Assembly: GCF_002744755.1 (NCBI RefSeq)
Contig: NZ_KZ319289.1
Location: 62,001-126,000 of the forward strand
Origin: Leeuwenhoekiella nanhaiensis
Lineage (GTDB): Bacteria > Bacteroidota > Bacteroidia > Flavobacteriales > Flavobacteriaceae
Direction: 5' to 3'
Length of the DNA: 64,000 nt
In this document: positions 1-64,000 of the stretch, piece after piece
Layout of the letters: each line of letters opens with the position of its first letter
How positions within the stretch are numbered: the first letter of the stretch is position 1
Position numbers and translations under genes: made by a program
Notes under the pieces: generated by a model
What the model was told of the DNA's origin: nothing
What the model saw: the letters and a program-made list of their open reading frames with translations, nothing else
The model's database searches: none

Positions 1-153
1 TTGATTTTTATTTCATTACCTGTTATAGATAGCTCGGAGATGTACGCGATGTTTTATATAGAAACGAAATATTCAGGAGACTTAGTAGTTTATAAAAAGC
101 AATATAAAAATTACTGGGAATTTTATGCAATTGGAAACATTTGGATAGAATAG
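1..153 (+). CDS. C-terminal end of an unknown protein (cut by window edge)
   Basis: An open frame enters from the left edge and stops at a TAG at 151-153, leaving about 50 residues rich in Tyr, Ile and Lys and ending NIWIE. No domain is recognised. It may be the tail of a small protein or simply an open stretch; the 5' part lies outside the window. Confidence 0.3.
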   Translation: MIFISLPVIDSSEMYAMFYIETKYSGDLVVYKKQYKNYWEFYAIGNIWIE

Positions 154-210
154 AAGCATTGAACAATTAAATTCGATTCTGACGAAAATTTTTCCTAAAA
201 TACAAGCTGC

Positions 211-402
211 GCGTTTATTCATTTAAGCTCCTATTCGCCGCGTTGGTATACCTTGAATCTGTATAGCGAATACCAAATTGCCAAAAACTGGAAAGCCACC
301 GCCGCTTTAGAGAATATTACGGACCAGCGCTATCGACCTTATTCTTCAGGAATCTCAGCTCCCGGAAGGAATTTTATCCTGGCCTTGAAGGTTGGGTTTT
401 GA
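211..402 (+). pseudogene. Remnant of a TonB-dependent receptor C-terminus
   Basis: In the frame ending with TGA at 400-402 the translation contains SPRWYTLNLYSEYQ, then LENITDQRYRPYSSG, then APGRNF and a closing LKVGF. This is the last few strands of a TonB-dependent receptor barrel: the N-[IL]-[TF]-[DN] turn, the PGR motif and a terminal Phe. A stop codon in the same frame near 195-197 and the lack of any start or upstream barrel show that the rest of the gene is gone. The intact receptor at 1367-4129 ends with a different sequence, so this is not a simple duplication of its tail. Probably debris of a replaced or rearranged receptor locus. Confidence 0.6.
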
Positions 403-646
403 GAATTATTTAGATTACGCTAGTTAATTTTGATTAATTTAGAATCAGCCTAGCACTTAATACTTTTTAATAGTGCGATTATTTTGTTGAAAATGTTTTC
501 GTCGGAAGGATATGTCTAAGTTTAATGATAGATAACCTTTCGCTTAAAATCCTGTTTAACTTACACTTGTCAAAAACTTTAACAACGCTCCATTCTTTAT
601 TTAGAGGTGTTTTTTCTAAATTCCTGTTATACTAATACTTGACCTG

Positions 647-1366
647 TTGAATTTCTATAACTCGATCATATTCTTATTATTTCTTAATGTTGCTCTTGGT
701 TTAGCTCAAAAATCTTCATTGGAAAGCACCTATTACGAACTTTTTGATTCGAATATAGGTCCTGAAAATACTAATCTTTATAAAGGCACCGTATACACTT
801 CAAAGTACAGAAGTATAAATGAATTCACTCCAAGGCTTTATTTTGATTACATTGATGGGTCAATACTTTATGATGGTCAATGGTATTTCAGAGTGTCAAT
901 CAATTATAATGTTTATGACGATCTTATCTTGATGCGTCTGCCGATGGCTTCCAGAAATGTTTTAGTACAGCCATTGCAACAGCAAGTTGAATGTTTTCGC
1001 TTGGAGGATAGATTTTTTGTGCATATTGACTGGGAAGAATTAAAAGGTTTTTACGAGCAGCTTGTTCAATTTGAAGATTTGGATTTAGGTCTTTATAGAA
1101 AACTTAGAAAAAATCGCAATGATAAAAATAATAAAGTATACGAGTATTCAGAATTCAATGATCGAAAACCTATTTATTACCTTAAGTACGATGGAAAATA
1201 TTACAATTTGAAAAGTTATAAAATTCTGAAGCAACTTTTTCCACAGCTAAGCGAAGTTATTGTTCAGGGGCATAAAGAAAGTCGAAATTTATCAAAAGTA
1301 GATGTTGCAGCTTATTATTCTCGACTTCTACAAATCATTTATAAAAATATTTCGATACACTCTTAA
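647..1366 (+). CDS. Small secreted protein upstream of TonB receptor, function unknown
   Basis: 239 residues from a TTG start that gives a good signal peptide (hydrophobic IIFLLFLNVALG, then AQ as likely signal peptidase I site). The mature part is rich in Tyr, Asp and Lys, with a KYDGKYYNLKSYK segment near the C-terminus; no known domain is recognised. The stop TAA abuts the ATG of the TonB-dependent receptor with no spacer, so the two are almost certainly co-transcribed and translationally linked. By context it should act in the periplasm or at the outer membrane with the receptor and the DUF4249 lipoprotein. The start is uncertain because no ATG lies in a suitable place. Confidence 0.7.
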   Translation: MNFYNSIIFLLFLNVALGLAQKSSLESTYYELFDSNIGPENTNLYKGTVYTSKYRSINEFTPRLYFDYIDGSILYDGQWYFRVSINYNVYDDLILMRLPMASRNVLVQPLQQQVECFRLEDRFFVHIDWEELKGFYEQLVQFEDLDLGLYRKLRKNRNDKNNKVYEYSEFNDRKPIYYLKYDGKYYNLKSYKILKQLFPQLSEVIVQGHKESRNLSKVDVAAYYSRLLQIIYKNISIHS

Positions 1367-4129
1367 ATGAAGAAACTTCTATCTCTTTTAGTCTATATAT
1401 TTTTTCTGCAAGTACTGGAAGCGCAAACAGCAACAGAAATGGTACATGTAACATCCAAAGAGCAGTCTCTATTTGATATTTTTGAATCTATTGAATCACA
1501 GGTAGAAGTTTCTTTTTTTTATGCAGATTCTTGGATAGAAGGTGTGACTGTGACCGGAGATTTTAAAGGAACTCTGTATAATGTGCTTTCCGGTATTTTG
1601 GAAGATACGCCCCTAAATTTTTTCATAACTCAGGACAGGAGGGTCATCATAACCAAAAACAATTTAATATATAGCTCCCTGCCAGAAGGTTTTTTTTCAA
1701 AACAAAAAGATAGTATTCAAGTTTTAGCATTAGAACAACCTCGAGCAGACCCATTTTTTTATGATAGTCAAAAAATAGAGGATACACGATTTGTTAATAC
1801 CGTTCGTATCGGCAAAGAAGTTCTCGGTCGTACCAAGCAGTCTTACACGGTTTCTGGGATAGCAATTAATCAGGATAGTGGCAACCCCCTTCAGGATCTC
1901 TCTATTCTTGTTGAAGATCTCGGTATTGGCACGAGCACTGATGAGAATGGGTATTATGAAATAAACCTACCGCAGGGAGAGCACACTGTTAAGTCAAGTT
2001 TATTGGGTATGCAAACGCTTGTACAAAAAGTAATTGTGTATAGTGGTGGTGAATTGAATTTAAGTCTGAGTGAAAATTACCAGCAATTGGGAGAGGTATT
2101 ACTTAATTCCGGTGCTAATGCCAATGTGGAGGATGCAACAGCAGGCTCAGAAAAATATAATGTAGAAGAAAATAAAAACATCCCTTTGGTGCTGGGCGAA
2201 AGAGATGTACTTAAGATAGCCGCGACGCTACCTGGAATTTCCACAGTTGGTGAAAGTGCCTCGGGCTACAATGTTCGGGGAAGCCGAAGCGACCAGAATT
2301 TGTTTTTATTGGATGGTGGCGTAATCTACAATCCTTCTCATTTCTTTGGTATTTTTTCTGCGCTTAATCCCTTTACTACGGAAAGTGTTGAGATTTTTAA
2401 GGGTCACATGCCAGCTAGATTTGGGGGGCGATTGGCATCAGTTTTTGATATTGAGTCAAAAACACCTACCACCACAGATTTCAATGGGGAGGCTTCAATA
2501 GGGCCAGTAACAAGTAGTTTAATGTTACAGATTCCAGTTGTTAAAGAAAAATCGGGAATAATGGTTGGGGGAAGGGCTACATACTCTGATTACATTCTTC
2601 GCGCACTAGATGAGGAATCGTTGGATAACAGTAGCGCTTCTTTTTATGATATTTCCCTTAAGTATGACCACAAATTAGGTCGTTATGGAAGATTTAAAGC
2701 TTCAGCCTACACAAGCCAAGATCGTTTTAGCATTAACTCCGACTCTGTTTATGCTTATCAAAATATTATGGCTAATGTGAGTTATGCCTTTCGTCTGAGC
2801 GAAAAAAGTCGGGGTGAGGCGCTCCTTAGTCACAGCCGTTACAATTTTGAAATAGACTACGATTCTCAGAATCAAAATGCATTTGCGCAGGATTATGCTA
2901 TCGCCGAAAGCGCTTTACGTTTTGATATGATCTCAAAATCTAGTGAACGACATAATTTACGTTATGGTCTAAATACCAAACTATATTCTATAAATCCTGG
3001 AAGCTTAGACCCATTAAGTAAAAGTAACCTACAGCCGATTACACTTGATAATAAAAAAGGGTTTGAGTCGGCCATTTATTTTTCTGATGAATTTGAAATT
3101 AATGAAAAGTTGCTGGTGGAAGCAGGTTTGCGCTTAAGTATGTTCAATCTTGTAGGTCCTGCAACACAGCGTATTTATGAAGAAGGCCTGCCTAAGAGCG
3201 ATGAGACCGTTTCTGATGTTATCGAATATGAGAGTGGAGAATTCGCCCAGACCTATGGAGGACCAGAGTTCCGTATTTCTTCAAGATATCTGTTGAGTCG
3301 TACCTTTTCTGTAAAAGCGAGCTATAACAATACTCTTCAATATATACACACGCTTTCAAATAACACTGCTGCTTCACCAATTGACATTTATACTTTATCC
3401 GATAGAAACATAGAACCGCAGCGATCTCAGCAAGTTTCGCTTGGATTTTACAAAAACTTTGATGCGCCTTTGCTTGAATTAAGCTTAGAAGGTTACTACA
3501 AAACCTCTACGAATCTAATTGATTTTAAAACCGGGGCCTCTTTGTTCTTTAATGAATATATAGAAACCGAAGCCTTACAGGGAAATGGTAGATCTTATGG
3601 TGTCGAATTTCTTATAAGAAAGGAAGCAGGGGATTTTAATGGCTATCTTAGTTATACTTTTTCCCGATCCCTGCAGCAATTTGACAGTCTTTTTGGAGAG
3701 AATCGAATTAATGAAGGAGAATATTTCCCAACCAATTATGACAAGCCTCATGATATAAGTTTAATAACGAACTATAGGTTAACCAAACGTTTTAGCTTTT
3801 CGGGGAACATAGTATATCAAACTGGTAGACCCGTAACTTTCCCTATTGGGAAATACATCTATAATAATGCTGAATATGTGGTTTATAGCGATCGCAATCA
3901 ATTCAGGATTCCAGATTATTACCGTCTTGACCTTGGTGTTAATATAGAAGGGAATCATAAGAAAAATAAGTTGGGGCACAGCTTTATAAATATTTCAGTA
4001 TATAATGTACTTGGACGAAATAATCCCTATGCCGTTTATTTTGTGACTGACGCTGGTGAAGTAAAAGCTTATCAGAGCTCTATATTTTCAGTGCCGGTAC
4101 CTACGATTACTTATAATTTTAAATTTTAA
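1367..4129 (+). CDS. TonB-dependent outer membrane receptor with STN and carboxypeptidase-regulatory-like domains
   Basis: 920 residues. Order of parts: signal peptide (about 1-19, ending EAQ), an STN/secretin-TonB short N-terminal domain (about 22-100), a CarboxypepD_reg-like beta domain (about 160-230, with STDENGYYEINLPQGEH), a plug domain (about 265-370, with YNVRGSRSDQN and FKGHMPARFGG), and a long 22-strand-type barrel ending TYNFKF. STN domains usually pass a signal to a FecR-type anti-sigma factor, but no ECF sigma/anti-sigma pair is visible here. The gene begins directly after the small secreted protein and is followed 9 nt later by a DUF4249 lipoprotein, a common partner of this receptor class. 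The substrate cannot be deduced from sequence. There is no SusD, so it is not a standard glycan utilisation system. Confidence 0.9.
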   Translation: MKKLLSLLVYIFFLQVLEAQTATEMVHVTSKEQSLFDIFESIESQVEVSFFYADSWIEGVTVTGDFKGTLYNVLSGILEDTPLNFFITQDRRVIITKNNLIYSSLPEGFFSKQKDSIQVLALEQPRADPFFYDSQKIEDTRFVNTVRIGKEVLGRTKQSYTVSGIAINQDSGNPLQDLSILVEDLGIGTSTDENGYYEINLPQGEHTVKSSLLGMQTLVQKVIVYSGGELNLSLSENYQQLGEVLLNSGANANVEDATAGSEKYNVEENKNIPLVLGERDVLKIAATLPGISTVGESASGYNVRGSRSDQNLFLLDGGVIYNPSHFFGIFSALNPFTTESVEIFKGHMPARFGGRLASVFDIESKTPTTTDFNGEASIGPVTSSLMLQIPVVKEKSGIMVGGRATYSDYILRALDEESLDNSSASFYDISLKYDHKLGRYGRFKASAYTSQDRFSINSDSVYAYQNIMANVSYAFRLSEKSRGEALLSHSRYNFEIDYDSQNQNAFAQDYAIAESALRFDMISKSSERHNLRYGLNTKLYSINPGSLDPLSKSNLQPITLDNKKGFESAIYFSDEFEINEKLLVEAGLRLSMFNLVGPATQRIYEEGLPKSDETVSDVIEYESGEFAQTYGGPEFRISSRYLLSRTFSVKASYNNTLQYIHTLSNNTAASPIDIYTLSDRNIEPQRSQQVSLGFYKNFDAPLLELSLEGYYKTSTNLIDFKTGASLFFNEYIETEALQGNGRSYGVEFLIRKEAGDFNGYLSYTFSRSLQQFDSLFGENRINEGEYFPTNYDKPHDISLITNYRLTKRFSFSGNIVYQTGRPVTFPIGKYIYNNAEYVVYSDRNQFRIPDYYRLDLGVNIEGNHKKNKLGHSFINISVYNVLGRNNPYAVYFVTDAGEVKAYQSSIFSVPVPTITYNFKF

Positions 4130-4138
4130 TACGGGAAG

Positions 4139-5341
4139 ATGAGATTGAAAAATTTAAAGTATTTACTGTGTGCTTTTGTTCTTTTCAGTTTGGGATGTAT
4201 AGAAGAGATCCCTTTGGAGGCAGATACTTCTCAAGGAATTTTGGTTGTAGAAGCTCTCATCAGCAATAAGTTAATAAGACAGAAAGTAAAATTAACGCGT
4301 TCTTTTACTTTAGAACAGAGCATTCCTGAGTTTGAAGAAAATGCCAATGTAAAGGTCGTTGGCGATGATGGTAGTAGCTTTATCTTTAGCGAAGTTTCGG
4401 AAGGCAACTACTTATCCAATAGTCCATTTGCAGCTCAACCCGGAGTAAAGTATATGCTTGATATTACAACACAGGATGGTCAGAATTATCGTTCTGAAGA
4501 AGAACAGATTATTGGGACTTCAGAGATAGATAATGTAGATGCTAAACGAACACAGAATAGAGATGGGGAGACTGGTGTGCTCATTACGGTTGATGGTCAG
4601 AGTTCGGCGGAAAATGGTTTTTATTTATATCAATATACCGAGACTTATAAAATAATTTCACCAAATCAGGTCAATGAGGATCTTACTTATACAAAAATTG
4701 ACAATTCCACCTATGTTTTTGAATTGGTTCCTAAGCAAAAAGAGGAGAAAATATGTTATAACACAAATATAGGTAACAGCATACTTGTAGCTTCTACCGA
4801 GGGGCTTCAAGACAAAAGGGTTCGGGATTTTGAATTACGTTTCCTTAGTCAAGAAAACCCAAATATTGCTCATCGGTATAGTATCAACGTGAGTCAATAT
4901 GTAGTGAGCAATGCAACTTTTCGATTTTATTCCACACTAAAAGAGCTTAGCCAATCTTCTAATGTATTCGTGCAAAATCAACCGGGATTTTTAGAGGGCA
5001 ATTTATATGAAGTTGGAAATCGAGATAATAAGGTTATAGGCTTTTTTAGCGTTGTCAGTTTAGCAGAAAAGCGTATTTTTTTTGACTATGAGGACTTTTT
5101 TCCTAGTGAAGAGGATGAAAAGATAAAAGGTAGTTTTGCTGGAAATTGTGATCCTACCCGCCCTTTATCAGATGAGCTAGGAAGACTACTTGAACGCGGG
5201 TCTGTAAAGTTTTTAGAAGATATGATAATACCAGAACCTGATCATCCTGAAGGAGGAGGTGTCTACAGAGTAGTACCTACAAGGTGCATGGATTGTACCG
5301 TTCATGGCACCAACATCAAACCAGATTTTTGGATAGAATGA
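4139..5341 (+). CDS. DUF4249 family outer membrane lipoprotein
   Basis: 400 residues. The N-terminus has a lipoprotein signal with lipobox FSLGC (Cys at residue 20) followed by acidic residues. The next segment (LVVEALISNKLIRQKVKLTR, then a TSQGI-type start of a beta domain) is characteristic of DUF4249, a family encoded beside TonB-dependent receptors in Bacteroidota. The C-terminus has a cysteine cluster (CMDC). It starts 9 nt after the receptor stop and its TGA overlaps the ATG of the next gene (ATGA), so the operon continues. It is probably a surface or periplasm-facing partner of the receptor; the ligand is unknown. Confidence 0.88.
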   Translation: MRLKNLKYLLCAFVLFSLGCIEEIPLEADTSQGILVVEALISNKLIRQKVKLTRSFTLEQSIPEFEENANVKVVGDDGSSFIFSEVSEGNYLSNSPFAAQPGVKYMLDITTQDGQNYRSEEEQIIGTSEIDNVDAKRTQNRDGETGVLITVDGQSSAENGFYLYQYTETYKIISPNQVNEDLTYTKIDNSTYVFELVPKQKEEKICYNTNIGNSILVASTEGLQDKRVRDFELRFLSQENPNIAHRYSINVSQYVVSNATFRFYSTLKELSQSSNVFVQNQPGFLEGNLYEVGNRDNKVIGFFSVVSLAEKRIFFDYEDFFPSEEDEKIKGSFAGNCDPTRPLSDELGRLLERGSVKFLEDMIIPEPDHPEGGGVYRVVPTRCMDCTVHGTNIKPDFWIE

Positions 5342-7065
5342 GATCATATATAAATCTTAGCGTATTGCTCCAACTCTTAATGACTTTGGTTAGTTCAGTG
5401 GTTTGGGGTCAAGAGAAAATTGATTACAATAAGCTTGAGTCGGAAGAAGTCAATTTGCAGACTAATGGGGCTGTTTTTCTTTCAGGTGAAACGGTCTACA
5501 TAAGCGCATTTTCTTTTTTAGGATCCTCTTCGCGCCCTTCGCCACTTAGTAAAATTTTATATGTGACTTTGGTTGATGATACTGGTGAGGAGGTAAATTT
5601 TCAAAAGATAGCTTTAAATAAAGGCAGAGGGAGCGGAGATATTTTTTTGGGTACCAGCTTAGAAACCGGACATTACAAATTAATCGCATATACTCGATGG
5701 ATGCTTAATTTTGGTAAGCAGCATTTCTTTGAAAAAGATTTAATCCTGATTAATCCGTATCGTAGGCGTAAAGCAGATAAGCCATATTCCGACTACCCGG
5801 AATATCTTGAAAATATTTCCTTTCTGGAAATGACTTCGCCCTATCTCTCCATTGCCTTAAATAAAAATATTCTTAAGCCTCGCCAGCCTTTAAAAATTGA
5901 GCTAAAGACTCAAGGTAAAGATGCATTAAGTGGAAGCTATGCATTGTCTGTAAAAAAAATAGATAGTTTGGACTTTATAAAAATGCAATCATCAGTGGAG
6001 CTAAACTGGAATTTTAATCAGAATTTAAATACCGATGGTTTTTTGGCACCTGAACTGAGGGGAGCTTTGGTATCGGGTAAATTAAATCTTCCGGACAAAA
6101 ACGGAGAGAAAGAGAACAAGACGGTGGTACTTTCTTTTTTAGATGCAGACAGGACACCAGAATTTGCATTGACCGATGATGCAGGTAGATTTACATGGGT
6201 TTTGGAGGAATTACCAACCAGCCGTCAGACCATGGGAGAAGCAATAGGTATAGAAAATGTTTATGATTTTGAAATTTTTGAAGATCCCAGACCAGAGTAT
6301 TCAGATTTGACTTTTCAATCTATAGGCATTGATCGTGACCTTAAAAATCTTATTGAAAGGCGGAGTGTAGCTAATCAAATAGAAAACGCCTATTATCAAT
6401 TTAAGCCTGACACCATAATTGAAACCCCAAAAAAAAGGCCTTTTTACATTGATGCCGGAAAGACGTTTACACTAGCAGATTTCACTCGTTTTGATACATT
6501 AAAAGAAACTTTTACGGAGATAATACAGGGTGGGGCTGTACGTACGAGGAATGGGAAGCCGGTATTCAAAGTAGAAACCAGCAATTTTATAAAAGGAAAT
6601 GAAGAATATCAAACATTACTCTTGGTTGATGGCATCTTCGTAACCGATAACAATTTTCTATATAACTATCCAGCGAGGAATATAGAAAGCATTACCGTAG
6701 TGCCGGAAGAATATTATATTGGTCCACAGCGTTTTTCGGGTGTTCTGGATATTCGTTCATTTAATGCAGACTTTAAAAGACAATATATGTCACAGGTTGC
6801 ACAAGCAAAATCCATTAATGCGGTAGCTATACAGAAGAATTATTTCCATCAACGATATGATAATGATCAGAATCAGACTTTGTCCAACATCCCTGACTAT
6901 AGATACCAACTGTTATGGAAGCCGTTAATCTTCTTTCAAAATAATTCAAAAATTTTAAATTGTTATACTTCTGATGTTACAGGAATGTTTGAAGTGGTAG
7001 TATCGGGTTTTACGGGTTCTGGACAGCCCGTATTTGTTAAATCATTTTTTGAAGTAACTAATTGA
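5338..7065 (+). CDS. Secreted protein with macroglobulin-like and TonB plug-like regions
   Basis: 575 residues from the ATG at 5338, chosen because it overlaps the DUF4249 stop (ATGA) and yields a proper signal peptide (SVLLQLLMTLVSSVVWGQ). An upstream in-frame ATG at 5284 would give a non-signal extension and is rejected. The first part (about 30-140, with LSGETVYISAF and HYKLIAYTRWM) resembles the MG2 macroglobulin-like domain of large Bacteroidota secreted proteins. A later part (about 440-500, with LLLVDGIFV and NIESITVVPEEY) resembles a TonB plug domain without a barrel. Last gene of the operon; likely a periplasmic or outer-membrane accessory of the receptor. No enzymatic motif is seen. 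Confidence 0.75.
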   Translation: MRSYINLSVLLQLLMTLVSSVVWGQEKIDYNKLESEEVNLQTNGAVFLSGETVYISAFSFLGSSSRPSPLSKILYVTLVDDTGEEVNFQKIALNKGRGSGDIFLGTSLETGHYKLIAYTRWMLNFGKQHFFEKDLILINPYRRRKADKPYSDYPEYLENISFLEMTSPYLSIALNKNILKPRQPLKIELKTQGKDALSGSYALSVKKIDSLDFIKMQSSVELNWNFNQNLNTDGFLAPELRGALVSGKLNLPDKNGEKENKTVVLSFLDADRTPEFALTDDAGRFTWVLEELPTSRQTMGEAIGIENVYDFEIFEDPRPEYSDLTFQSIGIDRDLKNLIERRSVANQIENAYYQFKPDTIIETPKKRPFYIDAGKTFTLADFTRFDTLKETFTEIIQGGAVRTRNGKPVFKVETSNFIKGNEEYQTLLLVDGIFVTDNNFLYNYPARNIESITVVPEEYYIGPQRFSGVLDIRSFNADFKRQYMSQVAQAKSINAVAIQKNYFHQRYDNDQNQTLSNIPDYRYQLLWKPLIFFQNNSKILNCYTSDVTGMFEVVVSGFTGSGQPVFVKSFFEVTN

Positions 7066-7134
7066 TTTCTGGTTGAGCATCTTGTTAGAAGTAATTTCTG
7101 TAAATTTTTTTGACATTTCGCTATCTATCGAACC

Positions 7135-7266
7135 TAAAGGAGTCTTTAAGAATATTTGTTAGGACTTTTATTTGTAGACAAAAACGCACCGAAGTTGAGA
7201 TGTGTTTGAGAGCTTAAAGCAAGCATCGCATTCCTGTAGAAAGTCCTATCTCTTAAAGTATCCTAC
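7135..7266. repeat. Imperfect long inverted repeat in the gap before ileS
   Basis: This lies in the only gene-free stretch longer than 300 bases (7066-7438). The left arm (about 7137-7170, AGGAGTCTTTAAGA then TTAGGACTTT) is mirrored by the right arm (about 7237-7266, AAAGTCCTAT then TCTTAAAGTATCCT), spaced by about 65 nt. The arms match with a few mismatches and a short bulge. It could be a miniature element remnant or a structured leader. Nothing else is recognised in the gap except the ileS -7 element. Confidence 0.45.
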
Positions 7267-7406
7267 ATTACAAATGATGAAGCCTGATATATTTTTTAGC
7301 TAATTCTGGATTAGAATAAATTGTTACTATATATATACAACCCTACTATTTGAAAGTGTTCAAGTTTGGAGAGGCTTTAACCACCTGTTTTCTAACCAAA
7401 ATTCCC

Positions 7407-7414
7407 TAATTTTG
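7407..7414 (+). promoter_or_regulatory. Flavobacterial -7 promoter element (TAATTTTG) for ileS
   Basis: TAATTTTG matches the Bacteroidota -7 consensus TANNTTTG and lies 24 nt before the ileS ATG. A convincing -33 TTTG at the usual distance is not seen. Confidence 0.6.
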
Positions 7415-7438
7415 CACACTTATTAGAAAACGCAGACC

Positions 7439-10400
7439 ATGAGCACAAAGTTTCCTGAATATAAAGGACTTGACCTCCCTAAAGTAGCCGAAGAAATCCT
7501 GAGCTACTGGCAGGAGAACCACATCTTTGAAAAGAGTATCTCAACCCGCGAAGGTAATGAGCCCTATATCTTTTTTGAAGGTCCGCCTTCAGCAAACGGG
7601 ATGCCCGGTATTCACCATGTGATGGCACGTGCGATAAAAGATATTTTCTGCCGTTTTCAAACCCAAAAAGGAAAGCAGGTAAAACGTAAGGCCGGTTGGG
7701 ATACCCACGGACTTCCGGTAGAGCTGGGTGTTGAGAAAGAACTCGGCATCACCAAAGAAGACATCGGCAAGAAAATAAGCGTTTCAGAATACAACGAAGC
7801 CTGTAAAAATGCGGTCATGCGCTATACCGATGTATGGAACAACCTTACCGAGCAGATGGGCTACTGGGTAGATATGGAAGATCCCTACATCACCTACAAA
7901 CCCAAGTATATGGAAACGGTGTGGTGGCTACTTAAAAACATTTACGATAAAGGCCTTATTTACAAAGGCTATACCATACAACCCTATTCTCCTAAAGCCG
8001 GTACCGGCTTAAGTTCGCACGAACTCAACCAGCCCGGCACCTATCAGGATGTGACCGATACTACGGTAACGGCGCAATTTAAAGTAGTTGAGGACGAGAC
8101 GTATAAAGCCTCTCCTTTAGCGACTTTTGAAGGAACAAAATACCTGATGGCCTGGACGACCACTCCATGGACCCTGCCTTCAAACACGGCTTTGACTGTT
8201 GGTAAAAAGATTGACTACGTTTTAGTCAAAACCTTCAACCAGTATACCTTCGAGCCTATTCAGGTGGTGATCGCAAAAGCGCTTGTAGGGAAACAATTTT
8301 CTAAAAAATTCTTTGTTGCCGAAAGTGAAGAAGATTTTACCAATTTCAGCGAAAAAGACAAAAAGATACCCTATCAAATCGTGGCCGAATGTAAAGGAAG
8401 CGAACTGCTTGAGTTGCGTTACGAGCCGGTGATTGATTATGTACAGCCGCATGACAATCCGCAGGATGCATTTCGGGTGATTGCCGGAGACTTTGTAACT
8501 ACCGAAGACGGTACTGGTATCGTACACACCTCACCTACCTTTGGTGCAGATGATGCGCTGGTTGCCAAGCAGGCAGAACCGCCTGTACCCCCTATGTTGG
8601 TTAAAGATGAAAACGGTAATCTCGTACCGCTTGTTGACTTGCAAGGGCGTTTTCGTCCTGAGTTGAAGGAGTTTGGTGGCAAATACGTTAAGAATGAGTA
8701 TTACGATGAAGGCGAAGCTCCCGAAAAGAGCGTTGATGTCGAAATCGCGATCAAGCTCAAGGAAGAAAACAAAGCTTTTAAGGTGGAGAAGTACGTGCAC
8801 AGTTATCCCAACTGCTGGCGTACCGATAAGCCTATTTTATACTATCCGTTAGATTCCTGGTTTATTAAGGTAACCGATGTGCGTGATCGTATGCACGAAC
8901 TCAACCTGGGTATCAACTGGAAACCCAAAGCCACCGGAGAAGGCCGTTTTGGCAATTGGCTTGCTAATGCCAACGACTGGAACTTATCGCGTTCACGGTA
9001 TTGGGGAATCCCATTGCCCATCTGGAGAACCGAGGATGGCAAAGAGGAAATCATTATTGGTTCGGTTGCCGAACTAAAAGAAAAAATCACCGAAGCGGTA
9101 AAAGCAGGTGTGATGGACAGCGATCCGTTTGCAGATTTTGTGCCGGGCGATATGAGTGATGCCAATTACGATTTGATCGACCTGCATAAAAATGTGGTAG
9201 ATGAAATCAAACTGGTTTCGCAAAGCGGAAAACCTATGCGTCGCGAGGCAGATTTGATTGACGTTTGGTTTGACAGCGGAAGCATGCCGTATGCACAATG
9301 GCATTACCCGTTTGAAAATAAAGAGAAGGTTGAAGAAACCTGGCGCAAGGCCGATTTTATCGCGGAAGGCGTTGACCAGACCCGCGGTTGGTTCTACACC
9401 CTGCACGCCATAGCCACAATGACGTTTGACGATGTGGCGTATAAAAACGTGGTTTCAAACGGACTCGTGTTAGACAAAAACGGACAAAAAATGTCGAAGC
9501 GTTTGGGTAATGCGGTAGATCCGTTTACCACGCTTAATACCTTTGGTCCTGATGCGACCCGCTGGTATATGATCAGCAATGCAAACCCCTGGGATAACCT
9601 CAAGTTTGATTTAGATGGAATAACTGAGGTGCAGCGCAAATTCTTCGGTACGTTGTACAATACCTATTCGTTTTTTGCGCTATATGCCAACCTGGATCAA
9701 TTCAACTTTGCTGAAAAAGAAATCGACTGGAATGAAAGACCGGAGATTGACCGTTGGATTTTATCTGAGCTCAACACGCTTATCGCTGAGGTTGACGCGT
9801 TTTATGCCGATTATGAGCCAACCAAAGCAACCCGTGCCATTTCAGACTTTGTACAGGAAAACCTGAGTAACTGGTTTGTACGCTTAAGCCGTCGCCGTTA
9901 CTGGAAAGGGGAATATGCTCACGATAAGATTTCGGCATATCAAACCTTATATACCTGCCTGATCACGGTTGCAAAACTGGGTGCTCCGGTAGCTCCCTTT
10001 TATATGGACCGTTTGTATAAAGATTTAAATGGTCTAACCGGGCGTGAAACTTCAGAAAGTGTGCATCTTGCTGATTTTCCGGTGAGTGATGCTTCGCAAA
10101 TAGACCGCAGTCTGGAGCGTAAAATGCAAAAAGCACAGACGATTTCGTCGTTGACGCTTTCGCTTCGCGCAAAAGAAAAAATAAAAGTAAGACAGCCTCT
10201 GCAGCGCATTATGATCCCTGTTTTAGACGAAGGGCAGCGTGCAGAGATACTTTCGGTACAGGATTTGATAAAATCTGAGGTAAATGTGAAGCAAATTGAA
10301 CTGATTGACGATGCTTCGGGTATCCTGGTAAAGAATATTAAACCCAATTTTAAGGTTCTTGGACCTCGTTTTGGAAAAGACATGAAGCTGGTAGCTAACG

Positions 10401-10849
10401 CTATCACTGCGATGAGTGCCAAGGATATCGCAAGCCTTGAAAATGAAGGAAAATTCTCGGTGGACATTAATGGAAAAAGTGTTATTTTGGCGCCCGAAGA
10501 CGTGGAAATCACCTCTCAAGACATTGAAGGTTGGCTGGTTGCGAGCGGCGGTGGATTAACTGTTGCACTTGATGTTACCTTAACCGAAGAGTTGAAAAAT
10601 GAGGGTATTGCCCGTGAACTGGTTAATCGTATTCAAAACCTGCGAAAAGACAGTGGTTTTGAGGTTACAGACAAGATTGAAGTACAATTACAGCGTGACG
10701 GAAAGGTCGAGAAAGCCGTTAACGAGAACTTAGACTATATAAAAATGGAAACGCTCACCGCAAAACTCGACGTTGCAGAGCAGGTTACTAACGGAATAGC
10801 CATTGCTTTTGATGATGTAGAAACAATATTGGCTATTAAAAAACAGTAA
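7439..10849 (+). CDS. ileS: Isoleucyl-tRNA synthetase, type 2 with GXHH signature
   Basis: 1136 residues, full length. Class I synthetase charging tRNA-Ile with isoleucine in the cytoplasm. The ATP-binding signature region (about 48-62) reads GPPSANGMPGIHH, so the usual HIGH is replaced by GIHH (57-60). WDTHGLPVE follows, TTPWTLPSN marks the editing/CP1 region, and the second signature KMSKR is at about 684-688. The long C-terminal part and the overall motif spelling fit the eukaryote-like IleRS2 type. It is followed 6 nt downstream by a DksA-like gene in the same operon. A -7 element lies at 7407. Confidence 0.97.
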   Translation: MSTKFPEYKGLDLPKVAEEILSYWQENHIFEKSISTREGNEPYIFFEGPPSANGMPGIHHVMARAIKDIFCRFQTQKGKQVKRKAGWDTHGLPVELGVEKELGITKEDIGKKISVSEYNEACKNAVMRYTDVWNNLTEQMGYWVDMEDPYITYKPKYMETVWWLLKNIYDKGLIYKGYTIQPYSPKAGTGLSSHELNQPGTYQDVTDTTVTAQFKVVEDETYKASPLATFEGTKYLMAWTTTPWTLPSNTALTVGKKIDYVLVKTFNQYTFEPIQVVIAKALVGKQFSKKFFVAESEEDFTNFSEKDKKIPYQIVAECKGSELLELRYEPVIDYVQPHDNPQDAFRVIAGDFVTTEDGTGIVHTSPTFGADDALVAKQAEPPVPPMLVKDENGNLVPLVDLQGRFRPELKEFGGKYVKNEYYDEGEAPEKSVDVEIAIKLKEENKAFKVEKYVHSYPNCWRTDKPILYYPLDSWFIKVTDVRDRMHELNLGINWKPKATGEGRFGNWLANANDWNLSRSRYWGIPLPIWRTEDGKEEIIIGSVAELKEKITEAVKAGVMDSDPFADFVPGDMSDANYDLIDLHKNVVDEIKLVSQSGKPMRREADLIDVWFDSGSMPYAQWHYPFENKEKVEETWRKADFIAEGVDQTRGWFYTLHAIATMTFDDVAYKNVVSNGLVLDKNGQKMSKRLGNAVDPFTTLNTFGPDATRWYMISNANPWDNLKFDLDGITEVQRKFFGTLYNTYSFFALYANLDQFNFAEKEIDWNERPEIDRWILSELNTLIAEVDAFYADYEPTKATRAISDFVQENLSNWFVRLSRRRYWKGEYAHDKISAYQTLYTCLITVAKLGAPVAPFYMDRLYKDLNGLTGRETSESVHLADFPVSDASQIDRSLERKMQKAQTISSLTLSLRAKEKIKVRQPLQRIMIPVLDEGQRAEILSVQDLIKSEVNVKQIELIDDASGILVKNIKPNFKVLGPRFGKDMKLVANAITAMSAKDIASLENEGKFSVDINGKSVILAPEDVEITSQDIEGWLVASGGGLTVALDVTLTEELKNEGIARELVNRIQNLRKDSGFEVTDKIEVQLQRDGKVEKAVNENLDYIKMETLTAKLDVAEQVTNGIAIAFDDVETILAIKKQ

Positions 10850-10855
10850 ACAATT

Positions 10856-11239
10856 ATGGCGGCAGACATTAAAGAACGTTACAGCGATGCCGAACTTGAA
10901 GAGTTCAGAGTGTTGATTCAACAAAAGATTGATAAGGCTCAGAAAGATCTTGACCTTATTAAGAGTGCTTATATGAATGACGGTAATAACGGTACAGATG
11001 ATACCTCACCTACATTTAAAGCTTTTGAAGAAGGTAGCGAGACTATGAGTAAAGAAGCAAACTCTGCTTTGGCCATCCGTCAGGAAAAGTTTATACGCGA
11101 TCTTAAAAACGCATTGACGCGTATTCAAAACAAGACTTACGGAATTTGCCGCGTAACCGGTAAACTGATCAATAAAGAACGTCTAAAGTTAGTACCTCAC
11201 GCTACCTTGAGTATTGAGGCTAAGAATATGCAGAAATAA
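10856..11239 (+). CDS. TraR/DksA-family regulator lacking zinc ligands
   Basis: 127 residues: N-terminal coiled-coil helices (about 10-90) and a C-terminal globular part in the position of the DksA zinc finger. DksA binds RNA polymerase through its secondary channel and tunes transcription with (p)ppGpp. Of the four zinc-finger cysteines only the first survives (C98 in GICRVTGKLI); the second is Thr and the final CxxC has become SIEA, while the surrounding ERL..VPHATLSIEAK spelling is retained. It probably folds without zinc. Co-transcribed with ileS and followed by a clear terminator. Confidence 0.9.
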   Translation: MAADIKERYSDAELEEFRVLIQQKIDKAQKDLDLIKSAYMNDGNNGTDDTSPTFKAFEEGSETMSKEANSALAIRQEKFIRDLKNALTRIQNKTYGICRVTGKLINKERLKLVPHATLSIEAKNMQK

Positions 11240-11260
11240 TACGCTGTACAGGCTTAAAAC

Positions 11261-11293
11261 AAAACGCTTCAGAATGTTCTGGAGCGTTTTTTG
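11261..11293 (+). terminator. Rho-independent terminator after ileS-dksA-like operon
   Basis: Stem ACGCTTCAGAA / TTCTGGAGCGT with a 2-nt loop and one mismatch, followed by a T run at 11287-11292. Confidence 0.8.
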
Positions 11294-11308
11294 TTAGATT
11301 AAAGTGCT

Positions 11309-11935
11309 ATGCGATTAAAAGAAATTTTTTGGGTATTCATTTTTTTGCAAGGCCTTAGCGGTTTTGCCCAGAAACGTATGCTCAATACGCTCGATTCGCA
11401 AGCTGTTAAAGGTATTTTTATAGATTCTGATCAGGTTTTTGAGGTGTTTATTAAGGCGGTTGAGGGTTCCGGGTTTAGCGTAAATGCTGAAGTGGAAGGC
11501 GAAACTTTTGAAACGCTTAAGTTGGATACCAAAGTAGAAAACGGTCTTTGGCATATAGAAACCGGGCGCACTTACGGTTTTAAAAATATAGACGACAAGC
11601 TGGCGGCGCACAAAGTGCTTTCGGTGGTGTTGTATATTGAAATGCCTCTGAATAAAGAAGTTTGGGTAGATTCTGATCTCGCCTCGGTACAATTGACGGG
11701 TGCTTTTGATCAAATCAATCTCAATTTATCTGGAGGAGGTTGTATACTGAATGATTTTCGCGGAAGCGGAATTGTCAATACGCTGCGCGGAAGCATTACG
11801 GCAGCAGTGAGTGATACGCGTGTGCTGGCCGAAAGCCGTAACGGTATTGTAAATACTAAAGAAACCAGTGCCGGAAGCCATCTGCTTAACCTGAAAACCA
11901 TTGACGGCGATATAAGCGTAAGTCAATCTGAATAA
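11309..11935 (+). CDS. Secreted beta-rich protein, DUF4097-like
   Basis: 208 residues with a signal peptide (IFWVFIFLQGLSGFAQ). The rest is built of short repeating beta strands (IEMPLNKEVWVDSDLASVQL, LNLSGGGCILNDF, VNTLRGSITAAVSDTRVLA), a right-handed-helix-like pattern seen in DUF4097/adhesin-like head proteins. No catalytic motif. It lies between the ileS operon terminator and lspA. A cell-envelope role is inferred only from the signal peptide. Confidence 0.7.
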   Translation: MRLKEIFWVFIFLQGLSGFAQKRMLNTLDSQAVKGIFIDSDQVFEVFIKAVEGSGFSVNAEVEGETFETLKLDTKVENGLWHIETGRTYGFKNIDDKLAAHKVLSVVLYIEMPLNKEVWVDSDLASVQLTGAFDQINLNLSGGGCILNDFRGSGIVNTLRGSITAAVSDTRVLAESRNGIVNTKETSAGSHLLNLKTIDGDISVSQSE

Positions 11936-12051
11936 TTTGAGTATTTTTACCCGCCTTTAGCACTTCACTAACCCAGTAGAAGCGCGGTGTGGGTATTAAA
12001 AATTAAGGAGCCTGTGATCTCAAATCCGGGTTCGGCTATTAAAAAAAGCAG

Positions 12052-12678
12052 ATGTCACTAAAAAAAGCTATAGGGATTATCGTCCTGATCTTGCTGATAG
12101 ACCAAATCAGTAAACTGTATATTAAAACCCATTTTCAGCTTCATGATGAAGTAGTTGTTTTTGACTGGTTCCGTATTTTATTTGTAGAAAATGAAGGTAT
12201 GGCCTGGGGAGCTCAAATCCCCGGAAACTATGGTAAAATTATTCTAACGCTTTTCAGAATAGGAATACTGCCGCTTATAGGTTACTGGTTGTATGACAGT
12301 GTGAAGAAGGGAGCTTCCAGAATTTTAATCACCGGCATCGCGCTCATTTTTGCTGGTGCTTTTGGTAACATAATCGACTCTGTATTTTACGGAGTAATAT
12401 TTGACGGCAGTGCAGGTCAACTCGCGACTTTTATGCCCGAATACGGTGGCTATGCACCCTTATTCTATGGCAGGGTGGTAGATATGCTCTATTTCCCGAT
12501 GTGGAAAGGCTATTTGCCCGAGTGGCTACCTATCTGGGGTGGTAAGTATTTTACGTTTTTCAACGCGGTCTTTAATATTGCCGATATGGCTATAAGTACC
12601 GGTGTTGGCTTGCTTCTGGTATTTAATAAACGTGCATTTGCAAAGGATAAGCAGGAAGCGCAGGAGCCTACAGCATAA
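12052..12678 (+). CDS. lspA: Lipoprotein signal peptidase (signal peptidase II)
   Basis: 208 residues, four membrane segments. An inner-membrane aspartyl protease that removes signal peptides from diacylglyceryl-modified prolipoproteins. The two catalytic Asp motifs are present: GNIIDS and FNIADMAIS, and the N-terminal LLIDQISKLYI is typical. The insert before the second motif (MLYFPMWKGYLPEWLPIWGG) makes it longer than the E. coli enzyme, as is common in Bacteroidota. The 3' end overlaps the convergent histidine kinase gene by 11 nt. Confidence 0.96.
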   Translation: MSLKKAIGIIVLILLIDQISKLYIKTHFQLHDEVVVFDWFRILFVENEGMAWGAQIPGNYGKIILTLFRIGILPLIGYWLYDSVKKGASRILITGIALIFAGAFGNIIDSVFYGVIFDGSAGQLATFMPEYGGYAPLFYGRVVDMLYFPMWKGYLPEWLPIWGGKYFTFFNAVFNIADMAISTGVGLLLVFNKRAFAKDKQEAQEPTA

Positions 12679-13810
12679 TGATAAACTTGGTGCCGTAACC
12701 GGGCTTGCTGGTGACGTCAATTTTTCCTCCTAAAGCCTCAACTTCATTTTTTACGATAAACAAGCCTACATTCTGACTGGTGTCTGAATTGCTGGTCTCG
12801 TTAGAAGACATTTGAAAAATCTTATCGGTATTGCCCTGCAAATCGTAACCCTTGCCATTGTCTTCAATAATCAGAGACAATTTCTTTTTGTTTTCCAGAC
12901 AATAGGCTTTGATTTCGGGTTTGCGATCTGGACTTTTGTTAAGGATTCCGTTCTTAATCAGCGTACAGAAAATATTGTGTAAAAACTCCGGATTGTACTT
13001 GATCACCGGTGTTTCTGAGAAATCAGAGTATAGATAAGCTTCTTCCAGTTCAATGAGTGGGCGCAATTCTTCCTTACTCCGATCAAATGCTTCTTCCAGG
13101 CTTATAGACACCAATGGGTCTGCAGCTTTGTTTTGTATGGAAACAACTTCTTTGAGTCTCGATACCGTTCTGTTTAAGCTGGCAGCGATCTCTTTGTAAT
13201 TGGCAAAAAGTTCTTTTTGATCTTGCGGAAGTTTATTGGTGTCAACTAACTGGCTGGTAAGTTCTAGGTTGTTTACGTGCGATTTGATGTTATGCGACAC
13301 ATAATTCGCAAAAGTGAACAGGCGCGAATTGTTTGCTTCTACCACTTCAATAGATTTTTGAAGCATCAGTTCACGCTCTTTTTTCTCATTGATGTTAATC
13401 ATGATTCCTTTAATACCCGTAACGCGACCTCTGGAGTTTTTAATAGGCTTGGCTATGCAATGTGCCCAAAACGGTTTATTGGTATACGTAACCATTTTTA
13501 AGATTCCGTCAAATTCAGCCTCCCCTTCTCCCAGCTGCTGGAATGTTTTGATAACAAGACCGTGAAATTCCATATCAAAAAAGTGAAGCCCGTGCTTAAG
13601 AGACGGCCGGTAGTTTTCCGGTGTTTCCAGAATATCCTGAAGTTGTTTATCAAACCAGGTTTTCTTTTCTATAAAATTGATACTCCAACCCCCTGCTTCG
13701 GCAACTTTGGCGACCTGCTCGTAATAAAAGCTGTCCTGTTTCTCTTTGGGAGATTCAACTTCAGATTTAGATAAAAAAGAGAAAAATCCGGTATTAGGCG
13801 ATTTTGACAT
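12668..13810 (-). CDS. PAS-domain sensor histidine kinase, cytoplasmic
   Basis: 380 residues, no signal peptide or membrane segment. A PAS domain (about 35-145, with AKPIKNSRGRVTGIKGI) is followed by a dimerisation/phosphoacceptor helix with H173 in YVSHNIKSHVN. The HATPase domain (about 265-380) has an N-box-like LIKNGILNK, the G1 box IEDNGKGYD, and GLFIVKNEVEALGGKI with a C-terminal GYGTKFIIML. It would autophosphorylate in response to an intracellular cue. No response regulator lies beside it, so the partner is unknown. Confidence 0.88.
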   Translation of the reverse strand: MSKSPNTGFFSFLSKSEVESPKEKQDSFYYEQVAKVAEAGGWSINFIEKKTWFDKQLQDILETPENYRPSLKHGLHFFDMEFHGLVIKTFQQLGEGEAEFDGILKMVTYTNKPFWAHCIAKPIKNSRGRVTGIKGIMININEKKERELMLQKSIEVVEANNSRLFTFANYVSHNIKSHVNNLELTSQLVDTNKLPQDQKELFANYKEIAASLNRTVSRLKEVVSIQNKAADPLVSISLEEAFDRSKEELRPLIELEEAYLYSDFSETPVIKYNPEFLHNIFCTLIKNGILNKSPDRKPEIKAYCLENKKKLSLIIEDNGKGYDLQGNTDKIFQMSSNETSNSDTSQNVGLFIVKNEVEALGGKIDVTSKPGYGTKFIIML

Positions 13811-13862
13811 CCTGCTTGGAAATTAAAATTTGATTGAAGATAACAAAAATATAAGTCTTCTG

Positions 13863-14426
13863 TTAAAACCTATAGGTATTAAGAGGTGTTATGCAGTGTG
13901 TTAATGCTATGTCTTCAGAATTATGAGGTAATGCGACTTCAGGCTCAAAAAAATTCAATCCGATTTTTAAGGCTTCAGGCTTGCACGCTGCCAAAAATCG
14001 ATCATAAAAACCTTTACCATAACCCAGGCGATTTCCTTTTTGATCGCAGGCTAACAGTGGAATGAAAATGACATCCAGTTGTTCGGCTTGTAGTTCCAGA
14101 CCATTTTGAGGTTCAGGGATTCCCCATTCGTTGGGTTTTATAACCAGATTATCAGTGAGCAGATAATGCCTCATACTGAGCTGCTCAAAATCACTTTTAG
14201 AAAGCACTATATTTTTGTCCTTTCCGCTTAAAATATTGAGAATATACTCGGTATTGACTTCTCCCAGCTTCACTATAGGTAAAAAGATATGGTAAAACTC
14301 GTGTTGCCAGATATCAAGCGAAAGCAATCTGTTTGCGATTTGCAAACTGGCTTCTTCCCGCTCTTCAGGCGTAAGTAGCCTGCGTAAATCTTTATACTTT
14401 TTTCTGAATTCGGCCTTACTCTTCAT
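13863..14426 (-). CDS. 5-formyltetrahydrofolate cyclo-ligase
   Basis: 187 residues. Converts 5-formyl-THF and ATP to 5,10-methenyl-THF in folate salvage. Family motifs: N-terminal KAEFRKKYKDLRRLLTPEER, central EWGIPEP, and the C-terminal signature GNRLGYGKGFYDRFL, which binds substrate and ATP. Its start overlaps the end of the aspartoacylase-like gene by 11 nt, so it is last in the rimB-rimK-aspartoacylase transcript. Often called ygfA or fau in other species. Confidence 0.94.
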   Translation of the reverse strand: MKSKAEFRKKYKDLRRLLTPEEREEASLQIANRLLSLDIWQHEFYHIFLPIVKLGEVNTEYILNILSGKDKNIVLSKSDFEQLSMRHYLLTDNLVIKPNEWGIPEPQNGLELQAEQLDVIFIPLLACDQKGNRLGYGKGFYDRFLAACKPEALKIGLNFFEPEVALPHNSEDIALTHCITPLNTYRF

Positions 14427-15405
14427 CTTCTGCCAATGCTGTTGATAAGTGAAAGATGGCGTCCCCTTGATAAACCAATGAGGCTTCGTTAGTATTGATG
14501 ATGTAGCCGTCGTTTGGGGCCTTTACTTTATGTCTGAACGAACCGTAGGGGTCTGTAATGGTTGCAATCACTTCATTCTTTTCTACGAAATCACCGCAGG
14601 TAATCTTTAAATGTAAGAGACCGCTGTATTTGGCCCGTAACCAGGTGCTGCTTTTTATGGTCACCACCTTTTTACCGTCTGCTTCCGGCGGCTGATGTTC
14701 CTTTGAAAGCATTTTAAAGTGATGCAGTATGCGTATTACGCCGTGTACTCCCGCGCGGGCAATATCTTTATCGCTAATCTGAGATTTTCCGCCTTCAAAA
14801 AGGAGAATGGGAATATTCATCTTTTCGCAGGTTGAGCGATAGGATTTGGTGATATTCTTTGAATACACAATAAAGGGAGCGCCAAAGATCTGCGCGTATT
14901 TCAGCAACTCTTCCTTTTCAGGGTCTACCCGTATTTGAGCTACGTTAAAACGGCTGCCGCCACCCGTGTGAAAATCGAGGCAAAAATCAGCAATGGGTAA
15001 AATCTTATTGGTAAACTGATAGGCAAAGCGACTGGCGAGTGAGCCGTTACGCGTTCCGGGAAAAACCCGGTTGAGGTCCCGCCCATCGGGAAACGCCCGG
15101 TCCATATTTAAAAAACCAAAAACATTGATTACCGGAATGCAAACGATAGTGCCGCGAGCCGGTTTGTTTATTTTTTTCGAAATCACCTGACGTACGATTT
15201 CCACTCCGTTGATTTCATCGCCATGAATCCCGGCAGTAATCAGGATGCAGGGCCCCGGTTTCTTTGACCGCTGAATGATTATAGGCACTTCAACAGAAGT
15301 GGTGGTGTAGAGTTTGGCCAGATTAAAATTGAGCGTGCGTTTAGCTCCGGGCGGAATTTTTTCGCCCAAAATATGCAACACATTTTTCTCGTCAAATCCC
15401 GTCAT
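14416..15405 (-). CDS. Succinylglutamate desuccinylase/aspartoacylase family zinc hydrolase
   Basis: 329 residues. An M14-like zinc carboxypeptidase fold: GIHGDEINGVEIVR gives the His and Glu ligands, LNRVFPG is the substrate-binding Arg segment and DFHTGGG supplies the further His. The C-terminal about 90 residues (LLHLKITCGDFVEKNEVIATI) form a small beta barrel typical of AstE/AspA relatives. The gene begins 3 nt after rimK. Placed beside a glutamate ligase and a retropepsin-like protease, a role in removing or handling acidic peptide tails is plausible, but the substrate is not shown by sequence. Confidence 0.88.
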   Translation of the reverse strand: MTGFDEKNVLHILGEKIPPGAKRTLNFNLAKLYTTTSVEVPIIIQRSKKPGPCILITAGIHGDEINGVEIVRQVISKKINKPARGTIVCIPVINVFGFLNMDRAFPDGRDLNRVFPGTRNGSLASRFAYQFTNKILPIADFCLDFHTGGGSRFNVAQIRVDPEKEELLKYAQIFGAPFIVYSKNITKSYRSTCEKMNIPILLFEGGKSQISDKDIARAGVHGVIRILHHFKMLSKEHQPPEADGKKVVTIKSSTWLRAKYSGLLHLKITCGDFVEKNEVIATITDPYGSFRHKVKAPNDGYIINTNEASLVYQGDAIFHLSTALAEDEE

Positions 15406-15408
15406 AGG

Positions 15409-16281
15409 CTATACTCCGCGTTCGATGTAGCGAATAACACTTTTGGCAATATCTTTTCCGGTGGCCTTCTCAATGCCTTCCAGACCGGGAGACGAATTTA
15501 CCTCAAGAATAAGTGGTCCGCGCGCACTTTGCAGCATATCAACCCCTGCGACACCAAGCCCCATCGCTTTAGCGGCTTTAATTGCCGCATTTTCCTCATC
15601 ATCGCTAAGTTGAATTACTTCCGCAGTTCCGCCACGGTGTAAGTTTGATCTGAATTCACCTTCCTTACCCTGACGTTTCATTGCACCTACAACCTGACCG
15701 TCAATTACAAACGCTCTAATGTCGGCACCTTTCGCCTCCTTAATAAACTCCTGAACGATTACGCGCGCTTCGAGACCGTTAAAGGCTTCGATAACAGATT
15801 CAGCCGCATTTTTAGTCTCTGCGAGAACAACTCCCAACCCTTGTGTACCTTCAAGAAGTTTGATAATGAGAGGAGCTCCTCCTACGTGATCTATAACCTC
15901 GGCTACATCTCTACTGTAGTTGGTAAATACGGTTTTGGGAAGACCCAGACGCGCACGGGAAAGTATTTGCAGACTGCGCAATTTATCGCGGCTGCGCACC
16001 AGCGCCTGAGATTCGGTTGTGGTAAAACAACCCATCATCTCAAACTGGCGTACCACGGCAGTACCGTAGTAGGTGATAGAAGCACCAATACGAGGTACAA
16101 TGGCATCTGTTTCAGAAAGATACCTGCCTTTATAATAAACCGAAGGTTTTTTCTTTTCAATAATGAGATCACACTTCAAGGGATCAATTACCTCGACATC
16201 GTGTTTACGCTTCTTGGCAGCCTCGACCAGGCGGGCTGTAGAATATAATCCAGAGTTTCTGGAAAGGATTTTTATGTTCAT
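15409..16281 (-). CDS. rimK: RimK-type ATP-grasp glutamate ligase
   Basis: 290 residues. ATP-grasp enzyme that in E. coli adds Glu residues to the C-terminus of ribosomal protein S6. The ATP-grasp features are clear: [15 protein letters not shown] (phosphate-binding loop), [18 protein letters not shown], and the metal-binding [17 protein letters not shown]. It overlaps the upstream rimB-like gene by 4 nt and is followed by the aspartoacylase-like gene. The target is probably S6 or another protein with an acidic tail; rpsF is not in the window. Confidence 0.93.
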
Positions 16282-16703
16282 AGTTGCTTTTGTGAGTAGG
16301 AAACATCGGTAAGCTCGGTGTCTACTACAAATTTTTTGGTCAGAAATTTACGACCTATCAAAACCGGAAAACGCATGTCTTCGCGGGAGCTCAGTGTAAG
16401 TGATATTTTGTGAACTTTATTGAAAAGCCTGATGTTGCTTTGTACCACATAGCGGTATTGAATCTCGCCGTTACTGCTTTTAACAGCCGTAATATCATAA
16501 GATTCAAAGCGCATTTCTTTCCCGTTATATTCGGGATGTTTAGGGTCTAAAAAAGTACAGCACAGAATGTTGTCTTCTTCGCGTATGTGATTGCAGTGTA
16601 TTGAAGAGGTATACGCACCGGTATCGATTTTAATATCGATATCTGATAATCCCAGCGCAGGGAAGTCTGCCTGATCGGTACGACCTATAACCTTCTTTTC
16701 CAT
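16278..16703 (-). CDS. RimB-type retropepsin-like protein (RimK/LysX-associated)
   Basis: 141 residues from the ATG at 16703 ([10 protein letters not shown]); an upstream in-frame start adds 12 atypical residues. The core motif [15 protein letters not shown] contains the DTG active-site triad of retropepsin-like aspartic proteases, and VLIGRKFL near the C-terminus is the matching flap/core strand. In other bacteria this family is encoded next to rimK and shortens glutamate tails. First gene of the minus-strand operon, divergent from uvrC. Confidence 0.87.
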
Positions 16704-16851
16704 GGTTTGCAAAATACAAAAAGCATGTTTGATTTGCATGAAAGCTGATCTTAAAACAATTCAAAATTCTTAATGGTGATTTTGGAAGAGACCCGGCCAA
16801 AATTTGGTTTGCGGCTGACGGGTATTTCTTTTTTTAGCGACCAATAAGCTG

Positions 16852-16859
16852 TAATTTTG
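16852..16859 (+). promoter_or_regulatory. -7 promoter element (TAATTTTG) at the uvrC start
   Basis: TAATTTTG ends only 6 nt before the ATG at 16866. Transcription would start at or very near the start codon, predicting a leaderless or nearly leaderless mRNA. Confidence 0.55.
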
Positions 16860-16865
16860 AGTGGT

Positions 16866-18662
16866 ATGGAAACCCCAGATTTAGAAATTCAGCTTAAGAC
16901 TTTACCCTCCAGCCCAGGGGTCTATCAATACTATGACAAAAAGGGCAAGCTGCTCTACGTAGGCAAAGCCAAAAATTTGAAAAAACGCGTGTCGTCGTAC
17001 TTTAATAAAAAGCACGACAACGCCCGCACCCATATGCTGGTGCGCAAGATTGTGCAGATTAAACATATTGTGGTAGAAAGCGAGACCGATGCCTTGCTGC
17101 TCGAAAATAATATGATCAAAAATTACCAGCCGCGCTATAACGTCATGCTTAAGGACGACAAAAGTTATCCGTGGATTTGCATCAAAAACGAGCGTTTTCC
17201 CAGAGTGTTTCCTACGCGGCGGATGATTAAAGACGGCAGTGAATATTACGGGCCGTATACGAGTATGAAAACCGTACATACCCTGCTTGATCTCATCAAA
17301 GGGCTGTATCCCTTGCGTACCTGTAATTACGACCTTTCAAAAGAGAAAATAGAGTCGGGCAAATATAAAGTCTGTCTCGAGTATCATTTGGGCAATTGTC
17401 TGGGTCCTTGTGAGGATAAGATTTCAGCGGAAACCTATCATGATAATATTGAAGCCATTCGGGATATCGTTAAGGGAAATTTTAAAGACTCGTTGCACCG
17501 TTTCCGCTCTAAAATGAAAGAACACGCAGATGCGATGGAGTTTGAAGATGCCCAGCGCATCAAAGATAAAATAGATATTCTGGAAGGGTATCAGGCTAAA
17601 AGCACCGTGGTCAACCCGTCTATCAACAATGTAGATGTGTTTAGTATTGTGTCTGATGAAGGTTACGGTTACGTAAACTTTTTACAGCTCTCACACGGAG
17701 CGATCATACGCTCCCACACGCTCGAGCTCAAGAAAAAACTCGACGAATCTGATCAGGAATTGCTCGAGATCGGTATTATCGAAATCAGGCAGCGCTTCAA
17801 CTCGCAGTCTCCGGAGATTTACACGCCATTTGAAGTTGATCTGGGCGAAAAATTTAAAGTTACCGTACCCAAACTGGGCGATAAGAAGCGTATTGTAGAG
17901 CTTTCTGAGCGCAATGCTAAATATTTCAGGATGGAGCGTTTTAAACAAACTAAAATCGTAGATCCTGATCGTCATGTTAACCGGCTTATGGCGCAGATGA
18001 AGGCCGATTTGAGACTTTCGGTTGAGCCGCGGCATATTGAATGTTTTGATAACTCCAATATTCAGGGGACTAATCCGGTTGCGGCCTGTGTGGTTTTTAA
18101 AGATGGAAAACCCAGCAAGAAAGATTATCGTAAATTTAATATTAAGACGGTAACGGGACCCGATGATTTCGCGTCTATGGAAGAGGTGGTTTTTAGACGC
18201 TATCGCCGCCTGCTTAATGAAGACGAACCCCTGCCACAGCTCATTATTGTAGATGGTGGTAAAGGTCAGCTTTCATCAGGAGTTAAGGCCTTAGAAAGTT
18301 TAGGATTACGCGGTAAAATTGCCATAATCGGGATTGCAAAGCGGTTGGAAGAATTGTTCTATCCGGGAGATTCGATTCCGCTTTATTTGGATAAAAAGAG
18401 TGAAACTCTAAAAGTGATTCAGCAACTGCGAAATGAAGCCCACCGGTTTGGGATTACTTTTCATAGAAACAAGCGCAGCAGCAATGCCTTAAATACCGAG
18501 CTGGAAACCATTAGCGGTATTGGTGAAAAAACCGTGGTGGAGTTACTGCGGCACTTTAGATCGGTAAGTAAAGTCAAGGCCGCTTCAGAAAAAGCCCTTG
18601 CAGAGGTTATAGGCCCGGCAAAGGCCAAAATTATATACGAGCATTATCAACAAACGGAATGA
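16866..18662 (+). CDS. uvrC: UvrABC excinuclease subunit C
   Basis: 598 residues from the ATG at 16866. A TTG at 16857 lies inside the -7 element and is an unlikely start. It makes the dual incisions in nucleotide excision repair. Domains: GIY-YIG nuclease (about 12-95, SSPGVYQYY and LLYVGKAKNLKKRVSSYF), the Cys-rich region (CNYDL to CLGPCEDK), a UVR UvrB-binding helix (EFEDAQRIKDKIDILEGY), the RNase H-like nuclease (IECFDNSNIQGTNPVA and LIIVDGGKGQLSSG), and C-terminal helix-hairpin-helix motifs (ISGIGEKTVVELL). Its TGA overlaps the ATG of the patatin gene, which is therefore co-transcribed. Confidence 0.97.
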   Translation: METPDLEIQLKTLPSSPGVYQYYDKKGKLLYVGKAKNLKKRVSSYFNKKHDNARTHMLVRKIVQIKHIVVESETDALLLENNMIKNYQPRYNVMLKDDKSYPWICIKNERFPRVFPTRRMIKDGSEYYGPYTSMKTVHTLLDLIKGLYPLRTCNYDLSKEKIESGKYKVCLEYHLGNCLGPCEDKISAETYHDNIEAIRDIVKGNFKDSLHRFRSKMKEHADAMEFEDAQRIKDKIDILEGYQAKSTVVNPSINNVDVFSIVSDEGYGYVNFLQLSHGAIIRSHTLELKKKLDESDQELLEIGIIEIRQRFNSQSPEIYTPFEVDLGEKFKVTVPKLGDKKRIVELSERNAKYFRMERFKQTKIVDPDRHVNRLMAQMKADLRLSVEPRHIECFDNSNIQGTNPVAACVVFKDGKPSKKDYRKFNIKTVTGPDDFASMEEVVFRRYRRLLNEDEPLPQLIIVDGGKGQLSSGVKALESLGLRGKIAIIGIAKRLEELFYPGDSIPLYLDKKSETLKVIQQLRNEAHRFGITFHRNKRSSNALNTELETISGIGEKTVVELLRHFRSVSKVKAASEKALAEVIGPAKAKIIYEHYQQTE

Positions 18663-20920
18663 AAAAATACACTGCCTTAGTCCTGCTTCTTTTAACACTG
18701 ACTTCTTATGCTCAGGACACAACAGGCGTGGATTTTAGTAAAGTTCCCTCAGGCAAGGATTTAAAAGTAGGCCTGGTGCTTAGCGGGGGCGGTGCCAAAG
18801 GCCTCGCGCACATCGGTGTGCTTAAAGAGCTGGAAGAAGCCGGCATCAAAATCGACTACATAGGCGGTACCAGTATGGGCGCTATCGTGGGCGGACTGTA
18901 TGCTGCCGGTTACAACGCGCAGCAGTTAGACTCCATTTTCAAGGTGGTTAATTTTGAAAAACTCATTCAGGATGATATACCGCGTAGTGCACGATCGTTA
19001 CAGGAACGTACCGATGCCGAAAAATTTGCTTTAAGCCTTCCCTTTGATCATTTCAAAGTCTCTTTTCCTTCTGCTTTATCAAAAGGTCAGAACGTGTATA
19101 ACCTATTTATCAGGCTTACCCATCACGTTGAGGAAGTTGATGATTTTACCATGCTTGATATTCCATTCTTTTGCGTAGCAACCGATGCGGAAAAGGGGGA
19201 AGCGATCATTATGGATAAGGGTTGCCTTGCGGAAGCGATCTCAGCAAGCGGGGCTTTGCCGTCGTTGTTTAGTCCGGTGATTCTTGATGGGCAGTTGCTT
19301 ATTGATGGGGGCGTGGTTAACAACTATCCGGTAGAAGAATTGCGACGGCGGGGAGCTAATTTCATTATTGGCGTAGATGTGCAGGATGATCTCCGGGATA
19401 AGGAAGAGCTCAAAAGCGCGCCTGAGATGCTGATGCAAATAAATAATTACCGCACTATCAATGCGATGAAAGATAAAACTGAACTTACAGACATCTACAT
19501 CAAACCCAACATCGAAGAATACACGGTGATGGATTTTGAAAAGGGTGACAGTATTATCAAAGCAGGAACTAGCAAAGCCCGCGAATTTGGCGACGAGCTT
19601 AAAAAACTAGCCGCCCTGCAAGATACGCTTTACCATAAGCCACCGGCTTTACTCAAACAGGGCGATACCCTGAGCATTCGCAGTGTTGCGATTAATGGTA
19701 ATACCTATTATACGCGCAGTTACATTTTAGGGAAACTCAAAGTCAAATTACCTGCTGAGATCACCTACGATAAGCTCTTTGAAGGTATAAATAACCTTGC
19801 CGCTACTAATAACTTTGAGCGCATCAACCACCGTCTGGAAAAATACGACAGCGGTCAGTATCATTTGGTGCTTAACCTTGCCGAGAGCGAATCAACCACC
19901 TCTCTCAAAGCGGGCTTGCACTATGACGATATTTATAAGAGTGCAGCACTCATAAATATTACCAAGAAACGGGCGCTTTTTAAAAACGATATCGCTTCGC
20001 TGAGTGTCGGTTTGGGTGATAACATTCGCTATGATTTTGATTATTACAGCGACAACGGTTTTTATCTGGGTTTTGGTCTGAAGTCCAGATATAACAGTTT
20101 TGAAACGCGGGTAGATGCCCGTTTTGTGGAGCAGTTGAGTGACCTCCCTCTAGAGAGTTTCAACAGCCTTACGGTTGATTATATGGATATAACCAACCAA
20201 ATATATTTGCAAACCCTGTTTCAAAAGCAATTTGCATTGCGCATAGGCCTGGAGCATAAATTTTTAGAAATAGATACCGAAAGCGTGCGTTTAGCGGAAA
20301 ATCCCGACAGCAAAGTCTATTTTGATAACAGCCATTATTTTAGCGCTTACGGTAATTTATTGCTTGACACCTTTGATGATAAATATTTTCCAACTTCCGG
20401 CTGGTATTTTAATGGAGACTTCAATCTGTATTTGTTTTCATCAGATTACAACAACAATTTTGACGAATTTTCAATGGGGAGTGCCCAGCTTAAATACGCA
20501 GCAAGCCTGAGTTCGCGTTTTGCGATGGTGCTGGGTGTAGAAGGTGGTTTTAAAATAGGCGGTACAGGCGTAAATACGTTAGACTATGTTCTGGGCGGCT
20601 GGGGAAATGATTTCATCAATAACATAGTCTCTTTTTATGGCTATGATTATGTGAGTCTTACCGGTGATGGTCTGGTGAAATCTGAGATTACGTTTGATTA
20701 CAATTTTTATAAAAAGCATCATCTTAATTTTGGCGGTAACATAGCAAATATTGAAAACGACCTTTTCACCAGCGGAAACTGGTTTTCTGCGCCTAACAAT
20801 ACCGGGTATTTCCTGGGCTACGGATTAGAAAGTCTTGTAGGACCTTTGCAGACGAAACTGTCGTATTCTCCTGAGATCGATAGGGTGTTTTGGAACTTCA
20901 GTTTAGGTTTTTGGTTTTAA
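18659..20920 (+). CDS. Patatin-like phospholipase fused to outer membrane barrel
   Basis: 753 residues. Signal peptide (about 1-19), then a patatin domain with oxyanion loop SGGGAKG (42-48), nucleophile motif GTSMG (Ser72) and DGG (in LLIDGGVVNNYP) carrying the catalytic Asp. A POTRA-like domain (about 340-410) and a C-terminal BamA/TpsB-like 16-strand barrel ending FSLGFWF follow. This layout fits patatin proteins displayed or tethered at the outer membrane (type Vd-like or PlpD-like) in Bacteroidota. Starts within the uvrC stop codon. Both Ser and Asp are present, so lipase activity is expected. Confidence 0.92.
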   Translation: MKKYTALVLLLLTLTSYAQDTTGVDFSKVPSGKDLKVGLVLSGGGAKGLAHIGVLKELEEAGIKIDYIGGTSMGAIVGGLYAAGYNAQQLDSIFKVVNFEKLIQDDIPRSARSLQERTDAEKFALSLPFDHFKVSFPSALSKGQNVYNLFIRLTHHVEEVDDFTMLDIPFFCVATDAEKGEAIIMDKGCLAEAISASGALPSLFSPVILDGQLLIDGGVVNNYPVEELRRRGANFIIGVDVQDDLRDKEELKSAPEMLMQINNYRTINAMKDKTELTDIYIKPNIEEYTVMDFEKGDSIIKAGTSKAREFGDELKKLAALQDTLYHKPPALLKQGDTLSIRSVAINGNTYYTRSYILGKLKVKLPAEITYDKLFEGINNLAATNNFERINHRLEKYDSGQYHLVLNLAESESTTSLKAGLHYDDIYKSAALINITKKRALFKNDIASLSVGLGDNIRYDFDYYSDNGFYLGFGLKSRYNSFETRVDARFVEQLSDLPLESFNSLTVDYMDITNQIYLQTLFQKQFALRIGLEHKFLEIDTESVRLAENPDSKVYFDNSHYFSAYGNLLLDTFDDKYFPTSGWYFNGDFNLYLFSSDYNNNFDEFSMGSAQLKYAASLSSRFAMVLGVEGGFKIGGTGVNTLDYVLGGWGNDFINNIVSFYGYDYVSLTGDGLVKSEITFDYNFYKKHHLNFGGNIANIENDLFTSGNWFSAPNNTGYFLGYGLESLVGPLQTKLSYSPEIDRVFWNFSLGFWF

Positions 20921-20998
20921 GAAAAAATTAGCCCAAAACGCTTCCGGTTTTACGATATTTGTAAATAACGATAACGTTTTCGAAGAAAAATATAAACT

Positions 20999-22159
20999 AT
21001 GCCTTTTTATCATCAACTCGGTAAGATTCCGCATAAGCGGCATACCCAATTTAGAAAACCCGATGGCAGCCTGTATTACGAGCAGCTTTTTGGCACCATC
21101 GGTTTTGACGGGATGTACTGCAATATGTATCACGAGCAGCGCCCCACTCAGGTTAAGGAGATTAAAGGAAGCAAAAATGTAAAGCCCAAAATTGCCAAGG
21201 CAAACCACATTCAATCCTACCGCTTCAGAGGTTTTGAGATTAAGCCCGAAGCTGATTATCTGGATAGCCGTAAGCCTGTTTTGACCAATAGCGACTGCAC
21301 CATTATTTTGGCGGCTCCGCAAAATAAAACTCAGGACTATTTTTACAAAAACAGCGATGCAGACGAACTCCTGTTTGTGCATCGCGGTAGTGGGAAATTC
21401 CGCAGTCACCTGGGAAATCTCGATTTCAAATACGGGGATTATATTGTGGTACCGCGCGGCACAATCTATAAGATGGATTTTGACGACAGCGACAACCGCC
21501 TGTTTATTGTAGAATCTCGCCACCCCATTTATACCCCAAAACGCTACCGCAACTGGTTTGGTCAACTACTCGAGCACTCGCCGTTTTGTGAGCGTGATTT
21601 GAGACGGCCTTACGAGTTAGAAACAAATAACGAGACCGGCGATTTCCTGATGAAAATCAAGAAGCAGGACGATCTGTTTGAGATGATTTATGCCACGCAT
21701 CCGTTTGACGTGGTGGGTTATGACGGCTACAATTATCCCTACGCATTTTCCATTCACGATTTTGAGCCTATTACCGGGCGCATTCACCAACCGCCACCGG
21801 TGCACCAGACTTTTGAGACCAGTGCATTTGTGGTGTGCAGTTTCTGTCCGCGCAAATACGATTACCATCCGCAGAGTATTCCGGCGCCGTACAACCACAG
21901 CAATATTGACAGCGATGAGGTTTTGTATTATGTAGACGGCGATTTTATGAGCCGTAATGATATTGAGGCGGGGCACATTTCGCTGCATCCTGCCGGCATT
22001 CCGCACGGGCCACACCCTGGAGCGACTGAGCGCAGCATTGGCAAGACCGAAACCGAAGAATTGGCCGTCATGGTAGACACGTTTAAGCCTTTACAGATTT
22101 GTGAAGACGCGATGCCTATTGCTGATGAAAGCTATTATAAATCCTGGCTTCCACATTAA
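20999..22159 (+). CDS. hmgA: Homogentisate 1,2-dioxygenase
   Basis: 386 residues. Opens the aromatic ring of homogentisate to maleylacetoacetate in tyrosine breakdown. Cupin fold with N-terminal FHQLGKIPHKRHTQF-type segment, YGDYIVVPRGTIY, and the iron-binding C-terminal region with SLHPAGIPHGPHPGATE. Bacterial members without the long N-terminal domain have this length. hppD, the preceding enzyme, lies 238 nt downstream on the same strand with a structured repeat between them. Confidence 0.94.
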   Translation: MPFYHQLGKIPHKRHTQFRKPDGSLYYEQLFGTIGFDGMYCNMYHEQRPTQVKEIKGSKNVKPKIAKANHIQSYRFRGFEIKPEADYLDSRKPVLTNSDCTIILAAPQNKTQDYFYKNSDADELLFVHRGSGKFRSHLGNLDFKYGDYIVVPRGTIYKMDFDDSDNRLFIVESRHPIYTPKRYRNWFGQLLEHSPFCERDLRRPYELETNNETGDFLMKIKKQDDLFEMIYATHPFDVVGYDGYNYPYAFSIHDFEPITGRIHQPPPVHQTFETSAFVVCSFCPRKYDYHPQSIPAPYNHSNIDSDEVLYYVDGDFMSRNDIEAGHISLHPAGIPHGPHPGATERSIGKTETEELAVMVDTFKPLQICEDAMPIADESYYKSWLPH

Positions 22160-22163
22160 TTTT

Positions 22164-22277
22164 TAGGAGCTGTTTCCTGCTTTCCGCTGTATCTTTTTCC
22201 CGGTGCTTCGATACAATTTGCCGCTGGCAAATCACTCAGCAACCGGTAAAAAGGATGCCGCTGCAATCAGGGCTAGG
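22164..22277 (+). repeat. Structured dispersed-type element between hmgA and hppD
   Basis: It begins AGGAGCTGTTTCCTGC, continues TTTCCGCTGTATCTTTTT and ends AAAAAGGATGCCGCTGC then AATCAGGGCTAGG. The CTTTTT / AAAAAG boundary closes a hairpin whose inner part contains ATTTGCC-gct-GGCAAAT and partial CCGGT/ACCGG pairing. The two conserved-looking flanks around a variable hairpin resemble a dispersed repeat remembered from other Flavobacteriia genomes. No second copy lies in this window. It sits just after the hmgA stop. Confidence 0.5.
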
Positions 22278-22397
22278 TTGATTAGCAATTCAAATTAAAT
22301 ACGAAATACGAAAGTGGAAATACAAAGTTTTAAAACTATTTGACACTTCCACTCTTCAACAAATACTAAACAAGAAATCAGAAATACCGAATAAAAA

Positions 22398-23558
22398 ATG
22401 GGTAAGGAACTAAAATCAGTAGACTACGGTCTAGAAAAAATATTTGAAGGAGCGCAGGATTTTTTACCGCTTCTGGGCACTGATTATGTAGAATTTTATG
22501 TGGGTAATGCCAAGCAGGCGGCGCACTTTTACAAAACCGCTTTTGGTTTTCAGTCTTTTGCTTACAGCGGGTTAGAAACCGGTCAAAAAGATCGTGTGAG
22601 TTATGTATTGAAGCAGGATAAAATTCGCCTGGTGCTTACTTCGCCGCTTAACAGCGACTCGCCGATTAATGATCATATCGTAAAACATGGCGACGGCGTA
22701 AAAGTAGTTGCCCTTTGGGTGGAAGATGCGCGCAGCGCTTTCGAAGAAACCACAAAACGCGGAGCAAAACCCTTTATGGAACCTAAAGTAGAAACCGATG
22801 AGCACGGCGAAGTCGTACGTTCGGGGATTTACACCTATGGGGAGACCGTACACATGTTTGTAGAGCGCAAAAACTATAAGGGTCAGTTTATGCCCGGGTA
22901 TAGAAAATGGGAATCTGATTACAACCCGGAGCCTACCGGTTTAAAATATATTGATCATATGGTAGGTAATGTGGGCTGGGGCGAGATGAACACCTGGGTG
23001 AAGTGGTATGAAGAAGTCATGGGCTTTGTTAACTTCCTAACCTTTGACGATAAGCAAATCACCACCGAATATTCGGCTTTGATGAGTAAAGTGATGAGCA
23101 ACGGTAACGGGCGTATTAAATTCCCCATTAACGAACCGGCAGAGGGCATTAAAAAATCACAGATTGAAGAGTATTTAGACTTTTACGAAGGTCCCGGGGT
23201 GCAACACCTGGCTGTAGCAACAGATGATATTGTCAAGACCGTTTCAGCACTAAGAGCCCGAGGCGTTGAGTTTTTGCCGCCACCTCCACAAGCCTATTAT
23301 GATGACATCCCACGCAGACTCGGTGCGCATATGGATACGATGAAAGAAGATTTAACCAAACTTCAGGAACTTTCTATTCTGGTAGATGCTGATGAAGAAG
23401 GTTATTTGCTTCAGATATTCACCAAGCCGCTACAAGATCGCCCAACCTTATTTTTTGAAATCATACAGCGTATGGGCGCGAAAGGTTTTGGTGCCGGTAA
23501 CTTTAAAGCCCTTTTTGAGTCTATTGAGCGCGAGCAGGCGCAACGCGGAACACTTTAA
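22398..23558 (+). CDS. hppD: 4-hydroxyphenylpyruvate dioxygenase
   Basis: 386 residues. Fe(II) enzyme turning 4-hydroxyphenylpyruvate into homogentisate. Two VOC domains: the first has YVEFYVGNAKQAAHFYKTAFGF. The second carries the iron ligands His (KYIDHMVGNV), His (GVQHLAVATDDI) and Glu (TLFFEIIQRMGAKGFG). The C-terminal GAGNFKALFESIEREQ is the family's closing helix. It supplies the substrate of the upstream hmgA. The final step enzymes (fumarylacetoacetase, isomerase) are not in the window. Confidence 0.96.
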   Translation: MGKELKSVDYGLEKIFEGAQDFLPLLGTDYVEFYVGNAKQAAHFYKTAFGFQSFAYSGLETGQKDRVSYVLKQDKIRLVLTSPLNSDSPINDHIVKHGDGVKVVALWVEDARSAFEETTKRGAKPFMEPKVETDEHGEVVRSGIYTYGETVHMFVERKNYKGQFMPGYRKWESDYNPEPTGLKYIDHMVGNVGWGEMNTWVKWYEEVMGFVNFLTFDDKQITTEYSALMSKVMSNGNGRIKFPINEPAEGIKKSQIEEYLDFYEGPGVQHLAVATDDIVKTVSALRARGVEFLPPPPQAYYDDIPRRLGAHMDTMKEDLTKLQELSILVDADEEGYLLQIFTKPLQDRPTLFFEIIQRMGAKGFGAGNFKALFESIEREQAQRGTL

Positions 23559-23583
23559 CCGTTTTAGATATACTATTGAAGCT

Positions 23584-23612
23584 AAATCCCTGTTGTACAA
23601 ACGGGGATTTTT
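23584..23612 (+). terminator. Terminator after hppD
   Basis: AAATCCC pairs with GGGGATTT across a short loop that includes a GTT/AAC pair, followed by TTT and further T-rich sequence. Confidence 0.6.
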
Positions 23613-23654
23613 CATTTTAATGATAGCATAACCTGTGAATAATACACTTTTGGC

Positions 23655-23662
23655 TACTTTTG
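23655..23662 (+). promoter_or_regulatory. -7 element (TACTTTTG) for the DUF3108-kynA unit
   Basis: TACTTTTG matches TANNTTTG and lies about 46 nt before the ATG at 23709, after the hppD terminator. Confidence 0.5.
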
Positions 23663-23708
23663 GAACAACTCTTGTAAAAGCATAGGTATACGCTTCAAAC
23701 TAAGAACT

Positions 23709-24485
23709 ATGAGAAAGATATATATACTTTTAATGTTGCTTATGGCAGCTTCTTTTACCTATGCTCAGGAACCTGCATTTCAGGATGGAGAATGGTTTCG
23801 TTTTCGCATCAGCTATAGCGGCTGGTGGAAGGCAGGAGAAGCAACTTTGGGAGTTGTGAACGACACCTATAAAGGTAAGCCGGTCTATCACGTAAAAGGA
23901 AAGGGAGTCACTACCGGGATGACCAAATTATTTTTTGGTGTAGAAGACTACTACGAAACCTATATCGACAAACAAAGCACGCTACCGTATCGCTTTATTC
24001 GGAAAATTGATGAAGGCGGTCATACTAAAGACAAGGTTATCGACTTTGATCAGCAGGCGCGCGTAGCTACGGTAAACGATAAAAAACACAACAATACCAC
24101 GACGTATAAGACAGAGCCTTCCATTCACGATATGGTGAGCAGTTTTTACTATCTGCGCAATTCAATTGACACTAAAAACCTGAAAGAGGGTGACGAGACC
24201 GTGATCAATATGTTTTTTGATCAAGAGAACTTTAAGTTTAAGCTGAAGTTTTTGGGGCGTGAGGTGATCAAAACCAAATTTGGAAAGGTAAACAGCCTAA
24301 TCTTTAGACCCTACGTACAGGCGGGACGTGTATTTAAAGAGAAAGAAAGTCTAACGGTTTGGATAAGTGATGATCAAAATAAAATACCTTTGCAAATCAA
24401 AGCAGATTTAGCGGTAGGCTCTTTAAAAGCAGACATTGAAGCGTACAAAGGTCTTAAGCATCCATTCTACATTATACAAGATTAA
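23709..24485 (+). CDS. DUF3108 domain secreted protein
   Basis: 258 residues with a signal peptide ending TYAQ. The body (EWFRFRISYSGWWKAGEATL, then VKGKGVTTGMTKLFFGVEDYYETY, then SLIFRPYVQAGRVF) matches DUF3108, a beta-rich periplasmic family of unknown role. Its TAA shares one base with the kynA ATG, so it is translationally linked to tryptophan dioxygenase, though a functional tie is not obvious. Confidence 0.85.
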   Translation: MRKIYILLMLLMAASFTYAQEPAFQDGEWFRFRISYSGWWKAGEATLGVVNDTYKGKPVYHVKGKGVTTGMTKLFFGVEDYYETYIDKQSTLPYRFIRKIDEGGHTKDKVIDFDQQARVATVNDKKHNNTTTYKTEPSIHDMVSSFYYLRNSIDTKNLKEGDETVINMFFDQENFKFKLKFLGREVIKTKFGKVNSLIFRPYVQAGRVFKEKESLTVWISDDQNKIPLQIKADLAVGSLKADIEAYKGLKHPFYIIQD

Positions 24486-25438
24486 TGACGCATACAAGCA
24501 GTCCTGAAACTCAAGAACAATTAGAAGCCCTACAAAATAAGTTTGATGCGATGGGCCAAAACCTGGATCATCAGCTGGAAGGTTTTGTTCACAGTAAACC
24601 CATTAACTACTGGGATTACATTCAGGTTGATACACTGCTCAGTTTGCAAAACCAGCGCACGCTTGTTCCTGATGAGATGGTGTTTATTATGTACCATCAA
24701 ATCAACGAACTGCTTTTTAAAATGATTCTCTGGGAAATTGAGCAGGTCGCTTATACTCAGGAATTAAATGTTGCGCATTTCAGTGAAAAACTACAGCGCA
24801 TCAGTCGGTATTTTGATATGCTTACTACTTCCTTTACCATTATGCGCGAAGGGATGCAGATGGAGCAATATCTTAAATTCAGGAGAACGCTGAGTCCGGC
24901 AAGTGGTTTTCAGAGCGCCCAGTACCGTCTGATAGAATTTGCTTCCACAGAATATATAAACCTTATTGATGCCCGCTTTCGCGAAAGCTTTAAAGCAAAA
25001 GATGAGCAGGACCCATTGTATTACGATGAGGTAATAGAGCACCTGTATTGGCAGGCTGCCGGTAAAGACTACACTACCGGAGAGAAAACGTACACGTTAA
25101 AAGACTTTGAATTGAAATATAAGGAAGACTTTATACGTTTCTTAAAAGCTTACAAAAACTTAAATTTGTGGTCAAAGTTTAAAATGTTGCCCGCCGAAGA
25201 TCAAAAGGATGCAACGCTGGTAGCGGCGATGCGTCATTATGACCATACGGTAAATATTAAATGGGTAATGTCTCATTATCATACTGCGGTACATTATTTA
25301 AATCAGGGCAAAGAGCCCCTGGAAGCCACAGGTGGTAGTGACTGGGTCAAATACATGCATCCCAAATATCAAAAACGTATATTTTTTCCTGATTTGTGGT
25401 CTGAACAAGAGCGCACAGATTGGGGTAAAAACATTTAA
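24485..25438 (+). CDS. kynA: Tryptophan 2,3-dioxygenase family protein
   Basis: 317 residues. Heme enzyme that opens tryptophan to N-formylkynurenine. Recognised by INYWDYIQVDTLLSLQ, the distal His segment VFIMYHQINELLFKM, the substrate-binding FTIMREGM and FRRTLSPASGFQSAQYR, the heme-ligand region MSHYHTAVHYL and the C-terminal TGGSDWVKYMHP. It may be the first step of a kynurenine pathway; a cyclase-family protein at 56930 could supply the formamidase step. With hmgA and hppD it gives this region an aromatic amino acid theme. Confidence 0.93.
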   Translation: MTHTSSPETQEQLEALQNKFDAMGQNLDHQLEGFVHSKPINYWDYIQVDTLLSLQNQRTLVPDEMVFIMYHQINELLFKMILWEIEQVAYTQELNVAHFSEKLQRISRYFDMLTTSFTIMREGMQMEQYLKFRRTLSPASGFQSAQYRLIEFASTEYINLIDARFRESFKAKDEQDPLYYDEVIEHLYWQAAGKDYTTGEKTYTLKDFELKYKEDFIRFLKAYKNLNLWSKFKMLPAEDQKDATLVAAMRHYDHTVNIKWVMSHYHTAVHYLNQGKEPLEATGGSDWVKYMHPKYQKRIFFPDLWSEQERTDWGKNI

Positions 25439-25468
25439 TCGTAATCCTTAACTATCAAAAGCCCAAAA

Positions 25469-26707
25469 TTGAAAAAATTAAGTCTCATACTTATGGCTAT
25501 GCTTACCCTAATAGGCTGCGCCGACGATGAAACAAAAGAAAAAGAACCCGTTGTACAGGAGGTCAAAAAACCAAAAACCAAAAAATTTGGTTATATACTT
25601 GAAGATTACGAGGTTGTGTCAGATACCATTCAACCCGGTGATAGTTTTGGGCAGATTCTTTTTGAAAACGGAATTGATTACGGGACTATTCAGCAGATTA
25701 CAGATTCGGTTGCTTCGGTATTTGATACCCGAAAGATCGTTGTAGGTAAACCCTACACGCTTTTAAAAAGTAAAGATTCAACCGGCCAGGCTCAGGTCTT
25801 TATCTACGAGCAAAACAAGATTGACTATGTAGTGCTTGATTTTAAAGATGAGGTCGTGCAGGCTTTGGCCAAAAAGAGACCGGTTACCGTAAAAGAACGT
25901 ATCGCATACGGAGTTATTGAAGACAACCTTTCAACCACCTTTGATGATCTAGGTTTGAATATTCTGGTTGCTTACGGAATGGCAGACATTTATGCCTGGA
26001 CTATTGACTTCTTCAAGCTTCAGCCCGGCGATAAGTTTAAAGTCATTTATACAGAAAAATATATCAATGACACCATTCCGGCAGGTTTTGGGAAGATCAA
26101 AGCCAGCTGGTTTGAACATAAGGGTAAACCCATTTATGCTTTCGGTTTTATAAGTGATAGTCTAAAAGGAAAGCCTGACTATTACGACGAGCAGGCCGAT
26201 AATTTAAGACGTGCTTTTTTAAAGAGTCCGCTTAAGTTTGGGCGTATTTCTTCGCGCTACAACTTGAAACGTAGAATTGCCTACTACGGTAACCGCATAC
26301 GTCCACATAAGGGTACCGATTTTGCCGCGCCGGTTGGCACGCCTATTATGGCGACTTCAGACGGTACCGTGATCGCTTCAGAGTATCGGGGTGGTAACGG
26401 TAATTATGTGAAACTCCGCCATAACGGCACCTATGAGACCCAATATTTGCACATGAGTAAACGAGCTGTAAATCGTGGTGAGTATGTGCGCCAGGGAGAA
26501 GTAATTGGTTATATTGGTATGACCGGAAACACCAGCGGACCTCACGTTTGCTACCGTTTTTGGAAAAATGGCAAGCAGGTAGATCCATTCAATATTGATT
26601 TACCTACTTCAGAGCCCCTGGCAGAAGAACTGCAGCCTGAATATTTTGAACACATAGCTCCTTTACGAGCGCAACTAGATGAAATAACCTTCGATAAATC
26701 AATTTAG
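25469..26707 (+). CDS. M23 family metallopeptidase lipoprotein
   Basis: 412 residues from a TTG start. A lipoprotein signal with lipobox TLIGC (Cys17) precedes an OapA/LysM-like module (about 50-140, [15 protein letters not shown]). The LytM/M23 peptidase domain (about 265-385) carries the zinc motifs [11 protein letters not shown] and QYLHMS with [12 protein letters not shown]. It likely trims peptidoglycan cross-links in the periplasm. Begins 30 nt after kynA and ends 2 nt before pgi, so it may be read through with both. Confidence 0.9.
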
Positions 26708-26709
26708 AC

Positions 26710-28353
26710 ATGAAAAAAATCAATCCCACACAGACCAAAGCCTGGAAGGCCCTTCAAGCTCATTTTGAAAAGGTAAAAGATCTTCAAATGAAAAATTTGT
26801 TTGCCGATGCCGGCCGTGCGGAAGCGTTCACCTTAAAATGGGATGATTTTTTAGTTGACTACAGCAAAAACCGAATGACTGCAGAAACCAAATCGTTACT
26901 GCTTGATTTGGCTGAAGAAATGAATCTGGAAGAAGCACGCGCAGCCTATTTTGGCGGAGCCGAAATTAACGAGACCGAAGGCCGTGCGGTGATGCACACT
27001 GCTTTACGTCAGCCTAAAGATGCGCACGTAAGCATTGATGGTGAAGATGTGATTCCTGAGGTTAATGACGTAAAAGAAAAAATAAAAGGTTTTTGCGATA
27101 CGGTTATCAGCGGAAGCCATAAAGGGTATACCGGCAAAGCTATTACCGATGTGGTGAATATTGGTATTGGAGGTTCAGATCTGGGCCCAGTGATGGTTGC
27201 CGAAGCATTGGCCTATTACCACAATCATCTCAACGTGCATTTTATCTCTAACGTAGATGGCGATCATGTGCACGAATCATTGAAATCTTTGAATCCGGAG
27301 ACTACTCTTTTTGTAATCGTCTCAAAAACCTTTACTACGCAGGAAACCCTTTCTAACGCCAATACCGCTCGTAAATGGTTTTTAGATAAGGTTGCGGGCG
27401 CAGCAAGTGAAGGGGAAGCGGTGGCTAAACATTTTGTTGCGGTTTCTACAAATGAGGAAGCGGTGAAAGACTTTGGTATAGACCCGAATAATGTGTTCAC
27501 GATGTGGGACTGGGTTGGCGGTCGTTTTTCACTATGGAGTTCTGTTGGCCTTTCTATAGCTCTGGCAGTAGGATACAGCAATTTTGAAAGTATGCTTGCA
27601 GGAGCTCACAAAGCCGATGGGCATTTTAAAAATGCTAATTTGGGCGAAAACATTCCGGTGATGATGGCGCTTACTACGGTTTGGTACAACAACTTCTTTG
27701 GTGCCGAAAGTGAAGCGATTATTCCATATACCCAGTATTTACACCGTTTTCCGGCCTATTTGCAGCAAGCAATCATGGAAAGTAACGGGAAAAGCGTTGA
27801 CCGTAATGGGAAACACGTAGATTATCAAACTGGTCAAATCGTTTGGGGTGAACCGGGAACCAATTCACAACACGCCTTTTTCCAACTCATACACCAGGGA
27901 ACCAAAATTATCCCGACCCATTTTATTGGGTATAAACATTCCCTTCACGGCGATACCGATCATCACAATAAGTTGATGGCAAACTTTTTTGCGCAGACCG
28001 AAGCACTTATGAATGGTAAAACCGAAGCAGAGGCTCGCGAAGAACTTCAATCTTCAGGGATGGATTCAGATGCCATTGAAAAACTGGTTCCGTTTAAAGT
28101 ATTTGATGGAAACAAGCCTACGACCACACTTTTGATTGACAAGCTAACTCCTGAAAGTTTGGGAGCTTTAATTGCCTTGTACGAACACAAGATCTTCACA
28201 GAAGGTATCCTTTGGAATATCTACAGTTACGATCAATGGGGTGTAGAATTAGGTAAACAACTCGCCAAAAATGTACTGAACGACCTCAATTCAGATCAGG
28301 TAGCTGCTCACGATGCTTCAACCACGCAGTTGATTAAAGCTTTTAAGAGTTAA
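26710..28353 (+). CDS. pgi: Glucose-6-phosphate isomerase
   Basis: 547 residues, the length of the large-type enzyme. Interconverts glucose-6-P and fructose-6-P. Signatures: [19 protein letters not shown], the PGI signature [13 protein letters not shown], catalytic [17 protein letters not shown], and the C-terminal [14 protein letters not shown]. It starts 2 nt after the M23 peptidase gene. No terminator is obvious before the next transcription unit. Confidence 0.97.
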
Positions 28354-28528
28354 TTAACGGGTGTTGATAAGTTTTAGATTTAATTCAACGAACTGGCTTT
28401 TAGCGAGTTGTTTGTTGCGTTATTTTTAGCAGAAGTTAAAAAAGAGAAAATAATCCTTAACGTTCTCTTAATATTTAAATGGGTCTTTTATAAGACTTTT
28501 GCGCAAAATCTAAACTTAAACAAGCACA

Positions 28529-31099
28529 ATGAAAAAAATTACAAGTTTACTTACACTTGTGTTTCTTTTGCTTACTGCTGCGGCACAGGCTCAAGGGACT
28601 ATTCGTGGAACTGTAGTAGATGGTGAGAATGGTACACCCCTACCCGGAGTTAACGTTGTTATTGAAGGCACCACAAACGGTGTTTCAACAGACTTTGATG
28701 GTATGTTTACCATTCAGGTAGTAGAAAACACGGGTTCTGTACGTGTTTCTTATGTGGGCTTCGCTCCTAAGGTTATTCCATTTGACCTCTCGGGTCAAAA
28801 AGTTATTGATTTAGGTACCATTGAGTTAGCTATGGATGATAATGCTTTAGATGAAGTAATTGTTCGTTCTTACTCTTTAGCTATAGATCGTAAAACACCT
28901 GTTGCAGTTTCTACAATTAAAGCTGAAACTATCGAGAATCAATTGGGTAATCAGGAATTTCCTGAGATTTTAAAAACAACCCCCGGTGTTTATGCCACAC
29001 GAGGAGGAGGTGGTTTTGGAGATGCAGAATTGCGTATACGTGGTTTTAACTCGGAGAACGTTGCGGTAATGATTAACGGTATTCCTGTAAACGATATGGA
29101 AAACGGTCGAGTATACTGGAGTAACTGGGCTGGTCTTTCTGATGTTGCAAGTTCAATGCAGGTTCAAAGAGGTCTTGGAGCTGCAATGATTGCTTTACCT
29201 TCAATTGGAGGTACAGTAAATATTGTTACTAAATCAACTGACATTGCAAAAGGTGGAAATGTAATGATGACTACCGGTAACGATGGGTATACTAAATATG
29301 GTTTTACACTTTCAACTGGTCTTTTAGACAGCGATTGGGCGGCGACAGTAAGTTTGTCCAGAACTTCTGGTAATGGCTTTGTTGATGGAACTCCATTCGA
29401 TGCCTATTCATATTTTGTGAATGTGGCTAAAAAGATTAATGAAAATCACGAATTATCTTTTACCGCATTTGGAGCGCCACAACGTCACGGTCAGCGTCAA
29501 AATCGTCTTTTGATAGATGATTACAGAAGAAGTCCTTCTGGAATTAAAACTAATGTTGACTGGGGTTATAGAAATGGTCAGTTTGTAAGCATCGAAGATA
29601 ACTTTTATCACAAGCCACAAATGTCATTAAACCACTATTGGACAATTAATGATAAATCTTCTCTTTCTTCTGCTGTTTACTATTCATTTGGTACCGGTGG
29701 TGGCGGTGGCTGGTCTGGTGACAATAAATTTCAATTTGGCACCAATTCTCCTTATCGAGACGGATTATATGGACCGGTAGATCTTGATGCTATTGCTGCA
29801 GATAACCAGGCAGCAGGTATTAATGGATCTGAAACAATCTTGAGAGCATCTCGAAATAACCACAATTGGCTTGGTGCTTTATCCCAATTCAATACAGAAA
29901 TTTCAGATTTTATTGATTTCACTGGAGGTATAGACTTACGTATTTATAAAGGAGAGCATTATCAGGAAGTGACAGATCTCCTTGGAGGACTATATTATAT
30001 TGATGATAATGATGAAAACGATCCGAATAAGTTAGTTCGCGAAGGTGATAAATTTAGCTACTATGATTTTGGATATACGAATTGGGCAGGTTTCTTTGCT
30101 CAGGCTGAATATGATAAAGACGCCCTTTCTGCAGTAGTATCTGTAGCAGGTTCTAATACAGCATATAAGCGTAAAGACTTTTTTAACTATTTAGACAGCG
30201 ATCCTCAACGTGAAACTGACTGGATTAATTTCCCGGCTTTCAGTACCAAGGGTGGTGTTAATTATAGATTGGACACTGAAAATAACGTGTTTGCAAATAT
30301 TGGGTATTTTGAAAGAGCACCATTTAATGATGCCGTATTCCAGAATTTTCAAAATGATGTGAACGCTGATGCCGAGAATCAGAAAATCTTTAGTGCAGAA
30401 TTGGGTTATGGGTTTAGAGGAAGTAACTTTAGAGCTGACTTAAACGTATATCGCACTAAATGGATGGATAGAACATTTACCAGAAGATTTACTGACCCTA
30501 ATGATAATCAATTTACCGCTAACATCTTAGGTATTGATGCATTACACCAGGGTATCGAATTGGAAATGCAATATCGTCCTGTTGATGCATTAACGTTGAC
30601 CGGTATGCTTTCCGTAGGAGATTGGAAATGGGATAACGATGTTGAGGATGTGCCTATTTTTGATGAAGACCAGAATCAATTGGTTGATGATGAGGGCGAA
30701 CCTGTTTTAGTAAATGTTTTGATTGATGGATTGAAAGTAGGTAACTCTGCTCAAACTACTTTTGCAGTAGGCGCAGATTACGCGATATTACCATCTACTA
30801 ATATACGTGCCAACTTTAACTATGCTGGGGATTATTTCTCAGATTATAATCCACTAGGGCGTGATGAGAGAGGACCACAAACCTGGGAGATGCCAGCTTA
30901 TGGATTACTGGATTTAGGTTTGACGCATCGTTTTGAATTTGGAGGTTTTAATGCTCAGATCAACGCTAATGTGTTTAACGTTTTAGATACAGAATATCTT
31001 TCAGATTCACAGAACGGTTCTGGTTCTGTTGCAGAGACGGCTCTTGTATACTACGGCCCTGGGCGAACGTATACTGTAGGTGCAAAAATTAATTTCTAA
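28529..31099 (+). CDS. TonB-dependent receptor of the candidate DNA-capture locus
   Basis: 856 residues. Signal peptide ending AQAQ, a CarboxypepD_reg-like domain (about 23-105, with PLPGVNVVIEGTTNGVSTDFD), a plug (about 125-240, with LRIRGFNSENVAVMINGIPV) and a barrel ending TVGAKINF. The plug spelling DMENGRVYWSNWAGLSD is shared by a group of Bacteroidota receptors that lack a SusD partner. Here the next two genes, 11 and 74 nt downstream, are a repeat lipoprotein and an endonuclease lipoprotein. Substrate uptake of nucleic acid fragments is inferred from these neighbours only. Confidence 0.92.
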   Translation: MKKITSLLTLVFLLLTAAAQAQGTIRGTVVDGENGTPLPGVNVVIEGTTNGVSTDFDGMFTIQVVENTGSVRVSYVGFAPKVIPFDLSGQKVIDLGTIELAMDDNALDEVIVRSYSLAIDRKTPVAVSTIKAETIENQLGNQEFPEILKTTPGVYATRGGGGFGDAELRIRGFNSENVAVMINGIPVNDMENGRVYWSNWAGLSDVASSMQVQRGLGAAMIALPSIGGTVNIVTKSTDIAKGGNVMMTTGNDGYTKYGFTLSTGLLDSDWAATVSLSRTSGNGFVDGTPFDAYSYFVNVAKKINENHELSFTAFGAPQRHGQRQNRLLIDDYRRSPSGIKTNVDWGYRNGQFVSIEDNFYHKPQMSLNHYWTINDKSSLSSAVYYSFGTGGGGGWSGDNKFQFGTNSPYRDGLYGPVDLDAIAADNQAAGINGSETILRASRNNHNWLGALSQFNTEISDFIDFTGGIDLRIYKGEHYQEVTDLLGGLYYIDDNDENDPNKLVREGDKFSYYDFGYTNWAGFFAQAEYDKDALSAVVSVAGSNTAYKRKDFFNYLDSDPQRETDWINFPAFSTKGGVNYRLDTENNVFANIGYFERAPFNDAVFQNFQNDVNADAENQKIFSAELGYGFRGSNFRADLNVYRTKWMDRTFTRRFTDPNDNQFTANILGIDALHQGIELEMQYRPVDALTLTGMLSVGDWKWDNDVEDVPIFDEDQNQLVDDEGEPVLVNVLIDGLKVGNSAQTTFAVGADYAILPSTNIRANFNYAGDYFSDYNPLGRDERGPQTWEMPAYGLLDLGLTHRFEFGGFNAQINANVFNVLDTEYLSDSQNGSGSVAETALVYYGPGRTYTVGAKINF

Positions 31100-31110
31100 A
31101 AATATTGAAA

Positions 31111-32829
31111 ATGAAAAATTTTATTTATTTATGGGTTTTTGCCCTGTTGAGCCTGGCAACAGTAGGTTGTGAGCCTCTAGAAGATATCAATGAAGAATTG
31201 GAGGCTAATGCGCCAGAATTCAACAATGATGGGAATGCAGTTCCTTATACGTTAACTGAGGATGACTATAGCGATCTTAAATTAGATGATAATTACTTCA
31301 ATGATGAAGATGAAGCAAGAGCACTTATTCCTGCTTTATTAGAGCAACAATTTCCTATTCTGGGGAACGGATCTTTAGTTGAAGTTACATTTATGGTAAA
31401 TGACACCCTCGAGCCTTCGTTTTATACTGTTGTAGAAGCAGATTATTCTGCAGCCGGGTTGGAAACTGATTATTTTCCAAACTTTGCTTCTGTTCAAGGT
31501 TTTCTTGAGGATGAGTTTTCGCAGTCTCTTGAAGGGGATTTAGTAGAACTTAGTTATAGAGTTCAAGCAGAAGTTATAGAATATGAACTTGTTGATGCAG
31601 ATTATAGTTTTGCGGCTACTGAACTTGAGGATGAATATCCTGCTCAAGCCTCAAACTTAGCGAGGTTTGGTAATTTCAATATTCAAAATAATAGTAGTAG
31701 TGCTTGGAGTTTAGATCAAATTGTTGAGGCTATAGGTTTAATAATTGATGAAAATTTTGGTAATGATGAGACTAAGGTCTACAATGTTTCTTATAATGCC
31801 TATGATGGTTCAGACGTGAATAGGAATGTAGGGGTGCGTTTTGTAGATGGTGAGTATGTCGTAGAGTCTTCATTGGCTACATCTTACACTCTTAGTGAGT
31901 CTGATTATGATTTAATAGGTGTGGAATTGGCATCGGATTATCCTGGTCCGGCGGCGAATGCTGCGCGTTTTAGTAGTTTTGATATACGTGAAACAAGTGG
32001 TAATTACTGGCGTCCAGAAGCTATTCTTGAAGCATTCAATGTTGTTTTGAAAGATCAATTCCCAAGTGCTGTAGATGGTTCAAAATTCAATATTACTTAT
32101 GCAGAGTTTCCTGGAGGTGCTACACGTGAAGCCAATATTTCACTTATAAAAGATTCTGGGAATTTTGTCGAAGATAATGAGCCGACAATAATTGTTGCGG
32201 ACGTAACAAGAGTTTTTTCATTAACAGAAGGCGAATGGAATAGGCCTCTAGAGTTAGACAGTAGCTTGTATCAAAATGAATTTGGTCAACGTTTTTCCAA
32301 CTTCGGAGATTTAGAAGATGCAGGTTATTTTATTGGCTTATATTTAGATCAGTTATTTCCTTATGCTCAACCTGGTGATTATAAATCAGTAGCGTTTAGA
32401 TATTACAATGGTAGTCGTACGGTCACTAAATATGGAAGGTTTGAGTTTATTAACGGCTCGTTTAAATACTTGCCTGAAGTTATTGAAACCAAACTTCAAT
32501 TTGGTAAAGAAGATGGAGAATGGCTGCCAGATAATACTATAGTTTATGTTCTTGCCGCAAGTGATTATGATTACGTTGCTGATCAGCTTGGAGCAAAATA
32601 TCCTTCTGAAACTGCGAATTTGAGTCAGTATGGTAACTTTAATACATTCAGCTGGGATGACGCAGAATTGTTAGAAGCATTCAACATAATTTTAGTTGAT
32701 ATCGTTGCGCCTAACGCAGAAGTTGGTCAGAAATACCAGCTTGTTGTAAGCATTTATAACGGTTCTACAGTTAATGCTAATTATGCTTTAATAAAGACTG
32801 AGGATGGTTCTTGGAAATATCAAGGTTAA
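31111..32829 (+). CDS. Repeat lipoprotein (about six related modules), function unknown
   Basis: 572 residues from the ATG at 31111 (a TTG two codons earlier is less likely). Lipobox LATVGC gives Cys20, followed by an acidic stretch. The mature protein repeats a module that begins with Y-[TEV]-L-x-[ED]-x-DY: about residues 46 (YTLTEDDY), 105 (YTVVEADY), 158 (YELVDADY), 259 (YTLSESDY), 369 (FSLTEGEW) and 478 (YVLAASDY). Longer modules continue with an EYP/DYP..A.NL..FGNF segment, a W....ILEAFN..L helix and a strand Y.V.Y..Y.G. No catalytic residues stand out. It occupies the place usually held by SusD, so a surface substrate-binding role is proposed. Confidence 0.8.
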   Translation: MKNFIYLWVFALLSLATVGCEPLEDINEELEANAPEFNNDGNAVPYTLTEDDYSDLKLDDNYFNDEDEARALIPALLEQQFPILGNGSLVEVTFMVNDTLEPSFYTVVEADYSAAGLETDYFPNFASVQGFLEDEFSQSLEGDLVELSYRVQAEVIEYELVDADYSFAATELEDEYPAQASNLARFGNFNIQNNSSSAWSLDQIVEAIGLIIDENFGNDETKVYNVSYNAYDGSDVNRNVGVRFVDGEYVVESSLATSYTLSESDYDLIGVELASDYPGPAANAARFSSFDIRETSGNYWRPEAILEAFNVVLKDQFPSAVDGSKFNITYAEFPGGATREANISLIKDSGNFVEDNEPTIIVADVTRVFSLTEGEWNRPLELDSSLYQNEFGQRFSNFGDLEDAGYFIGLYLDQLFPYAQPGDYKSVAFRYYNGSRTVTKYGRFEFINGSFKYLPEVIETKLQFGKEDGEWLPDNTIVYVLAASDYDYVADQLGAKYPSETANLSQYGNFNTFSWDDAELLEAFNIILVDIVAPNAEVGQKYQLVVSIYNGSTVNANYALIKTEDGSWKYQG

Positions 32830-32849
32830 TCTTTAGTGCATTAAATTTT

Positions 32850-32884
32850 AAAAACCTCCTGCAGCCATGTGGGAGGTTTTCTTT
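32850..32884 (+). terminator. Hairpin terminator or attenuator after the repeat lipoprotein
   Basis: AAAACCTCC and GGGAGGTTTT flank a 12-nt loop, followed by CTTTT. It stands between the repeat lipoprotein and the endonuclease gene and may lower, rather than block, read-through. Confidence 0.65.
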
Positions 32885-32903
32885 TCTATATTAAAATTGT
32901 ATT

Positions 32904-34556
32904 ATGAAAAAAGTTGAATTGAAATACTCCAAAATAGCTTTAGGCTTTATGTTAATTGGTTTGTTGGGTTGTAGTAGTGATGAAAGCCCTCAAAGCCAGG
33001 AGCCGGAAGCAGAAGTTAAAGCGCCAGAGGCAGTTGATGATACTTATACTACCGGAGAGAATGAAGTGCTAAGAATTTCAAATTTGCTTGAAAATGATGT
33101 GATCTACGATTATGGTAGAATAACAGAATTTGATGCATCTTCAGTAGAAGGTGGATCTATTAAAAAGAATAGTGATGATTCTTACAGTTATACACCTCCA
33201 GTAAATTATGTAGGAGAAGACAGTTTTGAATATACACTTTGTGATGCTGAATTACCTGCAAATTGCTCAAGCGCTAAAGTCACAATTACGGTTACGGGAG
33301 CAGAGCCTGTAGCTGTTGATGATAGTTATGAGGTTGAGGAGAACAGTTCTCTAGTTCTAAAAAACTTTACAGATAATGACGAACTTTTAGATAATGCAAA
33401 AGTTTCTTCGATAGATATTACCGGTTTGGAAGGTACTGCTGTTTTAAATGAAGATGCTTCAATAACTTATACTGCTCCAAATGGTTTTACGGGAGAAGAT
33501 ACCTTTACATATAGCCTGTGCGATGACGATGCCACGCCTAATTGTATGACAGCAAATATAGTAATTACGGTTACTGATGAAGGGAATCCAACAGCAGTAA
33601 ACGATGAGTTTATAGCGAAAGCAGGTTCAAGTACTATAACCCTATCTCGGTTTTTAGAAAATGACAATCTTCTAGACGATGCTGCTGTTACAAGCTTAAG
33701 CTATTCCGGTTCAGGAAGTGTTGTATTAAATGAAGATCAGACAATCTCCTACACTGCTCCGGCTGGTTTTAATGGAATGGATGAAATAACTTATTCTCTG
33801 TGTGATGATGATCAGCCTAATGCTTCTTGCTCGGAGGGAATTATTCATGTGCAGGTTTACACAGATCAGCAGTCATTTACAATTCCATCTGAATTGAAAA
33901 GCTATTACGAGAATATTCCGTTTAGATCAGCAACTCAAGAGAACTTTGATATTTTGAGATTTTTCACCAGATATAATCACACAACTATTTTAGAATATAC
34001 AGATCGTCACGATTACCTTTACGACGCAGATGAAGACCCGTCAAACTCTGCTAATGTAATCCTGATGTATACAGGTGAAAGTCGCGATCGCAGGGAGTGG
34101 TCATCTAGTGCAAATTCATATTCGCCACAAACCTTTAATACGGAACATGTTTTCCCGCAATCCCTGTTATCTACCGAAGATGCGGTGACTGATTTACACC
34201 ATTTACGTTCCACAGATGATGCGATAAACTCATTGCGTCTCAATTATCCGTTTGTAGATGGAAGCGGTATTTACAAGTTGGTTAACGACAATTCCTGGTA
34301 TCCCGGTGATGAGTGGAAGGGAGATGTAGCGCGTATGGTGCTCTACCTAAATATTCGTTATGGAGAAGACTTTAATAGAGTAGGTAACCTTGATTTGTTT
34401 CTAAAATGGAACCGCGAAGATCCGGTGTCTGAATTCGAAAAGCAGCGCAATAACGTAATTCAAGGTGCTCAGGGCAATCGTAACCCATTTATTGACAATC
34501 CGTATTTGATAACCTTGATATGGGGCGGCACACCTGCTGAGAATACCTGGCAGTAA
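32904..34556 (+). CDS. Surface-type lipoprotein endonuclease I with three Ig-like modules
   Basis: 550 residues. Lipobox LIGLLGC gives Cys23; the following SSDES resembles the acidic surface-export signals known for Bacteroidota lipoproteins. Three cadherin/Ig-like modules (about 41-131, 134-225, 228-320) share AVDD.Y starts, ENDxLLD and YTAP.GF..D. Each has a Cys pair 8-9 residues apart with Asp-rich spacing (C113/C121, C206/C214, C300/C309). The C-terminal domain (about 330-540) is endonuclease I: FNTEHVFPQS (His415 as the likely general base), DLHHLRSTDDAINSLR (Asn442 as a metal ligand) and the closing RNPFIDNP. It should cut DNA, possibly RNA, outside the cell. Confidence 0.9.
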   Translation: MKKVELKYSKIALGFMLIGLLGCSSDESPQSQEPEAEVKAPEAVDDTYTTGENEVLRISNLLENDVIYDYGRITEFDASSVEGGSIKKNSDDSYSYTPPVNYVGEDSFEYTLCDAELPANCSSAKVTITVTGAEPVAVDDSYEVEENSSLVLKNFTDNDELLDNAKVSSIDITGLEGTAVLNEDASITYTAPNGFTGEDTFTYSLCDDDATPNCMTANIVITVTDEGNPTAVNDEFIAKAGSSTITLSRFLENDNLLDDAAVTSLSYSGSGSVVLNEDQTISYTAPAGFNGMDEITYSLCDDDQPNASCSEGIIHVQVYTDQQSFTIPSELKSYYENIPFRSATQENFDILRFFTRYNHTTILEYTDRHDYLYDADEDPSNSANVILMYTGESRDRREWSSSANSYSPQTFNTEHVFPQSLLSTEDAVTDLHHLRSTDDAINSLRLNYPFVDGSGIYKLVNDNSWYPGDEWKGDVARMVLYLNIRYGEDFNRVGNLDLFLKWNREDPVSEFEKQRNNVIQGAQGNRNPFIDNPYLITLIWGGTPAENTWQ

Positions 34557-34574
34557 TTGATGTCTGAAAAGTTT

Positions 34575-34606
34575 AAAAACCCTTCCTGAAACGGAAGGGT
34601 TTTTTG
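34575..34606 (+). terminator. Terminator after the endonuclease gene
   Basis: AAAAACCCTTCC / GGAAGGGTTTTTT with a short loop; strong stem and T run. Confidence 0.85.
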
Positions 34607-34648
34607 CTTTCCACTGTTTTTAAAAGCATGGGTTTCACCTCAAAAAGT

Positions 34649-34656
34649 TATCTTTG
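34649..34656 (+). promoter_or_regulatory. -7 element (TATCTTTG)
   Basis: TATCTTTG lies 18 nt before the ATG at 34675, just after the preceding terminator. Confidence 0.6.
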
Positions 34657-34674
34657 AAAACCAAAAACTAAATC

Positions 34675-35115
34675 ATGTATAACACCATACAATTTGTACA
34701 CTCCTATTGGGCCTATCTTGTGCTCATCGTACTGACTATAACGACTATAAATGTGATTGTTTCCTATTTTGGAAATAAAGAATTTGGCGCCCGTGATTTT
34801 CGCCTAGCACTTTTTACATTGATTGTTACGCATATTCAGTTGCTGATAGGAATCGTGCTTTACTTTGTTTCACCATTAGGCGCTAAAGCCATCGCTTCTG
34901 AAGGGATGAGCGCTGCAATGAAAGATCCTAATCTGAGGTTGTACGTTGTGGAGCATCCGCTCGCGATGATTGTAACCGTAGTATTCATAACGATTGGCTA
35001 CAGCAAACACAAAAAGAAACTGACCTCAAAGCCCAAGTTTAAATTACTGGCTATTTTTTATACCCTTGCATTGATTGTAATGCTAACACGCATTCCTTGG
35101 TCTAACTGGTTTTAA
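34675..35115 (+). CDS. Four-helix inner membrane protein, conserved hypothetical
   Basis: 146 residues with four predicted membrane segments (about 10-30, 46-68, 92-106, 122-140). Histidines occur near the helix starts (FVHSYWAY, VTHIQLLIG, VVEHPLAM), an arrangement like cytochrome-b-type or CopD-like small membrane proteins, so heme binding is possible but unproven. It is a single-gene unit between two terminators. In Flavobacteria similar proteins carry no firm function. Confidence 0.7.
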   Translation: MYNTIQFVHSYWAYLVLIVLTITTINVIVSYFGNKEFGARDFRLALFTLIVTHIQLLIGIVLYFVSPLGAKAIASEGMSAAMKDPNLRLYVVEHPLAMIVTVVFITIGYSKHKKKLTSKPKFKLLAIFYTLALIVMLTRIPWSNWF

Positions 35116-35152
35116 AATAGAGGTGAGATTTTAGACCCAATTATTTAGATAA

Positions 35153-35190
35153 AAAAACCCTATGACTAGCGCACTATTTATAGGGTTTTT
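35153..35190 (+). terminator. Terminator, possibly bidirectional
   Basis: AAAAACCCTAT / ATAGGGTTTTT with a 16-nt loop. A and T runs on both sides could serve both converging genes. Confidence 0.7.
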
Positions 35191-35196
35191 AATTTT

Positions 35197-35231
35197 GTCT
35201 AACGTCTAACGTCTAACGTCTAACGTCTAAC
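35197..35231. repeat. Heptamer tandem repeat (GTCTAAC) x5
   Basis: Five perfect copies of GTCTAAC. The last copy covers the stop codon of the minus-strand aminopeptidase gene at 35227-35229. Confidence 0.9.
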
Positions 35232-36519
35232 GTTTCATCCAGTCTTCGATTTCTTCAACCTCAAGCGGAATGTTGCGCATCAGATTAAAAGGTTCGCCAC
35301 TTTCCTGAATCACTACATCATCTTCCAGACGAATACCAAAACCTTCATCGGGCAGATAAATACCCGGCTCTACCGTAAACACATTATTGGCTTGCATGGG
35401 TTCGTGCAGCAATCCGTAATCGTGGGTGTCCAGACCAATATGGTGTGAAGTGCCGTGCATAAAATACTTTTTGTAAGCCGGCCAGTCTTTGTTTTCGTTT
35501 TGAACATCAGCTTTATCAAGAAGCCCAAGACCTACTAATTCCGAAGTCATCAGTTTACCCACTTCTTCGTGATAGGGTCCCCAGAGCGCTCCGGGTACTA
35601 ACATCTTGGTCGCTTCCTTTTTTACACGCAGCACGGCATTGTAAACTTCTTTTTGGCGCTCTGAAAACCTTCCGCTTACCGGGATGGTTCGGGTCATATC
35701 GCTACTGTAATTGGCATATTCTGCACCTATATCCAGTAAGATCAATTCTCCTGCTTTGCATTCAGAATTATTGACTACGTAATGCAAAACATTCGCGTTG
35801 TTTCCGCTCGCGACAATAGGCGTATAGGCAAAACCTCTGGAGCGATTTCTGAGGAACTCGTGCATAAATTCGGCTTCAATCTCATATTCCATTACGCCGG
35901 GTTTAACAAACTGAAGCACGCGCTTAAACCCTTTTTCGGTGATGTTACAGGCCTGCTGCATAATGTCGAGTTCAATAGGATCTTTAACCGAGCGTAAGCG
36001 CTGCAAAATAGGATTGCTTTTTGCCACGCGATGAGCGGGATACTGCTCTTTTACGGTTTTGTTGAAACGCGCCTCGCGGGTTTCGGTCTCCACATTAGCA
36101 CGGTAATGCTCATTGGTGTTGATGTAAAGCGTTTCGGCCTGAGTCATCAGTTCGTAGAAAATTTTATCCCATTCCTTAAGCCAGTAAACGGTTTTTACAC
36201 CGCTCACTTCATACGCATGCTCTTTGGTAAGCTTTTCACCTTCCCAGACAGCAATATGGTCATTGGTTTCCTTTAAGAACAGGATTTCGCGATGCTTTTC
36301 TTTCGGGCAATCAGGAAATAACACCAGGATACTTTCCTCCTGATCTACTCCGCTTAAAAAGAACAAATCGCGGTTCTGCTGAAAAGGCATCGTGCTATCT
36401 GCACCTATTGGGTAAATGTCGTTACTGTTAAACACCGCAAGACTATTTGGCTGCATAGCCTCCATAAAATTTTTACGGTTTTTGATAAATAAGTTGCGGT
36501 CTATAGGGTCGTATTTCAT
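35227..36519 (-). CDS. Aminopeptidase P family (Xaa-Pro aminopeptidase)
   Basis: 430 residues. Removes N-terminal residues preceding proline. An N-terminal creatinase-like domain (about 1-165) is followed by the pita-bread M24 domain with metal ligands in LILLDIGAEYANYSSDMTRT (two Asp), HGTSHHIGLDTHDYG (His), FTVEPGIY (Glu) and IRLEDDVVI (Glu). All five ligands are present, so it should be active. Cytoplasmic, no signal peptide. The stop codon is embedded in a tandem heptamer repeat. Confidence 0.94.
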   Translation of the reverse strand: MKYDPIDRNLFIKNRKNFMEAMQPNSLAVFNSNDIYPIGADSTMPFQQNRDLFFLSGVDQEESILVLFPDCPKEKHREILFLKETNDHIAVWEGEKLTKEHAYEVSGVKTVYWLKEWDKIFYELMTQAETLYINTNEHYRANVETETREARFNKTVKEQYPAHRVAKSNPILQRLRSVKDPIELDIMQQACNITEKGFKRVLQFVKPGVMEYEIEAEFMHEFLRNRSRGFAYTPIVASGNNANVLHYVVNNSECKAGELILLDIGAEYANYSSDMTRTIPVSGRFSERQKEVYNAVLRVKKEATKMLVPGALWGPYHEEVGKLMTSELVGLGLLDKADVQNENKDWPAYKKYFMHGTSHHIGLDTHDYGLLHEPMQANNVFTVEPGIYLPDEGFGIRLEDDVVIQESGEPFNLMRNIPLEVEEIEDWMKR

Positions 36520-36561
36520 AATTGAATTTGAATTTTTTCAAAGGTACAGGAAATTCGAGGA

Positions 36562-36642
36562 ACATCCCCTCCAACCTCCCCTTCAAAGGGGAGGCTTTAC
36601 GTTTTCGGGCCCTCCCTTTGAAGGGAGGGTTGGGAGGGATGT
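36562..36642. repeat. REP-like GC-rich hairpin upstream of DUF559 gene
   Basis: The left arm starts ACATCCCCTCCAACCTCCCC and contains TTCAAAGGGGAGG; the right arm CCCTCCCTTTGAAGGG then AGGGTTGGGAGGGATGT is nearly its reverse complement over about 33 nt. The two arms are separated by about 15 nt. Much more GC-rich than the surrounding DNA. Confidence 0.85.
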
Positions 36643-36667
36643 AAAAGCAATTTTCCTAAATTTAATT

Positions 36668-37030
36668 ATGTCAAATAAAATCATCCCATACCGATCAGAT
36701 TTAAAAGAGCTTGCCAGGGCTTTGAGGAAGGGTCAGACCGAAGCTGAAAAGCTATTGTGGGAGGCAATCAGGAGAAAAAAGCTGGGGGTGGAATTTCACA
36801 GACAAATCCCTTTATTGGATTTTATTGTTGATTTCTATTGTCACGAGCTTGGACTTGCAATTGAGGTGGACGGTTCTGTTCACGACACTCAATTTCTGGA
36901 GGATGCTGAGCGTTCAGCTAAAATAGAGCAGTATGGCGTTAAAATTTTACGGTTTACAAATGATCAGGTCTTTAAGGATATAAATAGTGTGATAGCAGCC
37001 ATCAAGTTGGAAATTGAAGAGCGCAGTTAA
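36668..37030 (+). CDS. DUF559 endonuclease-like protein in a REP-like cassette
   Basis: 120 residues from the ATG at 36668; longer in-frame extensions would read through the upstream repeat and are rejected. DUF559 has a Vsr-like PD-(D/E)xK fold: TEAEKLLWEAIRRKKLG, FHRQIPLLDFIVDFYC with the acidic residue, then LAIEVDGSVHD and ILRFTNDQVF. It is likely a DNA nicking or repair-type nuclease. Hairpins of the same repeat family lie 26 nt before the ATG and begin at the stop codon, suggesting that gene and repeats form one unit. Confidence 0.85.
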   Translation: MSNKIIPYRSDLKELARALRKGQTEAEKLLWEAIRRKKLGVEFHRQIPLLDFIVDFYCHELGLAIEVDGSVHDTQFLEDAERSAKIEQYGVKILRFTNDQVFKDINSVIAAIKLEIEERS

Positions 37031-37087
37031 CATCCCCTCCAACCTCCCTCCCGAGCCATTCGGGAAAGGGAGGCCGGGGTGGGATGT
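37030..37087. repeat. REP-like hairpin at the DUF559 stop codon
   Basis: ACATCCCCTCCAACCTCCC pairs with GGGAGGCCGGGGTGGGATGT, with an inner CCCGAgccatTCGGG hairpin. It starts at the last base of the DUF559 stop codon and could also end its transcript. Confidence 0.8.
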
Positions 37088-37159
37088 TTTAGATTTTGAG
37101 GTTAGGTCATTCCTCATAAAAAGGGTATTTTAGGGCTTCTTAATTTTACACACTTTAGT

Positions 37160-40003
37160 ATGCGTCCGTTTCTTCTTGTTTTTTCTTTTCTGTTTTCCCT
37201 TATAGGCTTTGCTCAGGAATCTATCGTAAAAAATATTCCGTTTAAAAATGTAGGCCCTACGATTATGAGTGGCCGGGTGGTTGACATTGATGTCAATCCA
37301 CAAAACAGCGCCGAGTTTTATGTGGGCTACGCCACCGGGGGAGTCTGGCACACCGTCAATAATGGAATTACGTTTGAGTCGGTTTTTGATGCAGCGCCCA
37401 CCCAAAATGTGGGAGATATTGCCATAAACTGGGACGAGAACATCATCTGGGTAGGAACCGGTGAGACCATTTCTTCCCGCTCTTCCTATGCCGGGATCGG
37501 AATTTTAAAAAGTACCGATAATGGGAAAACCTGGGAGCAAAAAGGGCTTCTTGATTCGCATCACATCAGCGATATTATTTTAGATGAAAGCAATCCGGAC
37601 GTGGTAGTCGTAGCGGCTTTGGGGCATTTGTATTCGCCCAACGAAGAACGCGGCGTATTCAAAACTACCAATGGCGGCGACACCTGGACCAAAACACTTT
37701 TCGTAAGCGATCAGGCCGGGATCATCAGTCTTGTTGCTGCGCCCGAAAATCCTTCAGTGCTATACGCGGCTTCCTGGGATCGCGAGCGTGCCGCGTGGAA
37801 TTTCAGAGGTGCTGGGGTTAATTCAGGCATTTATAAATCTACAGATGCGGGTAATACCTGGCAGTTAGTAACCGTAGATACCGCATTTCCGCAGGGCGAG
37901 GGCACCGGGCGTATAGGGCTTGCCGTAGTGGATGCCAATACCGTTTATGCGGTTCACGACAATCAGAATTATAGGGATGCGGGTGAAAAGAAAGAAGCTA
38001 AAAAGAAAGACGAGTTGGAGCCTGAGCAATTTCAGGAAATGACCAAAGCCGAATTTTTGGCACTTGAAGAAGCAAAGCTGAAAGATTACCTGCAAATCAA
38101 ACGTTTCCCCAGAGAATACGATGTGCAGAAGGTTAAAGACCTGGTTAAGAATGACGAACTCAAACCAATCGATTTCTTTAAATACACCTACGATCGCAAT
38201 GCGCCCGAGGAAGAAGGTGAGGTGATAGGGGCTGAAGTCTTTAAAACCACCGATGGCGGTAAAACCTGGAACCGAACCCATGAAGGGTATATTGATGACT
38301 TTTTCTTTTCTTACGGTTATGTTTTCGCAGAAATGACGGTAAACCCACAAAATCCCGATGAATTTTATATGGTAGGCGTACCTATCGTAAAATCTACAGA
38401 CGGCGGAAAAACATTCAGTTATATTGATGAACCCAATCTGCACGTAGATCATCACGTGGTGTGGATTGACCCTAAAATGCCGAATCACCTCATTAACGGA
38501 AATGATGGAGGTCTCAATATGTCTTACGATGGCGGAAAAACCTGGTCTAAGCTGAATTCGATGCCCTTGGGTCAGTTTTACGCAATTAATGTAGACTATG
38601 AAAAACCCTACAATGTGTACGGTGGTCTTCAGGATAATGGTACCTGGAAAGGCCCCAGCACCTATGAAGCTTCAAAAGAATGGGAGGCCGAAGGTAAGTA
38701 TCCGTACGAGCGTGTAGGCGGCGGTGACGGGATGCAGGTGCAAATAGACCGCAGAAACAGCGATATCATCTACGTGGGTTCGCAGTTTGGGTATTATAAC
38801 CGCATCAATCTGGAAACCGGTGACCGCGAATTCATAAGGCCCAGTCATACATTAGGTGAAGAGCCTTATCGCTTCAACTGGGAAACGCCAATTTTGCTTT
38901 CCTCGCACAATCAGGATATTTTGTATTTGGGCGGAAACAAACTGATGCGTTCTATGAATCAGGGGAAAGACTGGACAGCCATTTCGCCAGATCTGACCAC
39001 CGGCGGTAAAAAAGGCAATGTGCCCTACGGAACTTTAACCACCATCACTGAATCTCCTTTTCAGTTTGGATTGATTTACACCGGTAGTGACGACGGAATC
39101 ATTCAGGTTACTCAGGATGGCGGTAGAAGCTGGGATGTCATCTCTCAAACGCTTCCGCAGGAATTGTGGGTTAGTACGGTTTTGGCTTCCAAACATAAAA
39201 AGAGCCGCGTATATGCAAGCCTGAACGGTTATCGTTACGACGATTTTAAACCTTATGTTTATGTGAGTGAAGATTTTGGTAAAACCTGGAAAGATATCAG
39301 TGCTAACCTGCCTGATTCTCCTGTAAACGTAATTATTGAAGATCCCGTAAAAGAAAATATCCTGTATTTGGGTACTGATGAGGCTTCTTATGTTTCCTTT
39401 GATAGCGGAAAATCCTGGGCGTTATTTAAAGGAAGTATGCCCGCCGTGGCAGTACACGATATGGTGGTGCAGACCGAAGCAAACGATCTTGTGGTGGGGA
39501 CACACGGCCGCTCGATTTTTATTTCCAGTTTAAATGATATTCAAAGTTTTGATCCCGCTAAGACCGAAGCTTTACAGCTTTTCAAAATAGAAGATGTAGA
39601 TTTTTCGACCAATTGGGGCCGAAGCTGGAGCGCCTGGAGAGAGGCCTATACGCCTGAAATTCAAATCGGTTTTTATGCGCCGGTTACAGGAACTGCAACG
39701 TTAAACATTCAGTCTGAATCCGGAAAAACACTTAAGTCTTGGGAAGCAGCGGTAGATAAAGGCTTTAATTATGTGCCTTACGATTTGAGTATAACCGAAA
39801 GCGGTAAAAACCAACTCGAAAAAGCAAATAAAGACCTTAAAATGAAGAAAGCCGATAACAGCTTGTATTACCTACCCCCAGGGAAATATATCCTTGAGGT
39901 TAAGTTGGACGGAAATTCTAAAACCACCAGTCTTGAAGTGAAAGAAGGCAACCGCCGCAGAGATGCTGCGCAGGCTGCCGCTAACAGTCCGGAAGAGGAC
40001 TAA
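37160..40003 (+). CDS. Secreted BNR/VPS10-like beta-propeller protein
   Basis: 947 residues with a signal peptide ending GFAQ. About nine Asp-box/BNR repeats are visible (STDNGKTW, TTNGGDTW, STDAGNTW, TTDGGKTW, STDGGKTF, SYDGGKTW, TQDGGRSW, SEDFGKTW, SFDSGKSW), forming one or two beta-propellers like sortilin/VPS10 and xyloglucanase-type folds. A strongly charged helical insert (about 275-340, rich in Lys and Glu) interrupts the propeller. The C-terminal part (about 800-947) is a beta domain followed by an acidic tail. No catalytic residues can be assigned. Often annotated as glycosyl hydrolase, which the sequence does not prove. Confidence 0.85.
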   Translation: MRPFLLVFSFLFSLIGFAQESIVKNIPFKNVGPTIMSGRVVDIDVNPQNSAEFYVGYATGGVWHTVNNGITFESVFDAAPTQNVGDIAINWDENIIWVGTGETISSRSSYAGIGILKSTDNGKTWEQKGLLDSHHISDIILDESNPDVVVVAALGHLYSPNEERGVFKTTNGGDTWTKTLFVSDQAGIISLVAAPENPSVLYAASWDRERAAWNFRGAGVNSGIYKSTDAGNTWQLVTVDTAFPQGEGTGRIGLAVVDANTVYAVHDNQNYRDAGEKKEAKKKDELEPEQFQEMTKAEFLALEEAKLKDYLQIKRFPREYDVQKVKDLVKNDELKPIDFFKYTYDRNAPEEEGEVIGAEVFKTTDGGKTWNRTHEGYIDDFFFSYGYVFAEMTVNPQNPDEFYMVGVPIVKSTDGGKTFSYIDEPNLHVDHHVVWIDPKMPNHLINGNDGGLNMSYDGGKTWSKLNSMPLGQFYAINVDYEKPYNVYGGLQDNGTWKGPSTYEASKEWEAEGKYPYERVGGGDGMQVQIDRRNSDIIYVGSQFGYYNRINLETGDREFIRPSHTLGEEPYRFNWETPILLSSHNQDILYLGGNKLMRSMNQGKDWTAISPDLTTGGKKGNVPYGTLTTITESPFQFGLIYTGSDDGIIQVTQDGGRSWDVISQTLPQELWVSTVLASKHKKSRVYASLNGYRYDDFKPYVYVSEDFGKTWKDISANLPDSPVNVIIEDPVKENILYLGTDEASYVSFDSGKSWALFKGSMPAVAVHDMVVQTEANDLVVGTHGRSIFISSLNDIQSFDPAKTEALQLFKIEDVDFSTNWGRSWSAWREAYTPEIQIGFYAPVTGTATLNIQSESGKTLKSWEAAVDKGFNYVPYDLSITESGKNQLEKANKDLKMKKADNSLYYLPPGKYILEVKLDGNSKTTSLEVKEGNRRRDAAQAAANSPEED

Positions 40004-40013
40004 CCCAAACCCA

Positions 40014-40403
40014 ATGGAATTAAACCTGAGCATCCCGGCTTTGTTGTTTCCGGCCATTTCTTTAACGATGTTGGCCTATAACGCCCGCTATCTGGCCATT
40101 GCAGCGCTTATTCGCGATTTGCATAAGCAGTATCAAAATCATTCTTCAAGTCCGGTAAAAAAGCAAATCAAGCAACTGCGTAAACGTTTGGGAATTATCA
40201 AGGCGATGCAGGCAATGGCGATCATCAGCTTTATTTTGGCCGTAGTGACGATGTTTTTGATTTATATCGAAATGAAAATAGTAGCCAACCTGGTTTTCGG
40301 GATAAGTCTGGTTGCATTGATGATTTCTTTAAGTCTTTCGTTTATAGAAGTGCAATTAAGTACCAAAGCTTTGGGAATACAACTCAATGATATGGAAGAT
40401 TAA
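40014..40403 (+). CDS. DUF2721 membrane protein
   Basis: 129 residues from the ATG at 40014, 10 nt after the BNR gene stop; an earlier in-frame start lies inside that gene. Three hydrophobic segments (about 6-30, 62-83, 88-112) with a basic loop (KKQIKQLRKRLG) fit DUF2721. Function unknown; probably in the same transcript as the BNR protein. Confidence 0.8.
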   Translation: MELNLSIPALLFPAISLTMLAYNARYLAIAALIRDLHKQYQNHSSSPVKKQIKQLRKRLGIIKAMQAMAIISFILAVVTMFLIYIEMKIVANLVFGISLVALMISLSLSFIEVQLSTKALGIQLNDMED

Positions 40404-40481
40404 TGCTCCTTGCGCGCAAATTCAATGCTAAATCTTTCGGCTAAATGAATCTCAATAGATTGATTGTCAGCAGTGATTTTT

Positions 40482-40499
40482 AGAATCTTTTAAGATTCT
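40482..40499. repeat. Short perfect palindrome after DUF2721 gene
   Basis: AGAATCTTTTAAGATTCT is a perfect palindrome. No good T run follows, so terminator function is doubtful. Confidence 0.5.
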
Positions 40500-40593
40500 C
40501 TGTTTAACGAGAAGCCTATATTTCAAAGGTTTTCGGAAGAAATCTTGAACAATTGTCAGGTTATTTAAAACCATTCCAAAAGCGGTCTCAAAG

Positions 40594-40625
40594 TTTGTGA
40601 AAACAAGCGCTGAGCCGTATTTTTG
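40594..40625 (+). promoter_or_regulatory. sdh operon promoter (TTTG - 20 nt - TATTTTTG)
   Basis: TTTG at 40594-40597 and TATTTTTG at 40618-40625 with a 20-nt spacer match the -33/-7 consensus. The ATG of sdhC is 26 nt further. Confidence 0.8.
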
Positions 40626-40651
40626 CATCACTAAATTAAAAACGTAAATAA

Positions 40652-41308
40652 ATGGGAATCATTTCCTCTTCTATCGCCCGAAAAGTAGCCATGGCACTTT
40701 CAGGTTTGTTCCTTGTATTGTTTTTAGGTCAGCATTTTACAATCAATGTAACCTCGACTTTTAGTCCGGAAACCTTTAACTCCTGGTCTCATTTTATGGG
40801 AACCAATTTTTTGGTACAGGCTATCTTACAGCCCGTTCTGATTTTTGGAGTCATTTTTCACTTTGTGATGGGTTTTATTCTGGAAGCCCGCAACCGTTCC
40901 GCGCGTAGTATCAATTACGTGAGTTATAAAGGCAATGCAAACTCCAGCTGGGTAAGTCGCAATATGATCTATACCGGTCTTGTGGTGCTTGCATTTTTAG
41001 GACTGCACTTTTATGACTTTTGGTTCCCGGAAATGGTTCACAAATACGTAGAATCGAATCCGGAAGATGCTACCCGCTATTACGGGGAGTTGGTAGAGAA
41101 ATTTCACGATCCGCTTCGTACCGGTTTTTACGTGATTTCATTTGTGTTTCTGGCTTTGCACCTGTTTCACGGTTTTGCATCTTCGTTTCAATCCGTGGGC
41201 TTTAATAACAAATACGCGACCGGCTTAAAGAAGTTTGCCAAGGTTTATGCAATCGCCATTCCTGCAGGTTTTATTTTCATCGCGTTGTTTCACCATTTTA
41301 ATCACTAG
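40652..41308 (+). CDS. sdhC: Succinate dehydrogenase cytochrome b subunit
   Basis: 218 residues with five membrane segments, the fused-type cytochrome b558 anchor that serves SdhAB in Bacteroidota. Likely heme ligands lie in LGQHFTIN, IFHFVMGF, LGLHFYDFW and ALHLFHGFASSFQS. Carries electrons from the iron-sulfur subunit to menaquinone. Followed 3 nt later by sdhA; a consensus promoter precedes it. Confidence 0.93.
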   Translation: MGIISSSIARKVAMALSGLFLVLFLGQHFTINVTSTFSPETFNSWSHFMGTNFLVQAILQPVLIFGVIFHFVMGFILEARNRSARSINYVSYKGNANSSWVSRNMIYTGLVVLAFLGLHFYDFWFPEMVHKYVESNPEDATRYYGELVEKFHDPLRTGFYVISFVFLALHLFHGFASSFQSVGFNNKYATGLKKFAKVYAIAIPAGFIFIALFHHFNH

Positions 41309-41311
41309 ACC

Positions 41312-43315
41312 ATGTCAGAATTAAAATCAAATATACCAGACGGACCACTTGCTCAAAAGTGGACTAAACATAAAAACGATATTAATCTCGTCAACCCGGC
41401 AAACAAGCGTAACATTGATGTTATTGTAGTTGGGACGGGTCTTGCGGGAGGTAGTGCTGCTGCTACACTGGCAGAACTGGGCTACAACGTTAAAACATTT
41501 TGCTATCAGGATTCTCCACGTCGTGCACACTCTATTGCAGCACAGGGAGGTATCAACGCGGCAAAAAACTATCAGGGAGACGGGGATTCAAACTATCGTT
41601 TATTCTACGATACGATAAAAGGGGGTGATTACCGTTCGCGCGAAGCAAACGTGTATCGCCTTGCTGAAGTTTCTTCAAATATTATTGACCAGTGTGTGGC
41701 ACAAGGGGTTCCTTTTGCCCGTGAATACGGTGGTTTGTTAGACAACCGTTCTTTTGGTGGGGTTTTGGTTTCCAGAACTTTTTATGCGAAAGGACAAACC
41801 GGTCAGCAGTTGCTTTTAGGAGCCTATTCTGCAATGAACCGTCAGATTAACCGGGGCAAGATTCAGCCGTTTAACCGTCACGAGATGTTAGATTTGGTGC
41901 TGGTAGATGGTAAGGCGCGTGGGATTATTGCCCGTGACCTGGTAACCGGTGCGATCGAAAGACATTCGGCTCACGCCGTGGTTTTAGCCAGTGGTGGTTA
42001 CGGTAACGTATTCTTCCTTTCTACCAATGCGATGGGAAGTAACGTAATGGCAGCGTGGAGAGCGCACCGTCGTGGCGCATACTTCGCAAACCCCTGCTAC
42101 ACGCAGATTCACCCTACCTGTATTCCGGTTTCTGGAGATCATCAGTCTAAACTGACCTTGATGTCTGAATCGCTGCGTAATGATGGGCGTATTTGGGTTC
42201 CGGCTAAAAAAGAAGATGCTGAAGCGATACGTGCCGGTAAATTAAAACCTACCGAAATTAAAGAGGAAGACCGCGATTACTACCTGGAGCGTCGTTATCC
42301 TGCGTTTGGTAACCTGGTGCCTCGTGATGTGGCTTCCAGAGCTGCAAAAGAGCGTTGCGATGCCGGTTTTGGGGTAAACAAAACAGGAGAAGCTGTATAC
42401 CTTGATTTCAAGAGTGCGATCATCCGCTACGGAAAAGAAGAAGCTTTGATTAACGGAAATCAAAATCCTACCGATCAGGAGGTTTACGATTACGGTAAAA
42501 AGGTTGTAGAAAACAAATACGGAAACCTCTTCCAGATGTACGAGAAGATCGTTGATGAAGATCCGTATAAAACCCCAATGATGATTTACCCTGCGGTGCA
42601 CTACACTATGGGAGGTCTTTGGGTAGATTATAACTTACAGACTACCATCCCTGGTTGTTATGCCGCCGGTGAAGCTAATTTCTCTGATCACGGAGCTAAC
42701 CGTCTTGGAGCTTCTGCTCTAATGCAAGGTTTGGCTGACGGGTATTTTGTATTGCCTTACACGATAGGAGATTACCTTTCAAAAGACATTCGTACCGGTA
42801 AAATCCCAACAGATTCTCCCGAGTTTGATCAGGCTGAGAAAGATGTACGCGATCGTATGACGAAGTTGATGAGTGGTAAAGGCACGCATTCCGTTGATTA
42901 TTACCACAAAAAATTGGGTAAAATCATGTGGAATAAATGCGGAATGTCTCGTAATGCGAAAGAATTACAGGAGGCGATGGATGAGATTGCTGAGTTGCGC
43001 AAGGATTTTTGGGAAAATGTAAAAGTACCCGGAACGATGGATTCTAAAAATGCGGAGCTTGAGAAAGCCGGAAGGGTAGCAGATTTCCTTGAATTAGGAG
43101 AATTGTTTGCTAAAGACGCATTAACGCGTAACGAGTCTTGCGGAGGTCACTTTAGAGAGGAATATCAAACTCCGGAAGGGGAAGCATTGCGTGATGATGA
43201 GAATTTCAGTTTTGTTTCTGCCTGGGAATACAATGAAAACCCTAGAGAAGCTAAACTTCATAAGGAGGAATTGGTTTTTGAAAACATTGAAGTTAAGACC
43301 CGTTCGTACAAATAG
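41312..43315 (+). CDS. sdhA: Succinate dehydrogenase flavoprotein subunit
   Basis: 667 residues. Oxidises succinate to fumarate with covalently bound FAD. Features: FAD-binding [19 protein letters not shown], flavinylation region [16 protein letters not shown], active-site segments [35 protein letters not shown] and [21 protein letters not shown]. Length and spelling fit the Bacteroidota type. sdhB should follow directly, but an S23 gene stands between them. Confidence 0.97.
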
Positions 43316-43317
43316 AA

Positions 43318-43347
43318 GTTAAAAGTTATGTGTTAATGGTTAATTGG
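43318..43347 (+). repeat. Left inverted-repeat flank of the S23 insertion
   Basis: Starts 3 nt after the sdhA stop and ends GTTAATTGG (43339-43347), the exact reverse complement of CCAATTAAC at 43714-43722. The wider flank (GTTAAAAGTTATGTGTTAAT) partly mirrors the TTAAC-rich right flank. Confidence 0.6.
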
Positions 43348-43349
43348 GG

Positions 43350-43721
43350 ATGAGTGATATCAAAAGTTTTGAAGATTTAAATTGCTGGAAAATGGCAAGA
43401 AAACTTCGAAATGACATCAGTAGACTTTTGAAAACATTCCCGGATCATGAAAAATTTGAATTGATTGCTCAGATGAGAAGAGCTTCAAGATCAGTAACAC
43501 ATAATATTGCAGAAGGCTACGGAAGGTTTCACCACAAGGAGAATATACAGTTTTGTAGAACCTCACGTGGCTCTTTGCACGAATTGCTTGATCAGTTTAT
43601 AACTGCTTTTGACGAGGGTTATATAGATCAGGAAGTTTTAGATAAATATAAAAAGCAGGTGTATGATTGTTTAGCGGTTTTGAATGGTTATATCAATTAT
43701 TTGAAACGCGCATCCAATTAA
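43350..43721 (+). CDS. Four-helix bundle protein (S23 / 23S rRNA intervening-sequence type)
   Basis: 123 residues from the ATG at 43350 (a TTG two codons earlier is possible). The family hallmarks are FEDLNCWKMARKLRNDI, QMRRASRSVTHNIAEGYGR and the closing helix YDCLAVLNGYINYLKR. Members occur inside 23S rRNA intervening sequences, as Avd proteins of diversity-generating retroelements, and scattered in Bacteroidota genomes; their function is unknown. Here the gene splits sdhA from sdhB and its stop codon lies inside the right inverted-repeat flank, which suggests insertion as a unit. Confidence 0.9.
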   Translation: MSDIKSFEDLNCWKMARKLRNDISRLLKTFPDHEKFELIAQMRRASRSVTHNIAEGYGRFHHKENIQFCRTSRGSLHELLDQFITAFDEGYIDQEVLDKYKKQVYDCLAVLNGYINYLKRASN

Positions 43722-43745
43722 CATTTAACAATTAACAAATAACGT
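43714..43745 (+). repeat. Right flank of the S23 insertion, TTAACA-rich
   Basis: CCAATTAAC, then ATTTAACAATTAACAAATAACG. Its first 9 nt match the left flank in inverse orientation. The rest is a degenerate 7-8-nt repeat of (A)TTAACA. Confidence 0.6.
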
Positions 43746-43747
43746 TT

Positions 43748-44494
43748 ATGAAACTTACGTTAAAAATATGGCGTCAGGAAAGCGCTAAGGCAAAAGGAGC
43801 GATGAAAACCTATCAGATTGATGGGATTGACGGAGATATGTCTTTTCTTGAAATGCTAGACGTGCTTAATGAAGATTTGATTAATAAAGGTGAAGTGCCG
43901 GTTGAATTTGATCACGATTGTCGTGAGGGAATTTGCGGTAGCTGTTCGCTACAAATCAACGGGGAGCCACACGGTCCGGACCGTCTGGTAACTACCTGCC
44001 AGTTGCATATGCGTAAATTTAATGATGGAGACACTATTACCATCGAGCCTTTTAGAGCAACAGCATTTCCGGTGATTCAGGATTTGATTGTAGATCGTTC
44101 TGCTTTTGACCGCATTCAACAAGCGGGTGGGTATATCTCAGTTAATACTTCAGGAAACACTGTTGATGCAAACGCAATCCCCATCGAAAAACAAAATGCA
44201 GACGACTCATTTTATGCTGCTACTTGTATAGGTTGTGGAGCTTGTGTGGCGGCTTGTAAGAATGCTTCGGCTATGTTGTTTACATCAGCTAAGGTATCTC
44301 AGTTTGCCTTGCTTCCACAGGGAGAGGTAGAAGCGACTGAGCGTGTTCAAAATATGGTGCGTCAGATGGACTTGGAAGGTTTTGGTAATTGTACTAATAC
44401 CGGGGCTTGCGAGATCGAATGTCCTAAAGGTATTTCTTTAGAAAACATCGCCCGTATGAATCGCGAATACTTAAGCGCAGTAAGCAAAGGATAA
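43748..44494 (+). CDS. sdhB: Succinate dehydrogenase iron-sulfur subunit
   Basis: 248 residues. Passes electrons from FAD to the cytochrome b. The [2Fe-2S] ligands lie in [19 protein letters not shown] and VTTCQLHMR. The second cluster set is [15 protein letters not shown], with further Cys in [19 protein letters not shown]. Full-length. A palindromic element 30 nt after the stop probably ends the operon. Confidence 0.96.
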
Positions 44495-44523
44495 TTTTTT
44501 CGCAAAGCGGAAATTATAAAATT

Positions 44524-44554
44524 GACCTCACAGGTTTTTAAAACCTGTGAGGTC
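44524..44554. repeat. GACCTCACAGG palindrome, likely sdh terminator
   Basis: Arms GACCTCACAGGTTTT and AAAACCTGTGAGGTC are perfect reverse complements around a single central base, followed by TTTTG. The same palindrome recurs at 60451-60481, with a half copy at 60394. Confidence 0.9.
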
Positions 44555-44604
44555 TTTTGTTTTAACTATCTTTAAACAGGTTAGGTGTTATTATTTTTAA
44601 TCAA

Positions 44605-45021
44605 ATGAAAAAAACAGTTTTCAGCCTTTTATTAGTGATATCTGCGTTTAGCTCTTTTTCTCAGGATGTGTCGGGCACCTGGGTTTGGGATTCGGATAAC
44701 GATGAAAATTCATTGGAGTTAATTTTATCGACAGAATCAAAATTGGATCTTTTGGGTTCATATTGTGCTGTATTTCAAAAAGGGAATAAAGTAGACTGCA
44801 ATGATTCCACCGAAGCGCCAAATATCTATTTGCGCCAAAGTGGGCCGAATACTTTTGAGGGCACATTCAGAAGCTCTTTTAGTAACACTTCTGGTCAATT
44901 GAAACTAATAAGTTTAGACTCAGATAAACTCCAACTAGAAGTTATTTCCGAACCGAGCGGTGAATATTATTTGCCCAAAAGTGTCTTTTTAGAGCGTGTT
45001 TCAAAAATAGATAGGGAATAG
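44605..45021 (+). CDS. Small secreted protein, function unknown
   Basis: 138 residues with a signal peptide ending SSFS-Q. The mature start DVSGTWVWDSDNDENSLELI and later GTFRSSFSNTSGQLKLISL suggest a small lipocalin-like or GxW beta barrel. Two cysteines (about residues 53 and 62) could pair. Single gene following the sdh operon. Confidence 0.7.
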   Translation: MKKTVFSLLLVISAFSSFSQDVSGTWVWDSDNDENSLELILSTESKLDLLGSYCAVFQKGNKVDCNDSTEAPNIYLRQSGPNTFEGTFRSSFSNTSGQLKLISLDSDKLQLEVISEPSGEYYLPKSVFLERVSKIDRE

Positions 45022-45080
45022 CTTTCTGTAAGTCATCCCAAAACTGCATTAGATGCCTTAATCTTAAGTATGATTAGAGT

Positions 45081-46442
45081 CTACCCAAACAACCACTCTA
45101 CCACATCATTCATCTTCGCGACTTTCACGATGTTGATGCCGTAGTTGTTTTTCGGAATTTTACAGTATTTCGAAATCATAATCGTACCGAAGCCCAATTT
45201 TTCAGCTTCCAGAATGCGTTGCTCTACGCGGGTAACAGGCCGTATTTCTCCCGCAAGGCCGATTTCTGCTGCAAAGCAAATGTCTTTTGCGACAGCAATA
45301 TCTTCATTGCTAGAGAGAATTGCAGCCACTACGGCCAGATCAATTGCGGTATCGTCAACCGAAATTCCTCCGGTGATATTTAAGAAGACATCTTTCGCCC
45401 CAAGTCTGAATCCCGCACGTTTTTCAAGCACCGCGAGAATCATATTGAGCCGCTTGGCATTATAACCCGTTGCGCTGCGCTGTGGCGTGCCGTAGACCGC
45501 GGTACTCACCAAAGCCTGTATCTCGATCATCAACGGGCGCATCCCCTCTAAGGTGGCAGCTATGGCTGTTCCGCTCAACTCCTCATCATTCTTTGAGATT
45601 AAAATCTCAGACGGATTGGAGACTTCCCGCAAGCCGCTGCCCTGCATCTCATAAATACCCAATTCATTAGTTGACCCAAAACGGTTTTTGTGCGCTCTTA
45701 GAATGCGGTACACGTGATTGCGGTCGCCTTCAAACTGCAGTACCGTATCCACCATATGCTCCAGAATTTTCGGTCCGGCGATATTCCCGTCTTTTGTAAT
45801 ATGACCGATTAATATAACCGGAGTAGCAGTTTCTTTCGCAAATTTGATAAGTTCGGTAGTGGTTTCACGTATTTGCGAAATGCTTCCGGCGCCGCTCTCA
45901 ATATAATCGCTGTGCAGGGTTTGAATGGAATCAATAATAACAATATCGGGCTCTACGGCTTCGATCTGCTTAAAGATATTCTGCGTTTTGGTTTCCGTCA
46001 GAATAAAACAATTTTCGGCTTCAGCATTGATGCGCTCGGCTCGCATTTTTATTTGCTGAGCACTTTCTTCCCCAGAAACATACAGCGTTTTATAAGGCAA
46101 CATCAACGCAATCTGAAGCATGAGTGTGCTTTTACCAATACCCGGTTCTCCGCCCAGTAAGGTTAGCGAACCGGGCACAAGGCCGCCGCCCAGCACCCGA
46201 TTCAGCTCGTTGTTTTTGGTATTGAGCCTCGCGTCGCGGGTGGTGTCAATCTCCTGAATGCGCTGGGGTTTAGCCACACGTTTTGCCGTAGGTGTCTCGG
46301 CCTTCCAGCTGGTTTTTTCTGCTTTTTGTACTACTTCTTCTGCAATGGTATTCCACTCCTTACAAGAATTGCATTGCCCCTGCCATTTGGCATACTGAGC
46401 ACCACAGTTTTGACAGAAAAAGGTCGTTTTTACTTTTGCCAT
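45081..46442 (-). CDS. radA: DNA repair protein RadA
   Basis: 453 residues. RecA-like ATPase that drives branch migration. Parts: C4 zinc finger (CQNCG..CNSCKEW, residues 9-28), Walker A GGEPGIGKST, Walker B-like VIIDSIQTLHSD, the RadA-specific KNRFGSTNELG motif, and a C-terminal Lon-protease-like domain (about 290-453). It overlaps the upstream hydrolase-like gene by one base; last gene of a panC-panD-flippase-hydrolase-radA run. Confidence 0.96.
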   Translation of the reverse strand: MAKVKTTFFCQNCGAQYAKWQGQCNSCKEWNTIAEEVVQKAEKTSWKAETPTAKRVAKPQRIQEIDTTRDARLNTKNNELNRVLGGGLVPGSLTLLGGEPGIGKSTLMLQIALMLPYKTLYVSGEESAQQIKMRAERINAEAENCFILTETKTQNIFKQIEAVEPDIVIIDSIQTLHSDYIESGAGSISQIRETTTELIKFAKETATPVILIGHITKDGNIAGPKILEHMVDTVLQFEGDRNHVYRILRAHKNRFGSTNELGIYEMQGSGLREVSNPSEILISKNDEELSGTAIAATLEGMRPLMIEIQALVSTAVYGTPQRSATGYNAKRLNMILAVLEKRAGFRLGAKDVFLNITGGISVDDTAIDLAVVAAILSSNEDIAVAKDICFAAEIGLAGEIRPVTRVEQRILEAEKLGFGTIMISKYCKIPKNNYGINIVKVAKMNDVVEWLFG

Positions 46443-47578
46443 TAATATCCAAAATCATCTTTAATGCGCTGCGCACGCATCATCAGTAAGTCTTTATTAA
46501 TATTTGCCACATCTTTAAGCACCAAAGCTCCTTCGTAGGTGCGCAGGGCCTTTTTAGGCTCGCCCTGACCTTCAAGAGCACGCCCCAGATAATAAGCACC
46601 CAAAATGGTCTCGGGGTATTCTTTGCGTGCAAGTTTTCCCAGATTTTCAAAACCTTCCCAGTCTGCCTTTTTATCAAGAGCTGCTGCTACTGCGATAAAA
46701 TCATTAATGCGGATCTGGTCTTTTAAGCCGAAAAGATTCTCAATCGTCTCGTATTTAGAAACCAGATAATCGTAAGGGGAGTCGCTTTTTAAGAGTACGT
46801 CATTAAACTCTTTTTTGCTAATGGGTCTGTATACCGAAAACACTTTTTCAAGGGCATTGGGTATTGCCCTGCCGGCTAATGAGTAATGCGAGGCATTCTC
46901 AAAATCGTCAAAGTAATAATGAAACCTGTCATTCTCTATAGCTTTCAATTCCTGATCAAAGGCTAGGGTGCTTTCGCGAAGGCTTTCAATATCTTCACTA
47001 CCGGTTGCCTGATAGTAAAAGAGTTGATTTTCAGTATTCTGAAAAACGGGAAGCAGTCGGTTAGTCATTTCAGGAGCGAGATCGGGGCTTAAAGAAATGT
47101 ATGCGCTAAAAAGCGGCGGACTTTTCATCAAATAATAATTGCTGAAAGCGGCCGTAACATCGTGTCCCACAACTACGTTAAAAGGCGCGAGGTGATATTT
47201 CTTGCTGAGCCATGGAAAAAGGTCCATCCCCACAAACTCAAAAAAGGCAGCTCCGGTTTCGGCGGGCAAAAAGTTCTCGTCACTGTAATAGGTGTCGCTC
47301 ATACGATCGGGCTGCATAATGCCTACCACTATGGCCTGTGGCATATCTTCCCAATAACTGTAATAATCAACGCTACCGGCAACAGGCTCAAAGAGGTAAT
47401 CCCCGTCCATAACCACGATAACCGGATAGCTCTTGTCCTGGTTGGTTTCGTAATTGCGCGGAAGCTGAATTTTAATGTTACGGGGCTCGCTGAGCGAGTT
47501 AGAAGGCACACTTTCATAAAGCACTTGTGCCTGACTGCTGAATACCAGAAACAGCAGGAAGTAGGTAATAGTTTTCAT
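46442..47578 (-). CDS. Alpha/beta-hydrolase-like secreted protein with Asp in place of the nucleophile Ser
   Basis: 378 residues, signal peptide ending SQAQ. Resembles esterase-D/enterochelin-esterase-like hydrolases: LPRNYETNQDKSYPVIVVMDGD, ISLSPDLAP and ASHYSLAG for the His. The nucleophile elbow, usually GHSxGG, reads VVGHDVTAAF with Asp140 (codon GAT) where Ser is expected. It is therefore either non-catalytic or uses another mechanism. The C-terminal 100 residues carry TPR-like helices (LGAYYLGRALEGQGEPKKAL). Overlaps radA by one base. Confidence 0.8.
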   Translation of the reverse strand: MKTITYFLLFLVFSSQAQVLYESVPSNSLSEPRNIKIQLPRNYETNQDKSYPVIVVMDGDYLFEPVAGSVDYYSYWEDMPQAIVVGIMQPDRMSDTYYSDENFLPAETGAAFFEFVGMDLFPWLSKKYHLAPFNVVVGHDVTAAFSNYYLMKSPPLFSAYISLSPDLAPEMTNRLLPVFQNTENQLFYYQATGSEDIESLRESTLAFDQELKAIENDRFHYYFDDFENASHYSLAGRAIPNALEKVFSVYRPISKKEFNDVLLKSDSPYDYLVSKYETIENLFGLKDQIRINDFIAVAAALDKKADWEGFENLGKLARKEYPETILGAYYLGRALEGQGEPKKALRTYEGALVLKDVANINKDLLMMRAQRIKDDFGY

Positions 47579-47652
47579 TTGAGGTAGATTTTAGGTACTG
47601 TGAATTTAGGTATAAAAACCGAAGCTACCTCTTAAGTTTTAGGGTGAAAGAA

Positions 47653-48621
47653 TTAACGGTTGCGGTTAAGTAGCGGAAGCAAAAGAAAAGAAAGTGCTCC
47701 AAATACAATAACCAGAAGCGTTTGAGAACCCCAGATAATCCAGCCAAAAGCCTCGCCTCCCTGCTTGGTAAAACCAAAGAATACGAACAAAGCCCCAATG
47801 GCTATAGGATAAACCCCAATACCGCCATTAGTCACCGAAATGGAAAACGAACCAATGATAAATGCCGCGAGAATCACGCTAAAAGGCGCAACAGCGATTT
47901 CGGGAATGGTGAACTTGATCACCCAAAACATAGCCACATACATCAGCCAAATGAATAAGGTGTGAGTGATAAATGCCCATTTATGCTTCATTTGTAAGAC
48001 GCTAAGCATCCCTTCTACGAGGCCGGCGGCGAAGCTTTTGATTTTTAACAGGAAACCACTTTTTGCGCGTTTAATAATTTTGAAACCAACAAAAATCATC
48101 GCAACAACGGCAACCAGAAAAATCAGGGTATACAGCGGATTGATGTTTTGCTCTGCGAAATATTCCAGCAGCAAATCGGTTTGTAATCCTATTGCAAGAG
48201 CCACAAGTAAAAGCAGCATAATAAAGTCTGCAAGACGCTCAGAAATGATGGTGCCAAATGCCTTTTCAAAAGGTACTTCTTCATAAGTCGTCATCAAGGC
48301 GCCTCTCAAGAACTCTCCGCTACGTGGAATACCCAGATTGGCAAGATAGGCGGCCATAACTGCCATAAATCGGTTTGCCAGTCCGGTTTTATAGCCCATA
48401 GGCTCCAGCAAATACTTCCAGCGGTAAGCTCTGGAAAGATGGCTTAAAACTCCAAAAACCAGAGAGAGCAAAACATACCATGGATTAGCCAATTTGATAT
48501 TTTCCCAAAGTGTGGCGCGTTCCTCAGGAGTGGCCGAACTTAAGGAATAGTAAATGAGAAAAACCCCAATCCCCAGCGGGATGATGATTTTTAAAAGCTT
48601 AATCAGGGATTTTTTACTCAA
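47653..48621 (-). CDS. Flippase-like membrane protein (lysylphosphatidylglycerol synthase TM family)
   Basis: 322 residues with about eight membrane segments. The spelling of GIPRSGEFLRGALM and SFSISVTNGGIGVYPIAIGA is typical of the UPF0104/MprF-type integral domain, thought to move lipids or lipid-linked molecules. The catalytic synthase domain of MprF is absent, so substrate and activity are open. It starts about 17 nt after panD. Confidence 0.85.
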   Translation of the reverse strand: MSKKSLIKLLKIIIPLGIGVFLIYYSLSSATPEERATLWENIKLANPWYVLLSLVFGVLSHLSRAYRWKYLLEPMGYKTGLANRFMAVMAAYLANLGIPRSGEFLRGALMTTYEEVPFEKAFGTIISERLADFIMLLLLVALAIGLQTDLLLEYFAEQNINPLYTLIFLVAVVAMIFVGFKIIKRAKSGFLLKIKSFAAGLVEGMLSVLQMKHKWAFITHTLFIWLMYVAMFWVIKFTIPEIAVAPFSVILAAFIIGSFSISVTNGGIGVYPIAIGALFVFFGFTKQGGEAFGWIIWGSQTLLVIVFGALSFLLLPLLNRNR

Positions 48622-48638
48622 TTTAAAAAGGAGTCAGG

Positions 48639-48989
48639 TTATTTCAGCAAATTGGTCTCTTCATCCGGAAACACCAAAGAAGGTTTAAAGGCTTTGGCTT
48701 CCTCGAGTTCCATAAAGGCGTAGACAATTAAGATAAGCGTATCACCTTTGGCAACTTTACGAGCTGCAGCGCCATTAAGGGTGACCTCCCCGCTTTTACG
48801 GGGTCCGGGAATTGCATAGGTTTCCAGACGCTCTCCGTTTGTGACGTTTACAATCTGAACGCGCTCTCCTTCAATAATGCCTGCAGAGTCCATAAGATCT
48901 TCATCAATGGTAATGCTGCCTATATAGTGCAACTCGGCACCGGTTACTTTTACGCGGTGAATTTTTGACTTTACAACGTTAACTAACAT
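48639..48989 (-). CDS. panD: Aspartate 1-decarboxylase
   Basis: 116 residues. Makes beta-alanine for pantothenate. The self-cleavage site Gly24-Ser25 ([11 protein letters not shown]) gives the pyruvoyl group at Ser25; [10 protein letters not shown] is the C-terminal family motif. Immediately downstream of panC, whose product consumes the beta-alanine. Confidence 0.96.
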
Positions 48990-49007
48990 GGTGTAAAAAT
49001 AGGGTTT

Positions 49008-49856
49008 TTAATTTAGGGCGATGTTGTCAATAAGACGCACATCATCTGCAAAAGCAGCGATAAACGCGCGGTAGTGCTCGTTTTCTTTCTTTTCTGAAGC
49101 GTGAGCAAGGCTGCTGGCGTTGGCGATTTCAAAGTATTCCAAATTGAAAAGCGCGTGATCCTTAAATTCATTTTCAACAAAAGCTTCAACTTCACTCGTG
49201 CTTTTGTCGTTAAACAGCGCTTTAGCTTGCATTAATGTTTTGTAGATAAACGGCGCGGCTTCCCGATGTTGTTTAGAAAGGCGCTGATTGCGGGAGCTTT
49301 CTGCAAGGCCGTCCTCGTGGCGGCTAATGGGGCAGCCTATAATTTCAACCGGAAGTTTTTCAAGCTCAACCAGTCTTTTAATGATTTGTAATTGTTGATA
49401 GTCTTTTTCGCCAAAAAAGGCCAGATCAGGCTGAACAATTTCAAACAGATACTTAAGAACAGTTGCTACACCTTCAAAATGCCCGGGTCTGAAAGCGCCC
49501 TCCATAACAGAATCCAATCCGGCAAAATCAAAATCAAGCGACTTTACATTTGCGCCGTATATCGTTGTAGTGCCTGGTGCAAAAACAAGAATCTCAGGAT
49601 TTATACCTTCTAAAAACGCTAAATCAGCCTGTAAATCTCTGGGATAGGTTTCCAGATCCTGAGGATTATTAAACTGCGTAGGGTTTACAAAAATGCTTAC
49701 CACAACCACGTCGCAGTTTTTTTGGGCGAAATCAAAAAGGCTCGCATGCCCGCGATGCAAGGCTCCCATCGTAGGTACAAAACCTATTTTAAGGCCTTTT
49801 TTTTTAATGTTTGCAACAGCCGCAGAAATTTGCGGTCTATGTGTATATACGTGCAT
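49008..49856 (-). CDS. panC: Pantoate--beta-alanine ligase
   Basis: 282 residues from the ATG at 49856 (MHVYTHR). An upstream in-frame ATG would place the -7 element inside the coding region and is rejected. Joins pantoate and beta-alanine with ATP. Motifs: FVPTMGALHRGHASL (HIGH-like), SIFVNPTQF, FFGEKDYQQL and the KMSKS-equivalent SRNQRLS. Divergent from the GT5 gene with back-to-back -7 elements. Confidence 0.95.
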   Translation of the reverse strand: MHVYTHRPQISAAVANIKKKGLKIGFVPTMGALHRGHASLFDFAQKNCDVVVVSIFVNPTQFNNPQDLETYPRDLQADLAFLEGINPEILVFAPGTTTIYGANVKSLDFDFAGLDSVMEGAFRPGHFEGVATVLKYLFEIVQPDLAFFGEKDYQQLQIIKRLVELEKLPVEIIGCPISRHEDGLAESSRNQRLSKQHREAAPFIYKTLMQAKALFNDKSTSEVEAFVENEFKDHALFNLEYFEIANASSLAHASEKKENEHYRAFIAAFADDVRLIDNIALN

Positions 49857-49877
49857 CCGGACTAATTTAACAGGCGG

Positions 49878-49885
49878 CAAAATTA
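49878..49885 (-). promoter_or_regulatory. -7 element (TAATTTTG) for panC operon
   Basis: Reads TAATTTTG on the minus strand, 21 nt before the panC ATG. Confidence 0.6.
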
Positions 49886-49916
49886 CTATATTACTGGCAA
49901 TCTGCATAAATTTTAG

Positions 49917-49924
49917 TAATTTTG
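49917..49924 (+). promoter_or_regulatory. -7 element (TAATTTTG) for the GT5-DUF4270-glmS run
   Basis: TAATTTTG lies 39 nt before the ATG at 49964. It forms a divergent pair with the panC element 31 nt away. Confidence 0.6.
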
Positions 49925-49963
49925 CGTGTTTTTTAGCCGTAACAGAAACTTAGAAGCACATTT

Positions 49964-50773
49964 ATGAAAGATAAGAGGATATTGTACGTATCATCTGAAG
50001 TTATACCGTATTTACCCGAGACTGAGATCGCATCGATGTCTTTTGAAGTACCACAAATGGTAAACAGCAAAGGAGGGCAAATACGTATTTTTATGCCCCG
50101 ATACGGCAATATTAATGAAAGACGTCACCAATTACACGAGGTGATTCGGCTTTCAGGAATGAACCTGGTCATAAATGATTTTGACATGCCGCTTATCATT
50201 AAAGTAGCCTCGATACCTAAAGAGCGTATTCAGGTATACTTTATAGATAATGAGGAGTATTTTAAGCGTAAGGCAACGTTTACAGATGAGGATGGAAATT
50301 TATTTCCTGACAATGATGAGCGTGCGATCTTTTTTGCCAAAGGCGTGGTAGAGACGGTTAAAAAACTCAACTGGGCACCAGATATCATTCACGTTCATGG
50401 CTGGCTGGCATCGTTGCTTCCGTTATACCTGAAGCAATATTATGCAAGTGAGCCCCTCTTCAAACAAAGCAAGATTGTGACTTCGGTTTACAATACGGGT
50501 TTTGATGACACGTTAAATGAGCAGCTTATAGACAAGATCGCTTTCGATGGGATCAACAAAGATGACATTGCAGAATTAGAGAAGCCTACTTACGAGAACA
50601 TTATGAAAGTAGCTGTTAAAAATTCAGATGCTGCAATCATTGGTTCTGCAGATCTAAGCGAAGAGCTGACCAAGTATTTAAACGTAACAAAAATCCCGGT
50701 GCTTCCCTACAAGAAAAAAGAGGAGTTTGCCCAGGCTTATGAAGAATTCTACACGACTAAAGTGTTAGATTAA
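49964..50773 (+). CDS. Glycogen/starch synthase N-terminal domain protein (GT5-like, short)
   Basis: 269 residues, about half the usual GT5 length of about 480. The N-terminal Rossmann half is present: ILYVSSEVIPYLPETEIASM replaces the usual EVxPxxKxGGLxD loop, then FMPRYGNINER, PDIIHVHGWLASLLPLY and KIVTSVYNTGF. The C-terminal half with the nucleotide-sugar site is absent, and the ADP-glucose-binding K-x-G-G is not conserved, so glycogen synthesis is doubtful. The reading frame ends cleanly 11 nt before DUF4270, not by frameshift. A regulatory or binding role is possible. Confidence 0.85.
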   Translation: MKDKRILYVSSEVIPYLPETEIASMSFEVPQMVNSKGGQIRIFMPRYGNINERRHQLHEVIRLSGMNLVINDFDMPLIIKVASIPKERIQVYFIDNEEYFKRKATFTDEDGNLFPDNDERAIFFAKGVVETVKKLNWAPDIIHVHGWLASLLPLYLKQYYASEPLFKQSKIVTSVYNTGFDDTLNEQLIDKIAFDGINKDDIAELEKPTYENIMKVAVKNSDAAIIGSADLSEELTKYLNVTKIPVLPYKKKEEFAQAYEEFYTTKVLD

Positions 50774-50784
50774 AAAACAAACGA

Positions 50785-52383
50785 ATGAAATTGAATACCC
50801 TGCTGTCTAAAACATTAGGCTCTCTAATGTTTATTTTTATATTGGTTTCTTGTCAGGATGATTTTCAGGAAGTAGGCAATGGCCTTGTAAATGCCTCCAA
50901 TTTTACCTCCGAAAGCTCAGAATTAGATGTAGTCGCCTATAACCGTCCATTTTTTATCGGAACCGGTGTTCAGACTAATGGTCTTTCTGCTGGTGCTCTT
51001 GGTTTTTATCAAGACACACTTTACGGAAACACAACAGCATCTTACCTGACTCAGGTAGGTTTAAGTGGTTACAACCCCAGCTTTGGAGCTGATCCTGTTA
51101 TTGATACAGTTATTGTAGATATCACATATTTCAGCAGCTCTAGCATTACTGCTGAAAATGTCACGGAATATACTTTAGATTCGGTTTATGGTGATAATCC
51201 TATCAAACTGACGGCATACCGTTCCGGTTATTTTTTAAGTGAAACTGCACCGCCTGACTTTACAGAGAACGCTGTCTATTACTCTAATGATCTCCAGCAA
51301 TTTTCAGGGATTGAAAGTGAAATGCTTTTTGAGGTAGCTGATTTCGTTCCTTCTGATGAGGCTGTAACAAATGTTGGTGCAAGTGCCACCGGTGTTGTAG
51401 ATACCACTTTGGTAAGCCCACGACTGCGTTTGAAGCAAACAGATGAGGATACTAAAACTTTTTGGAAACAGGCAATTTTTGATCAGGAAGGTAGCGATGT
51501 GCTTTTCAATGCAAACAGCTTCAGAAATTACTTTAGAGGAATCTATTTAAAAGCGGAAGCTATAGACGGCAGCGGAACTTACTTCTTATTCGACCGTGCT
51601 AATTCAGGGATTACCATTAAATACACTTCCGGTGAAACCGATAATCGCCAGCAATCTTCCATCCGTTTGACTTTTGACGGTACATCGGTAATTGGTTATC
51701 AAAATGATTTTAAAGCAGAAATTGAAGCAGAAGTTGGCACAATTAATACAACCGAAGGCGATGACAACCTTTTATTAAAAGGAGGTCAGGGCAGTATGGC
51801 TGTGATCGAACTATTTGCAGGGCCTGATTCTGATGGCGACGGTATTTCAGATATTTTGGAGACCGAGCGTGCAAAAGAGCGTCTTGTACGTGAGGCCAAT
51901 CTGGAGTTTTTTGTGAATGATGATTTTGTTCAGGCAACTGCAGGCGCAGCGGTTCAACTTGCACCGCGCATTTATATCTATAATCTCGAGACCAATCAGC
52001 CATTGGCAGATTTTAATGCAGATGCAGCGATTAGTGGTCAGGGTGTTGTTACGGCTGTTGGTACCTCACATTTAGGTCCCTTGAGGGAACTTGATAACGG
52101 AGACAGGAGTTATAAAATCCGAATAACAGAGCATGTTAAAGGATTATTGAATCCTGATAACGAAAACCCGGCGACCAAATTAGGAATCGTAGTAAGTCAA
52201 AATTTGATTTTTACGGGGACAGGTATGATTGAAAATACCACGAATGAAGACAGGCCAAACCGCTTACCTTTTACATCAATCATCTCTCAACAGGGTACAG
52301 TCTTATACGGTACGGGAGCTAATGTGCCCGAGGCGCAAAAAATCAAGCTTAGAATTTTTTCTGCTGAAGTTTCAAATCAATAG
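50785..52383 (+). CDS. DUF4270 lipoprotein
   Basis: 532 residues. Lipobox ILVSC gives Cys23, followed by QDDFQEVG, similar to surface-export signals reported for flavobacterial lipoproteins. The body is beta-rich with LGFYQDTLYGNTTASYLTQV and PVIDTVIVDITYFS, typical of DUF4270. Role unknown. It stands between the GT5-like gene and glmS, 3 nt before the latter. Confidence 0.88.
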   Translation: MKLNTLLSKTLGSLMFIFILVSCQDDFQEVGNGLVNASNFTSESSELDVVAYNRPFFIGTGVQTNGLSAGALGFYQDTLYGNTTASYLTQVGLSGYNPSFGADPVIDTVIVDITYFSSSSITAENVTEYTLDSVYGDNPIKLTAYRSGYFLSETAPPDFTENAVYYSNDLQQFSGIESEMLFEVADFVPSDEAVTNVGASATGVVDTTLVSPRLRLKQTDEDTKTFWKQAIFDQEGSDVLFNANSFRNYFRGIYLKAEAIDGSGTYFLFDRANSGITIKYTSGETDNRQQSSIRLTFDGTSVIGYQNDFKAEIEAEVGTINTTEGDDNLLLKGGQGSMAVIELFAGPDSDGDGISDILETERAKERLVREANLEFFVNDDFVQATAGAAVQLAPRIYIYNLETNQPLADFNADAAISGQGVVTAVGTSHLGPLRELDNGDRSYKIRITEHVKGLLNPDNENPATKLGIVVSQNLIFTGTGMIENTTNEDRPNRLPFTSIISQQGTVLYGTGANVPEAQKIKLRIFSAEVSNQ

Positions 52384-52386
52384 TTT

Positions 52387-54237
52387 ATGTGTGGAATTGT
52401 AGGTTATATAGGTCACAGACAGGCATATCTCATAGTTCTCAAGGGTTTGCAAAGACTGGAATATAGAGGCTATGATAGTGCAGGTATTGCGATTTATGAT
52501 GGAGAAGCTATTTCGCTTTGCAAAACTAAAGGCAAAGTTGAAGATTTAAGAAAAAAGGCAGAACAGGCCGGTATTACCGAAGGTACTTTGGGAATAGGTC
52601 ACACGCGTTGGGCAACCCACGGTGTTCCTAATGACGTCAATTCACATCCGCATTATTCCAACTCCGGTGACCTGGTGATCATTCATAACGGGATCATTGA
52701 GAATTACGATGCGATCAAAAAAGAGCTTACCAAGCGTGGTTACACCTTTACCTCAGAAACCGATACTGAAGTATTGGTTAATCTTATTGAAGATGTTCAG
52801 CTTAAACAAAATGTAAAGCTGGGCAAGGCCGTACAAATCGCATTAAATGAAACGGTGGGCGCTTATGCCATTGCTGTTTTTGATAAGAAAAAGCCAAACG
52901 AAATTGTGGTCGCCCGTTTGGGTAGCCCGCTGGCGATAGGAATTGGTGAAGACGAATTTTTCATCGCTTCAGATGCTTCACCATTTATTGAATATACCCA
53001 GAATGCCCTTTATCTTGAAGACGGTGAGATGGCTATTGTGCGTCGTGGTCGGGAGGTGAAGGTCTTCAACATTCAGGATGATGCGTTGGTGAGTCAGCCC
53101 TACATTCAGGAATTAAAACTGAATTTAGAGCAAATTGAAAAAGGCGGTTACCCGCATTTTATGCTTAAGGAAATTTACGAGCAGCCTCAGGCGATACGTG
53201 ATACGTTCCGTGGGCGTATGCGTGAGCACAAAGGCATTATCAAAATGGCCGGTGTTGACGATCATATCGATAAATTTTTAAATGCAAAACGTCTGGTTAT
53301 TCTGGCTTGCGGTACTTCGTGGCACGCAGGTCTTGTAGCCGAATACATCATTGAAGAACTGGTACGCGTTCCGGTTGAGGTAGAATATGCTTCAGAGTTT
53401 AGATACCGTAATCCGGTAATTGATAAAGATGACGTGGTTATCGCGATTTCTCAAAGTGGAGAAACTGCAGATACCATGGCTGCTATGAAACTGGCAAAAG
53501 AAAACGGAGCTTTTGTTTTTGGAGTATGCAACGTGGTCGGTTCATCTATCTCTAGAGAAGCACACGCCGGGGCCTACACCCACGCGGGTCCTGAGATCGG
53601 AGTGGCTTCAACCAAAGCATTCACGACTCAGATAACTGTTTTAACCCTTTTAGGGCTGAAAATAGCCAAGGCCAAAGGCAAGATTTCTACTTCAGATTTT
53701 CATATGCACCTCGAAGAGCTGCGCCTGATTCCTGAAAAAGTAGAAGAAGCACTTAAGAATAACGAGCACGTTAAAAAGATTGCTGAGGTTTATAAAGATG
53801 CTTCCAATTGCCTGTACTTAGGCCGTGGATTTAATTTTCCGGTAGCATTAGAAGGAGCGCTTAAACTCAAAGAGATCTCCTACATCCACGCAGAAGGTTA
53901 CCCCGCTGCCGAAATGAAGCACGGTCCTATCGCGCTTATTGACGAGCAGATGCCGGTAGTGGTTATTGCAACCCGTCGTGGCCATTACGATAAGATTGTA
54001 AGTAATATTCAGGAGATCAAAAGCCGAAAAGGTAAAATTATCGCGATTGTGACTAAAGGAGACGTTACGGTAAAGGAACTGGCAGATCATGTGATTGAAG
54101 TGCCGGAGGTGATGGACTCGATGTCACCGTTGCTTACTACAATACCATTGCAGTTACTGTCTTATCATATTGCAGTAATGCTGGGTAAAAATGTAGATCA
54201 GCCCCGTAATCTTGCCAAGAGCGTTACGGTAGAGTAA
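52387..54237 (+). CDS. glmS: Glutamine--fructose-6-phosphate aminotransferase
   Basis: 616 residues. Makes glucosamine-6-P for cell-wall and LPS synthesis. Class II glutaminase domain with Cys2 (MCGIVGYIG), TRWATHGVP and HNGIIENY, then two SIS isomerase domains (CGTSWHAG, SQSGETADT, GPEIGVASTKAFTTQ) and the C-terminal QPRNLAKSVTVE. A strong terminator follows. No glmS ribozyme is present upstream, as expected outside Firmicutes. Confidence 0.97.
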   Translation: MCGIVGYIGHRQAYLIVLKGLQRLEYRGYDSAGIAIYDGEAISLCKTKGKVEDLRKKAEQAGITEGTLGIGHTRWATHGVPNDVNSHPHYSNSGDLVIIHNGIIENYDAIKKELTKRGYTFTSETDTEVLVNLIEDVQLKQNVKLGKAVQIALNETVGAYAIAVFDKKKPNEIVVARLGSPLAIGIGEDEFFIASDASPFIEYTQNALYLEDGEMAIVRRGREVKVFNIQDDALVSQPYIQELKLNLEQIEKGGYPHFMLKEIYEQPQAIRDTFRGRMREHKGIIKMAGVDDHIDKFLNAKRLVILACGTSWHAGLVAEYIIEELVRVPVEVEYASEFRYRNPVIDKDDVVIAISQSGETADTMAAMKLAKENGAFVFGVCNVVGSSISREAHAGAYTHAGPEIGVASTKAFTTQITVLTLLGLKIAKAKGKISTSDFHMHLEELRLIPEKVEEALKNNEHVKKIAEVYKDASNCLYLGRGFNFPVALEGALKLKEISYIHAEGYPAAEMKHGPIALIDEQMPVVVIATRRGHYDKIVSNIQEIKSRKGKIIAIVTKGDVTVKELADHVIEVPEVMDSMSPLLTTIPLQLLSYHIAVMLGKNVDQPRNLAKSVTVE

Positions 54238-54256
54238 AAGGACTCATTTAGAATAC

Positions 54257-54285
54257 AAAAGACCATCAGTGATGGTCTTTTTTTG
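54257..54285 (+). terminator. Terminator after glmS
   Basis: AAAAGACCATC / GATGGTCTTTT with a 2-3-nt loop and a long T run. Confidence 0.9.
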
Positions 54286-54367
54286 TTTTAGTAAGTGGGT
54301 TTTTCCGGGTAACTTTTTTGGCTTATAAATTCACTGAAAGTCTTTTAGGTTTTTAAAGATTAAAAAC

Positions 54368-54375
54368 TATCTTTG
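54368..54375 (+). promoter_or_regulatory. -7 element (TATCTTTG) for atpD-atpC
   Basis: TATCTTTG lies about 81 nt before the atpD ATG, after the glmS terminator; a T-rich -33 region precedes it. Confidence 0.6.
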
Positions 54376-54450
54376 CACGACGAAAAAAAGCAGATTAATT
54401 TTTACGAATTTCATTTTTTTCGGCTACATATTTCGCTAAACATTAAATAG

Positions 54451-55965
<1,515 letters not shown>

Positions 55966-56000
55966 AACAAGTGCGCAGTTATCAGTCTCAGTATAAGGTA

Positions 56001-56034
56001 CTGCAAACTGCAACTGCAAACTGTAAACTGTAAA
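56001..56034. repeat. Degenerate heptamer repeat between atpD and atpC
   Basis: Five head-to-tail units of CTGCAAA or CTGTAAA, one of them 6 nt long, ending 5 nt before the atpC ATG. Confidence 0.8.
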
Positions 56035-56038
56035 TAAT

Positions 56039-56317
56039 ATGCATTTAGAAATAGTAAGTCCGGAAGCAACTTTGTATAGTGGAGAGGCTACTTCAGTAAC
56101 CGTTCCCGGTACTGACGGAGCATTTCAACTCCTCGACAATCACGCAGCTATCGTTTCACTTTTAGACGAAGGTGTAGTTAAGGTTAAAGGAGCCAAGCTT
56201 TCTGATAAGTCCAGAAAATACTTTTCTGCCGGAAAGGAAGCCGATGAAATCACTCTGGCGATTAAATCGGGCACTGTTGAAATGAAGGATAATAAAGTAA
56301 TTGTTTTGGCTGATTAA
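56039..56317 (+). CDS. atpC: F1F0 ATP synthase subunit epsilon (short)
   Basis: 92 residues. Only the N-terminal beta-sandwich domain (MHLEIVSPEATLYSGEATSV, LLDNHAAIVSLLDEGVVKV) is present; the C-terminal two-helix inhibitory domain found in the about 135-residue E. coli protein is missing, as in many Bacteroidota. It lies 73 nt after atpD across a heptamer repeat, and a terminator follows. Confidence 0.94.
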   Translation: MHLEIVSPEATLYSGEATSVTVPGTDGAFQLLDNHAAIVSLLDEGVVKVKGAKLSDKSRKYFSAGKEADEITLAIKSGTVEMKDNKVIVLAD

Positions 56318-56337
56318 GCTGAAATAATCATAAATTT

Positions 56338-56374
56338 AAAAGCGCCTAATTCTTCTGAATTAAGCGCTTTTTTT
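56338..56374 (+). terminator. Terminator after atpC
   Basis: AAAGCGCCTAATTC / GAATTAAGCGCTTT with a TTCT-type loop and T run. The -strand face is also A/T-flanked. Confidence 0.85.
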
Positions 56375-56386
56375 ATTTTAGACCTT

Positions 56387-56929
56387 GTGGAAGCGAATGA
56401 TGTAAAAATAATTAAGCAGTATGACAGGCATTTAATCATAAAGATCATTGCCGCTCTTTTCTTTACCCTCGGGTTTGTTCTGGTGTATTTTACAATTGTA
56501 ATAAACTTTGAATTGGATGTCGATTGGACGAAAGATAAACAGGTAGCTAAATGGGGAAAGGGTATGTCAAGTTTTATATTTTTCAGCGTAATTGCTTTTG
56601 GATTAGGAATAAATCTTATGAAGCGAAAGCTGATCATTTTTGATCTGTCAAAAAAGCGATATAAAATTGAGTTTTATATAGGACCTTTTCACTGGGGCAG
56701 CTGGCATAGTTTTTCAGATTTAAAACGAATTGGAATATTTAAAAACACGAAAGATATTTTTGAGTTAAATATTTGGTTTACCAATAAACGTCACGTTCAA
56801 TTTGAAAAATTTTTCGATTATGAAGAAGCCCTTGCAGAAGCACGTTATATCTCGGAAATTCTGGATCTTGAGATACTGGATGCTTCTGATCCCAGAAATC
56901 CGGTACTCTTAGAAACGAAGATGGAGTAA
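56387..56929 (+). CDS. Two-segment membrane protein, function unknown
   Basis: 180 residues from a GTG start; no ATG lies in a suitable place. Two membrane helices (about 17-42 and 63-80) are followed by a soluble C-terminal part with KKRYKIEFYIGPFHWGSWHSF, like a PH-like/bPH membrane protein. No closer family is recognised. Ends one base before the converging cyclase gene. Confidence 0.65.
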   Translation: MEANDVKIIKQYDRHLIIKIIAALFFTLGFVLVYFTIVINFELDVDWTKDKQVAKWGKGMSSFIFFSVIAFGLGINLMKRKLIIFDLSKKRYKIEFYIGPFHWGSWHSFSDLKRIGIFKNTKDIFELNIWFTNKRHVQFEKFFDYEEALAEARYISEILDLEILDASDPRNPVLLETKME

Positions 56930-57637
56930 TTAGTTTTCTTGATCAAACACCGCCACAGCTCTTACAGGGGATCCTGTGCCCCCTCTTATTTTTAAAGGAA
57001 GTGCAATAAACTGAAACCTTCCGCGATCAACCAATTTGTATAGGTTAATCATATTTTCATAATGCGTGAAGCCCAATTCGCCGCATATTTTATGAACTTC
57101 GGTATTAGAAATTTTTGGAACTCCCGGTGACATGGTTTCTACACCAAAGGCTGCAATCTTCAATTCACCAAGATATCGAGCTGCTTCAGCTGTAAGTCCA
57201 GGACCTTTGGGCCAGTTTTCGGTATTAAAATGTTTTCGGTAATGGTCTGTGTAAATGAGTACCGTATCGCCTGATTTTATACTCAAATTAGCCGTTTCAC
57301 ACGCCTGCTGGAGTTCTTCGGTAGTAATAAGTTCCTGCAATCCTTTATGCGAAAAATCCAGACAGATTGCTTCGGTGTAGAACATTGATAAAGGCATTTT
57401 ATCTATAGACTCGCCAACATTTTTTCGATCCATATGGTTGAGTGCATCAACGTGCGTGCCGGTATGCTCACTCATTGTGATCTGATGCACGCTGGGTGTT
57501 TGAGTTGCAGGTTTCTCGTCGCCATCCCATTCTTCGTGAGTAGCATACACGTGCATAGAAACTGGTGACAGACTTTTGTACACTGGCATACCGCCATAAA
57601 TTTCCTGACTGAGGTCTATTATTTCTTTGCCAACCAC
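56930..57637 (-). CDS. Cyclase family protein (KynB-like metal hydrolase)
   Basis: 235 residues. Cyclase/kynurenine-formamidase fold with the metal motif HTGTHVDALNH (normally HxGTHxDxPxH; Pro is Ala here), YTDHYRKHF, and AAFGVETMSPG. Metal ligands are retained. It could hydrolyse N-formylkynurenine made by the KynA at 24485, or act on another cyclic amide. Overlaps the M61 peptidase gene by 19 nt, so the two are co-transcribed. Confidence 0.85.
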   Translation of the reverse strand: MVGKEIIDLSQEIYGGMPVYKSLSPVSMHVYATHEEWDGDEKPATQTPSVHQITMSEHTGTHVDALNHMDRKNVGESIDKMPLSMFYTEAICLDFSHKGLQELITTEELQQACETANLSIKSGDTVLIYTDHYRKHFNTENWPKGPGLTAEAARYLGELKIAAFGVETMSPGVPKISNTEVHKICGELGFTHYENMINLYKLVDRGRFQFIALPLKIRGGTGSPVRAVAVFDQEN

Positions 57638-59391
57638 GCTTCGCGAAATTTTACAGCTTCCTTGTTAGCTTTTTCATCCAGACTAATAGAATAGGTAGGA
57701 TCAGCGCTGAGCCTTACAGTAGTTTTCAATTCATTGCCGAAACGCAGGAAACTCACCTCAAGCATATCGTCAATATTCTTGCTGTCAAGCAACTGGTTAA
57801 AGGCTTCGTTTGAGGTCATTTCAATACCGTCAACGGCAGTGATCACATCGCCTTTATCGAGCTCCGCTTTATAAGCCGGACTGCCCTTAAAGGTGTTTCT
57901 TGCGATCTCGAGGCCATTAGAAGTTTCAGCGAATGTAGCGCCGAAATAGGGCTTCTCTGTAGCTCTAGAGAGTTTAAGCCCTGCGGAAGCAAGCAGCTTT
58001 TCATAATCGGGCATCTTGCTGTCGTAGATGTAGTTGCTGAAAAAGTTTTGGGCGAAAGCATTCCCGGCATAATCGGCCAGGGTATTCTCGATATCTTCAA
58101 CCGTATAGGCTACTTCGGTTTTACCGAAACGCTTCCACATCAATTGCATAAAGTCATCCAGATTAAGACTCTTTTCGCGTAAGCTTAAATCCAGAGCCAG
58201 GCCTAAAACGCTTCCGTAAGAATAATAAGAGATAAACATATTCTCCCGGTTAACCGGATCTACTGAGGTTGCAGCATCCACAAACGGCGCCTGATTACTC
58301 ATTTCAATAGGATTGAAGTATTGAAGCGCAGGCGAATTCCACACGTAATTAAAGGTGCCGTTAAGGCTTTTCACATAGTCTTCGGCACTGATGATTCCGG
58401 CGCGTTCCAAAATCAGATTGGTATAATAGCTGGTAAAACCTTCGGCAAACCAAAGACTGTTGCTCATATTGGCTTTATCAAAATGAAAAGGTTCTAAGTC
58501 TGCGGGGCGAATGCGCTCTACATTCCAGCTGTGGAAATATTCGTGTGAAACGGTACCGATATTTCCGGTCATACCGCCATTGGCTAAAGTCTCCGTGTCG
58601 GTTAGAATGGTGCTATTGCGATGCTCCATCCCGTCACCGGAAACATTCGGCATATAGCACGCGAGAAACGCATAGGTGCCGTAGTCGTAGTTAGGCAATT
58701 CGCCAAAAACCGCTTTTTCCTCTAAAACAATTTTCTGAACCTTTTCCCAGTACTCATCAAATTCAGCTTCAGTACCCGGGTCGTGCAATATAAATTTTAC
58801 CGTTTGTCCGTCCACCTCAAATTCTCGCTCTTTAAAGTTGCTTATTTCGGTGGGGCTGTCCATAAAATAATACAGATTAGGCGCGTAAAACGTAGTGCCT
58901 TCCTCGTGTTTAAGCTGGGTGGCCACCTTCCAACCCAAGTCCTCGCGGGCGTTGAATGTGATTTTGATGGGGCGTTCCTGTAAGTCTTTGGCATACATAA
59001 AGGTTGCCGGCATATTCAGGTGGGCGTGGGTACCGTCTACCTGAGAATAGGTACCGCCGCCCCGGTTTGCAAACAACGTATATTCAACCTTGATGGTTCC
59101 GTCTGTATTGCTGATGATCCAGCTATAGGGATCGTCGCGTTTGACTTCAAGCAGCTCTCCGGCTCCGTTTGTGGCTTTTAGACCGTAAACGTTTTTTGCG
59201 AACTCGTGAATCGCATAGCGCCCCGGAGAAGACCGGCTCATCCTCACGCGCAGGGTGTTTGATTTGATATGCGGAAAAGTCACCTGTACCACAGCTTCGT
59301 GGTGCACGGCGTTGTCAAAAGAGATTTCGTAAAAATTGGTTTGAGCCTGAAGCGTAAGGCTTAAAAACAGGAAGGCAATCCAGAGTTTCAT
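57619..59391 (-). CDS. M61 family (glycyl) aminopeptidase with PDZ domain
   Basis: 590 residues, signal peptide ending LQAQ. The gluzincin motif HEYFHSWNVERIRP supplies two His ligands; the downstream SLWFAEGFTSYYTNL gives the Glu ligand. An N-terminal beta domain (about 20-180) precedes it and a C-terminal PDZ (about 480-560, GSPAYKAELDKGDVITAVDG) follows. Secreted or periplasmic peptidase with preference for N-terminal Gly/Ala in known members. Confidence 0.93.
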   Translation of the reverse strand: MKLWIAFLFLSLTLQAQTNFYEISFDNAVHHEAVVQVTFPHIKSNTLRVRMSRSSPGRYAIHEFAKNVYGLKATNGAGELLEVKRDDPYSWIISNTDGTIKVEYTLFANRGGGTYSQVDGTHAHLNMPATFMYAKDLQERPIKITFNAREDLGWKVATQLKHEEGTTFYAPNLYYFMDSPTEISNFKEREFEVDGQTVKFILHDPGTEAEFDEYWEKVQKIVLEEKAVFGELPNYDYGTYAFLACYMPNVSGDGMEHRNSTILTDTETLANGGMTGNIGTVSHEYFHSWNVERIRPADLEPFHFDKANMSNSLWFAEGFTSYYTNLILERAGIISAEDYVKSLNGTFNYVWNSPALQYFNPIEMSNQAPFVDAATSVDPVNRENMFISYYSYGSVLGLALDLSLREKSLNLDDFMQLMWKRFGKTEVAYTVEDIENTLADYAGNAFAQNFFSNYIYDSKMPDYEKLLASAGLKLSRATEKPYFGATFAETSNGLEIARNTFKGSPAYKAELDKGDVITAVDGIEMTSNEAFNQLLDSKNIDDMLEVSFLRFGNELKTTVRLSADPTYSISLDEKANKEAVKFREAWLAKK

Positions 59392-59455
59392 AAAAATATA
59401 TTTGTGCTAAAAATACTCAAACAAATACAAATCGCTGCTGAAACCCGGCCTGTTT

Positions 59456-59683
59456 CTATTGCCCTTCTTCGAAGGAATTAGTGGAGGAAAAAGCCAAAAT
59501 ATCTCCCGGCTGACATTCTAATGCTTCACAAATCGCTTCCAGCGTTGAAAATCGTACGGCTTTGGCTTTACCTGATTTTAAAATCGAAAGGTTGGCTTCG
59601 GTGATGCCTACGATTTCTGCGAGCTCTTTGCTTTTCATCTTGCGGTCTGCCAATACCTGATCTAAATTGATGATGATGGGCAT
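59456..59683 (-). CDS. XRE-family helix-turn-helix regulator
   Basis: 75 residues, nearly all a Cro/C1-type HTH: DQVLADRKMKSKELAEIVGI, then TEANLSILKSGKAKAVRF as recognition helix and LEAICEALECQPGDIL. It follows the DUF2975 gene by 2 nt in a three-gene operon whose promoter holds a perfect inverted repeat (60324-60340). It probably represses its own operon. Confidence 0.92.
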   Translation of the reverse strand: MPIIINLDQVLADRKMKSKELAEIVGITEANLSILKSGKAKAVRFSTLEAICEALECQPGDILAFSSTNSFEEGQ

Positions 59684-59685
59684 AG

Positions 59686-60201
59686 CTAGACGGTTAAATC
59701 GTTTTCTTCTTTAAGCTTTAAAGCTCTGGCAAAAGCATCGCTCAGCAGTAAGAACAATACGCCTACAATGAGTAAGAACAGGAGTAAACTAAAATTCGAC
59801 GTTCCAAAAGTCACGCTGATTTTACCCTCGTAAGAAAATAGCGCATTCAGACCTATAAAAATCAGAGAACCCAGAGCGCAGGCCGTAAAGAAGGTTCCGG
59901 TTTTGTGGGTGCGTTTGACCACTTCCTGCGAAAACAGCTTATTTTTAAGTAACAAACCGGCAAACTTGCGCAGTTGATAAAGTCCGGCAAAAAACAACAG
60001 GAACAAGGCGAAGAATCCCATACTAAACAACAGGGCCTTGCCGCTAAACCCATTTTCGGCGTAGGGTATGTTTAGGTTAATTATCGTCTGTTCCGGGAAC
60101 ATCAACACATACAGGATGGTTCCCGGAAAGAATACCACAATCGGTACCATCAGGTAAAAAGCCAGATCAATAAGGCGCTTAAAGAAGGTGTTTAGATTCA
60201 T
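59686..60201 (-). CDS. DUF2975 membrane protein
   Basis: 171 residues with four membrane segments (about 12-34, 51-72, 105-125, 134-155). DUF2975 proteins are usually encoded directly before a small XRE regulator, as here. Function unknown; a membrane sensor that controls the HTH protein is one idea. Preceded by a 35-residue membrane peptide gene. Confidence 0.88.
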   Translation of the reverse strand: MNLNTFFKRLIDLAFYLMVPIVVFFPGTILYVLMFPEQTIINLNIPYAENGFSGKALLFSMGFFALFLLFFAGLYQLRKFAGLLLKNKLFSQEVVKRTHKTGTFFTACALGSLIFIGLNALFSYEGKISVTFGTSNFSLLLFLLIVGVLFLLLSDAFARALKLKEENDLTV

Positions 60202-60205
60202 AATT

Positions 60206-60313
60206 TTAATGATGGGTTACACCAATGACAACCTTATCTGCTATAAAAGCCATAATGGTTAAAATAGATACAACCGATACGGCTACAATAAGAATTACAT
60301 TTTTAGTTTTCAT
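60206..60313 (-). CDS. Small single-pass membrane protein, first gene of the DUF2975-XRE operon
   Basis: 35 residues: MKTKNVILIVAVSVVSIL is followed by TIMAFIADKVVIGVTHH and a TAA. One membrane helix with a basic N-terminus. It starts just inside the operator/promoter and ends 4 nt before the DUF2975 start. Its position and clean helix support a real gene. Confidence 0.7.
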   Translation of the reverse strand: MKTKNVILIVAVSVVSILTIMAFIADKVVIGVTHH

Positions 60314-60323
60314 AATTTAAATA

Positions 60324-60340
60324 TTATCGTTTTACGATAA
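60324..60340. promoter_or_regulatory. Operator: perfect 7-3-7 inverted repeat
   Basis: TTATCGTTTTACGATAA: TTATCGT and ACGATAA around TTT. It directly abuts the -7 element and would cover the transcription start of the minus-strand operon. Likely binding site of the XRE protein encoded in that operon. Confidence 0.75.
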
Positions 60341-60348
60341 CAAATATA
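60341..60348 (-). promoter_or_regulatory. -7 element (TATATTTG) of the small-ORF/DUF2975/XRE operon
   Basis: TATATTTG on the minus strand, immediately upstream of the operator and 27 nt from the ATG of the small ORF. Confidence 0.7.
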
Positions 60349-60393
60349 AACTAATTATTGAAAAACAATAATTTTTTGTAAAAAGATCTAACA

Positions 60394-60543
60394 GACCTCA
60401 CAGGTTTCAAAACATCCCCTCCAAACCTCCCCTTCAAAGCGGAGGCTGTAGACCTCACAGGTTTTTGAAACCTGTGAGGTCTATAAAGAGAGAGCTATCG
60501 AGCGCATTTTCTTCCCTCCTTTGGATGGGCCGGGGGAGGAATG
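60394..60543. repeat. Nested REP-like and palindromic repeats upstream of bioF
   Basis: In order: a half copy of the GACCTCACAGG palindrome (60394-60413), a REP-like left arm starting ACATCCCCTCCAAACCTCCC (60412-60445), a full GACCTCACAGG palindrome (60451-60481), and a REP-like right arm TTCCCTCCTTTGGATGG then GCCGGGGGAGGAATG (60512-60543). One repeat seems to have been inserted in another. Confidence 0.85.
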
Positions 60544-60551
60544 TATCTTTG
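60520..60551 (+). promoter_or_regulatory. bioF promoter (TTTG - 20 nt - TATCTTTG)
   Basis: TTTG at 60520-60523 lies in the REP-like right arm; TATCTTTG at 60544-60551 follows after exactly 20 nt. The ATG is at 60556, so the mRNA should be leaderless or nearly so. Confidence 0.75.
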
Positions 60552-60555
60552 CCCG

Positions 60556-61788
60556 ATGCTACCCAAAAAACTAGAAAATAAACTCAAGCTGCGAAGTGAA
60601 GCGAATGCTTTACGCAGTTTAAGCTCCCTTCCATTTGAGGGGTTGGGGGAGGCCATAGATTTTTCTTCAAACGATTATCTGGGTTTTGCTAAAAACAAAG
60701 CGATTTTCGCACGCACCGGCGAAATTCTTAAAGAACATAACCTGGAGTACAACGGGGCAACCGGGTCGCGTTTGCTTTCTGGGAATCATAAACTCTACGA
60801 ACTTACCGAAGACTTCATTGCCCAAACGCATCAGGTTGAGGCGGCTTTGATTTTTAATTCAGGTTATGATGCCAATGTGGGTTTTTTCAGCAGTGTGCCC
60901 CAGCGGGGTGATGTGATTTTTTATGACGAATTCATTCACGCCAGCATCCGTGACGGTATTCAGATGAGTCACGCAAAAGCTTATAAATTCAGGCACAACG
61001 ATCTGGCAGATTTGGAGTCAAAACTGTCACTTCGAGCGCAGTCGAGAAGTCGAGTGTGTCACACTGAGCCTGTCGAAGTGGAGCGGGTTCAGCATAACCC
61101 CGAAGCTATCTACATCGTCACCGAATCGGTTTTTTCTATGGATGGGGATAGTCCCGATCTTAATGCAATGGCAGCTTTAAGTGAAAAGTATAAGGCTTAT
61201 TTTGTAGTTGATGAAGCTCACGCCCTCGGCGTGTTTGGAATGGGATTGGTTGATCATTTGGCACTCGGGCACCGAGTTGCGAGGCTGGTAACCTTTGGAA
61301 AAGCGATGGGTTGCCACGGGGCAGCGATTTTGGGCTCTGACGAGCTCAAGTCTTATCTGGTTAATTTTGCTCGCAGCTTAATTTACACCACAGGCCTTCC
61401 GCCACATTCGGTTGCGACTATTTTAGCAGCTTACCAACACGCGGCGTATGAGGCAGAAAAATCGAATTCCGCTTTAAAAAACCTGCGTAAAAACATCGAA
61501 TACTTCCGGGAGGAGATCAAAAAGCAGCACCTTCAGGCCTATTTTATCACTAGTGATTCGGCTATTCAGTCGGCAATTATCGCAGGGAATAATCGGGTTA
61601 AGGCCATTTCGCGAAAGCTTAAAGAAGAAGGTTTTGATGTCAAGGCCATTCTTTCGCCCACGGTACCTTTAGGGCAAGAGCGCCTGCGTTTTTGCCTGCA
61701 CAGCTACAATTCGCAAAGCGAAATACAAATCGTGCTTGAGCTTCTGGCAAATTTCCTTAAAAACTTACCTGCTGCCGATGCCGATTGA
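60556..61788 (+). CDS. bioF: 8-amino-7-oxononanoate synthase with an in-frame repeat insertion
   Basis: 410 residues from the ATG at 60556; an ATG at 60541 lies upstream of the -7 element. PLP enzyme joining pimeloyl-thioester and alanine in biotin synthesis. Motifs: IDFSSNDYLGFA, GATGSRLLSGNH, ESVFSMDGDSPDL, VVDEAHALGVFG and the PLP lysine in TFGKAMGCHGA. Residues 158-175 (SLRAQSRSRVCHTEPVEV) have no counterpart in the family and are encoded by a palindromic element; they fall in a loop between DLADLESKL and IYIVTES, so activity may be kept. Heads bioF-DUF2007-bioD-bioA. Confidence 0.95.
   Translation: MLPKKLENKLKLRSEANALRSLSSLPFEGLGEAIDFSSNDYLGFAKNKAIFARTGEILKEHNLEYNGATGSRLLSGNHKLYELTEDFIAQTHQVEAALIFNSGYDANVGFFSSVPQRGDVIFYDEFIHASIRDGIQMSHAKAYKFRHNDLADLESKLSLRAQSRSRVCHTEPVEVERVQHNPEAIYIVTESVFSMDGDSPDLNAMAALSEKYKAYFVVDEAHALGVFGMGLVDHLALGHRVARLVTFGKAMGCHGAAILGSDELKSYLVNFARSLIYTTGLPPHSVATILAAYQHAAYEAEKSNSALKNLRKNIEYFREEIKKQHLQAYFITSDSAIQSAIIAGNNRVKAISRKLKEEGFDVKAILSPTVPLGQERLRFCLHSYNSQSEIQIVLELLANFLKNLPAADAD
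61026..61080. repeat. Palindromic repeat inserted inside bioF
   Basis: GTCACTTCGAGCGCAGTCGA and CACACTGAGCCTGTCGAAGTG are the ends. CACTTCGA near the start mirrors TCGAAGTG at the end and GTGTGTCACAC lies in the centre. The sequence is of the type of dispersed palindromes remembered from Bacteroidota intergenic regions. It adds 18 codons without a stop or frameshift. Confidence 0.8.
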
Positions 61789-61801
61789 AGCCGTTGCATT
61801 G

Positions 61802-61809
61802 TACTTTTG
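61802..61809 (+). promoter_or_regulatory. -7 element (TACTTTTG) for the DUF2007 gene
   Basis: TACTTTTG ends 5 nt before the ATG at 61815, again implying a leaderless transcript. No good -33 element is seen at the usual distance. Confidence 0.45.
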
Positions 61810-61814
61810 CAACT

Positions 61815-62231
61815 ATGAAATCGGAACTCAAAGTAATCGCGCAGTTTACCTATTCTACAGAAGCGCAAATCATCAAAGGCAGGTTGGAGGCAGACGGGAT
61901 CGAAGCTTTTTTACAGGATGAGTACACCATTGATACCGACCCTTTGATCAGCAATGCGATAGGAGGTGTGAAACTGGCCGTCTGGACCGAAGATGTGATG
62001 CGGGCCAAAACCATTTTAGAAAGCGTTGCCGAATATTCTGTTGATGATGAAGGTAAAGCCCTGCATTGCCCGGAGTGCAACAGTACGCAGGTGAAGTATT
62101 ACACCACGGTCAACAGTTTTAAGGCTTTCGCCTCGTTTTTGGTGACGTTGCTTGTTTCGGTTTTACCAATCTATACCAAGTATGAATACCGCTGTGAAAA
62201 CTGTAAAAATCAATTCAATTTAAATGGCTAA
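61815..62231 (+). CDS. DUF2007 protein with C-terminal zinc ribbon
   Basis: 138 residues from the ATG at 61815; an ATG 30 nt earlier lies before the -7 element and adds a non-conserved start. N-terminal DUF2007 (VIAQFTYSTEAQIIKGRLEADGIEAFLQDE), then CPECNSTQVKYY, a membrane helix (about 100-120) and a second CENCKNQF. The four Cys make a split zinc ribbon around the helix. Role in the biotin operon unknown; overlaps bioD by 8 nt. Confidence 0.82.
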   Translation: MKSELKVIAQFTYSTEAQIIKGRLEADGIEAFLQDEYTIDTDPLISNAIGGVKLAVWTEDVMRAKTILESVAEYSVDDEGKALHCPECNSTQVKYYTTVNSFKAFASFLVTLLVSVLPIYTKYEYRCENCKNQFNLNG

Positions 62232-62844
62232 ACACACGTATTTTATCACCGGAATTTCTACCGAAGTAGGCAAAACAGTAGCCTCGGCCATCGTAACTGA
62301 AGCTTTGGAAGCTGATTACTGGAAACCCATTCAGGCTGGTGATCTGGAACATTCAGATACGCATAAGGTTAAAGATTTCGTTTCTAACACAAAGACGCAG
62401 TTTCACCCCAATGCCTTTAGTCTGAATACGCCTATGAGTCCGCACGCCGCGGCCGAAATCGACGGAGTGCACATCAAAGCCGCGGAAATCAAAAGGCCAA
62501 AAACCAAAAATCATCTGGTAATAGAAGGAGCAGGCGGTTTGTTGGTTCCCATAAACGATACAGAAACCATTCTCGATTTAATCGATGCCGAAGACCGCGT
62601 GATTGTGGTTTCGCGGCATTATTTGGGCAGTATTAACCATACCCTGCTCACGATCGATAAGCTGAAACAGGCCGGAAAAACAGTCTTTGGAATCCTTTTT
62701 AGCGGAGCAGAACACCCCACCACCGAGTCGGTCATCAAAAAGATGAGCGGCGTTCCGGTTCTGGGTCGCATTGATGAGGAGCCTTATTTTGACCGAATGG
62801 TGGTTAAAGAATATGCTGATTCTTTGAAAGACAGTTTGCAGTAG
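62224..62844 (+). CDS. bioD: Dethiobiotin synthase
   Basis: 206 residues. ATP-dependent ring closure of DAPA to dethiobiotin. P-loop TGISTEVGKTVAS (usually GTDTxVGKT), KPIQAGDLEHSDT, the substrate motif EGAGGLLVPIN and the later VVSRHYLGSINHTLLTI. Full length. Overlaps the DUF2007 gene by 8 nt and lies 52 nt before bioA. Confidence 0.94.
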   Translation: MAKHTYFITGISTEVGKTVASAIVTEALEADYWKPIQAGDLEHSDTHKVKDFVSNTKTQFHPNAFSLNTPMSPHAAAEIDGVHIKAAEIKRPKTKNHLVIEGAGGLLVPINDTETILDLIDAEDRVIVVSRHYLGSINHTLLTIDKLKQAGKTVFGILFSGAEHPTTESVIKKMSGVPVLGRIDEEPYFDRMVVKEYADSLKDSLQ

Positions 62845-62896
62845 GCAATAGCAGTGTGCAGGCTTGTACAAATTTTTAAATTTTAAACTTTGAGTT

Positions 62897-64000
62897 TTGA
62901 ATCTAACTAAACGCGACCAAAAACACATTTGGCACCCGCTTACCCAGCATAAATTGCACCCGGAAGCCAAGCCCATCGTTCGGGCAAAGGGCGCTTTATT
63001 GTACGATGAGGAGGGCAAGGATTATGTAGATGCGATTTCTTCCTGGTACACGGCGATGTACGGGCACTGCAATGATTTTATTATTGAGCGCGCGCATAAA
63101 CAAATGCAGCAGCTCGACCAGATTATTTTTAGCGGATTTACGCACGAGCCGGCGGTTGAACTGTCTGAAAAACTGATGGCCATTTTACCTGCAAATCAGC
63201 AAAAGCTGATGTTTAACGACAACGGTTCTACAGCTACCGAGATCGGGATTAAAATGGCTTTGCAATACCATCACAACAAGGGGCAGAATCGCAAAACGCT
63301 TTTAGCCTTTGAAGAAGGTTTTCACGGCGATACACTGGGTGCGATGTCTGTAAGCGGACTCTCGGTTTATAACGGTCCGTTTGAGGAGTTTTTTATTGAT
63401 GTAAAGCGCATTGCACTGCCTGACGGCGAAAACATTCCGCAAATTTTGAAAGCTATTGAAGGCTTTCATGAGGAAAGTCCGCTGGCGGGATTTATCTATG
63501 AGCCTTTGGTACAGGGCGCCGCCGGAATGAAAATGTATCAGGCTCGACATCTGGAGCCTATACTTGAAAAATGTAAAGAGCTTGGCATCATCACGATTGC
63601 CGATGAGGTGATGACCGGCTTTGGGAAAACCGGAAGCTTTTTTGCGTCAGATCATATCTCTACTAAACCTGATGTGATGTGTCTTTCCAAAGCGCTTACT
63701 GCCGGACTTGTTCCTATGGGAATCACTACCTGCACGCAGAAGATTTACGATGCGTTCTATGATGATGATTTGGGTAAAGGCTTGTTTCATGCGCATACCT
63801 ATTCGGCAAATCCCATCGCCTGCGCGACTGCCATTGCGGGTATCGAATTGTTACAATCAGACGAAATACAGAAAAATATCAAGGCGATAACCGGTTGGCA
63901 TCAGAAATTTGCCCGTGAACTAGAAGGGCATCCCAAAGTACGGGTTACGCGTCAGCAGGGTATTATTTTCGCTCTAGAATTAAATTTGGAAATGGAGCGG
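62897..64000 (+). CDS. bioA: Adenosylmethionine--8-amino-7-oxononanoate aminotransferase (3' end cut)
   Basis: 368 residues visible from a TTG start (NLTKRDQKHIWHPLTQHKLH) to the window edge; about 50 more are expected. Class III PLP aminotransferase transferring the amino group of SAM to KAPA. Motifs: DAISSWYTAMYGHC, FNDNGSTATEIGIKMA, FHGDTLGAMSVSG, YEPLVQGAAGM, ADEVMTGFGKTG and the PLP lysine in CLSKALTAGLVPMG. Completes bioF-bioD-bioA; bioB is not in view. Confidence 0.94.
   Translation, partial: MNLTKRDQKHIWHPLTQHKLHPEAKPIVRAKGALLYDEEGKDYVDAISSWYTAMYGHCNDFIIERAHKQMQQLDQIIFSGFTHEPAVELSEKLMAILPANQQKLMFNDNGSTATEIGIKMALQYHHNKGQNRKTLLAFEEGFHGDTLGAMSVSGLSVYNGPFEEFFIDVKRIALPDGENIPQILKAIEGFHEESPLAGFIYEPLVQGAAGMKMYQARHLEPILEKCKELGIITIADEVMTGFGKTGSFFASDHISTKPDVMCLSKALTAGLVPMGITTCTQKIYDAFYDDDLGKGLFHAHTYSANPIACATAIAGIELLQSDEIQKNIKAITGWHQKFARELEGHPKVRVTRQQGIIFALELNLEMER

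Follow-up and report, generated by a model that had tools for sequence, protein, structure and literature searches.

Little is known about how DNA passes across the outer membrane of Bacteroidota. Of the eight genes essential for transformation in Riemerella, four are unlike known machinery, including a receptor-like gene and its neighbor, and loss of either the CarboxypepD_reg gene or the adjacent DUF5689/DUF5017 gene abolishes transformation (PMC8459023). F. johnsoniae has homologues, yet was not competent under the conditions used (PMC8459023). Transformation also drops in tonBA and in tonBB mutants; the authors of that study attribute the tonBB effect to iron and suspect nutrient transport behind that of tonBA (PMC8383284). 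As for the fate of DNA outside the cell, marine flavobacteria are reported as DNA degraders, and Lutibacter to have incorporated DNA carbon (PMC8289736); Endonuclease I (EndoI) nucleases of F. johnsoniae are reported to be induced by phosphate depletion (PMC8115612).

Here, we analyzed a locus of Leeuwenhoekiella nanhaiensis that encodes a receptor, a lipoprotein and a nuclease. The window, i.e., the whole stretch of DNA that was analyzed, comprises 64,000 nt of the forward strand (GCF_002744755.1, contig NZ_KZ319289.1, positions 62,001 to 126,000); all coordinates are given within it, and the part under study spans 28529-34556. A first-pass annotation had described a TonB-dependent receptor without SusD (TBDR1), a repeat lipoprotein (REP) and a lipoprotein nuclease (NUC), all of which are borne out by the open reading frames, confirmed at the coordinates below, and by Pfam and signal peptides.

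26710..28353, forward strand: phosphoglucose isomerase (PGI), flanking gene and usual upstream border of the slot (Pfam)
28529..31099, forward strand: TBDR1, TonB-dependent receptor with CarboxypepD_reg, plug and barrel, 856 aa (ORF, Pfam)
31105, forward strand: alternative TTG start of REP, as in the ORF list
31111..32829, forward strand: REP, lipoprotein of 572 aa counted from the ATG, with Cys20 and six acidic repeats (ORF, repeat split)
31246..32826, forward strand: REP repeat array, with units starting near 31246, 31423, 31582, 31885, 32215 and 32545 (motif split, AF2)
31867..32184, forward strand: REP unit 4, modelled singly (predicted structure)
32851..32880, forward strand: terminator-like hairpin with a T run, 3' of REP (hairpin scan, recurrence in other loci)
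32904..34556, forward strand: NUC, Endonuclease I lipoprotein, 550 aa (ORF, Pfam, PDB sequence match)
33015..33895, forward strand: NUC stalk of three Big_9 Ig-like domains, approximate limits (Pfam)
33975..34502, forward strand: NUC catalytic domain PF04231, residues 358-533 (Pfam)
34675..35115, forward strand: small membrane protein, here CytM, flanking gene and common downstream border of the slot

TBDR1 carries CarbopepD_reg_2 (E 1.8e-19), Plug (2.3e-16) and barrel (6.2e-14) matches, and no SusD-like gene lies 3' of it. Against the SusC/RagA profile (TIGR04056) it scores 95.9 bits, below the cut-off of 368.25, and its profile matches below cut-off are haem/transferrin, B12 and siderophore receptors, which are uninformative at such distance. 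Its top match within its own genome is a second receptor, TBDR2 (2.9e-38; runner-up 3.1e-25); the two are only 29% identical in residues 12-390 and 23% identical in residues 416-775. In a tree, TBDR1, TBDR2 and the lone receptors found in the slot of other genomes form a cluster, supported at 98, apart from the 19 other genome receptors included; TBDR1 is related to TBDR2 as a paralogue rather than an orthologue. The closest kin of TBDR1 are the lone slot receptors, which have neither lipoprotein nor nuclease.

REP has a signal peptide with Cys20 and six internal repeats. The first-pass annotation had placed these repeats in no recognized family, and indeed REP has no Pfam match, its best NCBIfam match is no better than E 0.42 and a PDB sequence search returned nothing; likewise, there was no SusD-like match in Pfam or NCBIfam and no DUF5689 domain in Pfam. 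The AF2 model of whole REP has a mean pLDDT of 84.2, and unit 4 is predicted to form a beta-alpha-alpha-alpha-beta-beta-beta domain (pLDDT 96.8) that matched no fold in the PDB at E <= 0.001. Two PDB matches to whole REP at E about 4e-4 are not credible, given TM-scores of at most 0.12. The repeat is modelled with confidence as a fold that has no match in PDB or Pfam. The net charge of REP is -70 over 553 aa (median -12.9 charges per 100 aa among 86 sequences), and its pI values mean just about 4 or lower, the program having a floor of 4.05. DNA binding through charge is not supported, REP being far too acidic for charge alone. Kinship with DUF5689 proteins was rejected at hhalign sensitivity, the similarity ending with the signal peptide. 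The sole feature common to the two is a DUF5017 insert, found in one among the scanned REPs (L035, 28.9 bits, with the cut-off at 28.8); a DUF5689 protein (L031) scores 27.3 bits, just under that cut-off. By title or abstract, no description of REP was found in the open-licence literature on receptors, nucleases, DUF5689 and DNA uptake.

NUC has a signal peptide with Cys23 and three Big_9 stretches (two in the short form of L033), and is the only PF04231 match in the genome (Endonuclease_1, E 8.7e-34, 117.7 bits against a curated cut-off of 25). Its catalytic domain matches PDB 1oup and 2ivk (E 3.1e-7). Residues E414, H415 and N442 are invariant across 42 NUC proteins, N442 lines up with an Asn in 1oup, and we take the three to be the active-site Glu-His and Asn of Endonuclease I, with a predicted catalytic role. 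Judged from its sequence, NUC is a member of the Endonuclease I family and a predicted nuclease. Surface-exposed lipoproteins of Bacteroidota typically carry an acidic export signal right after the lipobox Cys. The mature N-termini read C-E-P-L-E-D-I in REP and C-S-S-D-E-S-P in NUC, positions +4 to +6 including acidic residues in the most frequent forms listed, and both proteins may be at the surface.

Across the genome collection, 301 stretches encode REP, and locus counts refer to the best 80 of these 301 named loci; a slot in genome G012 (L220), cut by a contig end, was left out of the counts. The linkage of all three genes proposed in the first-pass annotation stood for TBDR1 and REP, TBDR1 lying directly 5' of REP in 79 of these best 80 loci (gap 9-24 nt; the 80th is cut by a contig end), and only in part for NUC, which lies directly downstream of REP, behind the hairpin, in 36 and is absent from 44 of the same 80. 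A single obligate three-gene system is rejected by these 44 loci. PGI lies upstream of REP in 13/13 loci and in 70 of the best 80. The nuclease association that had been noted recurs: besides the 36 loci with NUC, the slot of Lutibacter oricola (L144) contains an EndoI of other architecture (fn3, T9SS tail), whereas none of the eight slots with a lone TBDR1-like receptor and no REP contains NUC. EndoI occurs somewhere in all 14 REP-positive genomes versus 22 of the 46 REP-negative ones (Fisher p 0.0003), or, by genus, in 5/5 versus 17/39 (p 0.048). REP was found near none of 12 other EndoI places from relatives, four of which have weak receptor-like matches (21-45 bits). Neither the linkage of TBDR1 and REP nor the recurrence of NUC is due to chance, and NUC is a recurrent, optional member beside a near-invariable pair.

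The hairpin scan, with a shuffle comparison covering the window alone, found three such structures there versus 3.6 expected, i.e., no more than chance, and the weight of the hairpin between REP and NUC comes from its conservation in other loci. Among the best 80 of 301 loci, it is present 3' of REP in 35 of the 36 with NUC (12-89 nt from hairpin end to NUC start, median 37, in the 35 loci) and, under a slightly different rule, in all 44 without NUC. Its recurrence weakens the case for a simple operon of NUC with TBDR1-REP. Because the hairpin precedes NUC, expression of NUC would have to use read-through or an overlapping promoter, and because it is also present where NUC is absent, NUC may be a later neighbor.

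The length classes of REP and NUC are concordant in 42/42 NUC-bearing loci, across at least eight switches. Only three class changes are needed on the tree of the REP C-terminus (32 of the 42 rows, 10 being missed by the motif rule) and four on that built from the final Ig domain of NUC (42 rows), so the matched segments may move together. Linkage or co-transfer of adjacent segments could also account for the match, and, given so few changes, a strict functional reading is not claimed. In partial Mantel tests over 40 loci, distances of TBDR1, REP and the NUC stalk correlate over and above those of the flanks (r 0.25 to 0.48, p 0.001); the NUC catalytic domain does not track TBDR1, the REP N-terminus or the stalk (r -0.04 to -0.01), but correlates with the REP C-terminus (r 0.19, p 0.007).

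We favor, at a confidence slightly short of even, the reading that TBDR1-REP is a two-part Sus-like importer of nucleic acids or their fragments, with NUC as an optional surface nuclease, and is kin to the Riemerella-type pair. NUC, kept off the surface by its Ig-like domains, would cut extracellular DNA; REP, next to TBDR1, would capture or gate the fragments, possibly through a bound divalent metal, since REP is strongly negative; and TBDR1, energized by TonB, would import them as a supply of phosphate, nitrogen and nucleosides. We infer the surface location, DNA as the cargo and this order of steps, as well as the earlier proposal that the repeat lipoprotein binds and the receptor imports fragments. 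Observed here are the gene make-up, pairing, recurrent nuclease, receptor kinship, length co-variation and hypervariability (see below), and the overall DNA-capture interpretation of the locus is partly supported. Speaking for an importer of nucleic acids are the near-invariable pair and its recurrent nuclease, the joint occurrence of REP and EndoI across genomes, the kinship with TBDR2 and its DUF5689 and EEP neighbors (see below), the location of TBDR2 near REP in 35 of the best 80 loci, the DUF5017 insert of L035, the matched size classes, and the published findings on Riemerella transformation, tonB mutants, phosphate-induced EndoI and Lutibacter. Standing against it are the 44 of the best 80 loci without NUC, the hairpin before NUC, the acidity of REP, the absence of profile similarity between the REP repeats and the DUF5689 protein, the low identity of TBDR1 and TBDR2, the bare lone receptors, the possible origin of the length match by co-transfer, and the iron and nutrient explanations given for the tonB effects.

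It is less likely that TBDR1-REP imports an unrelated ligand, such as a metal complex, a vitamin, a peptide or a glycan, with NUC as an optional neighbor that happens to persist there. The absence of NUC from 44 of the best 80 loci, its separation from REP by the hairpin, the strong acidity of REP and the nuclease-free closest kin of TBDR1 would all be consistent with this, as would the sub-cut-off matches to haem/transferrin, B12 and siderophore receptors, uninformative as these are at that distance. However, NUC accompanies REP and is found in 0/8 lone-receptor slots, a differently built EndoI occupies the L144 slot, the size classes of REP and NUC agree in 42/42 cases, and REP is near 0/12 of the other EndoI places of relatives.

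The kinship of TBDR1 bears on a further question. TBDR2, at G000:C1 ~478-480 kb, has as its partner a DUF5689 lipoprotein with a near-threshold DUF5017 match (module L068), and an EEP nuclease flanks the two. Among 36 genomes examined, TBDR2 lies 5' of the DUF5689 gene in 35 and an EEP nuclease adjoins in 33; in 20 further loci, drawn from 103 DUF5689-positive among 246 genomes searched, all 20 have TBDR2 ahead of DUF5689 and 17 have EEP next to it, with no comEC found near DUF5689. This module fits the description of the Riemerella pair, the match being one of domain description and not of sequence comparison. The genome also encodes ComEC, along with one protein carrying DUF1343 and another matched twice by HHH_3, which by domain are relatives of other essential Riemerella transformation genes. 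A TonB-powered importer family of Flavobacteriaceae might be envisaged in which paralogous receptor-lipoprotein modules have a nuclease each, TBDR2-DUF5689 (EEP) serving transformation and TBDR1-REP (EndoI) feeding, with REP representing a new repeat fold and with REP and nuclease matched in reach such that fragments would be handed from blade to gate; we regard this fuller scheme as unlikely.

That the cassette is itself machinery for DNA uptake in transformation, beside or as a variant of TBDR2-DUF5689, with NUC trimming DNA at the surface, is improbable. The kinship of the two receptors, the 35 of the best 80 loci in which TBDR2 follows downstream of REP at a distance of at most 9.5 kb, and the ComEC, DUF1343 and HHH_3 proteins favor it, but L. 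nanhaiensis already has TBDR2-DUF5689, and DUF5689 is found in 47/60 genomes by family profile versus 14/60 for REP by single-sequence search. Moreover, strong nuclease activity at the surface would be expected to break down DNA meant for transformation, and F. johnsoniae, with homologues, was not competent under the conditions used (PMC8459023). For TBDR1-REP, feeding seems more likely than transformation. Least probable is that the cassette serves as a diversifying antigen of the surface or as a receptor exposed to phage, with NUC degrading incoming phage DNA or matrix DNA instead of feeding the cell. Variation within the cassette often far exceeds that of its flanks, its identity collapsing between species with near-identical flanks (in an example pair, PGI 97 and CytM 99 versus TBDR1 70, REP 32 and NUC stalk 41). 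Such hypervariability suggests exposure rather than function and would fit the other readings as well, and in the same pair the catalytic domain of NUC remains conserved (86).

As a sister module that is widespread (301 REP stretches) and has a recurrent nuclease, TBDR1-REP would make TonB-dependent import of nucleic acids testable and, if the importer reading is true, would offer marine flavobacteria a specific way of taking up phosphorus from DNA. Like the R. anatipestifer pair RA0C_RS04915/RA0C_RS04920, TBDR1-REP consists of a CarboxypepD_reg gene followed directly by a surface-type partner gene, the top own-genome match of TBDR1 has a DUF5689 (near-threshold DUF5017) partner, and TBDR2-DUF5689 and TBDR1-REP each have a nuclease gene next to them. 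Unlike that pair, REP carries repeats in place of DUF5689, L. nanhaiensis has a separate TBDR2-DUF5689 module besides, and the nuclease is EndoI, not EEP. The parallel with Sus systems drawn in the first-pass annotation applies to the pairing, as in SusCD/PusCD, of a TonB-dependent barrel with a partner lipoprotein in one transcription unit, with a recurrent hydrolase gene behind; it does not extend to the proteins themselves, TBDR1 falling under the SusC/RagA cut-off and REP not being SusD-like. F. johnsoniae EndA1/EndA2 (Fjoh_4721, Fjoh_4723) share pf04231, are listed as outer-membrane and are induced by phosphate depletion, but are listed as orphan genes with pf00041 and pf00932, and the sections describing them mention no Big_9 stalk or TBDR1-REP neighbor (PMC8115612). 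Finally, the NUC catalytic domain matches the Endonuclease I/Vvn type (PDB 1oup, 2ivk), from which NUC differs in being a lipoprotein on an Ig-like stalk.

The receptor, repeat lipoprotein and nuclease that the first-pass annotation had proposed as a DNA capture system were recovered as open reading frames at exactly the annotated coordinates in the window, with a further frame downstream:

28529-31099, + strand: TBDR1, a TonB-dependent receptor
31111-32829, + strand: REP, an acidic-repeat lipoprotein
32904-34556, + strand: NUC, an Endonuclease I (EndoI) lipoprotein
36416-37030, + strand: a frame whose second half we take to resemble a DUF559-type endonuclease-like protein; its listed start overlaps an opposite-strand aminopeptidase-like gene

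TBDR1 is a full receptor that scores under the SusC cut-off. REP has a signal peptide, Cys20 and six repeats that open with a Y-x-L-x-x-x-D-Y-like pattern. NUC combines a signal peptide and Cys23 with three Big_9 domains and an EndoI domain, and is the sole PF04231 match in its 4.37-Mb genome (G000). A terminator-like hairpin lies between REP and NUC.

In a first survey, REP was present in 14 of 60 genomes (own genome counted), and at the 13 REP loci from other genomes TBDR1 lay directly upstream, preceded by the phosphoglucose isomerase gene (PGI), with NUC next in 10. A genome scan with a REP profile gave 301 REP-encoding stretches, and the best 80 were kept for neighbour counts, their frames being labelled with HMMs built from the first locus set. 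Among these best 80 of 301, with counts being lower bounds wherever a contig or flank ends, TBDR1 was immediately 5' of REP in 79, at a gap of 9 to 24 nt, and PGI was upstream in 70; the one exception to the pairing was L181, where the REP frame begins at contig nucleotide 269. Training of the TBDR1 HMM included lone receptors from the slot that PGI usually borders, and the 15 of these upstream receptors that were placed in a tree all fell within the TBDR1 group. A same-strand EndoI gene was directly 3' of REP in 36 of the 80 (intergenic distance 54-147 nt) and not directly downstream in 44. In Lutibacter oricola (L144:12001-14994, minus strand), an EndoI of other architecture, with fn3 and a T9SS Por_Secre_tail, occupies the slot between REP and CytM, a small membrane protein that is the common downstream border. 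REP was found near none of 12 other EndoI places fetched from relatives, four of which had weak receptor-like matches (21-45 bits), and both REP and nuclease were absent from all eight slots holding a lone TBDR1-like receptor, two of them in the window's genus. Any EndoI was encoded in 14/14 REP genomes versus 22/46 others (p 0.0003), or 5/5 versus 17/39 by genus (p 0.048). These linkage and co-occurrence counts indicate that the TBDR1-REP pair is the unit and that the nuclease is a recurrent but optional third part.

Several variants of the slot were also observed. Lone TBDR1-like receptors without a lipoprotein lay between PGI and CytM at L075, L077, L078, L081, L086, L087, L218 and L219, with two such receptors at L087, and an extra TBDR1-type receptor preceded the TBDR1-REP pair at L118, L124, L127-L129, L152, L171, L176, L177, L188 and L191. 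At L146, PGI is broken into four frames, through frameshifts or errors of assembly.

A T-run hairpin was detected 3' of REP at 35 of the 36 NUC loci in the 80-locus set, ending 12-89 nt before the NUC start (median 37; 35 loci), and at all 44 loci lacking NUC under a slightly different rule, one that misses the window's own hairpin, which was detected with G-T pairs allowed. Given this hairpin between REP and NUC, NUC seems to sit behind the terminator of the TBDR1-REP pair and is probably expressed less, via read-through or an overlapping promoter.

The lengths of REP and NUC were compared at 42 NUC loci (36 from the 80-locus set, the window and five further same-genus loci). REP lengths were bimodal, at 367-387 aa (14 loci) or 554-572 aa (28 loci), and without exception short REP accompanied a NUC of 448-458 aa and long REP a NUC of 533-556 aa. 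Pfam detected three Big_9 stretches in the window's long NUC and two in the short NUC of L033, the other NUC proteins being classed by length alone. On a flanking-gene tree of 40 loci (L120 and L181 left out for short flanks), there were at least 8 class changes and NUC tracked REP in 8/8 independent pairs (p 0.0078); on a TBDR1 tree of 41 loci, it did so in 10/10 (p 0.002). One reading is that neighbouring segments were co-transferred, which fits the few class changes on trees of the REP C-terminus and NUC stalk; the other is a matching of reach for function. Between L117 and L029, TBDR1 is 94% identical, the REP C-terminal end 77-91% and the NUC catalytic domain 87-100%, and the REP middles and NUC stalks differ, hinting at more than one tract.

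The window and L037 have flanks of 95-99% identity, yet the figure falls to 70% for TBDR1, 32% for REP, 41% for the NUC stalk and 86% for the NUC catalytic domain; in Zunongwangia (L125 versus L128), PGI is 97% and M23 99% identical, with TBDR1 at 72% and REP at 47%. Near-identical flanks around a divergent cassette therefore indicate that it is often replaced or diversified, in the manner of exposed surface features. Some close pairs (L175/L193, L115/L116) are conserved along the whole length.

No credible match was obtained for REP in sequence searches, or in the PDB for models of the whole protein (mean pLDDT 84) or a single repeat (96.8). At L035:4446-6098 and L036:7921-9654, REP carries an extra domain between repeats, which in L035, the one scanned, matches DUF5017, a domain type that the DUF5689 protein carries C-terminally (the L031 match there being barely below cut-off); no relation was found between the REP repeats and the DUF5689 protein. 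The median charge of REP is -12.9 per 100 residues (86 sequences), with a pI near 4 or below (the program's values stop at 4.05), and this strong acidity makes it unlikely that REP grips DNA by charge. The corresponding charges are -16.2 for the NUC stalk and -8.8 (34 sequences) for the DUF5689 protein, which like REP is acidic and is the partner of a second receptor, TBDR2.

TBDR2 was the top non-self match of TBDR1 in its own genome (E 2.9e-38 for residues 12-390, and a further stretch at 416-775), the next following only at 3.1e-25. When 62 receptors were placed in a tree (TBDR1, 16; lone or extra receptors of the slot, 12; TBDR2, 15; others of the own genome, 19 from about 49), TBDR1, lone receptors and TBDR2 clustered together at support 98, with TBDR1 sister to the lone receptors; this was a quick tree, and the program flagged long branches.

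Many genomes carry, behind the slot, genes for an EEP nuclease, TBDR2 and a DUF5689 lipoprotein, and TBDR2 is no more than 9.5 kb 3' of REP at 35 of the best 80 of 301 loci; in the window's genome this module is on a different contig (L068). Among 36 of the 47 DUF5689-positive genomes, for which a strong DUF5689 place was fetched (L031, L033, L035, L068-L102), TBDR2 was immediately 5' of the DUF5689 gene in 35 and an EEP-family nuclease gene adjoined the two in 33; at 20 further loci (L250-L269), the counts were 20 and 17. The transformation-type module likewise seems to come with a nuclease. L096 (G015:C75) has two tandem copies of TBDR2 and the DUF5689 lipoprotein frame, each DUF5689 frame being about 900 aa with three DUF5689 matches, and at L250 (G192, another family of the order) the module lies near PGI, with no TBDR1-REP within the stretch seen.

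According to PMC8459023, markerless deletion of RA0C_RS04915, a predicted outer-membrane CarboxypepD_reg gene, or of the adjoining RA0C_RS04920, with DUF5689 and DUF5017 domains, abolishes natural transformation in Riemerella anatipestifer, and homologues of the two are, two exceptions apart, neighbours throughout Flavobacteriaceae. This account is matched by the TBDR2-DUF5689 module, the likeness being one of domain description. Also encoded in the own genome are ComEC, a DUF1343 protein and a 296-aa protein that matches HHH_3 twice; these families or domains figure in the list of essential genes of Riemerella. Mutants of tonBA or tonBB are reported to transform less, but since the authors tie the effect of tonBB to iron and suspect that nutrient transport lies behind that of tonBA (PMC8383284), these results are no proof of TonB-driven DNA import.

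The most likely role of TBDR1-REP, to which we give less than an even chance, is to import nucleic acids or fragments of these, NUC being an optional cutter at the surface; we hold it at that level because the nuclease is optional, nucleic acids are a candidate ligand and the Riemerella link consists of domain description and receptor kinship. Feeding is favoured over transformation, since the genome retains a separate DUF5689 module, since phosphate depletion is reported to induce EndoI nucleases in F. johnsoniae (PMC8115612) and since Lutibacter is reported to assimilate carbon from DNA (PMC8289736). On the defining features that were examined, TBDR1-REP is a member of neither the Sus pairs nor the DNA-uptake pairs, but it would work like the former and is kin to the latter.
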